NCBI GenBank assembly: GCA_035536915.1
Contig: DATLNE010000030.1
Coordinates: forward strand, 1-48,274
Direction: 5' to 3'
Origin: Acidimicrobiales bacterium
Lineage (GTDB): Bacteria; Actinomycetota; Acidimicrobiia; Acidimicrobiales; JAHWLA01
DNA: 48,274 bases
Made by a program: the position numbers and the translations under genes. The notes under the pieces were generated by a model that worked only from the letters and a program-made list of their open reading frames with translations, was not told where the DNA came from and made no database searches. How positions within the stretch are numbered: position 1 is the first letter of the stretch; each line of letters starts with the position of its first letter. Shown here one piece after another: positions 1 through 48,274 of the stretch.

Positions 1-20
1 TCCGGCGCTCCAGCGCCGGA
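1..20. terminator. GC-rich hairpin at left edge
   Basis: Perfect inverted repeat with 9-bp arms (tccggcgct / agcgccgga) and a 2-base loop. It probably ends transcription of a gene lying left of the window. No T-run follows, so its terminator role is inferred. Confidence 0.45.
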
Positions 21-54
21 TCGACGGACCAGAACGGGTGGGGGTGGGAGCACC

Positions 55-60
55 TAGGGT
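55..60 (+). promoter_or_regulatory. Start-proximal -10 box (TAGGGT) of the M48 gene
   Basis: TAGGGT lies 8 bases before the GTG at 69 and there is no Shine-Dalgarno. This matches the leaderless pattern seen at many genes here. It is the reason for choosing GTG 69 over the TTG at 60, whose T would lie inside the box. Confidence 0.5.
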
Positions 61-68
61 TGGGCGCC

Positions 69-1256
69 GTGCAGAACCGAGCCGGCTTGAGCCCGTGGCG
101 GCGTGTCGACACCGACCCGCACGACTGGTTCTCGGCCGACGAGATTGCCAAGGCCAAGTCGTACGTGAAGCCGCTGCGGCGCGTCACGACGGCGGGCAAG
201 TTGGTGGCCCTGCTCGTCGACCTGGTGGTGGTCGGCTTCCACGTGGCGCCCAACCTGCTCGACGCCCTCGACATGACGAACTGGGTCGGCCGTCTCGTCG
301 TGACGGTCATGCTCATCACCGTCACCGGCACCGTCGCCTCGTTGCCCTTCGACGCCTGGCGCGAGCTCAACTACGACAAGCGGTGGGAGTTCTCCACCCA
401 GACGGCCAAGGGCTTTGTCACAGACCAGCTCAAGGGCATCGCCCTCGGCGTGGTCTTGTTCGCCCTGATCTTCACGCCGCTGTGGGCGGTGATCCGGGCC
501 ACCGACCTGTGGTGGGTCTACGGGTGGCTGGTGGTGGCCGGCCTCTCGCTGGCCATCGGCGTGCTGGCGCCGGTCCTCATCATGCCGATCTTCAACAAGT
601 TCACCCCGCTTGACGACGCCGACCTGAAGGCCGAACTGCTCGCCCTCGCCCGCCAAGCCGACGCCGACGTCAACGAGGTGCTGGTCTCCGACGCCAGCCG
701 CCGCTCCCGCAAGGACAACGCCTTCGTCACCGGCATGGGCAAGACCCGGCGCCTGGTGCTCTTCGACACCATCCTGGCCCGCCCTCGTGAACAGCTCCGC
801 AGTGTGAGCGCGCACGAGATCGGCCACTGGAAGCTCCACCACATCCGCCGCATGGTGCCCATGCAGCTGGCCATCCTCTTCGTCAGTTTCCTCGGGCTCT
901 ACCTCGTCCTCACGTGGGACGCCGCGCTCGACTTCGCCGGCGTGGAGACGGCGGGCGACCCGGCCGTGCTGCCGCTCTTCCTCCTGGTGTTCGGGGCCAC
1001 CGGCGCCGTCACCAACCTGGCCGTGTCGTGGCTGAGCCGGGCCAACGAACGGGAAGCCGACATCTTCGCCCTGGAGGTCACCGGCGACGCCGACGCGTTC
1101 GTCGAGATGATCCGGTCGCTGTCGACCGACAACCTGGCCGACCTGGCCCCCTCGTGGTGGCGCCGGGTCACACAGACGCACCCCCCGTCGGCCGAACGGA
1201 TGGCCATGGGCAAGGCGTGGGCCTCGGCCTCAGAAGCGCAGGGCGCCGCCCGATAG
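69..1256 (+). CDS. M48 family (Ste24/CAAX-type) membrane zinc metalloprotease
   Basis: A 395-residue integral membrane peptidase. The zinc motif HEIGH sits at about residues 249-253 and the third-ligand region NEREAD at about 328-332, as in Ste24/HtpX proteases. Hydrophobic segments at about 45-65, 75-95, 125-145, 150-175, 262-285 and 300-320 place it in the cytoplasmic membrane. The conserved N-terminal region with RWEFST and the EREAD end favour the M48A (Ste24) branch over HtpX. Bacterial members probably act in membrane-protein quality control; no CAAX substrate is implied. The 3' end overlaps the convergent spoIID-like gene by 27 bases. The start is GTG, chosen from the -10 box spacing; TTG at 60 would add three residues. 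Confidence 0.9.
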   Translation: MQNRAGLSPWRRVDTDPHDWFSADEIAKAKSYVKPLRRVTTAGKLVALLVDLVVVGFHVAPNLLDALDMTNWVGRLVVTVMLITVTGTVASLPFDAWRELNYDKRWEFSTQTAKGFVTDQLKGIALGVVLFALIFTPLWAVIRATDLWWVYGWLVVAGLSLAIGVLAPVLIMPIFNKFTPLDDADLKAELLALARQADADVNEVLVSDASRRSRKDNAFVTGMGKTRRLVLFDTILARPREQLRSVSAHEIGHWKLHHIRRMVPMQLAILFVSFLGLYLVLTWDAALDFAGVETAGDPAVLPLFLLVFGATGAVTNLAVSWLSRANEREADIFALEVTGDADAFVEMIRSLSTDNLADLAPSWWRRVTQTHPPSAERMAMGKAWASASEAQGAAR

Positions 1257-2765
1257 TCCCGCCCGCCGGGCGATGCCCCAGGCGGCCAACAGCAGGCCCA
1301 CGGACAGTACGGCCAGTAGGGCCAACGCGGCGGGAAGCAACGGCCGCCGGTGGTCGGTGTCGGGAACCAGCAACGGCGGCGCGGCGACGGCGTCGGGTGC
1401 CGGGACGTCGAGCACGGGGGCGGCCGCTGCGACGGGCCCCGGTTCGGGGAACGCCTGCAGCGGCGCTTCCTCGGCGGGCGGCGGAGGCGGCGGAGGCGCG
1501 TCGCTCGTGCCCACTCGCAGCGTGAACAACGTCGAACGCAGGCCCAGCGCTCGGTCGAAGGCGATCCCGGTCACGACCTGTTGGCCCGCCGTGCCGTCGA
1601 GCACCACCTCCAGCGCCCGGCCCGAGGCGCCGGTGCGGGCGACGCGCACGTCGGTCACCGAGCCGGGATAGGCGAGCCGGGCGGCCACGTCGCGCAGCGC
1701 CACCTGCACGCTCCACGGGCCGGGGTCCTGCGTGGCGTACGGCGCCGACCGCAGGTAGGGGTGGGCGCCGTCGTCGGGCGTGCCGAAGCCCTCCGCGCGC
1801 GTCGCCGACACGCCCCCGCCGTTGGCCGAGTACACGGCGGCGATGAGGCGGCGTTGGTGGACGAGTACCTGCCCGCGGCTGTCGGCCACCGCCTTGTCCA
1901 TGGCTCGGTACTCCGCGGCCGCACCGAGGTAGACCTGGCAGCGCTGGTCGTCGCACAGCTCGCCCGCGGCCCGCAGTGCGTAGGTGCGCGCCGCGATGGC
2001 CTGGGCCCGCAGCGAGGCGGGCGGCCACGACGGGTCACGCACCTCGCCCATGCCCCGCAGGTACGTCTCCACGTCGACGTGGTTGACCAGCCGCAGCGGC
2101 GAGCCCGACGCCGTGGCCTCGATGACGCCTCGGTACTGGCGGCCTCGCGCGGGCACACCGATCAGCCCGCTCGACACGGCCCACAGCGGCCGTGACGAAG
2201 ACACCGATCCGGACGACGACGGCGACGGGGGCCGGGGCGCGGTCGTCGTACTGGTGGTCGAGGTCGACGACGAGGTGGTGGTGCTCGACGAGGTGGACGA
2301 CGACGACGTGGACGTCGGGTCGGGGAGCGGCTGCGACCGAGAGGCTCGCGACGACGTGGACGAAGCCGCCGGGCGCCCGTCGCCCGACAGCACGTAGCGC
2401 GCCCCGTCGAAGCGAACCCGTACGACACCGCCCGCGGGGACGGCGACCGGGAAGCCGGGCGACTGCGCGCCCCCACGGGCATCCCGGACTTCGCCCCCCG
2501 AGGGGAACGACAACAGCGCCTCGTTGGCGGCGACCGGGGGCAGCACCACGACCCGCACCTCGCCGGAGGCCGTGCCCAGTGCGGTACCGGGATAGAAGTG
2601 CCCGAGGATCTGCGGCGTGGTGGCGCCGCCCTTGCCCATCCAGTAGGCGCCGTCTTGGGCCATGCCCACGCCGTGGCCGAAGCCCTTGCCGTCGATGGAC
2701 ACGACGGGCACGGATTCGGGCTGCGCGGCCACAGCCGCGAGGAGGAAGAGGAGGAGCCGCCGCAC
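1230..2765 (-). CDS. SpoIID/LytB-domain cell-wall protein with permuted motif order
   Basis: A 511-residue exported protein with a short N-terminal signal peptide (residues 1-15) and a C-terminal hydrophobic segment (about 480-500) followed by RR, which suggests membrane anchoring. A Ser/Thr-rich stalk spans about 135-195. The SpoIID core at about 220-330 has VDVETYL, SLRAQAIAARTYAL and YSANGGG. This fold binds or cleaves peptidoglycan glycan strands, as in SpoIID lytic transglycosylase. The GHGVGMAQDGAYWMGKGG...ILGHFYPGT segment, normally at the C-terminus of SpoIID, is at residues 30-65, so the domain looks circularly permuted. A Pro/Ala-rich stretch precedes the C-terminal anchor. GTG start. 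It is divergent from the ChdC gene with 35 bases between start codons. Confidence 0.85.
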   Translation of the reverse strand: MRRLLLFLLAAVAAQPESVPVVSIDGKGFGHGVGMAQDGAYWMGKGGATTPQILGHFYPGTALGTASGEVRVVVLPPVAANEALLSFPSGGEVRDARGGAQSPGFPVAVPAGGVVRVRFDGARYVLSGDGRPAASSTSSRASRSQPLPDPTSTSSSSTSSSTTTSSSTSTTSTTTAPRPPSPSSSGSVSSSRPLWAVSSGLIGVPARGRQYRGVIEATASGSPLRLVNHVDVETYLRGMGEVRDPSWPPASLRAQAIAARTYALRAAGELCDDQRCQVYLGAAAEYRAMDKAVADSRGQVLVHQRRLIAAVYSANGGGVSATRAEGFGTPDDGAHPYLRSAPYATQDPGPWSVQVALRDVAARLAYPGSVTDVRVARTGASGRALEVVLDGTAGQQVVTGIAFDRALGLRSTLFTLRVGTSDAPPPPPPPAEEAPLQAFPEPGPVAAAAPVLDVPAPDAVAAPPLLVPDTDHRRPLLPAALALLAVLSVGLLLAAWGIARRAGLSGGALRF

Positions 2766-2786
2766 GAGGATCTCTATCGTGCCTCG

Positions 2787-2792
2787 TAGACT
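2787..2792 (+). promoter_or_regulatory. -10 box (TAGACT) of chdC
   Basis: TAGACT ends 8 bases before GTG 2801, and no ribosome-binding site is visible. It supports that GTG as a leaderless start. Confidence 0.5.
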
Positions 2793-2800
2793 GGCCCGAC

Positions 2801-3476
2801 GTGATCGAGCCCCTTGCCCCGTCGACCGGTTGGGGTGTCCTGCACCTGTTCTGCAAGGCCGGAGCCGCCGCCGATGCCGAGGCCGTCGTCACTGCTGTGA
2901 AGCAGGCGTCCGACGGCGACCACCAGGTCGTCACCTTCGCTGTGTTGGGCCACAAGGCCGACATCGGCTTTCTCGCCCTCGGCCCCGACGTGTGGCGGCT
3001 GCGCACCTTCCAATCGGCCCTGCAGCAGGCCGGCCTCGAAGTGGTCGACTCCTATGTCTCGCTCACCGAGGTGTCGGAGTACGCCAAGGGCATGCCCGAG
3101 CAGATGCTCGAAGCCCGCCTCCACCCCAAGCTGCCGCCCGAAGGGATGCGGGCCGTGTGCTTCTACCCCATGTCGAAGCGCCGGGCGGCCGAGGCCAACT
3201 GGTTCACCCTGCCCTACGAGGACCGCGAGCGGCTCATGCACGAGCACGGCGCGTCGGGCCGCACCTTCCGGGGCCGGGTGCTGCAACTGGTCACCGGCTC
3301 CACGGGCATCGACGATTACGAGTGGGGCGTCACGTTGTTCGCCGTGCACCCCGACGACCTCAAGGAGTGCGTCTACACGATGCGCTTCGACGAGGCCTCG
3401 GCCCGCTACGCCGATTTCGGCCCGTTCTTCACCGGCATGGTGGCCGACGTGGAGGACGTGCTGGCCGCCGCGGGCG

Positions 3477-3487
<11 letters not shown>
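2801..3487 (+). CDS. chdC: Coproheme decarboxylase (chlorite dismutase family, ChdC/HemQ)
   Basis: A 228-residue protein of the chlorite-dismutase fold. It carries the ChdC signature FYPMSKRR at about residues 121-128, the WFTLPYEDR segment that supplies the radical-forming Tyr, MHEHG (probable proximal heme-ligand region), and the C-terminal EWGVTLF...MRFDEASARY block. In monoderms this enzyme oxidatively decarboxylates coproheme III to heme b, the last step of the coproporphyrin-dependent pathway, in the cytoplasm. Its presence fits an actinobacterium. No other heme gene is in the window. The open frame extends upstream to 2192, but homology and the -10 box place the start at GTG 2801. Its end overlaps livF by 11 bases (convergent). 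Confidence 0.93.
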
Positions 3488-6143
<2,656 letters not shown>

Positions 6144-6147
<4 letters not shown>

Positions 6148-7100
6148 GCCCGTGCCTTTCCGAGAGATTCGCCGAGGATTCCCGTGGGCCGGAACAGCAA
6201 CACCAGCACCAGCACGGCGAAGGCGAACACGTCCTTCCATTCGCCGCCGAGTACGGCGGCACCCCAGTTCTCCAGCAACCCGAGCGACAACCCGCCGACC
6301 AACGCCCCGCGGATGTTGCCGATGCCACCCAGCACGGCGGCGGTGAAGGCTTTGATGCCGGGCAGGAAGCCGATGTTGTAGCGGGCGTTCTCGAAGAAGA
6401 TGCCGTAAAGGCCGCCTGCCGCGCCGGCCAGCAACCCGCCGAGCAGGAAGGTGAGCATGATCACCCGGTCGATGTTCACGCCCATCAACGCAGCCGTCTC
6501 GGAGTCCTGGGCGGTGGCCCGGATGCCGCGCCCCAACCGCGACTTGGCCACGAACCGTTCGAGGCCGATCATGAGGACGAGGGCGGCGAGGAACACCAAA
6601 ACTTTGTCGTTGCGGATGTCGGCCCCGCCCAGGCTCGACAACTGGGTGCGTTCCAGCACCCGCGGGAAGGGCAGCAGGTTGCGCCCGTAGCGCAGGGCGA
6701 ACAGTTCCTGCAGGAACAGCGACAAGCCGATGGCGGTGATGAGGGCCGCCAACCGCGGCGCGTTGCGCCGTCGCAGCGGCCGGTAGGCGATGCGCTCCAT
6801 GACCACCGCGGTGATGCCGGAGGCCACCATGCCCGCCGCCATCATCAGCAGCAGGGTGCCCGCCAAGGCCAGGCCGCCCTTGGCGGGAGCGCCGGCGTCG
6901 ATGCCCATGGCGTGGAGCGAGAACAGCGAGCCGAAGATGCCGATCATGAACACTTCGGAGTGGGCGAAATTGATGAGCCGCAGCACCCCGTACACGAGGG
7001 TGTACCCCAGGGCGATGAGGGCGTAGACGGACCCCAGCGTGAGCCCGTCGACCGTCTGAGACCAGAAGTCATCGCCCAGGCAACTGAAGCAAGCTTCGAT
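6144..7100 (-). CDS. livH: HAAT ABC transporter permease LivH, apparent AUC start
   Basis: LivH-type permease, about 318 residues, with about eight membrane helices. The first helix motif DGLTLGSVYALIALGYTLVYGVLRLINFAHSE is the family hallmark. The only standard start, GTG at 6995, would fall in the middle of that motif and delete helix 1. Reading back there is no ATG, GTG or TTG in frame. The frame gives MEACFSCLGDDFWSQTVDG if an ATC at 7100 (or 7103) initiates; AAGGGGG lies 5 bases upstream of the 7100 codon. A CTG at 7079 is another option. The stop overlaps the livMG start (ATGA). The gene follows the livK terminator hairpin. Confidence 0.85.
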
Positions 7101-7118
7101 GATGGCCCCCTTACGAAG

Positions 7119-7149
7119 GGAGGGAGGGCGCCGTCGACGCCCTCCCTCC
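7119..7149 (-). terminator. Hairpin between livK and livH
   Basis: Perfect inverted repeat with 12-bp arms (ggagggagggcg) and a 7-base loop, just after the livK stop and about 19 bases before the livH start. It probably partly terminates or stabilises the livK message so that binding protein is made in excess over permease. A smaller hairpin (CCCTT CGT AAGGG) follows. Confidence 0.75.
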
Positions 7150-7172
7150 GGTAAGCAGCATGTTGGGCGTGG

Positions 7173-8372
7173 CTACTTCAGCAGCTCGTCGGTGCTTCCG
7201 AGCAGTGTGAGCTTCCCGCCCTTGACCTCGAAGAAGAACACGCCCGTCGCCTTCACGTTGCCGTTGGCCTCGAACGAGATCCGCTTGGATATGCCGTCGT
7301 AGGAGTCGAGCTTCTCGACGTAGTCGAGCAGCTTCGGACGGTCGTCGTTCCCGGCCTTGATCCCCTGGATGAAGATGTTGGCCGCGTCGTAGCCCTCGGT
7401 CGAGTAGGTGCCGGGGTCCTTGCCGTTGAGCGTCTTGTAGTTGCGGGCGAACTCCCCGGCCTTGCCCGGCGAGTCGGCGGTGGCCAGGTTGCACGGGCAG
7501 GTGATCTGCGCACCCTCCGCACCTGAACCACCCGAGGCGATGAAGCCCGGGTCGAGCGCACCGTCGCCGCTGACGAAGGTGCCCTTCACGCCGGCGTCGG
7601 TGAGCTGCTTCTTGAGCCGGCCCGCCTCGGCGTAGTAGCCGCCGTAGAAGATGACGTCAGGAGCAGCACCGCGGACCTTGTTGACCGCAGCCGAGTAGTC
7701 CTGGGCCTTGGGGTCGATGGCCTCGACCAGCGCCGTACGGGCGCCCGCGGGCTCGACCAGCTTCTGCGTGCCCTCGGCCAGTGCCTTGCCGTAGTCGGTG
7801 TTGTCATGGACGTAGGCCACGGTCTTGGCGTTCAGCTTCTTGACGATGTAATCGGCCACGCCCTTTCCCTGGACATCGTCGTCGGGGATGACGCGGTGGA
7901 AGACCTTCTGGCTCGTGTCGAGCGTGGGCAGGGCCACGTTGGTGGCCGAGGCGCTGATCATCACCAAGCCGTTGGCGGCCAGGTCGGGCAGCACGGCGCG
8001 GGTCTCACCCGAGAAGGTGGGCCCGACGATGCCGATGATCGAGGTGTCGTTGATGTAGCGGTCCTTGATGGTCGTCGCCTGTGCGGCGTCGCCCTGGGTG
8101 TCGAACTCCACCATCTCGACGCGGACGTTGCCACCCGCCTTCTTGGCCTCGTCGACGGCGACCTTGATGCCGTCGCGGATGTTGATGCCGAGGTTCGCGG
8201 CGTCGCCGGTGAGCGGGCCCACGAAGGCGATCTTGACGGTCTTGGTCGGTTGATCGCCGCTGCCGCTACCAGCGTCGTTGTCGTCGTCGTCGTTGCCGCA
8301 CGCCGCCAAGGCGAGGGCAGCAACGGCGAAGAGGGCAATGCTCCTGCGGAGCTTGCTTGATGCTCGCGACAT
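7173..8372 (-). CDS. livK: Branched-chain amino-acid/amide-binding lipoprotein (LivK type)
   Basis: A 399-residue periplasmic-binding-protein-like lipoprotein. It has a signal peptide with lipobox LAAC (Cys at about 26), an Asp/Gly/Ser-rich tether, then a type I two-lobe ligand-binding fold (KIAFVGPLTGDAANLG..., IIGIVGPTFSGETRAV, VMISASATNVAL, HDNTDYGKALAEG). It delivers ligand to LivH/LivM. ATG at 8372 is preceded by AGGAGG at 8-base spacing, a strong ribosome-binding site that rules out the longer open frame upstream. It is first gene of the operon, divergent from the AlaX-like gene with about 70 bases between. Confidence 0.95.
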   Translation of the reverse strand: MSRASSKLRRSIALFAVAALALAACGNDDDDNDAGSGSGDQPTKTVKIAFVGPLTGDAANLGINIRDGIKVAVDEAKKAGGNVRVEMVEFDTQGDAAQATTIKDRYINDTSIIGIVGPTFSGETRAVLPDLAANGLVMISASATNVALPTLDTSQKVFHRVIPDDDVQGKGVADYIVKKLNAKTVAYVHDNTDYGKALAEGTQKLVEPAGARTALVEAIDPKAQDYSAAVNKVRGAAPDVIFYGGYYAEAGRLKKQLTDAGVKGTFVSGDGALDPGFIASGGSGAEGAQITCPCNLATADSPGKAGEFARNYKTLNGKDPGTYSTEGYDAANIFIQGIKAGNDDRPKLLDYVEKLDSYDGISKRISFEANGNVKATGVFFFEVKGGKLTLLGSTDELLK

Positions 8373-8441
8373 GCGGGCGCCTCCTGTGGTTAGCCGATTG
8401 TCGTCGGAAGTGTATGCACGATCCGGGCAGAATCTGGGGTC

Positions 8442-8843
8442 GTGACGCAGCTTTTGTATCTGCGCGATGCCTACCTCTCCTCGTTTTCCGCCACGGTGGT
8501 CGAGACGCGGGACGATGCCGTCGCCTTGGACCGCACCGCTTTCTATGCCACCGGCAGCGGCCAGCCAAACGACACCGGGGTGCTGGCGGTCAACGAGGCG
8601 GTCACCGGCGAGCTCGACTTTGTGCGCCGCCATGCCCTCGTGCGCGCCCACACGGCGCTGCCCGTGTGCGGCGTCATCTGGCACGAATGGGGCAAGGCCG
8701 TCACGGGAGGCAACATGGAACCCTTGGCCGCTCGCATCGACTTCGAGTTCGACCCCCTGCCCGAGGGCTTCGGCGCGGCCGTGGACACCGAGTCGAAGGG
8801 CAAGGGCAACAAGCGCACCCGCATCGAGGTCGTCGATGCCTGA
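8442..8843 (+). CDS. Degenerate AlaX-like (alanyl-tRNA editing) protein
   Basis: A 133-residue intact frame recognisable as AlaX/AlaRS editing domain but eroded. FYPGGGGQPxDxG is FYATGSGQPNDTG (35-46). The zinc motif HTALH is HTALP (70-74), so the second His is lost. The C-terminal part that normally holds the CxxxH zinc pair is missing: residue 116 jumps straight to the family's ESKGKGNKR C-terminus (117-125). A short stretch after GVL (48) also seems deleted. All changes keep the frame. AlaX hydrolyses Ser/Gly-tRNA(Ala); this protein should not bind zinc, so it is either a decaying gene or a repurposed RNA-binding remnant. GTG start. Overlaps larE by 8 bases. Confidence 0.7.
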   Translation: MTQLLYLRDAYLSSFSATVVETRDDAVALDRTAFYATGSGQPNDTGVLAVNEAVTGELDFVRRHALVRAHTALPVCGVIWHEWGKAVTGGNMEPLAARIDFEFDPLPEGFGAAVDTESKGKGNKRTRIEVVDA

Positions 8844-9636
8844 CCTCGACGCCCTGCGCTCGTCGCTGCGCGACGTCGGCCCGGTGGTCGTTGCGTTCAG
8901 CGGCGGCGCCGACTCCGCCTTCCTGGCATGGGTGGCCAACGACGTGCTCGGCCCCGCCGGCGCTCACGCCGTCACCGCGGTGTCGCCGTCGTTGGCTCCC
9001 GAAGAACGAGCCGACTGCGAGGCGCTGGCTCGTGAGTGGGGGCTGCGGTGGACGGCCGTCGACACCGACGAGCTCGCCGACCCTGCGTACTCGGCCAACG
9101 ACGGGCAGCGCTGTTACCACTGCAAGTCGACCCTCATGGACGCGCTGGCGCCGTTCGCCGAGGGCGCCACCGTGGTGCTCGGCGTGAACGTCGACGACCT
9201 GGGCGATCACCGGCCGGGGCAGCAGGCGGCGGCCGAGCGCGGGGCTCGCTTCCCCTTGGTCGACGCCGGTTTCACCAAGGCCGACGTGCGGGCGACCTCC
9301 GCTGCCCTGGGCCTTCGTACCTGGGACAAGCCCGCAGCGGCGTGCCTGGCATCCCGTGTCCCGTACGGCACGCCGGTCACCCTCGGGGTCCTGTCGTCGG
9401 TGGCTCGGGCGGAGTCGGCCTTGCGGGCGCTCGGCTTCCGGCAGCTGCGCGTTCGCCACTACGGTGACCTGGCTCGCATCGAACTCGACGGCGACGACCT
9501 GGCCGCAGCAGTGGCCCGGCGCGACGACGTCGTTGCTGCAGTGCGGGCGGCCGGCTACACCTACGTGACGCTCGACCTCGAAGGCTTCCGGTCGGGCAAC
9601 CTCAACCGAGCCCTGGCGGGCAGGGAGACATCGTGA
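8836..9636 (+). CDS. larE: ATP-dependent sulfur transferase LarE
   Basis: A 266-residue PP-loop protein: SGGADS at 22-27 binds ATP, RCYHCK at 92-97 and AACLASR at 168-174 are LarE hallmarks. LarE adenylates and sulfurates the carboxylates of the pyridinium-dicarboxylate precursor of the nickel-pincer cofactor. It has three conserved cysteines (C93, C96, C170). This matches the LarE type proposed to carry a [4Fe-4S] cluster rather than the single-Cys sacrificial type of Lactobacillus. No larA, larB or larC is in the window, so the acceptor is unknown. ATG at 8836 overlaps the AlaX-like gene, and its stop overlaps the NIL gene (GTGA), so the three are probably co-transcribed. Confidence 0.9.
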   Translation: MPDLDALRSSLRDVGPVVVAFSGGADSAFLAWVANDVLGPAGAHAVTAVSPSLAPEERADCEALAREWGLRWTAVDTDELADPAYSANDGQRCYHCKSTLMDALAPFAEGATVVLGVNVDDLGDHRPGQQAAAERGARFPLVDAGFTKADVRATSAALGLRTWDKPAAACLASRVPYGTPVTLGVLSSVARAESALRALGFRQLRVRHYGDLARIELDGDDLAAAVARRDDVVAAVRAAGYTYVTLDLEGFRSGNLNRALAGRETS

Positions 9637-9872
9637 CGAACGTCCGGGTGAAGATCACGTTCCCCGAGCACCTCATCAAGCAGCCGATCGTCGCCCGCCT
9701 CGTGCGCGAGTTCGACGTCATGCCCAACATCCGTCGGGCCAACGTCGAGGAGCACGTGGGGTGGATCGTGTGCGAGCTCGGTGGCGACGAGGCCGCCGTG
9801 GAGCGGGCCATCGAATGGCTGCACGACCTGGGCGTCGGGGTCGACCGCCTGGGCGACGTGGTCGAAAGCTGA
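9633..9872 (+). CDS. NIL-domain protein
   Basis: A 79-residue protein almost entirely made of a NIL domain, a ferredoxin-like small-ligand fold. VRVKITFPEHLIKQPIVARLVREFDVMPNIRRANVEE...GWIVCELGG is typical. NIL domains occur on methionine ABC ATPases and on ferredoxin-like proteins of sulfur metabolism. Its GTG start is coupled to the larE stop, which suggests help with sulfur or ligand delivery to LarE (inference). Highly confident family, uncertain role. Confidence 0.85.
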   Translation: MTNVRVKITFPEHLIKQPIVARLVREFDVMPNIRRANVEEHVGWIVCELGGDEAAVERAIEWLHDLGVGVDRLGDVVES

Positions 9873-9875
9873 GCC

Positions 9876-10520
9876 TTGCTCAAGAAGCTCCTGCTGTTCT
9901 TCCTGTTGCTGATCGTGGGCGCCTACGGGGTGCTCGACGTGGCCGCCAAGCGCATGGCGGAGCAGAAGCTGGCCGAGCGGGCCGAGGCGTCCGCAGGCGG
10001 CCAAGCCGAGGCGACGGCCGACGTCGACTCGTTCCCCTTCGTTCTCAAGCTGCTGGCCAGGGGGTCGGCGGGCGACATCTCCATCCACGTCACCGACGTG
10101 ACTGCCTCCCAGCTGGAGTTCACCTCGGTCGACCTCGACCTGCGCGGGGTGAAGCTCGACAAGGGCAAGCTGCTCGCCGACCGGCGCCCTGAGGTGACCG
10201 ACATCGACACCGGCACCCTCACCATTCGCATTGCCGCGGCCGCCATCTCGAAGGCGCTGCGGGGTCTGCCGGTGACGATCAGCGACGGCCGCGTAGAGGT
10301 CGAGGTGGCGGGCCAGGTGCGGACGGCCGACGTGACGCTTGCCGCGGGAGGCGCCCTGCGCATCGGCGTGCCCCGCGGGCCGAGCGTCACCGTGCAGGTG
10401 CCGCGTACAGCGTTGGGATCGTGCGACGCCACGGCGTTGAACGTCGACAACGACATGATCCGCCTCTCGTGCACGATGACGGAGATCCCGCCTGCGTTGT
10501 TGGCCGCCGCCCAGCGTTAG
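9876..10520 (+). CDS. DUF2993 (LmeA-like) exported or membrane-anchored protein
   Basis: A 214-residue protein with an N-terminal hydrophobic segment (5-20) and the DUF2993 pattern: AEQKLAERAEA, a V.V.SFPFVLKLLARG segment, FTSVDLDLRGVKL, and a late D..LTV.VP stretch. Actinobacterial relatives include LmeA, which acts in mannan/lipomannan elongation at the envelope. TTG start three bases after the NIL stop, so probably the same transcript. Its end overlaps the convergent PPOX gene by 4 bases. Confidence 0.8.
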   Translation: MLKKLLLFFLLLIVGAYGVLDVAAKRMAEQKLAERAEASAGGQAEATADVDSFPFVLKLLARGSAGDISIHVTDVTASQLEFTSVDLDLRGVKLDKGKLLADRRPEVTDIDTGTLTIRIAAAAISKALRGLPVTISDGRVEVEVAGQVRTADVTLAAGGALRIGVPRGPSVTVQVPRTALGSCDATALNVDNDMIRLSCTMTEIPPALLAAAQR

Positions 10521-10960
10521 CTCCGGCCGTACACGCGGTCGGGCTCGACCAGCACGGCCACCCGGCGTTCGTCGGCCATGGCGCGGTCGTACTCGTCCCA
10601 GTCCTCGTGGGTGCCGCCCGCGGCGGTGAAGATCTCGCGGAGCAGGAGGCGGAGGCGCTCGGCGTCGACGCCCTCGAGGGGGTCGTCGGGACCGGCGAGC
10701 TCGACCGGTCCCTCGACAGCGGCCCACTGCCAACCGGCACGGATCACTACCGTGGTGCGGGGCCGGGCCCGGAGGTTGACGAGCCGCTGCGACGAACCCG
10801 CGGCCACGAAGCCCACGACCTGACGACCGGTCACCGGATGGTCGAGGACGCCGGCGTTCACGACGGAGGACTGGATGGTGCTGTCGGCACGGCTCGTCGA
10901 CACCACGACGAGCCCATGGTCGAGGGGAACCAGGTCGGCGAACGCTTGGAGATCGGCCAT
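10517..10960 (-). CDS. PPOX-fold (pyridoxamine-phosphate-oxidase-like) flavin/F420 enzyme
   Basis: A 147-residue split-barrel protein. LVVVSTSRADSTIQSSVVNAGVLDHPVTG...VGFVAAGSSQRLVNLRARPRTTVVIRAG...AVEGPVEL is typical of actinobacterial F420- or FMN-dependent PPOX proteins, which reduce small organic substrates. The C-terminus HEDWDEYDRAMADERRVAVLVEPDRVYG is also seen in that group. It is a single-domain enzyme and probably a homodimer. Cofactor choice between F420 and FMN cannot be settled by eye. ATG start, with a GTAGAAC stretch 8 bases upstream. Confidence 0.85.
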   Translation of the reverse strand: MADLQAFADLVPLDHGLVVVSTSRADSTIQSSVVNAGVLDHPVTGRQVVGFVAAGSSQRLVNLRARPRTTVVIRAGWQWAAVEGPVELAGPDDPLEGVDAERLRLLLREIFTAAGGTHEDWDEYDRAMADERRVAVLVEPDRVYGRS

Positions 10961-10969
10961 GGCCGGGTT

Positions 10970-10981
10970 CTACTCGGTCAC
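10970..10981 (+). repeat. Direct repeat, left copy (ctactcggtcac)
   Basis: 12-bp sequence repeated in the same orientation at 11633-11644. The two copies bracket a segment with two small membrane-protein genes. On the minus strand each copy reads GTGACCGAGTAG. Confidence 0.6.
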
Positions 10982-11015
10982 CCGGCGTTCCCGACGGGAA
11001 GTCTGTTGTTTTCCC

Positions 11016-11021
11016 TACAGT
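11016..11021 (+). promoter_or_regulatory. -10 box (TACAGT) before small membrane gene
   Basis: TACAGT ends 6 bases before the GTG at 11028. It is the main support for that start, because no ribosome-binding site is visible. Confidence 0.45.
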
Positions 11022-11027
11022 GCCGGC

Positions 11028-11372
11028 GTGGAACACCGAACTGACGCCGGGGAGGCACGGTCCGTCCGGAGGCTCCTTGTTCAGTACGGACGCGCCGTCA
11101 AAGTTTCGTTCGTGTACGACACGGATCTTCGACTGGCGGTGAATTGGAGGTTCGCACTGGCCTCGATCGTCTGCGCCGTGTTCGCCATGGTGGCCCTCGT
11201 CCAGTGCGTCCTTTTGAGCAGCCGACGCATGCCCAGCCTCCTGGCGGGGTTGGGCTTCCTCGCTCTGGCGGTCGCAAACGGCACGTACGTAACCGTCGCT
11301 GCCCGGCGGGCCGGGTTTCTCGACCCGAACTCTCCGCCCCCGCCCGAGCCGGATTGGTTGTGCCAGGACTGA
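11028..11372 (+). CDS. Small two-helix membrane protein, unknown
   Basis: A 114-residue protein I do not recognise. A basic N-terminal part (VRRLLVQYGRAVK) is followed by two hydrophobic helices (about 46-64 and 69-87) and a Pro-rich C-terminus ending DWLCQD. The GTG start is chosen from the -10 box at 11016; a GTG at 11112 would give a protein of 86 residues. Codon use is less GC-biased than its neighbours. Followed 14 bases later by another small membrane-protein gene. Confidence 0.5.
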   Translation: MEHRTDAGEARSVRRLLVQYGRAVKVSFVYDTDLRLAVNWRFALASIVCAVFAMVALVQCVLLSSRRMPSLLAGLGFLALAVANGTYVTVAARRAGFLDPNSPPPPEPDWLCQD

Positions 11373-11386
11373 CCCAGGAGCGATCC

Positions 11387-11617
11387 GTGTTCTTCCGTAA
11401 CCTCCTCGGCGGTTCGATCGCCGCCGCCTTCGGAGGAATCGGAATGGTGGTGAACGTCGGTGATGGTCCCCCGTTTTGGTCGAGTGCGGTGTTTGCACTC
11501 GCCGGTGTGGCCGGCATCGCGTTTGCCGTGTTGACCTACGAACCAGGACCGCGAGATGACGGGCCGCCTTCTCGGCCTGACGACGACGAACCCCGGTCGC
11601 CGACTGTCCCCGAGTGA
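11387..11617 (+). CDS. Small membrane protein, unknown
   Basis: A 76-residue protein with two hydrophobic stretches (about 6-22 and 31-49) and an acidic, Pro-rich C-terminus (DDGPPSRPDDDEPRSP). GTG 11387 is preceded by AGGAG at 7-base spacing, one of the few clear ribosome-binding sites here. It probably forms a two-gene unit with the gene before it, both lying between 12-bp direct repeats. No family recognised. Confidence 0.55.
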   Translation: MFFRNLLGGSIAAAFGGIGMVVNVGDGPPFWSSAVFALAGVAGIAFAVLTYEPGPRDDGPPSRPDDDEPRSPTVPE

Positions 11618-11632
11618 CAACACTTGCGGTCC

Positions 11633-11644
11633 CTACTCGGTCAC
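11633..11644 (+). repeat. Direct repeat, right copy (ctactcggtcac)
   Basis: Second copy of the 12-bp repeat at 10970-10981. It contains the last codons and stop of the minus-strand gene ending at 11633. Confidence 0.6.
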
Positions 11645-11914
11645 TGAGGTCCACGTCGGGAAGGCGAGGTGGGAGACGCCTTGGTGCACCACGATGCGTC
11701 CCGCCTCGGCCAGCGTGGGCAGGCATCGGGCGGCGACGTCGGGACCGGCCATCGCCATGTAGTCGGCCACCGTCAGCAGTAGCGGGCCGGCGTCGAGGTC
11801 GCCCGGCTGTGTTCGGGCGTCGACCTCCAGCACGGGCCGGCACGGCGACGACGGGTCGGCGCACCAACAGTGGTAAACGACGCCCTCGAACACGGACACG
11901 GCGCGGATACGCAT
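11633..11914 (-). CDS. Cys-containing small protein, unknown
   Basis: A 93-residue protein with a strong coding signature (nearly every codon ends in G or C). It contains HCWCADPSSPC (about 15-25), which could bind a metal, and ends SHLAFPTWTSVTE. I do not recognise the family. ATG start, 14 bases from the divergent ATG at 11929, so a shared promoter region is likely, although no TANNNT box is evident. Confidence 0.6.
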   Translation of the reverse strand: MRIRAVSVFEGVVYHCWCADPSSPCRPVLEVDARTQPGDLDAGPLLLTVADYMAMAGPDVAARCLPTLAEAGRIVVHQGVSHLAFPTWTSVTE

Positions 11915-11928
11915 CTCGACCGGGCAGC

Positions 11929-12357
11929 ATGGCGCATATGGACGAGCACGCCCGCGCCTTGGCCGACGCCATCGAAACAGCGCTTCCCGACTGGGTGGTG
12001 CGCTGCGTGACCCGTTTGGCCCCCGAGGCCCGGGCCGAAGCGGAGGAGGTGGGGCGACGGGCGGCCGCCGAAGTCGGCGGGGCAGTGCGGGAGTTGTTGG
12101 CCCAGGACATCGATGAGCAGCACTCGACGCCGCTCACCATCCTGCGGGGCGCCATCGCCTACCCCACCGAGGTGCTGCGCAACGCGGGCGTCGAGCCGGT
12201 CGACCGCGACCCGTACTCCGTCGAGCGGTTCCCCGACGACGACTACGACCTGACGCCCGCCACCTTCGCCGACATCGACCCGGCGCTGGCCGAACTCGGC
12301 ATCGCCTGGGGCGCGGCCAAGGCGTTCGCCCACAAGCAACGGCACGGCTCGGCATGA
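11929..12357 (+). CDS. Conserved actinobacterial protein of unknown function
   Basis: A 142-residue soluble, mostly helical protein. Features: DEHARALADAIETALPDWVVRCVTR, an Ala/Glu-rich helix, TILRGAIAYPTEVLRNAGVEPVDRDPYSVERFPDDDYDLTPATFADIDPALAELGIAWGAAKA. I have the impression of similar proteins in other actinobacteria but know no function. ATG at 11929 (MAHMDEH); ATG 11938 is possible. The stop overlaps the next gene (ATGA), so the two are translationally coupled. Confidence 0.75.
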   Translation: MAHMDEHARALADAIETALPDWVVRCVTRLAPEARAEAEEVGRRAAAEVGGAVRELLAQDIDEQHSTPLTILRGAIAYPTEVLRNAGVEPVDRDPYSVERFPDDDYDLTPATFADIDPALAELGIAWGAAKAFAHKQRHGSA

Positions 12358-12659
12358 CGACGGTCGCGGCGTACGTGCCCGACCTCATGGACCGCTCCAA
12401 GGTGGCGGCGGCAGGCAAAGTCACGTTCGCCCGCACCCCCGCCGACCTGGTCGAGGTCGACGCCGACATCGTGGTCGTCGACCTGTCGCGTGCGGGCGTG
12501 CTCGACGTCCTCCCGTCACTGGCAGGCAGGCGGGTGATCGGGTTCGGCAGCCACGTCGACACCGCATTGCTCGACGCGGCGCGGGCCGCGGGCGTGACAG
12601 AGGTACTGCCCCGGTCGAAGTTCTTCAGCCGCCTGGCGGAGCTGCTCGGGGGGGCATGA
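12354..12659 (+). CDS. Small receiver-like alpha/beta protein, unknown
   Basis: A 101-residue protein with an alternating strand-helix pattern like a truncated response-regulator receiver: VAAYVPDLMDRSKVAAAG, ADIVVVDLSRAGVLDVLPSLAGRRVIGFGSH, and LLDAARAAGVTEVLPRSKFFSRLAELL. The VVVDLS aspartate sits where a phospho-acceptor would be, but other receiver residues are absent, so phosphorylation is doubtful. Coupled by ATGA overlap to the preceding gene; the two probably work together. Confidence 0.7.
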   Translation: MTTVAAYVPDLMDRSKVAAAGKVTFARTPADLVEVDADIVVVDLSRAGVLDVLPSLAGRRVIGFGSHVDTALLDAARAAGVTEVLPRSKFFSRLAELLGGA

Positions 12660-12701
12660 GGCGGCTCGCGGGAACAACGCGAACGTGCACCGGGCTCCCG
12701 G

Positions 12702-12707
12702 TAGCCT
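12702..12707 (+). promoter_or_regulatory. -10 box (TAGCCT) of the MntA/HepT pair
   Basis: TAGCCT ends 6 bases before the GTG at 12714. No ribosome-binding site is visible, so a leaderless transcript is likely. Confidence 0.5.
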
Positions 12708-12713
12708 TCACGT

Positions 12714-13031
12714 GTGGCAATCGCCGATCCAGACCGTGCGACGCCGCCTCTTCGCCCTGTGGTCGAGGCGAAGCGTGAGGCGATTCGAGCGGCTGTGGCG
12801 CGCCACCACGGGCGACGCGTCCGCCTCTTCGGGTCGGTCGCTCGAGGCGACGACCGTCCCGGTAGTGACGTAGATCTGTTGGTCGACTTCGACGCCGAGA
12901 GCTCGCTGTTCGACGTCATCCGCCTCACTCGGGAGCTGGAGGAGCTGCTCGGCCTCCCCGTCGACGTGGTCTCCACCGGCGGCTTGAAGGATCGAGACGT
13001 TCGCATCCTCGCCGAGGCCATCGAGCTATGA
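12714..13031 (+). CDS. mntA: MNT-domain nucleotidyltransferase antitoxin (MntA type)
   Basis: A 105-residue minimal nucleotidyltransferase. The motif GSVARGDDRPGSDVDLLVD (about 41-59) gives GS...DxD, the metal and NTP-binding core. In characterised MntA-HepT pairs, MntA AMPylates a tyrosine of the HEPN toxin and so neutralises it. GTG start; a GTG two bases earlier is out of frame. Its stop overlaps the HEPN gene start (ATGA), as expected of a toxin-antitoxin operon. Confidence 0.88.
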   Translation: MAIADPDRATPPLRPVVEAKREAIRAAVARHHGRRVRLFGSVARGDDRPGSDVDLLVDFDAESSLFDVIRLTRELEELLGLPVDVVSTGGLKDRDVRILAEAIEL

Positions 13032-13354
13032 GCAGGAGCGACGACGAGCGCGTCGCCGACATCCTCGAAGCGGCCGCCGAAGTCGGCGCCTTGGTGGCCT
13101 CAGGTCGCGAGGAGTGGGACCGAGACCGCACCCGGCGGCTCGCTGTCGAACGATTGCTGGAGATCATCGGCGAGGCCGCGCGCGCACTGAGCGACGAGGG
13201 GCGCGCCCGATATGGCGAGGTGCCTTGGCCGGACGTGGTCGGCTTGCGCACGGTCCTGGCACACCATTACCACCGAGTCGACCCCAACCAGGTGTGGACG
13301 ATCGCCACAATCGAGGTACCTCGCCTCGTTCGGCATCTCGCCCCAGACGCCTGA
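13028..13354 (+). CDS. hepT: HEPN-domain (DUF86/HepT) toxin
   Basis: A 108-residue helical protein of the DUF86 family: RRLAVERLLEIIGEAARALSDE then RTVLAHHY (about 74-81). This is the R-x4-H-x-Y active site of HEPN ribonucleases; the Tyr is the residue AMPylated by MntA partners. Known HepT toxins cut mRNA or tRNA ends. The catalytic Arg and His are both present, so it should be active. It forms a two-gene operon with the upstream MNT gene. Chromosomal pairs may be stabilising or anti-phage modules. Confidence 0.88.
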   Translation: MSRSDDERVADILEAAAEVGALVASGREEWDRDRTRRLAVERLLEIIGEAARALSDEGRARYGEVPWPDVVGLRTVLAHHYHRVDPNQVWTIATIEVPRLVRHLAPDA

Positions 13355-13380
13355 CGCAGGACTCGGCGGAAGCGGTCCCG

Positions 13381-13566
13381 TCAGTCGCGGCGGTTGGGGT
13401 CGATGGTCCAGCCTTGGTCGGCCACCTTGCGCGCTTCGAAGAACAAGCACCCCTCGGGGCACGCGAACGGGTCGAGGTCGGCCACGTCGAGGCGGCACCG
13501 CTGGATGCGCTCCAAGGCCGATGCCGTGCGCTCGATGTAGTGGCGACAGTCGTTGCGCACGCCCAT
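13381..13566 (-). CDS. Conserved small Cys-containing protein
   Basis: A 61-residue protein: RNDCRHYIERTASALERIQRCRLDVADLDPFACPEGCLFFEARKV. Four cysteines in the order C...C...CPEGC resemble a small metal site. I recall very similar short proteins annotated hypothetical in Acidimicrobiia, often beginning MGVR.DCRHY, but no function. ATG start with TACCAT 7 bases upstream, overlapping the -10 box of the divergent flavoprotein gene; the two starts are only 20 bases apart. Confidence 0.75.
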   Translation of the reverse strand: MGVRNDCRHYIERTASALERIQRCRLDVADLDPFACPEGCLFFEARKVADQGWTIDPNRRD

Positions 13567-13572
13567 GGCCCC

Positions 13573-13579
13573 TATGGTA
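13573..13579. promoter_or_regulatory. Overlapping bidirectional -10 box (tatggta)
   Basis: TATGGT on the plus strand (13573-13578) lies 8 bases before ATG 13587. TACCAT on the minus strand (13579-13574) lies 7 bases before ATG 13566. One 7-base AT-rich core thus appears to serve both divergent leaderless genes. Confidence 0.45.
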
Positions 13580-13586
13580 CGGGCCG

Positions 13587-14930
13587 ATGGCCGAACGTCT
13601 GATCGTGATCGGGGGCGACGCAGGGGGGATGGCCGCGGCCACCCAGGCCCGGCGCCTGCGCCCCGACATGGAGATCATCGCCTTGGAAAAGGGGCGGTGG
13701 ACGAGCTACTCGGCGTGCGGCATCCCCTACCTGGTCGGCGGCGATGTCGGCACCCTCGACGAGCTGGTCGTGCGCACGCCGCAGAAGTTCCGCGACAGGA
13801 ACCTCATCGACGTGCGCACCCGCCACGAGGTCATGGCCCTCGACCTCGACAAGCGCACTGTCGAGGTGCGCGACCACGAACACGGCCGCACCTACGCCAC
13901 AAGCTTCGACACGCTGCACCTCGGCCTCGGCGCCAAGCCCCTGCGGCCCGACCTGCCTGGCGCCGACCTCCCGCACGTCCGCGGCGTGCAGACGCTGGAG
14001 GACGCCACCCACCTGCTCGCCTTGGCGGAGAGCGGCGAGTGCCGCGACGTGGTGGTCGTCGGCGGTGGCTACATCGGGCTGGAGATGGCCGAGGCGTTCG
14101 TGAAGCGGGGCGCCGCCGTGACCATCGTGGAGCAGGCGCCCGAGGTCATGACCACCCTCGACCCCGACATGGGTGCGCTGGTGAGCGAGGCCATTCGGGG
14201 CCAAGGCATCACCGTGCGCTGTGGCGAGGCGGTCCAAAGGTTCGAGGACAAAGCCGTGGTCACCGAACACGGCACGCTGCGTGCCGACCTCGTGGTCCTC
14301 GGCCTTGGCGTGGTGCCCAACACCCGGCTGGCGGCGGACGCCGGCATCGCCACCGGTGCCAAAGGGGCGGTCGTCGTGGACCCCCGGCAACACACGTCGG
14401 CCGAAGGGGTGTGGGCGGCGGGCGACTGTTGCGAGTCGTTCCACCTCGTCTCGCGGCGACACGTGAACATCGCGCTGGGCACGCATGCCAACAAGCAGGC
14501 CCGGGTGGCGGGCATCAACATCGGGGGCGGCTACGCCACATTCCCCGGGGTGGTCGGCACGGCTGCCACCAAGCTGTGCGGCACCGAGATCGCCCGCACC
14601 GGCCTGAGCGAGCGCGAGGCCACAGCCGCAGGCTTCGGCTACGAAGCGGTCACCATCACATCGACGACGCGGGCCGGCTACTTCCCCGGCGCCGGGAAGA
14701 TCACGGTGAAGCTGCTGGCCGAGAAGCGGTCGGGCCGCGTGCTGGGGGCGCAGTTGGTCGGCTTCGAAGGCGCCGCCAAACGGGTCGACGTGTTGGCCAC
14801 CGCCATCACCGTCGGCATGACCGTCGAGCAGATGACGGCGCTCGACCTGTCGTACGCCCCTCCCTTCGCCCCCGTGTGGGACCCCGTGCTCGTCGCTGCC
14901 CGAAAGGCCGCCGAAGCCCTCGCTCGCTAG
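13587..14930 (+). CDS. CoA-disulfide-reductase/NADH-oxidase-like flavoprotein
   Basis: A 447-residue two-dinucleotide-fold flavoprotein: FAD site VIGGDAGGMAAA (6-17), active-site Cys in SACGIPYL (about 43), NAD(P)H site VVVGGGYIGLEMAE (about 153-166), FAD phosphate motif VWAAGD, and a C-terminal dimerisation domain. The single redox Cys in SxCGxPY is the signature of CoA-disulfide reductases and H2O-forming NADH oxidases. CoA-disulfide reductase, persulfide reductase and NADH oxidase activities cannot be separated by eye. Monocistronic, with a start-proximal -10 box, divergent from the small Cys protein. Confidence 0.88.
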   Translation: MAERLIVIGGDAGGMAAATQARRLRPDMEIIALEKGRWTSYSACGIPYLVGGDVGTLDELVVRTPQKFRDRNLIDVRTRHEVMALDLDKRTVEVRDHEHGRTYATSFDTLHLGLGAKPLRPDLPGADLPHVRGVQTLEDATHLLALAESGECRDVVVVGGGYIGLEMAEAFVKRGAAVTIVEQAPEVMTTLDPDMGALVSEAIRGQGITVRCGEAVQRFEDKAVVTEHGTLRADLVVLGLGVVPNTRLAADAGIATGAKGAVVVDPRQHTSAEGVWAAGDCCESFHLVSRRHVNIALGTHANKQARVAGINIGGGYATFPGVVGTAATKLCGTEIARTGLSEREATAAGFGYEAVTITSTTRAGYFPGAGKITVKLLAEKRSGRVLGAQLVGFEGAAKRVDVLATAITVGMTVEQMTALDLSYAPPFAPVWDPVLVAARKAAEALAR

Positions 14931-14941
14931 TTCATCTAGAC

Positions 14942-14968
14942 GAAACATTGCGAGAACGGGAGGGAAAC
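14942..14968 (+). promoter_or_regulatory. GlnR-type operator upstream of amt
   Basis: Three pentamers GAAAC (14942-14946), AGAAC (14953-14957) and GAAAC (14964-14968) are separated by exactly 6 bases each, giving the 11-bp period of actinobacterial GlnR boxes (GTnAC-n6-GAAAC). They sit 55-80 bases before the amt start. The amt-glnK-glnD operon is a classic GlnR target, so nitrogen-limitation activation is expected. Confidence 0.6.
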
Positions 14969-15022
14969 ACCCTGTCGCCATGCTGACCCTCGACCGCTGT
15001 GGTCTCTCGGAGAGGGAGGGGT

Positions 15023-18865
<3,843 letters not shown>

Positions 18866-18872
18866 CCCCCGC

Positions 18873-18900
18873 CCCGAGTACATAAGGTGCCGAAGAGAGC
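18873..18900 (+). repeat. Left terminal inverted repeat of the TIR/EVE cassette
   Basis: cccgagtacataaggtgcc (18873-18891) pairs with 21128-21146 in inverted orientation, 18 of 19 bases matching. After a 3-base gap gagagc (18895-18900) also matches the right end (21118-21123). Together with the glnD stop, 18863-18883 is identical to 31904-31924 after lhr. Confidence 0.75.
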
Positions 18901-18916
18901 GCGGACTGCGTGTTCA

Positions 18917-18938
18917 CGAAACGGCCCTGCCGTTTTCG
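18917..18938 (-). terminator. Terminator hairpin downstream of the TIR gene
   Basis: cgaaacgg / ccgttttcg form an imperfect stem with a short loop, about 26 bases past the TGA at 18964 of the frame-shifted TIR reading. Its position fits termination of the TIR transcript before glnD. Confidence 0.5.
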
Positions 18939-18963
18939 ACCGAGGTGTGCGGCGCGTAGGGCG

Positions 18964-19190
18964 TCAGTCTTTCGCCACTGCGTCCGATCCCAACATCGGA
19001 GAAAAAATGATTGAGCTGGCCACGAGGTAAACCGCGGCCACGGTCTCCCCCCGGCTGTTGGGCATGTACCCAAAGGCCATCACAAACCCCGTGACCCAGC
19101 AGAGGGAGCGGTCATCGGGCGAGTTGGGTCCCATGCCGGGATGCGCCGCCGAGTACGGCCCGATGCAGTGGACGTAGCAAGTTCGCCCCG
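18964..19190 (-). other. Apparent frame-shifted C-terminal continuation of the TIR gene
   Basis: In the -1 frame relative to the TIR ORF an open stretch of about 74 codons runs to a TGA at 18966-18964. Most codons end in G or C and it encodes a protein-like sequence (YVHCIGPYSAAHPG..., SLCWVTGFVMAFGYMPNSRGET, AAVYLVASSIIFSP). The TIR frame over the same bases turns into Thr/Arg-rich noise. It has no start codon of its own. A one-base slip at the GGGG run (plus-strand CCCC, 19186-19189) would join them into about 343 residues. Confidence 0.5.
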
Positions 19191-19994
19191 CGTGAAGTCG
19201 ACGGTCTCCAACTGGAAGACGTACGCGGCCATGCAGCCTCCCGGCGGCCGTGTCGGGTCGACCGGGAGATCCTCGTCGCGGACGAGTCCTTCGAACACCT
19301 GAACGGAACCCGCCACTTGGCGGGCGATCACCGTGACGAGCCTGCCGTCCCAGAACGTGTGCGCCCGGAACAGTTCGATGAGAGGCACCGGCTGGCCGCG
19401 GTCTCTTGCTTCCAGTTCAGCCGGGGCCACGCCCTCGTAACCGATGTGTGCCAGGTCCGTTATGGCGAAGTCCTCGCCGAACCGCCGGTCATACTCGGCC
19501 AGGGAGGCAGGCATCCACACCGGCCCATCGGTCCAGCGGAATCCCGTAGCGATCTGGAGGCGCAGCCGCTTGCCGGGCGAGGTGTCCGAAGAGAGAGCAA
19601 GGATCGACTCCACCAGTGCATCGGCGACTCCCTCGACACCAGCTTCGCCGAGGACGGCCGCCGAGCGCATGGCGAGCATGGGCGACTCCGTGCGTATGTT
19701 CGTCTCAGTCGTGTTCCACCACACGGGAAGGATGCGGACCTCCCCGGGTGATTCGAGGCCCATCAGCGCGTCAAGCTCGTTGCGCGTCCACTTCTTGCTG
19801 AAAAACTCTGGGGACAGCATCACGATCCCGAAGTCCGACTCCAAGAGGCCCGCTTCCATCTGCTCCCGGATGCTCGGGCCGACGATGAACCGGTTGAACC
19901 AGACGGTCAGTCCTCGCGCACGGAGCGCCTCCGCGAGCCGCTTGGCGTCAGTTCCGTTCTCGCTAGCGTGAGCCAGGTACGCGTCGTAGGGCAC
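19080..19994 (-). CDS. TIR-domain protein, predicted NAD-cleaving effector
   Basis: A 304-residue ORF. Residues 1-135 are a TIR domain: YDAYLAHASENG (3-14), VWFNRFIVGPSIREQMEAGLLESD, IVMLSPEFFSKKW (57-69) and RNELDAL, where Glu73 occupies the catalytic position of TIR NADases. The rest (about 140-270) is unrecognised: a GFRWTDGPVWMPASLAEYDRRFGEDFAITDL block and a beta-rich WDGRLVTVIARQVAGSVQVFEG block that could sense a ligand or bind a partner. Coding quality collapses after DFTR (269), suggesting a frameshift. GTG start at 19994, no better start upstream. Divergent from the nuclease gene. TIR proteins in bacteria act as abortive-infection NADases or signal-making enzymes. Confidence 0.8.
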   Translation of the reverse strand: MPYDAYLAHASENGTDAKRLAEALRARGLTVWFNRFIVGPSIREQMEAGLLESDFGIVMLSPEFFSKKWTRNELDALMGLESPGEVRILPVWWNTTETNIRTESPMLAMRSAAVLGEAGVEGVADALVESILALSSDTSPGKRLRLQIATGFRWTDGPVWMPASLAEYDRRFGEDFAITDLAHIGYEGVAPAELEARDRGQPVPLIELFRAHTFWDGRLVTVIARQVAGSVQVFEGLVRDEDLPVDPTRPPGGCMAAYVFQLETVDFTRGELATSTASGRTRRRIPAWDPTRPMTAPSAGSRGL

Positions 19995-20056
19995 TCCCCA
20001 GACGATAGGGCTGGGTTCTGCGTCACGAAGGGCGTATCCGTGGCAACCTTCCTCTC

Positions 20057-20947
20057 GTGGCGGACTGGCTGATCAGCGCCAACCTGGCCGTTTACGACGT
20101 CATCGGTTGGTGGGAGGAGACGAACGAACCGGTCGATGCATGGACGCTGAGTCGACCGGCGCCTCGTGTCGCAATCGGCGATCGGTTTGCCCTGTGGATC
20201 GGCGGTCCCGCTGCCGGTGTGTACGCCACCGGCACCATCTCCAAACCTTCGGCGCCAACGACTCGGACCGCCGACCGCTACTGGCTCCGACCCCCTCCCG
20301 ACCCGGTCTACGAACTCCGATTGTCGACTGATCTGTATCTCTTCGATCAGCCGATCTACAGGCGGGACCTTCTCGTCGATCCGCGTTTCGCTGACGCCTT
20401 GGTCGTGCGGATGCCCCGCGCTCGAAACCCGATCCCTCTGACGCCAGTGCAATGGAGTGCGATCGCTGCTCGCCTCCCTTCCCCGGCGGCCCGCAGCCGC
20501 GCCCGCCGGCGACCGAGTACGAGTCTGGGAGCGGTCGTCGTGACGGAGCGGCCTTTGGGCACCAAGGTGGAAGAGGCGGAGTATCAGACCACCCAGGCGA
20601 CAAAGACCCAGCGGTATCGGGAGGCCCGGCTCCTGAAGGCATACGAGCGGAATCTCGGCTACCCACTCGTCGAACGGGCAGCAAAGTTGCCGACCGGGGA
20701 ACGGATCGTCGCGGATGCCTACGACCGGCGGCAACATCGCCTGATCGAGGCCAAAGCAACAACTTCGAGGGCGAACGTCCGTATGGCGATCGGCCAGTTG
20801 CTCGACTATCGACGGCATGTTGCGCAGGGTGCTGCCCTTGCCGTCCTTCTCCCGGACCCGCCGAACGCTGACCTTCTCGCCCTGCTCCGTTCGCACCGGA
20901 TCGAGGTCATTGCCATGCATGGCCGCCGGTTCCGCTCGATTCGGTGA
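20057..20947 (+). CDS. EVE domain-PD-(D/E)XK nuclease fusion, predicted modification-dependent endonuclease
   Basis: A 296-residue protein. Residues 1-135 resemble an EVE (PUA-like) domain: WLISANLAVYDVIGWWEE, a Trp-rich start, IGDRFALWIGGPAAGVYATGTISKPS, the fold that reads modified bases such as 5mC. After a basic linker (140-185), residues about 190-290 look like a PD-(D/E)XK nuclease: Asp220 in VADAYD, E231-x-K233 in LIEAKA, then NVRMAIGQLLDYRRH. This is close to the RIVADAY....LIEAKAT.SR..VR.AIGQLLDY pattern of restriction-like enzymes. It would cut modified phage DNA (type IV-like). GTG start; no ribosome-binding site. Paired divergently with the TIR gene inside the repeat-bounded cassette. 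Confidence 0.75.
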   Translation: MADWLISANLAVYDVIGWWEETNEPVDAWTLSRPAPRVAIGDRFALWIGGPAAGVYATGTISKPSAPTTRTADRYWLRPPPDPVYELRLSTDLYLFDQPIYRRDLLVDPRFADALVVRMPRARNPIPLTPVQWSAIAARLPSPAARSRARRRPSTSLGAVVVTERPLGTKVEEAEYQTTQATKTQRYREARLLKAYERNLGYPLVERAAKLPTGERIVADAYDRRQHRLIEAKATTSRANVRMAIGQLLDYRRHVAQGAALAVLLPDPPNADLLALLRSHRIEVIAMHGRRFRSIR

Positions 20948-21117
20948 GCTGGGTTAGCCCCTGGCTGTCAGCGGTCGCTCACCAGAGGGTGTCATCCCTA
21001 TGAGTTGCTGCTCGAGAACCTCCACTCGGTCCTCGGCACGCGACAACTCCTCCGAGATGACGGGAACTCGTGACCCGGCAAAACAGCCTCTTCCGTCCGG
21101 TCCCGTTGCCTTAGCCG
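20948..21117. other. Gene-poor right end of the cassette
   Basis: No confident gene. On the minus strand about 35 codons ending at the TAA 20956-20954 read SEELSRAEDRVEVLEQQL, a coiled-coil-like peptide with GC-ending codons, but no start codon is present. This may be the remnant of a gene. Nothing else recognised. Confidence 0.35.
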
Positions 21118-21146
21118 GCTCTCAAAGGGCACCCTATGTACTCGGG
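21118..21146 (-). repeat. Right terminal inverted repeat of the TIR/EVE cassette
   Basis: ggcaccctatgtactcggg (21128-21146) is the reverse complement of the left repeat with one mismatch, and gctctc (21118-21123) extends the match. An ATG at 21136 falls inside this repeat but is not the likely NUDIX start. Confidence 0.75.
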
Positions 21147-21148
21147 AG

Positions 21149-21154
21149 TAGCCT
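21149..21154 (+). promoter_or_regulatory. -10 box (TAGCCT) of the NUDIX gene
   Basis: TAGCCT ends 8 bases before GTG 21163 and starts 2 bases outside the right repeat. It favours GTG 21163 over the ATG at 21136. Confidence 0.5.
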
Positions 21155-21162
21155 CGCCCGGC

Positions 21163-21846
21163 GTGGACGAGGGGAACCCGGTCTCGGCGGCCGACCTGTT
21201 GCGGTGGAGCGAGACGCTGTCGGCCGTGGCCCGCACCGGCCTGGGGTTCACCGAGAGCCTGTACGAGCGGGAGCGCTTCGAAGAGGTGCTGAAGGTGGCG
21301 GCCGACATGCGCGTCGCCGCGGGCCACGAGCTCGAAGCCGAGGTGCTGGTCGAGGAGTGGCTACGGGCCGTGGGTAGCGGCGTTGCCGGCTATGTCACGC
21401 CCAAGGTCGCGGTGGGCGCGGTGGTGGGCAACGAGCGGGGCGAGCTGCTGTTGGTGCAGCGGGCCGACTCCGGCGTGTGGCTGTACCCGACCGGCTGGGC
21501 CGACGTCGGCTACTCCGCCTCCGAGGTGGCGGTCAAGGAAGTGCACGAGGAGACCGGCATCGAGGTCGAGCCGCTGCGGCTGGTGGCGGTGCTCGACGGG
21601 CTGCGGTTGGGCTTCACCCGAATCCCCTTGTACTCGTTGGTCTTCCACTGCCGCACTCTCGGCGGCGAGCTCAAGGCGCACCCGCTGGAATGCCGCGCCG
21701 TGGGCTGGTTCGCCGAGGACAACCTCCCGTCGCCGCTCGCCGGCTTCGAGCGGTGGGGTGCGCCTGCGTTTGCCGCCATCCGCGGCGAGCCGGTCGAGGT
21801 CACCTTCGACCCACCTCGCGCCCCCATGTGGCGCGACGACGCCTGA
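21163..21846 (+). CDS. NUDIX hydrolase with N-terminal helical domain
   Basis: A 227-residue protein. An N-terminal helical domain (SAADLLRWSETLSAVARTGLGFTESLYERERFEEVLKVAADM) is typical of the Nudix_N_2 group, followed by a NUDIX fold with GWADVGYSASEVAVKEVHEETGI. Relative to the consensus G-x5-E-x7-REUxEExGU, the first Glu is Tyr and the Arg is Lys; the EExGI metal-binding pair remains. Members often hydrolyse ADP-ribose or related nucleotides. GTG 21163 is chosen from the -10 box; ATG 21136 would add nine residues encoded by the inverted repeat. Confidence 0.85.
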   Translation: MDEGNPVSAADLLRWSETLSAVARTGLGFTESLYERERFEEVLKVAADMRVAAGHELEAEVLVEEWLRAVGSGVAGYVTPKVAVGAVVGNERGELLLVQRADSGVWLYPTGWADVGYSASEVAVKEVHEETGIEVEPLRLVAVLDGLRLGFTRIPLYSLVFHCRTLGGELKAHPLECRAVGWFAEDNLPSPLAGFERWGAPAFAAIRGEPVEVTFDPPRAPMWRDDA

Positions 21847-21860
21847 CCCCACCCCCCCCT

Positions 21861-21913
21861 CGAAGTTGCGTAGGGAACGCGCCGTTTTATGGCGCGATTC
21901 CAACGCAACTTCG
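21861..21913. repeat. 53-bp imperfect palindrome between NUDIX and DUF1232 genes
   Basis: 23-bp arms (cgaagttgcgt...cgcgcc) with 20 of 23 pairs matching around a gttttat loop. It lies between two convergent genes after a C-rich tract that directly follows the NUDIX stop codon, so it may be a bidirectional terminator. The C-tract-plus-palindrome layout resembles the one after lhr. Confidence 0.65.
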
Positions 21914-21923
21914 GTTGCGGGCT

Positions 21924-22295
21924 TCAGCCCAGCAGGCGGTCGAGCAGGCGGGGGTCGCCGGGCCAGGCCGCGTGCACCACCTCGCGGGGCACTTGGCGGG
22001 CCGCGTACCGCAGGGCGAGCGCCACGACGACCACGTCGTCGAGGGGGCCGATGACCGGGAGGAACTCGGGGATCAGGTCGATGGGCGACAGCACCCACAA
22101 CCCGGCAAAGGCCACGGCCACCTTGGCGCGGCGCGGCACCCGTGGGTCACGGCGCAGCCGGCGCACCAGCGTCACCGAGTCGGGCAGGAAGCTCGCCATG
22201 TCGCAGGCCAGCCCGTGCGGGAGCCGCCGGGCCAACAGCACCAACACCACCCAGCTCGCCACCACCACGCCGACGGCGACGAGCAGCAGCCTCAC
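21924..22295 (-). CDS. DUF1232 (YkvA-like) membrane protein
   Basis: A 123-residue protein with an N-terminal helix (2-25) and the DUF1232 signature KVAVAFAGLWVLSPIDLIPEFLPVIGPLDDVVVVALALRYAARQVP (about 62-107). Family members are small membrane proteins of unknown function. GTG 22295 overlaps the stop of the upstream gene (GTGA); the longer open frame above it is the neighbour's shadow. Confidence 0.85.
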   Translation of the reverse strand: MRLLLVAVGVVVASWVVLVLLARRLPHGLACDMASFLPDSVTLVRRLRRDPRVPRRAKVAVAFAGLWVLSPIDLIPEFLPVIGPLDDVVVVALALRYAARQVPREVVHAAWPGDPRLLDRLLG

Positions 22296-22768
22296 GGCGT
22301 GAGCTGTTCGAACAAAGCCTTCACGATCGAGACCTGGCCGCCCGTCCGTTCCCACTCCTCCGCGATGCGGGCGTGGTCGACCAAGCCCGCCGCGTCCGGT
22401 GCGATGCCGAGCGCCTCGGTCGCCACCGCCTTCAACACCGCGGGCTCGATCTCGTCGCCGTAGGCGGCGAACGCCTCCAGCCCGCCCCACAGCCGTTCAG
22501 GCGCCGCCGGCGGCGTGCCCCCCGTGGCCACCGCCAGCGCTACGGCGGCGAAGACTTCGTAGGTGCCGACCCCCGCCGGCCGCCGGTACCCCCCCACGGG
22601 GTGCAGCCGCCACTCGATTGTCGTGCCGTCGGGCCCGTCGTCGCGCAGCCACACCTGGGAGCCGTTCACATAGGCGTCCACCGGTTCACCGAAGCGGTCG
22701 TCGAGGGCGACGACGAGCTCGGGCGAGATGTGCCAGACGCACGTGGGGGTGAGCGCGGTACCGGGCAT
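22292..22768 (-). CDS. Hypothetical protein, unknown
   Basis: A 158-residue soluble protein: WHISPELVVALDDRFGEPVDAYVNGSQVWLRDDGPDGTTIEWRLHPVGGYRRPAGVGTYEVFAAVALAVATGG, then a helical C-terminal half ending IAEEWERTGGQVSIVKALFEQLTP. I do not recognise the family. ATG start, with TATCCT 9 bases upstream on the minus strand, 21 bases from the divergent M1 peptidase ATG. Coupled to the DUF1232 gene. Confidence 0.75.
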   Translation of the reverse strand: MPGTALTPTCVWHISPELVVALDDRFGEPVDAYVNGSQVWLRDDGPDGTTIEWRLHPVGGYRRPAGVGTYEVFAAVALAVATGGTPPAAPERLWGGLEAFAAYGDEIEPAVLKAVATEALGIAPDAAGLVDHARIAEEWERTGGQVSIVKALFEQLTP

Positions 22769-22789
22769 GGGCCTGGGAGGATAGGCCCG

Positions 22790-24196
22790 ATGCGCCGGTT
22801 GCCCGTCCTGGTCCTGCTCCTCGCCGCCGCGTGCTCGTCGGGCGGCGACAACGACGCGGCGACCACGACGACCACCCCGCCGACCACCGCGTCGACGACC
22901 ACCACCACGGCGCCCACGACGACGACGACCCGCAGCAGCACGCCGTCGTGCCCGACGATCCCCGAGCGGGTGCCCCCGCCCGCCGACCGCCCTACCTATG
23001 TGCTGCGCATCGACGTGCGGCCGGGAGAGAACGTCGTCGTGGGCCGCACCGACGCCCGTTTCACCCCCGACATCCCCACCGACCGGTTGGTCTTCCGCCT
23101 CTGGCCCAACGGCCCGCGCACGGCGGCGGGCGGCGCCCGCCTCGACGTCACCGCCGTGCACGTCGGCGCCCATCCCGCCGAGTCGCGCCGGCCCAATCCC
23201 ACCACCCTGGAAGTCCCGGTCCAACTGGCGGCAGGCCAACGGGTGGAGGCGTCGGTCGACTGGCGGCTGACGCTGCCCGGGGCCATCAACGACCGGCTGT
23301 CGCGTACGGGCGACGCCATCCGCCTCGGGTCGTTCTTCCCCGTCCTGGCGTGGGAGCGCGGCGTGGGCTGGGCCGCCGACCCGGCCACAGGCGGCTTCGC
23401 CGAATCGTCCACGCCGGTGACCGCCGACTTCGCCGCCTCGGTGACCGTGCCCGCAGGCTTTGACGTGCTGGCCACCGGCGTGCCCGACGGCAGCGGCCGT
23501 TGGACCGCAACAGCCGTCCCCGATTTCGCCCTCACCGTCGGCCGCTTCACCACAGCGACAGCCACAGCCAACGCCCCCAGCCCGATCGCCGTCACCGTCG
23601 GGGTCCACGCCGGCCTGCGGGAGACGCCGCAGTCGTACCTCAATCGGGTGGTTCGCACACTGGAGGACTTCGGCCGCCGCTTCGGCCCGTACCCCTGGCC
23701 CAACTTCACCCTCGCCATCACCCCCAACCTGGGTGGCGGCATCGAGTACCCCATGCACGTCATGCAGGGCCCGGGCACCATCGGCCGCACGACGCCGCAC
23801 GAAGTCGGCCACCAATGGTTTTACGGGCTGGTGTCGAACAACCAGGGCCGCGACCCCTGGCTCGACGAAGGCTTGGCAACGTGGGCCGAGGTCCGTTTCG
23901 AGAAGGAGGAGCGCGACCTCGTACGCACATCGATCCCTCGGGCCGGGCAGGGCCGCACCGCCGAGCCGATGACCTTCTGGCAGTCGCGACAGGGGATCTA
24001 CTACCGCAGCGTCTATGTGCAAGGAGCGCAGGCGCTGGCCGCGCTCGGTTCACCCGACCTCGTCGACTGTGCCCTGCAGTTGTACGTGGCCCGCCACGCC
24101 CACCGGGTGGCGACCAACGCCGACTTGGTGGCGGCCGTCGAGGCCGTGTTCCCTGAAGGCCGCGCCGTACTGGCCCGGTTCGGCATTCGGCCGTAG
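22790..24196 (+). CDS. M1-family (aminopeptidase N-like) zinc metallopeptidase lipoprotein
   Basis: A 468-residue exported lipoprotein: signal peptide with LAAAC lipobox, then a Thr-rich tether (about 25-50) and the M1 fold. The zinc site HEVGHQWFYG...LDEG has H337, H341 and E360, the exact HExxH-x18-E spacing. GGGIEYPMHVM fills the GxMEN-like substrate loop as GIEYP, so the usual aminopeptidase Glu of GAMEN is kept in altered context. It probably trims peptides at the outer face of the membrane. The C-terminal helical domain is much shorter than in PepN. Confidence 0.88.
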   Translation: MRRLPVLVLLLAAACSSGGDNDAATTTTTPPTTASTTTTTAPTTTTTRSSTPSCPTIPERVPPPADRPTYVLRIDVRPGENVVVGRTDARFTPDIPTDRLVFRLWPNGPRTAAGGARLDVTAVHVGAHPAESRRPNPTTLEVPVQLAAGQRVEASVDWRLTLPGAINDRLSRTGDAIRLGSFFPVLAWERGVGWAADPATGGFAESSTPVTADFAASVTVPAGFDVLATGVPDGSGRWTATAVPDFALTVGRFTTATATANAPSPIAVTVGVHAGLRETPQSYLNRVVRTLEDFGRRFGPYPWPNFTLAITPNLGGGIEYPMHVMQGPGTIGRTTPHEVGHQWFYGLVSNNQGRDPWLDEGLATWAEVRFEKEERDLVRTSIPRAGQGRTAEPMTFWQSRQGIYYRSVYVQGAQALAALGSPDLVDCALQLYVARHAHRVATNADLVAAVEAVFPEGRAVLARFGIRP

Positions 24197-24199
24197 CGT
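24194..24199 (+). promoter_or_regulatory. -10 box (TAGCGT) of the amidase gene
   Basis: TAGCGT begins with the TAG stop codon of the M1 gene and ends 6 bases before the amidase ATG, so the stop codon appears to double as part of the next gene's promoter. Confidence 0.45.
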
Positions 24200-24205
24200 G
24201 CACGC

Positions 24206-25612
24206 ATGCGAACCGTCGCCGACGTAGCCGACGCAGTCCGCCGGGGGGAGCAGTCGGCGGTCGAGGTGCTCGAGGAGTGCCTGGCCGAGATCGAGGCTGC
24301 CAACCCTGTGCTGAATGCGTTCGTCCATCTCGATCCCGAGTTGGCTCGGGCCGAGGCTCGCAAGGTCGACGCCGCGGTCGCCCGGGGCGACGACCCTGGC
24401 CCGTTGGCCGGCGTCCCCTTCGGAATCAAGGACCTGGAGGACTGCGCAGGCATGCCCACGTCGCACGGCTCCCTGCTCTACAAGGGCGGGCCTGCGGCGA
24501 CGGAGGACTCCGTCCACACCGGGCGCTTGCGTGCCGCGGGCGCCGTCCCCGTGGGCAAGACGGCCGCCCCCGAATTCGGCGCCACCTGTTACACCTCGAC
24601 CCCCGCGTGGGGCACGGCCCGCAACCCGTGGGACCCCACTCGCACGCCGGGCGGTTCGAGCGGCGGTTCGGCGGCAGCGGTGGCAGCAGGCATGGTGCCG
24701 TTCTGCACGGCCAGCGACGGCGGTGGCTCGACCCGCATCCCCGCGGCTTTCTGCGGGCTGCTCGGCTTCAAGCCGTCGTACGGCCGCATCCCGCACGAGC
24801 GCGCCGCTCCGTCGCAGACCTCCGTCTACGGCGCGCTGACGACGAACGTGCGCGACGCGGCGCGACACCTCGACGTGGCCGCCGGGCCCGACGACCGCGA
24901 CCGCACGTCGTTGCCGCCCGCAGGCACCGTGTACGAGCGGGTCATCGAGGAACTCGACGTGCGGGGGCTCCGTGCTGCGTGGTCGACCGACCTGGGCTTC
25001 GCCGTCGTCGACACAGAGGTGGCAGCGACGGCCGAGGCCGCGGCCGCGGCGTTGGTGGAGGCCGCGGGCCTGCAACTGGTGGACCGGCCCGTGTCGCTGA
25101 CGAACCCCATCGAGGTGTGGATCACGCTGGGCGCGGTCGACCTGTGGCACGACATCGAACGCGGCATGTGGCCCGAGCGTGCCGACGACTTCGACATCTA
25201 CGCCCGCATGGCGTACGCCGCCACCAACGAGCTGCCGGTGCGGCGCCTGGAGAAGTTCAACCGCATGCGCACGGCCCTCGAGTACGAACTGGCGGCGGTG
25301 TACCGCGACGTCGACGTGCTGCTGACGCCCACGACGGCGGTCCCGGCCTTCAACGCCGAAGGGCCGTTGCCCGGCGAGATCAACGGCCAAGCCATCTTCC
25401 CGGCCATGGTCGTTCCCTTCACCATGATCGGCAACCTGTGCTGGAACCCGGCTGTCTCCGTACCTGCAGGCATGACGGCCGAAGGCCTACCGGTGGGCCT
25501 GCAGATCATGGGCAGGCGCCATGCCGACGACGTGGTGCTCCGCCTGGCCCGTCTCTTCGAGGAGGCGCGGCCGTGGCCGTTGCATGCCGAGGCTCGCGCT
25601 GAGTCGAGGTAG
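24206..25612 (+). CDS. Amidase-signature family amidase
   Basis: A 468-residue amidase: Lys75 in GIKDLED, the Ser-rich motif [14 protein letters not shown] (149-162, cis-Ser) and nucleophile Ser175 in DGGGSTRIP. It hydrolyses an amide to acid plus ammonia in the cytoplasm; the substrate is not deducible. It could be mistaken for GatA, but the lack of gatC/gatB neighbours and the C-terminal sequence ([27 protein letters not shown]) favour a stand-alone amidase. Confidence 0.9.
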
Positions 25613-25623
25613 TACTCGGCGGG

Positions 25624-25629
25624 TAGCGT
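25624..25629 (+). promoter_or_regulatory. -10 box (TAGCGT) of the PAC2 gene
   Basis: TAGCGT ends 7 bases before ATG 25637; no ribosome-binding site. Confidence 0.45.
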
Positions 25630-25636
25630 CGTAGGC

Positions 25637-26497
25637 ATGGAGCTCGTGCGCTGGCTGCAGCGCCCCGAACTGCGCCGCCCCGTCCTGGTGGCGGCGTTCG
25701 AGGGGTGGAACGACGCAGGCGACGGGGCGTCGAGCGCCTGCGAGTACCTGGTCGAGTCCTGGGATGCCGAGAAGTTCGCGGTCATGGACCCCGAGGAGTT
25801 CTACGACTTCACAGTGGCGCGCCCCAACGTCCGGCTGATCGACGGCATCACTCGCGAGATCGAGTGGCCCGAGCCCGAGCTGTCGTTCGCCAGGCCGCCG
25901 GAGTGCGACCACGACGTCGTGTTCCTGCAGGCCTACGAGCCGCAGTTGAAGTGGCGCACGTTCGTCTCCACCGTGCTGGGCGTCGCCAAGGCGTTGAACG
26001 TGGAGATGGTTGTCACCTTGGGTGCGCTGTTGGCCGAGGTGCCGCACACCAAGGCGGTGCGGGTGACGGCCACCGCCGCCAACCCCGACCTGGTGCAAAG
26101 GCTCCATGTGCAGCGGTCGCGGTACGAGGGGCCGACGGGGATCGTCGGCGTGTTGCACGACACCTTCGCCCGCGCCGACGTTCCCTCCGCCTCGTTGTGG
26201 GCCGCCGTGCCCCACTACGTGGCCAAGACGCCCTCGCCCAAGGCCACCCTCGCGTTGGTGGAACGGGCCGCCGAAGTGCTCGGCGCCACCATCGACACCG
26301 TCGACCTGCAGATCGCCTCGGCCGCCTACGAGCGCCAGGTGAGCGAAGTGGTTGCCGAAGACGAGGACGTGGCCGAATACGTTCGCCGCCTCGAAGACGG
26401 CGAGGGCGACGACCTCATTCCCGTCGACGAACTGCCCAGCGCCGACAGCCTGGCGGGCGAGGTCGAACGCTTCCTGCGCGAGCAAGGCCGCGATTGA
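25637..26497 (+). CDS. PAC2-family protein
   Basis: A 286-residue protein of the PAC2 (proteasome assembly chaperone 2-like) family: RPVLVAAFEGWNDAGDGAS (residues 15-33), FYDFTVARPNVRLIDGITREIEWPEPEL, VFLQAYEPQLKWRTF, TLGALLAEVPHTKAVRVTATA and YEGPTGIVGVLH. Actinobacterial homologues are widespread with no proven role; a link to proteasome assembly or nucleotide metabolism is only suggested. An acidic C-terminus (EDEDVAEYVRRLEDGEGDD) is typical. Monocistronic. Confidence 0.9.
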   Translation: MELVRWLQRPELRRPVLVAAFEGWNDAGDGASSACEYLVESWDAEKFAVMDPEEFYDFTVARPNVRLIDGITREIEWPEPELSFARPPECDHDVVFLQAYEPQLKWRTFVSTVLGVAKALNVEMVVTLGALLAEVPHTKAVRVTATAANPDLVQRLHVQRSRYEGPTGIVGVLHDTFARADVPSASLWAAVPHYVAKTPSPKATLALVERAAEVLGATIDTVDLQIASAAYERQVSEVVAEDEDVAEYVRRLEDGEGDDLIPVDELPSADSLAGEVERFLREQGRD

Positions 26498-26568
26498 CCT
26501 GACACGTCCACGCCTCTGCGTCGTATTGCAGGGTGTGGTGGCGTGCGCCGCCAAAGGGGGATGGGACC

Positions 26569-27513
26569 ATGATCGAACGCCGTCGCTTGACGCGCCTGTT
26601 TTTGGGCGTGCTTGCCATATTGGGCTTGGCGGTTGGACCGGCACCGGCCGACACCTACGTTTCGGGCACCACGTTCGTGGCACGGGGAGCGAACACGACC
26701 GCCGCCGACATCGGGCTCGTACAGTGCAGCCCGACACCGGCACCGAGCACCGGCGGTGCCTGCATCCCGTGGTCGGGCGGCGGCGGAGGCATCGAGGTCG
26801 TCGATGCAGTGAACGGCCACGACGTCGCCTTTCAGGTATGCGTCGACAACGACGGCGACGGCTTCTGCGGTGGGTTGCCGCTCGTCGCAGGGTGCGACGA
26901 CTTCATCGTCTTCAGCCATTTCGACAACGGCAGCTTCTCCAATCCGCTCGCTGCGCCGACGGCCTTCAAGAGCGGGTGCCCGGGAGGCTTCCGCGGGTGG
27001 GTGGTGTTCCTCTGCCAAGGAGCCCACGTCGATACCACGCCGCATACGCACGAGGTGACCACGGGGACCATCACCGCCGCCGGAGGCGGTGGACCGTCGG
27101 GGACGTTCTGTGGGACGCCGCTCGGCAAGCCCTACATCCACACCAGTCTCGTGAACGGGTGTGCCGTGCAGGGGACCATGACCACGGGGCAGCCGATGTA
27201 CCAGCTCGGAGTGGGCCCGGTGGCGTCGGGTGTGCCTTTCTCGATGTCCTTCTCGGTTGGGGCCTGCTCGTCGACGACTTCGGCGTCGGCGTCGGGAACA
27301 ATCTCCGGGTCGTGCTTCGCGGCCACGGGGTCGGGCCAGGTGAACGGCCGCGGGTTCACCTTTGTGTGGGCGGGCTCGCAGATGGAGCTCACACCAGTAG
27401 GCGTTAACGGTGCAGCGGGGACGCTCGCAGTCCTGCCCGACGCTGCGGGCGGGCAAAGCTGCGCAACGGGGGCAACACGTTTCGTGGTGGCGGGCGTGCT
27501 GGCCATTACCTAG
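26569..27513 (+). CDS. Secreted Cys-rich protein with a calcium-loop-like motif, unknown
   Basis: A 314-residue exported protein with a signal peptide (hydrophobic 11-22, cleavage probably after APA). It has about nine cysteines, an EF-hand/dockerin-like loop CVDNDGDGFCGG (about 91-102), a His-containing segment HVDTTPHTHEVTTG, and Gly/Ser/Thr-rich beta-type sequence elsewhere. It resembles all-beta secreted proteins whose cysteines form disulfides. No family recognised. ATG 26569 is preceded by AAAGGGGG about 10 bases upstream. Stand-alone gene ahead of lhr. Confidence 0.75.
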   Translation: MIERRRLTRLFLGVLAILGLAVGPAPADTYVSGTTFVARGANTTAADIGLVQCSPTPAPSTGGACIPWSGGGGGIEVVDAVNGHDVAFQVCVDNDGDGFCGGLPLVAGCDDFIVFSHFDNGSFSNPLAAPTAFKSGCPGGFRGWVVFLCQGAHVDTTPHTHEVTTGTITAAGGGGPSGTFCGTPLGKPYIHTSLVNGCAVQGTMTTGQPMYQLGVGPVASGVPFSMSFSVGACSSTTSASASGTISGSCFAATGSGQVNGRGFTFVWAGSQMELTPVGVNGAAGTLAVLPDAAGGQSCATGATRFVVAGVLAIT

Positions 27514-27546
27514 TAGGTCCTATGACCGGTAGCACCGCCACGCCCC

Positions 27547-27552
27547 TAGCCT
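27547..27552 (+). promoter_or_regulatory. -10 box (TAGCCT) of lhr
   Basis: TAGCCT ends 7 bases before the GTG at 27560; no ribosome-binding site. Confidence 0.5.
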
Positions 27553-27559
27553 TGGGGGT

Positions 27560-30500
27560 GTGGCGGTGCTCGACCGGTTCTCGGAAGTCACCCGCTCCTG
27601 GTTCACGTCGACCTTCGAGGCGCCGACGGCCGCCCAGGAGCAGGGATGGGACGCCATCAGCCGCGGCGACCACACGCTGATCCTGGCCCCGACCGGCTCG
27701 GGCAAGACCCTGGCCGCCTTCCTGTGGGCACTCGACCGCCTGGTCACCGCACCGCCGCCCGACGACGAGAAGAAGCGCTGCCGCGTGCTCTACATCTCGC
27801 CGCTCAAAGCGCTGAGCTACGACGTCGAGCGCAACCTGCGGGCGCCCTTGGCGGGCATGGCCCTGGAGGCGGAACGGGCGGGCCAGGCGCCGCCGTCGAT
27901 CCGAGTCGCCACCCGCACCGGCGACACCCCGCAGGGCGAGCGACGCGACATCGCCCGGCACCCGCCCGACATCCTCATCACCACCCCCGAGTCGCTCTAC
28001 CTCATGCTCACCTCGCAGGCGCGCGACCTGCTGGCGTCGGTGGAGTACGTCATCGTCGACGAGATCCACGCGGTGGCCGCCACCAAACGGGGCGCCCACC
28101 TTGCCCTCTCTCTCGAACGCCTGGAACGCCTCACCGAGACGTCCCCGCAACGCATAGGCCTGTCCGCCACCCAGCGCCCCCTCGACGAGCTGGCCCGCTT
28201 CCTCGGCGGCGTCGACCGCAAGGTGGCAGTTGTCGACGCGGGCGTGCGCAAGCAGTTGGAGCTCGAGGTGGTCGTCCCCGTCGAGGACATGGCCGAGCTG
28301 GGCAAGCCAGTGCAGCGCGACGGCGAGCCGGTGTTCAGCGGCCCGGCCGCAGGCGACCCCGAGGTGCGCACGTCGATCTGGCCCGCCATCCACCCGCTGC
28401 TGCTCGACCTCATCGCCCGCCATACCTCGACGCTCGTCTTCGTGAACAGCCGGCGCTTGGCCGAGCGGTTGTCGACGCGCCTCAACGAGCTCGCGGGCGA
28501 GGAACTCGTGCGCGCCCACCACGGTTCGATTGCCCGCGAGCAGCGGCTGGAGATCGAGGACGCGTTGAAGGCGGGCAAGCTCCCCGCCCTGGTCGCCACC
28601 TCCAGCCTGGAACTGGGCATCGACATGGGCGCGATCGACTTGGTGGTCCAAGTCGAGGCGCCGTCGTCCGTCGCCAGCGGCCTGCAGCGCATCGGCCGCG
28701 CCGGCCACAAGGTGGGCGAGCCGTCGCGCGGCGTGATCTTCCCCAAGTTCCGAGGCGACCTGCTGGTGGCCGCCGTCACTGCCCAACGCATGCAGGCAGG
28801 CCTCATCGAAGAGACCCGCGTCCCCCGCAACCCGCTCGACGTTCTCGCCCAACAGATCGTCGCCATGGTGGCCATGGAGACCCTGACGGTCGACGAGGTG
28901 CTCGCCACCGTCACCCGCGCCTACCCGTTCTCCGACCTGTCACGGGAGCTGCTGGAGAACGTGCTCGACATGCTGTCGGGCCGTTACCCGAGCGACGAGT
29001 TCGCCGAGCTTCGGCCCCGGGTGCTGTGGGACCGAGTGGAAGGCACGCTGACGGCGCGCCGCGGCGCCCGCATGCTCGCCGTCACCAGTGGCGGCACCAT
29101 CCCCGACCGCGGCTTGTTCGGCGTCTTCACGCCGGAAGGCGGGCGGGTGGGCGAGCTCGACGAGGAGTTCGTCTACGAGAGCCGCACGGGCGAGACCATC
29201 CTGCTGGGCGCCACCTCGTGGCGCATCGAGGAGATCAGCCGCGACCGGGTGATCGTCACCCCCGCGCCGGGCGAGCCCGGCAAGATGCCGTTCTGGCACG
29301 GCGACATGGTGGGCCGCCCCTACGAATTGGGCCGGGCCCTCGGCGCCTTCCTGCGCGGGCTCGACAAGATGACCGACGAGCAGTTGCACGAGGATTGCGG
29401 CCTCGACGCGCTGGCGGTCCGCAACCTGCGTGCCTACGTGGCCGACGAGCAAGAGGCGACGGGCGGCAACCTGCCCACCGACCGCCAGATCGTGGTCGAG
29501 CGCTTCCGCGACGAACTGGGCGACTGGCGCATCTGCGTGCTGTCGCCGTTCGGCGCCCGGGTGCACGCGCCGTGGGCGTTGGCCATCGAAGGGCGCATCC
29601 GCGACCGGCTCGGCGTGGAGGTGCAGGCCATCTGGTCCGACGACGGCATCGTGGTGCGGTTGCCGGAGGCCGACGAGTCGCCGCCCGTCGACTCGGTGGT
29701 GCTCGACCCCGACGAGGTGGAGACGCTGGTGGTCGACGCCGTGGGCTCGTCTGCCCTCTTCGCCGCCCGCTTCCGAGAGAACGCTGCTCGGGCGCTGCTG
29801 CTGCCCCGCCGCCGGCCCGGGTCGCGCACCCCGTTGTGGCAGCAGCGCCAGCGTTCGGCCGACCTGCTGGCGGTGGCCTCGCGCTACGGCAGTTTCCCCA
29901 TCCTGTTGGAGACGTATCGCGAGTGCCTGCGCGACGTGTTCGACCTCCCGGCGCTGGTCTCGTTGATGGAGGACATCCGCTCGCGCAAGGTGCGGGTGGT
30001 GCAGGTCGACGCCCAGACACCGTCGCCATTCGCCTCGTCGCTGGCCTACTCCTATGTGGCCTCGTTCATGTACGAGGGCGACGCGCCGTTGGCCGAACGA
30101 CGCGCGCAAGCGCTCACCCTCGACCGGCGCATGCTGGCCGAGCTGGTCGGTTCCGACGAACTGCGCGAGCTCATCGACCCCGACGCCTTGGCCCAGTTGG
30201 AAGCCGAGTTGCAGGCGCTCGACGAACGGCGGTGGGCGCGCTCGGTCGACGGCGCCCACGACCTGCTCCGTCGCCTCGGTGACCTGTCGGTTTCCGAGCT
30301 CGACGCCCGTTCGACCGAGCCGTTCGGCGACGCACTGGTGCGAGCCCGGCGCGCCCTCGAAGTTCGAGTGGCGGGGGAGCCTCGCCTCATCGCTGTGGAG
30401 GACATGGGCCGCTACCGCGACGGCCTGGGCACTTCGCCGCCGGGCGGCGTGCCCGACGTCTTCCTCGAGCCGGTGGAGGATGCGCTGGCGCAACTGGTGC

Positions 30501-31906
30501 GCCGTTGGGCGCGCACGCACGGCCCCTTCCGCTCCTTCGAGCCCGCGACTCGACTGGGCGTGCCCGTCGAATTGGTCGACGCTGTGCTGCACGAGTTGCA
30601 AGCGGCGGGCACCGTCGTGCGTGGTGAGTTCCGGCCTGACGGCACCGAGCGAGAGTGGTGCGACGTCGAGGTCCTGCGCCTCTTGCGCCAGCGTTCGCTG
30701 GCCGCGCTCCGCCGTGAGGTGGAGCCCACCTCGACCGAGGCGCTGGCCCGTTTCCTGCCTGCGTGGCACGGCGTGGGCTCAGACGCCCGCGGCCTCGACC
30801 GCTTGGTGGAAGTGGTGGCCCAGTTGCAGGGCGTGCCGTTGCCCGCGTCGGTGCTCGAACGCGACGTGTTGTCCACCCGCATGGCCGACTACTCGCCCCG
30901 CCTGCTCGACGACCTGCTCGCCGCGGGCGAGGTCATGTGGGTGGGCGCCGGGCCGCTCGGGCGCGACGACGGCAAGGTCATGCTCCTGCTCCGCGAGCGC
31001 GCCGACCTGTTGCTGCGGGTGCTCCGCTTCGAGGGCGACCGCCCCGACGACGAGGAACACGAGCGGTTGCGCGACGTGCTGACCCGCCGGGGCGCCTGCT
31101 TCTTTCGCGACCTGCAAGGCGCCGACGACGCTCGCACCCTCGATGCGCTGTGGGACCTGGTGTGGGCGGGCGAGGTGACCAACGACGCCTTCAATCCGGT
31201 GCGGGCGCTGTCGGCCAAACGCCGCTCGGGTGGCAAGGCGCGCGGCGGCCGCCCTCGCCTCGGCCACCTCACCGCGCTCGGCCCGCCGACCGCGCAGGGA
31301 CGGTGGTCGTTGGTCGAACGCCGCGAGGTCGACAGCACCACCGCTCTCACCGCGCTGGCCGGCGTGCTGCTCGACCGCCATGGCGTGCTGACCCGGGCGG
31401 CCGTGCGCGGCGAAGGCGTGCCCGGTGGGTACGCCGCGGTGTATCCGGTGCTGCGGGCCATGGAGGAATCGGGCCGCATCCGGCGCGGTTATTTCGTGAC
31501 CGGGCTCGGTGGCGCCCAGTTCGCCGTGGCCGGTGCCGTCGACCGGCTGCGGGCCGTGCGTGAGGCCGAGACCGGCGCAGTGATCCTGGCTGCCACCGAC
31601 CCCGCCAACCCGTACGGCATCGCCCTGCCCTGGCCGGTGAAGGGGCCGCAGCGGGTGGCCGGTGCCTACGTCGTGCTCGTCGACGGCTTGCCGTCGTTGT
31701 ACGTGGAGCGGGGCGGCAAGGGGCTTACTGCGTTGCGCGAGTTCGACGAGTCGTGGGAGGAGCAAGCGGTGGCCGCCCTCGGCGGGCTGTTGGCCGACGG
31801 CCGGTACTCACGGCTCACCGTCGAGCGGGTGGCGCCCGAGCTCGACCCCCTCCTGCGCGCCGCCGGCTTCGTGCCCACCCCCAAGGGCCTCGTCCGCTAT
31901 GCCTGA
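27560..31906 (+). CDS. lhr: Lhr-family superfamily 2 helicase
   Basis: A 1448-residue DNA/RNA helicase, full length for bacterial Lhr. Helicase core: Walker A APTGSGKT (about 44-51), DEIH box (VIVDEIHAV, about 165-172), LSATQ, SSLELGIDMG and QRIGRAGH (about 374-381). Residues about 450-870 form the winged-helix and Lhr-core modules; the large C-terminal part (about 870-1448) is the Lhr-CTD. Lhr loads on single-stranded DNA and moves 3' to 5', unwinding RNA:DNA hybrids; mycobacterial Lhr belongs to a DNA-damage response. GTG start. The downstream nei gene, about 65 bases on, is the usual actinobacterial partner. Confidence 0.95.
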   Translation: MAVLDRFSEVTRSWFTSTFEAPTAAQEQGWDAISRGDHTLILAPTGSGKTLAAFLWALDRLVTAPPPDDEKKRCRVLYISPLKALSYDVERNLRAPLAGMALEAERAGQAPPSIRVATRTGDTPQGERRDIARHPPDILITTPESLYLMLTSQARDLLASVEYVIVDEIHAVAATKRGAHLALSLERLERLTETSPQRIGLSATQRPLDELARFLGGVDRKVAVVDAGVRKQLELEVVVPVEDMAELGKPVQRDGEPVFSGPAAGDPEVRTSIWPAIHPLLLDLIARHTSTLVFVNSRRLAERLSTRLNELAGEELVRAHHGSIAREQRLEIEDALKAGKLPALVATSSLELGIDMGAIDLVVQVEAPSSVASGLQRIGRAGHKVGEPSRGVIFPKFRGDLLVAAVTAQRMQAGLIEETRVPRNPLDVLAQQIVAMVAMETLTVDEVLATVTRAYPFSDLSRELLENVLDMLSGRYPSDEFAELRPRVLWDRVEGTLTARRGARMLAVTSGGTIPDRGLFGVFTPEGGRVGELDEEFVYESRTGETILLGATSWRIEEISRDRVIVTPAPGEPGKMPFWHGDMVGRPYELGRALGAFLRGLDKMTDEQLHEDCGLDALAVRNLRAYVADEQEATGGNLPTDRQIVVERFRDELGDWRICVLSPFGARVHAPWALAIEGRIRDRLGVEVQAIWSDDGIVVRLPEADESPPVDSVVLDPDEVETLVVDAVGSSALFAARFRENAARALLLPRRRPGSRTPLWQQRQRSADLLAVASRYGSFPILLETYRECLRDVFDLPALVSLMEDIRSRKVRVVQVDAQTPSPFASSLAYSYVASFMYEGDAPLAERRAQALTLDRRMLAELVGSDELRELIDPDALAQLEAELQALDERRWARSVDGAHDLLRRLGDLSVSELDARSTEPFGDALVRARRALEVRVAGEPRLIAVEDMGRYRDGLGTSPPGGVPDVFLEPVEDALAQLVRRWARTHGPFRSFEPATRLGVPVELVDAVLHELQAAGTVVRGEFRPDGTEREWCDVEVLRLLRQRSLAALRREVEPTSTEALARFLPAWHGVGSDARGLDRLVEVVAQLQGVPLPASVLERDVLSTRMADYSPRLLDDLLAAGEVMWVGAGPLGRDDGKVMLLLRERADLLLRVLRFEGDRPDDEEHERLRDVLTRRGACFFRDLQGADDARTLDALWDLVWAGEVTNDAFNPVRALSAKRRSGGKARGGRPRLGHLTALGPPTAQGRWSLVERREVDSTTALTALAGVLLDRHGVLTRAAVRGEGVPGGYAAVYPVLRAMEESGRIRRGYFVTGLGGAQFAVAGAVDRLRAVREAETGAVILAATDPANPYGIALPWPVKGPQRVAGAYVVLVDGLPSLYVERGGKGLTALREFDESWEEQAVAALGGLLADGRYSRLTVERVAPELDPLLRAAGFVPTPKGLVRYA

Positions 31907-31913
31907 CCCCCGC

Positions 31914-31956
31914 CCCGAGTACATGGCGTACGGATTCCGTACGCCATGTACTCGGG
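31914..31956. repeat. Perfect 43-bp palindrome between lhr and nei
   Basis: 20-bp arms (cccgagtacatggcgtacgg) are perfectly complementary around an ATT loop. A hairpin here would end or attenuate the lhr transcript before nei. Bases 31904-31924, starting at the lhr stop codon, are identical to 18863-18883 starting at the glnD stop, so this is a dispersed element rather than a unique terminator. Confidence 0.85.
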
Positions 31957-31971
31957 ACGTGCGGCGGTGCG

Positions 31972-32709
31972 ATGCCTGAGGGCGACACGCTCTTCCGGGC
32001 CGCCCGCACGCTGCACGCCTGGCTGGAAGGGCGCACGATCACTGCGGCCCGCAGCCGCACGGTCAAAGCACCGGTGGAGCGCATCGTGGGCCGCCAGGTG
32101 ACGGGCGTCGAAGCCAAGGCCAAGCACCTGCTCATCACCTTCGAGGGCGGCGACGTCCTCCACACCCACATGCGCATGACCGGCTCGTGGCACGTCTATA
32201 CGGCGGGGGAGCGGTGGCGGAAGCCGGGCTGGCAAGCCGCCGTCGTGCTCGAAGCGGGCGACCGCGTGGCCGTGTGCTTCAACGCCCCCGTTGTCGAACT
32301 GCAACGGGGCGACGACGTGGGCGACCTCGGCCCCGACGTCCTGCGCCCGCCCATCGACCACGACGACATCGGCCGCCGGGCCGCCACCCGTCCTCCCGAC
32401 ATGGGCACGTGGGAGCTCCTGCTCGACCAGCGCGTTGTCTCGGGCATCGGCAACATCTGGTGCTGCGAGGCGCTGTTCGTCGGCAAGGTCAACCCGTGGG
32501 CGCCGCAGTCGAGCGCCGACCTCGCCGCCGTGGTCGACATCGCCGCCCGTCTGATGACGGCGGCAGTCGAGCCCGGAAGTCGGTCGGTCCGCTCCGTGTA
32601 CGGGCGGGCGGGAAAGCCGTGCCGCCGATGCGGCACGCCGGTGGCGGTGAAGCGCACGCCGCGCCCCGTCTACTGGTGCCCTGGTTGCCAAGGGCCATTT
32701 CGCGAATAG
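31972..32709 (+). CDS. nei: Fpg/Nei-family DNA glycosylase (Nei2-like)
   Basis: A 245-residue base-excision repair glycosylase/AP lyase. It begins MPEGDT, giving the catalytic Pro2 and Glu3. It carries a helix-two-turn-helix segment (GIGNIWCCEALF, about 159-170) and a C-terminal zinc finger (CRRCG...WCPGCQG). PEGDT, rather than PELPE, and the chain length point to endonuclease VIII (oxidised pyrimidines). Probably co-transcribed with lhr through or past the palindrome. The finger is complete. Confidence 0.92.
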   Translation: MPEGDTLFRAARTLHAWLEGRTITAARSRTVKAPVERIVGRQVTGVEAKAKHLLITFEGGDVLHTHMRMTGSWHVYTAGERWRKPGWQAAVVLEAGDRVAVCFNAPVVELQRGDDVGDLGPDVLRPPIDHDDIGRRAATRPPDMGTWELLLDQRVVSGIGNIWCCEALFVGKVNPWAPQSSADLAAVVDIAARLMTAAVEPGSRSVRSVYGRAGKPCRRCGTPVAVKRTPRPVYWCPGCQGPFRE

Positions 32710-32751
32710 CTCTCAATTCGGGTGGGCAGGACTGCCGACACAGGAGGAGTG

Positions 32752-32889
32752 ATGACCGTTCTGCCGCCGCCGCTTTCCCGGGCCAACCGGGAGCACTACA
32801 CGGAACGGGCTCGCGCGGTGAAGGACTCGATCGCGGCGCTGCTGGCCGAAGTCGACGACGCCCTCGAACCGGGTACCGCCTCCAAGTAA
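32752..32889 (+). CDS. 45-residue small protein, unknown
   Basis: A short ORF missed by length filters: MTVLPPPLSRANREHYTERARAVKDS then an Ala/Leu/Asp-rich helix ending PGTASK. AGGAGG ends 4-5 bases before the ATG, the clearest ribosome-binding site in this part of the window, and codons end mostly in G or C. Predicted soluble and helical. It could regulate or bind the Nei/Lhr pair or the MFS pump; no function recognised. Confidence 0.6.
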   Translation: MTVLPPPLSRANREHYTERARAVKDSIAALLAEVDDALEPGTASK

Positions 32890-32890
32890 C

Positions 32891-32896
32891 TACCGT
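32891..32896 (+). promoter_or_regulatory. -10 box (TACCGT) of the MFS gene
   Basis: TACCGT starts immediately after the TAA stop of the small ORF and ends 9 bases before ATG 32906. Confidence 0.4.
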
Positions 32897-32905
32897 CGCC
32901 GGGCG

Positions 32906-34177
32906 ATGGCCCGCCGCCGAGTGCTTGCCGACATCACCCCGCTGCGGGAATCGGCCGACTTTCGCCGCCTCTACTTCGGCCAGCTGATCAGCTTCGTCGG
33001 CACCCAGCTCACCGTCGTGGCCGTGCCGTACCAGGTCTTTCAACTGACGGATTCGTCGTTGCAGGTCGGCCTGGTCAGCCTGGCCCAACTCGGCCCCCTT
33101 GTCGTCGGCTCGCTGGTGGGCGGTGCCATTGCCGACAGCACCGACCGCCGTCGCATCCTCCTGTGGGCACAAGTGGTGGGTGCCGCCTTGGCTGCGGGAC
33201 TTGCCGTCAACGCCATGCTCGACCGTCCGTCGCTGGTGGCCGTGTACGTGCTCACCGCCATGGCGGCCGCCCTCTCCGGCATCGAGCGGCCGGCGCGCAG
33301 CGCGGCGTTGCCCAACGTGGTGAAGCGCCAGTCGCTGCCCGCCGCCTACGCCCTCTGGCAGATTCTCCTCCACGTGGGCAGCGTGGCCGGCCCGGCGCTG
33401 GCCGGCGTGCTCATCGCCACCGCGGGCCTCGAGGTCGTCTATTGGATCGACGTGGCCACCTTCGCCGCCGCCCTCGTCTCCGTCTATGCCATGAACCCGT
33501 TGCCGCCGCACGGGGGCGGGACCAAGGCAGGCCTCGGCAGCATCGTCGAAGGGCTGCGTTTCCTGCGGGGCAAGCGGGCCATCCAAGGCACGTTCGTCAT
33601 CGACCTCAACGCCATGATCTTCGGCCTGCCCCGCGCCGTGTTCCCGGCCATGGCCGAGCGCGTCTTCGGCGGCGGGGCCGCCACCTACGGCTTGCTCAAC
33701 GCAGCGCCGGGCGCAGGCGCATTGCTCGGCGCGCTCACCACCGGCTGGGTCAGCCACGTGAGGCGACAAGGCCTGGCCGTCCTCATCTCCGTTGCGTTGT
33801 GGGGCGCGGCCATGGTCGGCTTCGGGTTCACGCCGTGGTTGTGGCTGGCGCTGGTGTTCCTCGCCGTCGCCGGCGCGGCCGACGTCGTCTCCGCCGTGTT
33901 CCGCAACACCATCCTGCAGACGAGCATCCCCGACGCCTTGCGGGGTCGCATGTCCGCCGTGCAGATCGCCGTCGTCACCGGCGGGCCGAGGCTGGGCGAC
34001 GCCGAAGCCGGTGCCGTGGCCGCGCTGGCGGGCGCTCGGTTCTCGGTGGTGTCGGGCGGGTTGGCGTGCGTGCTCGGAGTGGTGCTGGTGGGCAAGCTCC
34101 TGCCGGAGTTCACTCGCTATCAGGCCGAGGAGGAACCGGTTGAGACGGTTCCCGAGCCGCCACCTGTCTCGTCATGA
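32906..34177 (+). CDS. MFS transporter (EntS/MFS_3-like exporter)
   Basis: A 423-residue major facilitator with about 12 helices. Motifs: FRRLYFGQLISFVGTQLTVVAVPYQVFQLT (helix 1), GGAIADSTDRRRIL (loop 2-3, motif A), GIERPARSAALPNVV (motif of MFS_3 exporters), and RGRMSAVQIAVVTGGPRLGDAEAG. Relatives include the enterobactin exporter EntS and drug/siderophore pumps; the substrate is unknown and no siderophore genes lie nearby. The C-terminal 68 bases overlap the convergent SDR gene. Confidence 0.9.
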   Translation: MARRRVLADITPLRESADFRRLYFGQLISFVGTQLTVVAVPYQVFQLTDSSLQVGLVSLAQLGPLVVGSLVGGAIADSTDRRRILLWAQVVGAALAAGLAVNAMLDRPSLVAVYVLTAMAAALSGIERPARSAALPNVVKRQSLPAAYALWQILLHVGSVAGPALAGVLIATAGLEVVYWIDVATFAAALVSVYAMNPLPPHGGGTKAGLGSIVEGLRFLRGKRAIQGTFVIDLNAMIFGLPRAVFPAMAERVFGGGAATYGLLNAAPGAGALLGALTTGWVSHVRRQGLAVLISVALWGAAMVGFGFTPWLWLALVFLAVAGAADVVSAVFRNTILQTSIPDALRGRMSAVQIAVVTGGPRLGDAEAGAVAALAGARFSVVSGGLACVLGVVLVGKLLPEFTRYQAEEEPVETVPEPPPVSS

Positions 34178-34940
34178 GGCCGGGCACATCGAGCAGCAGG
34201 TTCACGACGGGCAGTTGCGCCAGTCGGCTGATGCCGAGTGCCCGCGGCACCGATATCTCGGCATAGCCGGGGACCCCGGCCAGGCGGATGCTGCGCTCCA
34301 CGGCGCGGGCCACGAACTCGGCAGGTACGCCGGGCATGGAGTAGTGGCCGAGCTCCTCGGTGGGACGGTCGCCCCGCGCCGCTCGGGCGCCGAACGCAGT
34401 GGCCACCGGCCCGGGATGGATCGAGGCCACGGTGACGCGCTTGCCCCGCATCTCGCGCCGCAGTCCCTGGGTGAAACCGAGCACGGCGAACTTGCTGGCC
34501 GAGTACACGGTGAGCGGCGGGAACACCGCCCACGACGCGGCCGAGGCGATGTTGACGATGTGGCCGTGGCGCCGTTCGAGCATGCCCGGCAGGACCCGTT
34601 GGGTGAGGTCGATCAACCCGAGCACGTTGATCTCGAACAGCTGTCGCACTTGCTCTTGCGGTGTGTCGGCCACCAGCCCGCTGATGCCGATCCCTGCGTT
34701 GTTCACCAGGATGTCGACGCGGCCCGCGGCTTCCACCAACGCAGCCCGGTCGGCGTCGGAGGTGAGGTCGGCCACGAAGGGCACGACGTTGGGCTCGGCG
34801 CCTGCCAGTTCCTCCAACGCCCCTTCGCTGCGGGCCACCGCCCACACCAGTGCGCCCTTGCGGGCCAGGCGAGCGGCGACAGCGCGACCGATGCCGGCTG
34901 ACGCTCCCGTGACGACGACCACCGACCGGCGAAGGCGCAT
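34110..34940 (-). CDS. Short-chain dehydrogenase/reductase (SDR)
   Basis: A 276-residue classical SDR: NAD(P)-binding TGASAGIGR (10-18), NNAG, catalytic Ser in NIASAAS and YSASK. It has a C-terminal extension (about 215-276) with YSMPGVPAEFVARAVERSIRLAGVPGYAEISVPRALGISRLAQLPVVNLLLDVPGLMTR, typical of DltE/SadH-like membrane-associated SDRs. The substrate is unknown. The ATG at 34940 is 21 bases from the start region of the divergent CBS-citrate synthase. The open frame runs on to 36293 but that is shadow. Confidence 0.92.
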   Translation of the reverse strand: MRLRRSVVVVTGASAGIGRAVAARLARKGALVWAVARSEGALEELAGAEPNVVPFVADLTSDADRAALVEAAGRVDILVNNAGIGISGLVADTPQEQVRQLFEINVLGLIDLTQRVLPGMLERRHGHIVNIASAASWAVFPPLTVYSASKFAVLGFTQGLRREMRGKRVTVASIHPGPVATAFGARAARGDRPTEELGHYSMPGVPAEFVARAVERSIRLAGVPGYAEISVPRALGISRLAQLPVVNLLLDVPGLMTRQVAAREPSQPVPPRPDSE

Positions 34941-34948
34941 GGCACAAC

Positions 34949-34954
34949 TACACT
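34949..34954 (+). promoter_or_regulatory. -10 box (TACACT) of the CBS-citrate synthase
   Basis: TACACT ends 7 bases before an in-frame ATC codon at 34962, the spacing seen before ATG/GTG starts elsewhere in the window. The first standard start is 36 bases further downstream. Confidence 0.45.
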
Positions 34955-34961
34955 CGGCCTC

Positions 34962-36506
34962 ATCGCGCCGCACAATTCCCGCACCGTCGCCGACATCATG
35001 AGCAGCCCGGTCCTGACCGCTGCTCCCTCCGACACGGTGGCCGCGGCAGCAGGCGCCATGGCCGAGCACAAGGTCGGCTCCGTGGTGGTGTGCGACGCCA
35101 ACCGCCCCATCGGCATCCTCACCGAACGCGACCTCGTCGACTTCGCTGCGGCCGGGGCCGACCCGTCCACCACCAAGGTCTCGGAGTGGATGACGGAAGC
35201 GCCCGAGTCGGTGACGCCCGACACCGACGTGCACCAGGCCTGGGACCGCCTGGCGTCGATGGGCTACCGCCACTTTCCTGTGGTGGAGGACGGCGAGCTG
35301 CGCGGCGTGGTGAGCATGCGCGACCTCGTGCGCATTGCCCAGTTGCAACCGGTCACCCACCCTGGCCACCTCGAGGCACCGAAGGGGCTCGAAGGCGTGA
35401 TCGTGGCCGAGACGTCGGTGGGCGACGTGCGCGGGACGGAAGGCTTCTACCACTACCGCCAGTACAACGCCGTGGAGCTGTGCGAGAAGCGGTCGCTGGA
35501 AGACGTGTGGCACCTGCTGTTCGAAGGCGAGTTGCCCACCGCGTCGGAGCGGGCAGCGTTCGTCGACGAGGTGCGGCCGCTGCGTGCCGTGCCCGACGAG
35601 GTGAAGTCGCTGTTGCCGGCCATGGCGACCAGCGGGCGGGGGCCACTCGACGGCCTGCGCACGGCCGTCTCCGCGGTGGCGCAGGCCGAGGGGTTCCAGC
35701 CCTCGCTCGACGTCGACGCGGCCACGCTGCGGCGCAACGCCCTGCGCATCTGCGCGGTGATCCCCACGTTGGCCATGGCGTTGTACCGGCTGGGCCGCAG
35801 CCTCGAACCGATCGACCCGCACGCCGACCTCGGTTACGCCGCCAACTACCTCTACATGATGGACGGCGTCGTGCCCGGCGCCGACGAGGCGCGCGGCGTG
35901 GAGCAGTACCAAATCTCGACCATCGACCACGGCTTCAACGCCTCGACGTTCACGGCGCGGGTCATAACCTCGACCGGGGCCGACCTGGGCGCGGCGGTGA
36001 CCGGTGCCATCGGTGCGCTGTCGGGACCGCTGCACGGGGGCGCGCCGTCGCGGGCGCTCGACATGCTCGACGCCATCGGCACCCCCGACAACGCCGATGC
36101 GTGGATCCGCGATGCCGTGCTCAACGGGGGCCGCATCATGGGCTTCGGCCATCGCGTCTACAAGACCGACGACCCCCGCTCGGTCATGCTGCGCACGGTG
36201 GCCGAACGCCTCGGCGGCGACAAGGCCGACTTCGCCAAGAAGGTCGAGCAGACGGTGGTCGACGTGCTGGCCGAACTCAAGCCCGGCCGTCACCTCTACG
36301 CCAACGTCGAGTTCTACGCGGGCGTCGTCATGGACCGCTGCGGGCTACCTCGCGAGATGTTCACGCCGACGTTCGCCTCGTCGCGGGTGATCGGCTGGTG
36401 CGCCAACATCCTCGAACAGGCGGCCGACAACCGCATCATCCGACCCTCCGCCCGCTACGTCGGCCCACCGCCGCCCCAGCCCGTCCCCGACGCCGACGCC
36501 GTATGA
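34962..36506 (+). CDS. CBS-domain/citrate synthase fusion
   Basis: A protein of 502-514 residues. The N-terminal part (about 1-130) is two CBS motifs (TVADIMSSPVLTAAPSDTV..., KVSEWMTEAPESVTPDTDVHQAWDRLASMGYRHFPVVEDGELRGVVS), a likely adenylate sensor. The rest is citrate synthase with GHRVYK, GPLHGGAPSRA, IDHGFNASTFTAR and NVEFYAGVV; the catalytic Asp of NVDFYS is Glu here. It condenses acetyl-CoA with oxaloacetate, or propionyl-CoA as a methylcitrate synthase. Starting at ATG 34998 would cut into the first CBS motif, so I extend to ATC 34962 (MAPHNSRTVADIM); this is inferred. The stop overlaps the GNAT gene. Confidence 0.85.
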   Translation: MAPHNSRTVADIMSSPVLTAAPSDTVAAAAGAMAEHKVGSVVVCDANRPIGILTERDLVDFAAAGADPSTTKVSEWMTEAPESVTPDTDVHQAWDRLASMGYRHFPVVEDGELRGVVSMRDLVRIAQLQPVTHPGHLEAPKGLEGVIVAETSVGDVRGTEGFYHYRQYNAVELCEKRSLEDVWHLLFEGELPTASERAAFVDEVRPLRAVPDEVKSLLPAMATSGRGPLDGLRTAVSAVAQAEGFQPSLDVDAATLRRNALRICAVIPTLAMALYRLGRSLEPIDPHADLGYAANYLYMMDGVVPGADEARGVEQYQISTIDHGFNASTFTARVITSTGADLGAAVTGAIGALSGPLHGGAPSRALDMLDAIGTPDNADAWIRDAVLNGGRIMGFGHRVYKTDDPRSVMLRTVAERLGGDKADFAKKVEQTVVDVLAELKPGRHLYANVEFYAGVVMDRCGLPREMFTPTFASSRVIGWCANILEQAADNRIIRPSARYVGPPPPQPVPDADAV

Positions 36507-36934
36507 CAGTCACCGTCGCCGAGGAAGCAACGCCGGAGCTGGTCGACGCCTTCGCCCGGCTGGTGCCGCAGTTGTCGACATCGTCGCCCCCGCCGGGCAA
36601 GGACGAGCTGGCCGAGATGATCGGGGCGCCGGGCACGTCGGTGCTCGTGGCCCGCGACGGCGACGAGATCCTCGGCACCCTCACGCTGGTGGTCTTCCGC
36701 ATCCCCACCGGCCTGCGGGCGTGGATCGAAGACGTCGTCGTCGACTCGGCGGCCCGGGGCCGTGGGGTGGGGGAGGCGCTCACCCTCAAGGCCATCGACA
36801 TCGCGAAGGAGGCGGGCGCCAGGACCGTCGACCTGACGTCCCGCCCCTCTCGTGAGGCGGCCAACCGGCTGTACCAGCGGCTGGGCTTCGAACTGCGGGA
36901 GACGAACGTCTACCGCTACGACGCCGACCGCTGA
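36503..36934 (+). CDS. GNAT-family N-acetyltransferase
   Basis: A 143-residue acetyl-CoA-dependent acetyltransferase: IEDVVVDSAARGRGVGEALTLKAIDIAKEAGARTVDLTSRPSREAANRLYQRLGF (about 75-130), with the acetyl-CoA pyrophosphate motif RGRGVG. The substrate is unknown. ATG overlaps the CBS-citrate synthase stop (ATGA), so it is co-transcribed and could act on that enzyme or a product. The 3' end overlaps the convergent SRPBCC gene by 19 bases. Confidence 0.88.
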   Translation: MTVTVAEEATPELVDAFARLVPQLSTSSPPPGKDELAEMIGAPGTSVLVARDGDEILGTLTLVVFRIPTGLRAWIEDVVVDSAARGRGVGEALTLKAIDIAKEAGARTVDLTSRPSREAANRLYQRLGFELRETNVYRYDADR

Positions 36935-37371
36935 GCGAGGCCTGCCACGTAGGTGGCGAAGCGGTCGAGGCTGCTCTGCATGCCTGCCTGGGCCTCGGGG
37001 GTGCGGTACATCTCAGGCACGTTCGTCTGGTGGGTGGTGCACTCGGTGCGGCCGTCGCCGAGGTCGACGAAGGTGGCCGAAGTCGTCATGCCGCCTTCGA
37101 CGTCGGCCTCGCTCCACACCAGCTTCTCCGGAGGGTCGATCTCCACGAAGACGCCGTGCATGGTGTACTCGGCGCCGGTGGCGTCGTCGACCATGATCGT
37201 CTTGAACACGCCGCCCGGGCGGAGGTCGACGGTGATGTTGTCGATCGGCGTGCTGGAACCCACCGGGCCCCAGAAGTGGGTCAGGTGCTCCGGGGTTGTC
37301 ATGCACTCGAAGACCAGTTCCCGAGGGGCGTCGTAGATGCGGGTGATGGTGACTTCGCCGAGGTTGCTCAT
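36916..37371 (-). CDS. SRPBCC (AHSA1-like/START-fold) protein
   Basis: A 151-residue protein of the AHSA1 group: ITRIYDAPRELVFECMTTPEHLTHFWGP (9-36) and TVDLRPGGVFKTIMV. These ligand-binding folds are often encoded with an ArsR repressor in actinobacteria, exactly as here; the ATG overlaps the upstream ArsR stop (ATGA). The likely job is sensing or binding a hydrophobic ligand; the ligand is unknown. Confidence 0.9.
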   Translation of the reverse strand: MSNLGEVTITRIYDAPRELVFECMTTPEHLTHFWGPVGSSTPIDNITVDLRPGGVFKTIMVDDATGAEYTMHGVFVEIDPPEKLVWSEADVEGGMTTSATFVDLGDGRTECTTHQTNVPEMYRTPEAQAGMQSSLDRFATYVAGLAQRSAS

Positions 37372-37706
37372 CGTTTTTTGCCTTTCTTTTGGATGTTCCG
37401 TAGGTGCGCTTCGAGTTGGTCGAACCGGTCCTGCCAGACCCGCCGGTGGCGCTCGATCCAGTCGATGGCCTCGCCCAGCGGCGCCGCTTCGAACCGGCAG
37501 GGCCGGTACTGGGCGTCGCGGCCCCGGGTGATCAACCCCGCCCGCTCCAGCACCTTGAGGTGCTTGGAGATGGCCTGCAGGGTCATGTCGAACGGTTCCG
37601 CCAGTTCGTTCACCGTGGCCTCGCCGTCCGCCAACCGGGCCAGGATGGCTCGGCGGGTGGGATCGGCCAAGGCGGCGAAGGTGATGCTGAGTGGGTCGTC
37701 TGCCAT
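37368..37706 (-). CDS. ArsR-family HTH transcriptional repressor
   Basis: A 112-residue winged helix-turn-helix protein: FAALADPTRRAILARLADGEATVNELAEPFDMTLQAISKHLKVLERAGLITRGRDAQYRPCRFE. It lacks the CxC metal site of ArsR proper, so it belongs to the non-metal subgroup that pairs with SRPBCC proteins. It probably represses its own operon through the palindrome at 37721-37736. The basic C-terminus ends KKGKKR. Confidence 0.93.
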   Translation of the reverse strand: MADDPLSITFAALADPTRRAILARLADGEATVNELAEPFDMTLQAISKHLKVLERAGLITRGRDAQYRPCRFEAAPLGEAIDWIERHRRVWQDRFDQLEAHLRNIQKKGKKR

Positions 37707-37720
37707 CTATGTTTAACCAT

Positions 37721-37736
37721 TCAGTTGATCAACTGA
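37721..37736. promoter_or_regulatory. 16-bp palindrome, candidate ArsR operator
   Basis: tcagttgatcaactga is a perfect 16-bp palindrome, 15 bases upstream of the ArsR start. A second partial dyad (caact...agttg) overlaps its right half. An autoregulatory operator is likely. Confidence 0.65.
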
Positions 37737-37777
37737 TGAGTTGAATATCGCGCTGCTGCAACGGGATGTCAAGCCCC

Positions 37778-37783
37778 TACACT
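37778..37783 (+). promoter_or_regulatory. -10 box (TACACT) of the PGPGW gene
   Basis: TACACT ends 7 bases before ATG 37791; no ribosome-binding site. Confidence 0.5.
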
Positions 37784-37790
37784 CCGCGCC

Positions 37791-38072
37791 ATGGCACCCA
37801 AGCCTGCTGAAGTCGTCCGCTTCCTGGCCCGTAGTACCAAGCGCATCGCCGTCACCGTGGTGGGCGGAGTCTTCGTGCTCGGCGGCCTCGCCATGCTCGT
37901 GTTGCCCGGCCCCGGCTTCCTCGTCGTCGTGATCGGCTTCGCCATCCTCGGCACCGAGTACGCCTGGGCCGCGGCGGCCTTGGAGCGCACCAAGGAGACG
38001 GCCGAGAAGGCGTCGAAGGCGGCCAAGCGCACGGCCAAGGCCGCCGGCCGCCGAGTCAAGCGGAGCCGGTAA
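37791..38072 (+). CDS. PGPGW-type small membrane protein
   Basis: A 93-residue protein with a long hydrophobic hairpin (20-60) containing VLPGPGFLVVVIGFAILGTEYAWAAAALE, followed by a Lys/Ala-rich C-terminal helix (KETAEKASKAAKRTAKAAGRRVKRSR). This is the actinobacterial PGPGW transmembrane family of unknown function. The start sits behind a -10 box. The end overlaps the convergent Fic gene by 17 bases. Confidence 0.85.
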   Translation: MAPKPAEVVRFLARSTKRIAVTVVGGVFVLGGLAMLVLPGPGFLVVVIGFAILGTEYAWAAAALERTKETAEKASKAAKRTAKAAGRRVKRSR

Positions 38073-39210
38073 GCTGCTCGCCGTACACGGCGTCGATGAT
38101 GCTCGGCGCCTGCCAGATCCGGTAGCGCGACTGGCCCGTTACTTCCACGAGGATCCCTCGATCCTCCAAGGCCCGGATCGCTTTCTGCGCGGTGGGGTTC
38201 GTCACCTCGAGGAAGCGCTGCGCCATCGCAGCCGTCAGGTATGGCTGGCTGAGAAGCGTCTCCGCCAGCCGCACGGCGTTCACCGACGCCCGCGAAGCGA
38301 GGAGCCCCTCCCGCAGCGAGCGCTGGAGGTCCACCAATCGGACCGCCCGTTCCTCGGCGTCACGCGCTTGGACGGCGATGGCCGTCAGGAAGAAGTCGAG
38401 CCACGGCCCGAAGTCCCCCGTGCGGCTGACGGCGAGCAGGCGGTCGTAGTACGCGGAGCGGTGCTCCTCGAAGTACGCCGATACGTAGAGCATCGGCCAC
38501 CGAAGGATGCCCCGCGCCGCGCACACCAACGGCACGAGCAACCGGCCGATGCGTCCGTTGCCGTCGAGGAACGGGTGGATCGCTTCGAACTGGTAGTGCG
38601 CCAAGGCCAGCGTGACCAGCGCGGGGAGGTCGTCTTCGTGCAGGAACCGTTCGAGGTCGGCGAGCAATGCTCCGAGCTCTTCCGGCGGCGGGGGCACGAA
38701 GGTCGCCGTGGTGAGCGTGCACCCCGGGGCGCCGATCCAGTTCTGCGTCTTGCGGAACTCGCCTGGCGCCTGGTGCCCGCCCCGGACCCCGTCGAGCAGG
38801 ATGGCGTGCATCTCCCTGATGAGGCGGAGGCTCAAGGGGAAGTCGACCAGACGCTTCATGCCGTGGTCGAGGGCGCGCTGGTAGTTCCACACCTCGCGGA
38901 CGTCGCCCCGGGCGTCGTCGTCGGCCTCGAACTTGAGGAGGTCGTGCACCGTTGCCTCCGTTCCCTCGATGCGCGAACTGAGGACCGCTTCCAGCCGCAC
39001 GTAGGGTCCGAGGAGGACCATGGGATCGGGGATCAGGCGGCTCGCCCCCGCCAGTCGGTGGACGCCCGCGACTGCTTCCTCCAATCGCTTGACTGTCAGC
39101 GACGAGTAGCCGATGACGCGGGGGAGGCGCTCCGGGTAAAAGGCGTCGTAACCCTCCAGCGTCCGGCGGATCACGCCCCGGCTGGTTGTGGCGAACGACG
39201 AGCGGTCCAC
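38056..39210 (-). CDS. Fic-domain AMPylase with N-terminal inhibitory motif
   Basis: A 384-residue class II Fic protein: inhibitory helix motif SSRIEG (78-83, S/T-x3-E-G/N), Fic core with HPFLDGNGRIGR (212-223) and a C-terminal winged helix (about 300-380, VNAVRLAETLLSQPYLTAAMAQRFLEVTNPTAQKAIRALEDRGILVEVTG). It transfers AMP to a protein hydroxyl, held inactive until the inhibitory Glu82 moves. The DNA-binding tail suggests autoregulation. GTG at 39210 has AAGGGG 9 bases upstream. The locus may be a stress or toxin module without an obvious antitoxin partner. Confidence 0.9.
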   Translation of the reverse strand: MDRSSFATTSRGVIRRTLEGYDAFYPERLPRVIGYSSLTVKRLEEAVAGVHRLAGASRLIPDPMVLLGPYVRLEAVLSSRIEGTEATVHDLLKFEADDDARGDVREVWNYQRALDHGMKRLVDFPLSLRLIREMHAILLDGVRGGHQAPGEFRKTQNWIGAPGCTLTTATFVPPPPEELGALLADLERFLHEDDLPALVTLALAHYQFEAIHPFLDGNGRIGRLLVPLVCAARGILRWPMLYVSAYFEEHRSAYYDRLLAVSRTGDFGPWLDFFLTAIAVQARDAEERAVRLVDLQRSLREGLLASRASVNAVRLAETLLSQPYLTAAMAQRFLEVTNPTAQKAIRALEDRGILVEVTGQSRYRIWQAPSIIDAVYGEQLTGSA

Positions 39211-39225
39211 GACTTCGGCCCCTTT

Positions 39226-39239
39226 GAAAGCTTGCTTTC
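39226..39239. promoter_or_regulatory. GAAAGC-TT-GCTTTC dyad upstream of the Fic gene
   Basis: Perfect 6-bp arms 15 bases upstream of the Fic start codon. It may be bound by the Fic protein's own winged helix (inference). Confidence 0.4.
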
Positions 39240-39322
39240 CAAGACAGCGACTTAATGAAAGGGTACACCGGTTTCGTTTCCTTAGCCGGGGAAGCAGGTT
39301 AGGGGTGTTGCCTTACCGCCGC

Positions 39323-39328
39323 TACAGT
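39323..39328 (+). promoter_or_regulatory. -10 box (TACAGT) of the 2H phosphoesterase gene
   Basis: TACAGT ends 8 bases before GTG 39337; no ribosome-binding site. Confidence 0.5.
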
Positions 39329-39336
39329 CGGCGGCC

Positions 39337-39999
39337 GTGCCGCGGCTCTTCACCACCTACGAAGAGGCCTGGTCGCACTTCGAGGGCGTCCAGGAGATGG
39401 AGAGCTTCGCCGACCAGTACCCCGAGGGCGACGCCTACCTCATCACCTGGTACATCCCGGTGGCCGCCGAAACCGTGCCCGGCATCATCGAGCTCCAGGG
39501 CACACTGACGGCCATCGACGGCATGGTGCCCATCCCGCCGGAGCGCCTGCACGTATCCGTCGCCCCGGCCAGCGTCACCGAACAGCCCGACCCCGAGCTC
39601 GAGGCGGACCTGCTGCACCATGCCCGACAGGCGTGGGCCGACACCCCGCCGTTCCCCATCGAGTTGGCATGCGTGAACGGCTTCCCCACCGCGGTGGTGG
39701 CCGAGGTGCACGGCCCCGGCCCCGCCCGCCTGCTCGACCGGCTGTTGGAGAGCGGCTACTGGCGCGGCCTGCCGTGGCGGGCGCCCAACCGCGACATCTT
39801 CCTGCCCCACCTCACCGTGGCCATCTCCACCCGGCGTCGCCCGGCCGACGAGGTGCGGGAGGTCGTCAAGGCGCACCGTCACGACCACTTTGCCGACCTG
39901 ACCGTCGACACCATCGAGCTCTGCCGCGTGCCCGTCGCCCGCAGCCGCCTGCTGCAGCCGTGGGAGGTCGTCGGCCGGATAACGCTTAACGCCACCTGA
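39337..39999 (+). CDS. 2H phosphoesterase (2'-5' RNA ligase-like)
   Basis: A 220-residue protein with the two H-x-S/T motifs of the 2H family, HVS (72-74) in RLHVSVAP and HLT (158-160) in LPHLTVAI, about 86 residues apart. Such enzymes open cyclic phosphates or ligate RNA 2'-5'; the biological substrate is unknown. GTG start from the -10 box. Monocistronic, just before gltA. Confidence 0.85.
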   Translation: MPRLFTTYEEAWSHFEGVQEMESFADQYPEGDAYLITWYIPVAAETVPGIIELQGTLTAIDGMVPIPPERLHVSVAPASVTEQPDPELEADLLHHARQAWADTPPFPIELACVNGFPTAVVAEVHGPGPARLLDRLLESGYWRGLPWRAPNRDIFLPHLTVAISTRRRPADEVREVVKAHRHDHFADLTVDTIELCRVPVARSRLLQPWEVVGRITLNAT

Positions 40000-40002
40000 G
40001 AC

Positions 40003-40048
40003 TAGATTCAGGCACCGCCTGGGCCGCCCCCGCCCGGGAAGGGAAGGA
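40003..40048 (+). promoter_or_regulatory. gltA promoter and ribosome-binding region
   Basis: TAGATT (40003-40008) could be the -10 box, followed by a 5' leader and a strong purine-rich ribosome-binding site GGGAAGGGAAGGAAG ending at about 40050, directly before GTG 40053. Unlike most neighbours this gene has a leader. Confidence 0.45.
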
Positions 40049-40052
40049 AGCT

Positions 40053-41327
40053 GTGGCCGAGAGCATCACCATCACAGACAACCGGACGGGCCAGTCCTTC
40101 GAGATCCCCATCGACAACGGCGGGGTCTCCTCGGCGGAGTGGCGCAAGGGCCTGCCCGACCTGTTCTTCTACGACCCCGGCTTCATGGCCACCGCCGTGT
40201 GCGAGAGCTCCGTCACCTACCTCGACGGCGACGAGGGGATCCTGCGCTACCGCGGCTACCCCATCGAGCAGTTGGCCGAGCACTCCACCTACCTGGAGGT
40301 GGCCTACCTCCTGATCCACGGCGAGCTGCCCGACAAGCAGCAGCACGACGCCTGGGTGAAGGAGATCACCTACCACACGTTCATCCACGAGAACGTACGG
40401 AAGCGCTTCCTCGAAGGCTTCCACTACGACGCCCACCCCATGGGCATGCTCGTCTCCGCCGTCGCCGCCCTGTCGACGTTCTACGCCGATGCGAAAGACA
40501 TCCACGAGCCCGCCAGCCGCGAGAAGCAGATCGTCCGCCTCATCGCCAAGATGCCGACGATGGCGGCGGCCTGCCACCGCTTCAGCGTCGGCATGCCCTT
40601 CGTCTACCCCGACAACTCGCTGGGCTTCACCGCCAACTTCCTGTCGATGATGTGGAAGATCGCCGAGCCCCGCTACGACGCCAACCCTGCACTGGCCCGA
40701 GCGCTCGACATCCTCTTCATCCTCCACGCCGACCACGAGCAGAACTGCTCGACCACGGCCATGCGCACCGTCGGCTCGGCCCACGCCGACCCCTACTCGG
40801 CCACCGCGGCAGCAGCCGCTGCGCTGTACGGTCCCCGCCACGGCGGCGCCAACGAAGCGGTCATCCGCATGCTCACCGAGATCGGCACGGTCGACAACGT
40901 GCCCGACTTCATCAAGTCGGTGAAGGAGGGCAAGGGCCGCCTCCAGGGCTTCGGCCACCGGGTCTACAAGAACTACGACCCCCGGGCGAAGATCATCAAG
41001 AAGGCGGCCGACCAGGTGTTCGAGGTGACGGGCACCAACCCGCTGCTCGACATCGCCCTCAAGCTGGAAGAGGTCGCCCTGGCCGACGAGTACTTCGTCT
41101 CCCGGCGCCTCTATCCCAACGTCGACTTCTACTCGGGCTTGATCTACCAGGCCATGGGCTTCCCCATCGAGATGTTCCCCGTCCTCTTCGCCATCCCCCG
41201 CACGTCGGGCTGGCTGGCGCACTGGATCGAGTTGCTCGACCAAGACCAGAAGATCTACCGCCCCCGCCAGATCTACGTCGGCGCCGAAGCACGCGACTAC
41301 GTCCCGATGGGCTTGCGCCAGGCCTGA
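40053..41327 (+). CDS. gltA: Citrate synthase
   Basis: A 424-residue hexameric-type citrate synthase: EGILRYRGYPIEQLAE, HADHEQNCSTTAMRTVGS, GPRHGGANEAV, GFGHRVYKNYDPRA and NVDFYSGLIYQAMG, giving the two catalytic His and the Asp. It condenses oxaloacetate and acetyl-CoA into the TCA cycle. It is probably the main housekeeping enzyme, in contrast to the CBS-fused paralogue at 34962. GTG start with a strong ribosome-binding site. The ECF sigma gene begins 4 bases after its stop. Confidence 0.96.
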   Translation: MAESITITDNRTGQSFEIPIDNGGVSSAEWRKGLPDLFFYDPGFMATAVCESSVTYLDGDEGILRYRGYPIEQLAEHSTYLEVAYLLIHGELPDKQQHDAWVKEITYHTFIHENVRKRFLEGFHYDAHPMGMLVSAVAALSTFYADAKDIHEPASREKQIVRLIAKMPTMAAACHRFSVGMPFVYPDNSLGFTANFLSMMWKIAEPRYDANPALARALDILFILHADHEQNCSTTAMRTVGSAHADPYSATAAAAAALYGPRHGGANEAVIRMLTEIGTVDNVPDFIKSVKEGKGRLQGFGHRVYKNYDPRAKIIKKAADQVFEVTGTNPLLDIALKLEEVALADEYFVSRRLYPNVDFYSGLIYQAMGFPIEMFPVLFAIPRTSGWLAHWIELLDQDQKIYRPRQIYVGAEARDYVPMGLRQA

Positions 41328-41331
41328 CGGG

Positions 41332-41799
41332 GTGCCGTCCGCGGGGGAGGCGTACCGACAGCTTGCTCCTGCCGTCCTCGGCTACCTCCGCGCCCAGCGG
41401 GCGCCCGACCCCGAGGACCTGCTGGGCGAGGTGTTCGTGCAAGTGGCCCGCGACCTGCCCCGCTTCTCCGGTGACGACGCCGCGCTGCGCCGTTGGGTGT
41501 TCGCCATCGCCCACAACCGGTTGCTCGACGCTCGCCGCCGGGCCGAGCGCCGCCCCCAGATCGCTTCGACGGCGGTGCCCGATCGGGCCGCACCGCCCGC
41601 CGTCGACAACCTCGACCCCACCCTGGTGCGAGCCCTCGGCACGCTGACCGCCGACCAGCGAGAGGTGCTGGTGCTGCGTTTCGTGGCCGACCTGGCCTTG
41701 GAGGACGTGGCCCGCATCACCCACCGACGGGCGGGAGCGGTCAAGGCCCTGCAGCACCGGGCGCTTGAGGCGCTGGCCCGGGCCCTTGGCCCCACCTGA
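41332..41799 (+). CDS. ECF-type RNA polymerase sigma factor
   Basis: A 155-residue sigma-70-family ECF factor: region 2 (DLLGEVFVQVARDLPRFSGDDAALRRWVFAIAHNRLLDARRR) and region 4 (TLTADQREVLVLRFVADLALEDVARITHRRAGAVKALQHRALEAL), with no extra domains. The target promoter is unknown. GTG start 4 bases after gltA. The next gene, 55 bases on, encodes a membrane protein that could be its regulator. Confidence 0.9.
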   Translation: MPSAGEAYRQLAPAVLGYLRAQRAPDPEDLLGEVFVQVARDLPRFSGDDAALRRWVFAIAHNRLLDARRRAERRPQIASTAVPDRAAPPAVDNLDPTLVRALGTLTADQREVLVLRFVADLALEDVARITHRRAGAVKALQHRALEALARALGPT

Positions 41800-41854
41800 A
41801 AGAAATGCTCGTCTGCCCGTATCCAAACCGGCCGTGCCGACGCTTACCACATCG

Positions 41855-42571
41855 ATGACCGAGCACGACGACCTCATCTCCCGACTCCGCAACCTGGCCG
41901 AGGGGCCCGTCGACGAGGGGCTGGCCGAGCGCCACCTCGCCGCCATGGGCAATGCCATCCGCACCGGCCCCGTCGTCCGTCCCCGCGGCCGCATGGTGGT
42001 CGCCGGCGCGCTGGTCACGGGTTCGCTGCTTGGCACCGGCGCCATGGCGGGCGCGGCCACCGGCTCGCTCCCCTCCGTGGTGCAGGATGCCGCTCATCGC
42101 GCCATGTCGAAGGTGGGCGTCGAGGTGCCCAAGAGCAAGGCGGCCGAAGCCAAGGCCAAGGCCAAGGCGGCCAAGCAGCAGCGGGCCGAGGCCGACAAGG
42201 GCCAGGGCAACTCGGCCAACACCGGTCCCGCCCGTTTCACCGCCGACTGCACCAACGTCGACGGCACCCCGTTCACCGGCAACCACGGCGACTACGTGAG
42301 CAGCCACCCCGACGACCCCGCCACCCCCGACGTCAACGAGCGCGAGGTGGCAGCCCAGTCGCAGTGCGGCAAGCCCGTGCAGGCGGGCACGCCCGGTGGC
42401 GGTGCCCAAGAGCACAAGCCCGCCGATGCGGGCAAGCCTGCCGACACCGGCAAGGACGACGACCGCACGGCTCCCACCGGCAAGCCCGCCGACGCAGGCA
42501 AGCCCGACACCTCGGGCAAGTCGGTCGAGCGCAGCAAGCCGACGACGACCACCACCGTCGCCGAGGACTGA
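41855..42571 (+). CDS. Membrane-anchored protein with GKPAD repeats, possible sigma-factor partner
   Basis: A 238-residue protein: a short cytoplasmic N-terminus (MTEHDDLISRLRNLAEGPVDEGLAERHL), one hydrophobic segment (about 47-72), a Lys/Ala-rich helix, and an extracellular C-terminus with DCTNVDG...HGDYVSS and several GKPAD/GKPAT-type repeats ending in TTTTTV. The N-terminus resembles the sigma-binding part of actinobacterial membrane proteins encoded after ECF genes, but there is no zinc-binding HxxxCxxC anti-sigma motif. Whether it is an anti-sigma factor is unproven. GTG 41834 is an alternative start. Confidence 0.65.
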   Translation: MTEHDDLISRLRNLAEGPVDEGLAERHLAAMGNAIRTGPVVRPRGRMVVAGALVTGSLLGTGAMAGAATGSLPSVVQDAAHRAMSKVGVEVPKSKAAEAKAKAKAAKQQRAEADKGQGNSANTGPARFTADCTNVDGTPFTGNHGDYVSSHPDDPATPDVNEREVAAQSQCGKPVQAGTPGGGAQEHKPADAGKPADTGKDDDRTAPTGKPADAGKPDTSGKSVERSKPTTTTTVAED

Positions 42572-42580
42572 GGCCCGTCG

Positions 42581-42611
42581 GGACCGGCCGGTGCCCCTCG
42601 CCGGCCGGACC
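42581..42611. terminator. Bidirectional terminator hairpin
   Basis: ggaccggccgg / ccggccggacc form a near-perfect GC stem (10 of 11 pairs) between the convergent genes ending at 42571 and 42617. Confidence 0.65.
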
Positions 42612-42616
42612 TCGGC

Positions 42617-43489
42617 TCAGCCCTTGTAGCCCACCGGCAGGTGGCGGTCGCCTTCGACCAGCCGGTAGTACACCTGCCAGTGGTAGTAGCCGTAGTAGGC
42701 CCGCTCGTTCGCCTTCATCTGCTCGGCGTAGGCGGTGACGGCCCGCACGTAGCGCTGGCTGCGGTTGTAGTTGAACAAGGCGTTGGCCATGTTGTCGGGT
42801 GCGCCGTTGCGCTTGAGCAGCCGGGCGGCGGCCAGGATGGCGTCGCGGTTGGAGTTGATGTCGCCGCCCTGGCCGTACTGCTCCCACGTGGCGGGCATGA
42901 ACTGCATCGGCCCTTGCGCCCCGGCCGAGCTCGTCCCCCGGATGCGCCCCATGCGGGTCTCGCTCAGGTGGATGGCGGCCAGGTACTGCCATGGCACCCC
43001 GACCTGGCGCTCCGCTTCGCGGTAGTAGCCGAGCAGCTCGTCGGCGGGCGCGGGCGCCACGATCTCCCACGGGGGCAGCGCCGTACGGGGCTTGGTCAAG
43101 GCTCGCAACTCGATCCCCGCTGTCACATTGGCCCGCACCGTGGCGCGCAGCTCGGCGGGCACGGCGGCGGCCACTTGGTCGAGCCACTCGGGCTTCTCGG
43201 CCACGGCCCGGTAGGCGACCTGGGCTTCGTGCGCCGCTCGTTCCAGGGCGGCGGGGGGCGTGGCCGGGTCGCGCACCGCCGCTTCGGCCGCGGCGACCTG
43301 GGCCGCCAGCCCCGCAGGCGAGGTGGCGGCCACGGGTGGTCCCGGCGGCAGCGTGGTGGTGGTCGTCGACGAGGTGGTGGTGGTCGCCTCGGTCGTCGTA
43401 GTGGTCGAGGGCGGCGTGGCGTCGTCGCCGTCCGACGAGCACGACGCCACCACCAAGCCGAGCAGTACCAGGAGCCGCCGCATGTGCAT
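42617..43489 (-). CDS. Soluble lytic transglycosylase-like lipoprotein
   Basis: A 290-residue exported lipoprotein: lipobox VVASC, a Thr-rich tether (about 25-50), then a helical domain and the SLT core ETRMGRIRGTSSAGAQGPMQFMPATW (Glu is the catalytic residue), ending NYNRSQRYVRAVTAYAEQM. It cleaves glycan strands with 1,6-anhydro end formation. ATG at 43489 overlaps the stop of the sugar dehydrogenase gene (TGATG), so the two form a translationally coupled pair. An ATG at 43483 is an alternative. Confidence 0.88.
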   Translation of the reverse strand: MHMRRLLVLLGLVVASCSSDGDDATPPSTTTTTEATTTTSSTTTTTLPPGPPVAATSPAGLAAQVAAAEAAVRDPATPPAALERAAHEAQVAYRAVAEKPEWLDQVAAAVPAELRATVRANVTAGIELRALTKPRTALPPWEIVAPAPADELLGYYREAERQVGVPWQYLAAIHLSETRMGRIRGTSSAGAQGPMQFMPATWEQYGQGGDINSNRDAILAAARLLKRNGAPDNMANALFNYNRSQRYVRAVTAYAEQMKANERAYYGYYHWQVYYRLVEGDRHLPVGYKG

Positions 43490-44640
43490 CAGGGTACGAC
43501 CGGGTCGAACCGGTACAGGCCACCCTCGAGCGACAGGACGTAGAGCTCGCCAGCCGCGTCCTCGGCGAACGACACGGGCTGGGGCACCTCCAGGTCGAGC
43601 GATCGCACCTTGCCGTCCTGCAACCCCTGGATGCGGCCGACGCAGGTGTCGGCGAAGACGTACGTGCCGTCGAGCAACGCAGCGAGCCGCGCTCCCCGGT
43701 ACACGTAGCCGCCCGCCACCGCGCAGGCGCCGCCGTCGAGGGAGTAGTCGTGCACCGGCTCCACCGCGCCGGGCGGCCGTTCGCCGCCCCGGAAGGCGTG
43801 CGTGCCCTCCCGCAGCGGCCAGCCGTAGTTCTCGCCGCCCTTCGATCCGGCGCGCACCACGTTGACCTCTTCCCAGGCGTTCTGCCCTACGTCGCCCAGC
43901 CACAGGTCGCCGGTGCGCCGGTCGAACGAATAGCGCCACGGGTTGCGCAACCCGAACGCCCACACCTCGCCCCGGGCGCCCGGGCGCCCCACGAACGGGT
44001 TGTCGGCGGGGATGCCGTAGGGCTGCCCACCCGACGGCCGCGGGTCGATGCGCAGCATCTTGCCCAGCAGGCGGCCGAGGTCCTGGGCGTTGCCCTGCGG
44101 GTCGCCGCCGCTGCCGCCGTCGCCCAAGCCGATCCACAGCTTGCCGTCGGGGCCGAACACCAGGTTGCCCCCGTTGTGGTTGGCGAAGGGCTGGTCGACG
44201 AACAGCAGCTCGCGCCCGGCGCCGCCGCCTCCCTCGTATTCCACGATGCGGGTGTCGCCCCCCTTGTCGGTGTAGTTCACGTAGAGGAACCGGCCGTCGG
44301 GCGACCAGGCCAGGCCCAACAACCCTTGTTCGCCGCCCTGGGAGACCTGGCTCGACAGGTCGACCACAGGCTGCGGGTCGACGCGGCCGTCGACGAGCTT
44401 GCGCACCCGTCCCGTCTTCTCGGCCACGTAGAAGGCCGGGTCGTCGCGGCGCACGGCCATGGCCACCGGCTTGTCGAGGGTGGCCACCTTGGTGAGGACG
44501 GCCTTGCCGGGGGGCGCAGCCGGCGCCGCCGCGGTGGACGACGGCGACCCTGGGCCCGGGGTTGGCGCCGGCGGACGTTCGCCGTCGCTCGCACACGACG
44601 CCAGCAGCAAGGCGATTCCGACCAGGAGGGAGCGACGCAT
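43489..44640 (-). CDS. PQQ-type sugar dehydrogenase-like beta-propeller lipoprotein
   Basis: A 383-residue exported lipoprotein with lipobox LLASC and a Pro/Ala-rich tether (20-48). The rest is a six-bladed propeller of the soluble aldose dehydrogenase/GSDH family: LDKPVAMAVRRDDPAFYVAEKTGRVRKL, GLLGLAWSPDGRFLYVNYTD, NHNGGNLVFGPDGKLWIGLGDGG, LRNPWRYSFDRRTGDLWLGDVGQNAWEEVN, ENYGWP. Actinobacterial members may be scaffold lectins rather than enzymes; PQQ binding is likely but not provable. ATG start behind a -10 box. Confidence 0.88.
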   Translation of the reverse strand: MRRSLLVGIALLLASCASDGERPPAPTPGPGSPSSTAAAPAAPPGKAVLTKVATLDKPVAMAVRRDDPAFYVAEKTGRVRKLVDGRVDPQPVVDLSSQVSQGGEQGLLGLAWSPDGRFLYVNYTDKGGDTRIVEYEGGGGAGRELLFVDQPFANHNGGNLVFGPDGKLWIGLGDGGSGGDPQGNAQDLGRLLGKMLRIDPRPSGGQPYGIPADNPFVGRPGARGEVWAFGLRNPWRYSFDRRTGDLWLGDVGQNAWEEVNVVRAGSKGGENYGWPLREGTHAFRGGERPPGAVEPVHDYSLDGGACAVAGGYVYRGARLAALLDGTYVFADTCVGRIQGLQDGKVRSLDLEVPQPVSFAEDAAGELYVLSLEGGLYRFDPVVP

Positions 44641-44647
44641 CAGCACC

Positions 44648-44653
44648 AGGCTA
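44648..44653 (-). promoter_or_regulatory. -10 box (TAGCCT) of the sugar dehydrogenase/transglycosylase pair
   Basis: On the minus strand TAGCCT ends 7 bases before ATG 44640. Confidence 0.5.
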
Positions 44654-44785
44654 CGGGACCACCCCGATCGTGCTATTTCGCAAACCACCCGGCCGTCGGG
44701 TTCAGTCCCCACGCGTGCGCAGCCGATGGCTCAGGAGGCAGCACGGCGCGGCGTGCGATCGTGGCGACGAGAGGGGGCCTGACGA

Positions 44786-47278
44786 GTGCAGGCAAAGAAG
44801 GCGACGGGGAGGGCGTTCCACGCTCCGACGACCCGCGTCTGGATGCTCAACGCCGCACTCGTGGCGGCCGCACTCCTGGTCTTCGGGTTTTCGACGCGGC
44901 ATCAGGACGTCCTGCTCACCGGTGAGTTCAAGGTCGCCCCGTGGGTCGTGGCCGTCTTGTTCCTTGTGGCCGAGATGTCCGTTGTGCACATCGTCTTCCG
45001 TCGGGAGAGCTACTCGTTCTCGCTGAGCGAGATACCGCTCGTCCTCGGCTTGTTCTTCCTCCTGCCGTCCCACCTGGTGGCTGCCCAGCTCGTCGGCGCA
45101 GGCATCGCCCTCGGGCTGTGGCGTCGCCAGCCACTGATGAAGCTGTGCTTCAACCTCGCCCACATGGTCCTCGAGACGTGCCTGGCGGTGAGCGTCCTGC
45201 GAGTGCTCGACAGCACGCCCGACCCCTTCACGCTTCGCACCGCGGCGGCGGCGGTGGCGGCCACGACGGTGGCGGCGGCCGTGTCCTCGCTGTCCATCTG
45301 CATCGCCATCTCCCTGTACGAGGGACGCCCGCAGACCGACAAGCTCGCCACGTCGGTGCTCGGCGCCTTCCTCTCGGGCGCCACCAACGCCAGCCTCGGG
45401 CTCATGCTGCTCGTGCTGTTCTGGGTCGACCCGGGCACGGGATGGCTGACGGTGGCTCCCGCCGCCGTGCTGCTCGTCGCCTACCGGAACCTCACCCAGA
45501 GCCGCGAGAAGCAGGACGGGCTGGAGTTCCTCTACCAGGCGTCGCACATCCTCCACCGCGGCATTTCGCTCGACGAGCGCATGGTGCAACTCCTGACGCT
45601 CGCCCGCGAGACGTTCCACTCCTCGGTGGCCGAGCTCATCCTCGAACCGGTCCGCGACGGCGACCGGGGCCTGCGCACGGCGGTAGGCCCGGGCGACCAG
45701 GTGCACAGGCTCGACCCCTTCGACCTCGATGCCGTCGACCTCGACGCCGTCACCTTCAAGCCCGGCTCGGCCATGGTCGCCACCCTCGACGGCGAGCACC
45801 GCCGCTTGGGCACCATCGTGATCGCCGGTCCCAGCGCCGCCCAGGGACGCTTCTCGTCACGCCAGTTGCACCTGTTCGAGACGTTCGTCAACCACGTGAC
45901 GGTGGCCTTGGAGAACGGCGTGCTGGAGACCTCGCTGGCCCAGGTCACCGAGCTCAAGGAGGAACTGCGGCACCAGGCGTTCCACGACGAGCTCACCGGG
46001 CTCGGCAACCGCTCGTTGTTCGTCACCGAACTGGAGGCGGCGGTGGCCGACGGCGTCGCCGTGTTGTTCGTCGACCTCGACGACTTCAAGACGGTCAACG
46101 ACACCCTGGGCCACGCCGCGGGCGACGAGCTGCTCGTGCATGCAGCCGAGCGCCTGCGCCACTGCCTGCGCCCCGGCGACGTGGCGGCCCGGTTGGGCGG
46201 CGACGAGTTCGCCGTGCTCATCGGCGGAAGTTGTCCCGACGACGACGCCGTGCGGGTCGCCCAACGGCTGCTCGACTCGTTGGGCGAGCCGTTCACCGTG
46301 CAGGGCGAACTGGTGCACGTCGGCGCCAGCGTCGGCGTGGCCACCACCACGGTGGCCACCAACGCCGACGACTTGCTGCGGCATGCAGACGTCGCCATGT
46401 ACACGGCCAAGGTGCGAGGCAAGAACCGCTGGGAGGTGTTCGAGCCCGCCATGCAGCGCGCCGTCGCCGCCCGCCACGCGGCCAAGACGCAGATGCAGCG
46501 GGCTATCAGCCGCGGCGAGTTCCTGCTGCACTACCAGCCGATCGTCGACTTGTGGGACGGCTCGATCATGGGCGCCGAGGCGCTGGTGCGGTGGTGGCAC
46601 CCCGAGCGCGGGCTGCTGCCCCCCTCGGAGTTCGTGCCTGCTGCCGAAGACCTCGGCCTCATCGGGCCGTTGGGCCGGTTGGTCTTGGAGCAAGCGTGCG
46701 CCGAGGCGCGGGCGTGGCAGCGGGCCTACCCGCGGCCAGTGCCTGTCGCCGTCACCGTCAACGTGTCGGCTCGCGAGTTCCAACAGCCCGACTACGTCGA
46801 CGCCACCCTCGCCGTCATCGCCGCCTCGGGCGTGGCGCCGGGCAGCCTCATCCTGGAGATCACCGAGAGCGCCATGGTCGACGGGCCCAAGGGCGCGGGC
46901 GACAAGCTGCGGGCGCTGAAGGCGGCGGGCGTGCGCTTGGCCATCGACGACTTCGGCACCGGGTACTCGTCGCTGAGCTACCTGGAAGAGCTGTCGATCG
47001 ATGTGCTCAAGATCGCCAAGCCCTTCGTCGACGGGCTCGCCACCGCTCGCAACCGCCCGGCGCTGGCGCAGGCCATCGTCAACCTGGGCGACACCCTCGA
47101 CCTCGAAGTCATCGCCGAGGGCGTTGAGGACAACGACCAGGCCGACGCCTTGCGGGCCATGGGGTGCCGGCTCAGCCAGGGCTACGTGTTCGCCAAGCCG
47201 GTCGACGCCGTGACGCTGCGGCGCATGCTCGCCCGCGGCGCGGTCGACATGGCGGGCCTGTCGGTGACGATCGCCTGA
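44786..47278 (+). CDS. Membrane GAF-GGDEF-EAL bifunctional c-di-GMP protein
   Basis: An 830-residue protein. Residues 1-225 carry about seven membrane helices (MASE-like sensor), about 235-385 a GAF-like domain, about 390-555 a GGDEF domain (LTGLGNR; VDLDDFKTVND; RLGGDEF with an RPGD I-site five residues upstream) and about 565-815 an EAL domain (EALVRWWHPERG, NVSAREF, LEITESAM, IDDFGTGYSSL). Both active sites look intact, so synthesis and hydrolysis of c-di-GMP are both possible. KIDRSF is KIAKPF here. GTG start with GAGGGGG before it. Convergent with tesB. Confidence 0.92.
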   Translation: MQAKKATGRAFHAPTTRVWMLNAALVAAALLVFGFSTRHQDVLLTGEFKVAPWVVAVLFLVAEMSVVHIVFRRESYSFSLSEIPLVLGLFFLLPSHLVAAQLVGAGIALGLWRRQPLMKLCFNLAHMVLETCLAVSVLRVLDSTPDPFTLRTAAAAVAATTVAAAVSSLSICIAISLYEGRPQTDKLATSVLGAFLSGATNASLGLMLLVLFWVDPGTGWLTVAPAAVLLVAYRNLTQSREKQDGLEFLYQASHILHRGISLDERMVQLLTLARETFHSSVAELILEPVRDGDRGLRTAVGPGDQVHRLDPFDLDAVDLDAVTFKPGSAMVATLDGEHRRLGTIVIAGPSAAQGRFSSRQLHLFETFVNHVTVALENGVLETSLAQVTELKEELRHQAFHDELTGLGNRSLFVTELEAAVADGVAVLFVDLDDFKTVNDTLGHAAGDELLVHAAERLRHCLRPGDVAARLGGDEFAVLIGGSCPDDDAVRVAQRLLDSLGEPFTVQGELVHVGASVGVATTTVATNADDLLRHADVAMYTAKVRGKNRWEVFEPAMQRAVAARHAAKTQMQRAISRGEFLLHYQPIVDLWDGSIMGAEALVRWWHPERGLLPPSEFVPAAEDLGLIGPLGRLVLEQACAEARAWQRAYPRPVPVAVTVNVSAREFQQPDYVDATLAVIAASGVAPGSLILEITESAMVDGPKGAGDKLRALKAAGVRLAIDDFGTGYSSLSYLEELSIDVLKIAKPFVDGLATARNRPALAQAIVNLGDTLDLEVIAEGVEDNDQADALRAMGCRLSQGYVFAKPVDAVTLRRMLARGAVDMAGLSVTIA

Positions 47279-47287
47279 CGCAAGCCG

Positions 47288-48133
47288 TCAGACGAGGCGG
47301 ACCAGCCCCTCCTGCACGACGGAGACGACGAGCCTGCCGTCCTGGGAGTAGATGTGCCCTTGCGCCAGGCCGCGAGCGGCGTGGGACGACGGGCTTTCCT
47401 GGTCGTAGAGCAGCCACTCGTCGGCTCGGAAGGGGCGGTGGAACCACATGGCGTGGTCGAGGCTGGCGCCCATGAGCCGGGGGTCGCCCCAACTGATGCC
47501 GTGGGCCAGGAGGATCGAGTCGAGCAGCGTCATGTCGGACGCGTAGGCCACCACGCACGCGTGCAGCAGCGGGTCGTCGGAGAGGGTGCCGTCGGCCCGG
47601 AACCACACCTGTTGTGCGGGGGTTCGTGGCCCTCGCTGGGCCCGCGGCGGGTCGTCGGCGTGCCGGGTGTCGATGGGCCTCGGGCGGGCATACCAGTCGC
47701 CCATCTCCTCGGCCCACGGCGCGTGGCGCTCTTGGAACGTCGGGAGCGTGTCGGGGTCGGGGGCCTCCGGCATGGGCTGTTGATGGTCGAGGCCGTCCTC
47801 GGCGACATGGAAGGACGCCGACAGGTTGAAGATGGCCTGCCCGTGCTGGATGGCGACGACCCGGCGGGTGGTGAACGACTTGCCGTCGCGGATGCGGTCG
47901 ACCTCGTAGAGGATGGGCACGTCGGGGTCGCCTGGGCGCAGGAAGTAGGCGTGCAGCGAATGCACGAACCGGTCGGGCTCCACGGTGCGCCCGGCAGCGA
48001 CCAAGGCTTGCCCTGCCACCTGGCCACCGAAGACCCGCTGGCGCTTCTCGTCAGGGCTCTGCCCCCGGAAGATGTTGACCTCGATGGGCTCGAGGTCGAG
48101 GAGCTCGACGAGCTCGTCCAGTGCCTTCGTCAC
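47288..48133 (-). CDS. tesB: Acyl-CoA thioesterase II (TesB)
   Basis: A 281-residue double-hotdog thioesterase: RVFGGQVAGQALVAAGRTV, HSLHAYFLRPGDPDVPILYEVDRIRDGKSFTTRRVVAIQHG (N-terminal hotdog), and the C-terminal hotdog YASDMTLLDSILLAHG...GASLDHAMWFHRPFRADEWLLYDQESPSSHAARGLAQGHIYSQDGRLVVSVVQEG, which contains the catalytic Asp. It hydrolyses medium- to long-chain acyl-CoAs. GTG start; divergent from the partial gene at the right edge. Confidence 0.93.
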   Translation of the reverse strand: MTKALDELVELLDLEPIEVNIFRGQSPDEKRQRVFGGQVAGQALVAAGRTVEPDRFVHSLHAYFLRPGDPDVPILYEVDRIRDGKSFTTRRVVAIQHGQAIFNLSASFHVAEDGLDHQQPMPEAPDPDTLPTFQERHAPWAEEMGDWYARPRPIDTRHADDPPRAQRGPRTPAQQVWFRADGTLSDDPLLHACVVAYASDMTLLDSILLAHGISWGDPRLMGASLDHAMWFHRPFRADEWLLYDQESPSSHAARGLAQGHIYSQDGRLVVSVVQEGLVRLV

Positions 48134-48234
48134 CGGCCCATCCTCGCGCGGGCCGGGCGTCGCCCAGCCGGCCGTCCCGGGGGGCGCCGTCCGGGGGCGG
48201 AGGGGGGATGAACCGGTGAGGGGACGGACACCGG

Positions 48235-48240
48235 TAGCCT
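48235..48240 (+). promoter_or_regulatory. -10 box (TAGCCT) before the right-edge gene
   Basis: TAGCCT ends 7 bases before GTG 48248, the same spacing as elsewhere in the window. Confidence 0.45.
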
Positions 48241-48247
48241 CGCCCGG

Positions 48248-48274
48248 GTGTCCGTGACCACCCCGATCGCCACC
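48248..48274 (+). CDS. Start of a gene cut by the window edge
   Basis: GTG TCC GTG ACC ... encodes MSVTTPIAT before the window ends. The -10 box supports the start, but nine residues are too few to identify the product. Confidence 0.4.

Follow-up and report, generated by a model that had tools for sequence, protein, structure and literature searches.

Bell, Wolf and Koonin reported in 2020 that putative type IV restriction endonucleases built on a core of either EVE-PD(D/E)XK or EVE-HNH exist in substantial variety (PMC7641849). In the EVE-PD(D/E)XK class, an EVE domain and a PD-(D/E)XK nuclease lie in one chain for which restriction of modified DNA has been predicted (PMC7641849). VcaM4I consists of an N-terminal EVE domain of approximately 147 residues, a linker, and a C-terminal HNH nuclease, together about 300 aa encoded by a single ORF without a methyltransferase (PMC7897488, 6yex). 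Its EVE domain, with pocket residues P24, W82, and Y130, flips either 5mC or 5hmC, its cleavage favors 5hmC, and it restricts 5hmC phage (PMC7897488). The characterized SRA- and winged-helix-linked modification-dependent restriction enzymes (ScoMcrA-like SRA and DpnI_C type) have a reader other than EVE and either HNH or other PD-(D/E)XK nucleases, and McrBC and EVE-McrB systems need the AAA+ GTPase McrB with an adjacent McrC.

We analyzed an ORF within a window of 48,274 nt, the whole stretch of DNA under study, from contig DATLNE010000030.1 of an Acidimicrobiales bacterium (GCA_035536915.1). The ORF begins with a GTG codon at 20057 on the plus strand, encodes a protein of 296 aa (20057 to 20944), and has its stop codon at 20945 to 20947. 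An earlier note, made from the sequence, had described the product as a fusion of EVE and PD-(D/E)XK domains, a call that was not trivial because the protein alone was matched by no Pfam, NCBIfam, or PADLOC model. An EVE reader domain of the PUA superfamily (residues 1 to 145, 20057 to 20491) is followed by a basic linker, RSRARRRPSTSLGA (residues 146 to 159, 20492 to 20533), and then by a PD-(D/E)XK nuclease domain (residues 160 to 296, 20534 to 20944). This layout is like that of VcaM4I, but the nuclease is of the PD-(D/E)XK type and no HNH match was found. The predicted metal/catalytic site spans 20714 to 20755, with the codons of D220 at 20714 to 20716, E231 at 20747 to 20749, and K233 at 20753 to 20755. 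In the translation, D220, E231-x-K233, and AIGQLLDY (AIGQLL from residue 244) fell exactly where the note had placed them in the 296-residue chain, and the basic stretch that it had called a linker, RSRARRR at residues 146 to 152, does separate the two halves.

The window protein thus shares with the EVE-PD(D/E)XK class an EVE fold, a nuclease core with intact catalytic residues, and a single ORF without an adjoining methyltransferase. The enzyme type is not new, because such fusions had already been reported in 2020; that paper describes the class and not this protein (PMC7641849). We consider it probable, at roughly 78%, that the window protein is a single-chain, NTP-independent, modification-dependent (type IV) restriction endonuclease that cuts modified phage DNA. 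That it is a single-chain modification-dependent restriction enzyme is well supported, short of proof, and the basis for this is the two folds as predicted models, the conservation of the catalytic residues, and the shuffling of both modules among known restriction architectures.

Relatives and predicted folds

The ORF overlaps a minus-strand ORF of 337 aa (19907 to 20920) in which the contrast in GC content between codon positions (0.71/0.55/0.70) was weaker than in the EVE-nuclease ORF (0.69/0.53/0.74). Homologues with both domains in Kineococcus, Geodermatophilus, and Amycolatopsis indicate that the EVE-nuclease ORF is a real gene. When 84,980 genomes were scanned with the single protein as the query, zero relatives were found. 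The alignment of the nuclease half (A1) returned 120 relatives from the 84,980 species genomes, of which 80 were kept, and 13 from viral contigs; tblastn searches of phage and plasmid records gave no match. Carriers of the nuclease module were mostly in Actinomycetota, and the distribution of the EVE-nuclease relatives was patchy. The layout of EVE plus nuclease was present in four of them, L010 and L011 from Kineococcus, L012 from Geodermatophilus, and L013 from Amycolatopsis, with 37 to 44% identity to the window protein (44% for L010 and 41% for L011). The Amycolatopsis protein (L013:3020-3535) has an extra N-terminal region of approximately 170 residues before the EVE and nuclease domains, by eye a second PUA-like domain. 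Among genomes of the same order, 9 of 198 had a match, the query's own included, and the eight others carried the N-terminal or the C-terminal half alone and in no case both.

An AlphaFold2 model built from 55 aligned sequences had a mean pLDDT of 88.3 and a pTM of 0.77 and gave both folds. When residues 1 to 145 of the model were compared with solved structures by VIA-align, matches were obtained to 2eve (Z 12.3), to human THYN1 with 5mC DNA (5j3e; Z 12.0), and to VcaM4I (6yex; Z 10.7). A profile of eight N-terminal domains of the same EVE type (A5) also matched the PDB sequences of 2gbs (E 9e-6) and 2eve (E 1.5e-5). PF01878 scored above its curated cutoff in L013 (E 6.6e-8) and in L003 and below it in L010 to L012 (0.008 to 0.0003). 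The window protein's own EVE domain fell below every Pfam threshold, and the P that is usual in the N-terminal EVE motif is replaced by L10. Both observations would make sense if no modification were read and a decayed EVE domain served as the DNA-binding or autoinhibitory part of a type II-like or nonspecific enzyme, and in HhiV4I the PUA/SRA-like domain is indeed not the sensor (PMC11037411). We nevertheless regard such decay as very unlikely for the window protein: W4, W29, R118, P120, and P125 were the same in all 8 aligned relatives, W76 was kept in every relative that has that column, and the modeled fold was intact. In addition, none of the genes adjoining the EVE-nuclease (TIR, glnD, and NUDIX) is a methyltransferase that could protect a specific site. 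The aromatic residues W29 and W76, both conserved, are candidates for pocket residues, and W76 may match W82 of the VcaM4I pocket.

For residues 160 to 296, VIA-align gave Z scores of 9.8 for Cdn1 and a Can2-type nuclease, 9.7 for XisH, and 9.3 for NucS. These proteins have the PD-(D/E)XK fold in common with the window protein, with no sequence-level homology detected, and differ from it in their sensor domains and biology; Cdn1 and Can2 are CRISPR ancillary nucleases, and the sensor domain of Can2 is CARF. Searches of the PDB by phmmer and by profile, with the full protein and with alignment A4, gave chance matches only, and no solved nuclease was matched by the C-terminal half at the level of sequence. 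In the model, a helix (188 to 200) is followed by three strands (205 to 210, 216 to 223, and 228 to 232), a second helix (238 to 254), and a further strand (260 to 265), an order that, as modeled, is that of the usual PD-(D/E)XK core. The first core helix carries E189, the central strands carry D220 and E231/K233, and the next helix carries Q247-x3-Y251, which we take to resemble the QxxxY motif of RecB/Cas4-type nucleases. E189, D220, E231, K233, R238, and R242 were identical in all 55 of the aligned nuclease domains. Alignment A4 was gathered with the search pattern A[IV]GQL[FLY]DY[RA], so the constancy of residues 244 to 251 is partly due to selection; the six invariant residues lie outside this pattern, and their invariance was not selected for. 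The predicted fusion of EVE and PD-(D/E)XK was therefore upheld by structural matches for both halves (Z 10.7 to 12.3 and 9.3 to 9.8). The earlier note had said that a predicted structure lacking a PUA-like pocket or the nuclease core would speak against it; the model has an EVE/PUA-like N-terminal domain and a PD-(D/E)XK C-terminal core.

Exchange of modules and the modified base

The strongest argument for a function in type IV restriction is that both halves of the protein accompany known parts of modification-dependent restriction enzymes. SRA (PF02182) was found with the nuclease module in 7 of 46 relatives, and the PADLOC model mREase_IV matched 18 of the 46, the match covering the SRA part of the profile in three of four members inspected. 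The same module was joined to a DpnI_C winged helix in L089 (3.8e-21), and to McrA/ScoMcrA-like N-terminal modules in L055, L072, L080, and L086; in L006 and L019 its partner was an EVE-like domain of a second kind. The nuclease of the window protein is thus placed in its relatives behind readers like those of the characterized SRA- and winged-helix-linked enzymes. Conversely, close relatives of its EVE domain were fused to HNH (L190), Mrr_cat (L194), and a McrB-like AAA+ domain (L195). The EVE-HNH fusion L190, from genome G436, whose EVE domain closely resembles the one in the window protein, is an example of nuclease swapping. This exchange of modules among type IV architectures lends support to the earlier description of the protein as a type IV-like restriction candidate. 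That one unnamed nuclease module appears, on sequence comparison, to be common to EVE, SRA, winged-helix, and McrA-like readers is modestly new; no description of the shared module was found in the literature searched, which is weak evidence of absence.

These fusions also bear on whether the target could be RNA. EVE and YTH folds bind RNA too, and YTH chains were among the structural matches of the model. The EVE domain could accordingly read modified RNA, such as tRNA, and the nuclease could cut RNA or host nucleic acid as a toxin-like or abortive-infection effector; the TIR neighbor suggests the company of cell suicide, and the nuclease fold is like that of Can2 and Cdn1, which are nucleic-acid-cutting effectors. 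We judge this unlikely, since two readers of modified DNA, the SRA domain and the DpnI_C winged helix, are also found joined to the nuclease module, and no small antitoxin-like gene was seen adjoining.

For the restriction of modified DNA, we infer the following course. The EVE domain would flip a modified base into its pocket; the likeliest candidate is a modified form of cytosine, for example 5hmC, or 5mC confined to a limited context. The flipped base would license or tether the C-terminal PD-(D/E)XK domain, which would probably act as a dimer, and nearby incoming modified phage DNA would be cut by metal-ion catalysis at D220, E231, and K233, with defense against phage as the presumed result. 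Genes elsewhere bear on the identity of the base. The host genome encodes a C5-cytosine methyltransferase (E 1.9e-58), on another contig, as well as N6/N4 methyltransferases, and in Kineococcus (L010:333-3094) genes for a NaeI-type restriction enzyme and a C5 methyltransferase lie approximately 0.4 kb upstream of the EVE-nuclease relative. Given the host C5 methyltransferase and the NaeI-type pair, an enzyme that cut at 5mC without restriction would attack the DNA of its own cell unless these methyltransferases were silent, and such a specificity is therefore unlikely for the window protein. Phage bases of the 5hmC type, or 5mC in a limited context, would be more plausible targets.

The TIR neighbor and the split repeat hairpin

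The EVE-nuclease gene is accompanied by a divergent gene for a TIR-domain protein of 304 aa (19080 to 19994, minus strand; PF13676, E 3.1e-16), and the two start codons are 62 bp apart. The C-terminal region of the TIR protein (approximately 140 to 300) had no Pfam match, is conserved in the full-length relative L104, and is possibly a sensor domain. The TIR protein has ThsB matches; the adjoining genes are the EVE-nuclease and glnD, and no ThsA-type effector lies beside it. The earlier note had found it unusual for an EVE nuclease to be linked to TIR rather than to McrBC partners. The locus does differ from McrBC and EVE-McrB in that its neighbors are TIR, glnD, and NUDIX, but an EVE nuclease without McrBC is not in itself unusual, because both EVE-PD(D/E)XK and EVE-HNH single chains have been described (PMC7641849, PMC7897488). 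The linkage to TIR is real at this locus and was conserved in no relative.

The two genes make up an insert of approximately 2.2 kb between glnD (which ends at 18865) and a NUDIX gene (which starts at 21136), with a GC content of approximately 0.65 compared to 0.70 to 0.74 in the flanks. Their divergent arrangement, the 62-bp gap, the shared insert, and their similar GC content would suit a single two-gene system, in which damage or cleavage products from the nuclease activate suicide by the TIR NADase. With tblastn, however, no TIR of the same kind was detected near the nuclease relatives (more than 90 relatives, approximately 4 kb on each side for most loci), a full-length TIR relative with 54% identity was found in a genome (G018) that lacks the nuclease, and linkage cannot be demonstrated from a single locus. 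The idea that TIR is a conserved partner of the nuclease was consequently rejected, and we hold a joint system to be very improbable. The TIR neighbor looks incidental, and the pair probably represents two defense genes that were acquired jointly or inserted at a common site.

The insert is bordered by the arms of a split 43-bp repeat hairpin. The left arm (18873 to 18891, plus strand) and the right arm (21128 to 21146, minus strand) pair as a 19-nt inverted repeat with 95% identity (I1) and are 2,236 nt apart, with both genes between them. In G008 and in the sister genome G001, glnD directly adjoins NUDIX; in G001, a perfect 43-nt hairpin with a 20-bp stem occupies the empty site between them. 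An intact copy of the hairpin (CCCGAGTACATA...TATGTACTCGGG) is also present in the window at 31914 to 31956. Copies of the arm motif, mostly paired in 43-bp hairpins, numbered 50 in the host genome (G000) and 60 in G001, and the motif was absent from the four other same-order genomes searched; the repeat is genus specific. A less perfect split hairpin (L165:2391-3166, contig 9 of G000), with 3 of 19 arm positions mismatched and arms approximately 745 bp apart, holds an ORF of 214 aa (FVDESRRQ...) that had no Pfam match and by eye recalls DUF3800, possibly a second gene insertion. The solitary arms L167, L172, and L176 had no clear partner arm. Insertion of genes into hairpins thus has one further candidate, L165, among the solitary arms checked, and we claim no general rule. 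That TIR and the EVE-nuclease form a cassette, triggered by modified DNA, that moves into the loops of these hairpins is extremely unlikely.

Enzymes of the EVE-PD(D/E)XK class have been predicted, and in the literature searched the characterized EVE nucleases are of the EVE-HNH kind only. The window protein and its relatives from Kineococcus and Geodermatophilus form a compact set for probing how EVE-PD(D/E)XK readers recognize bases. Their nuclease module lacks a model in the scanned Pfam, NCBIfam, and PADLOC collections, yet it is joined to at least four unlike readers of modification, and with a single domain definition for it, many enzymes of type IV restriction would receive an annotation.
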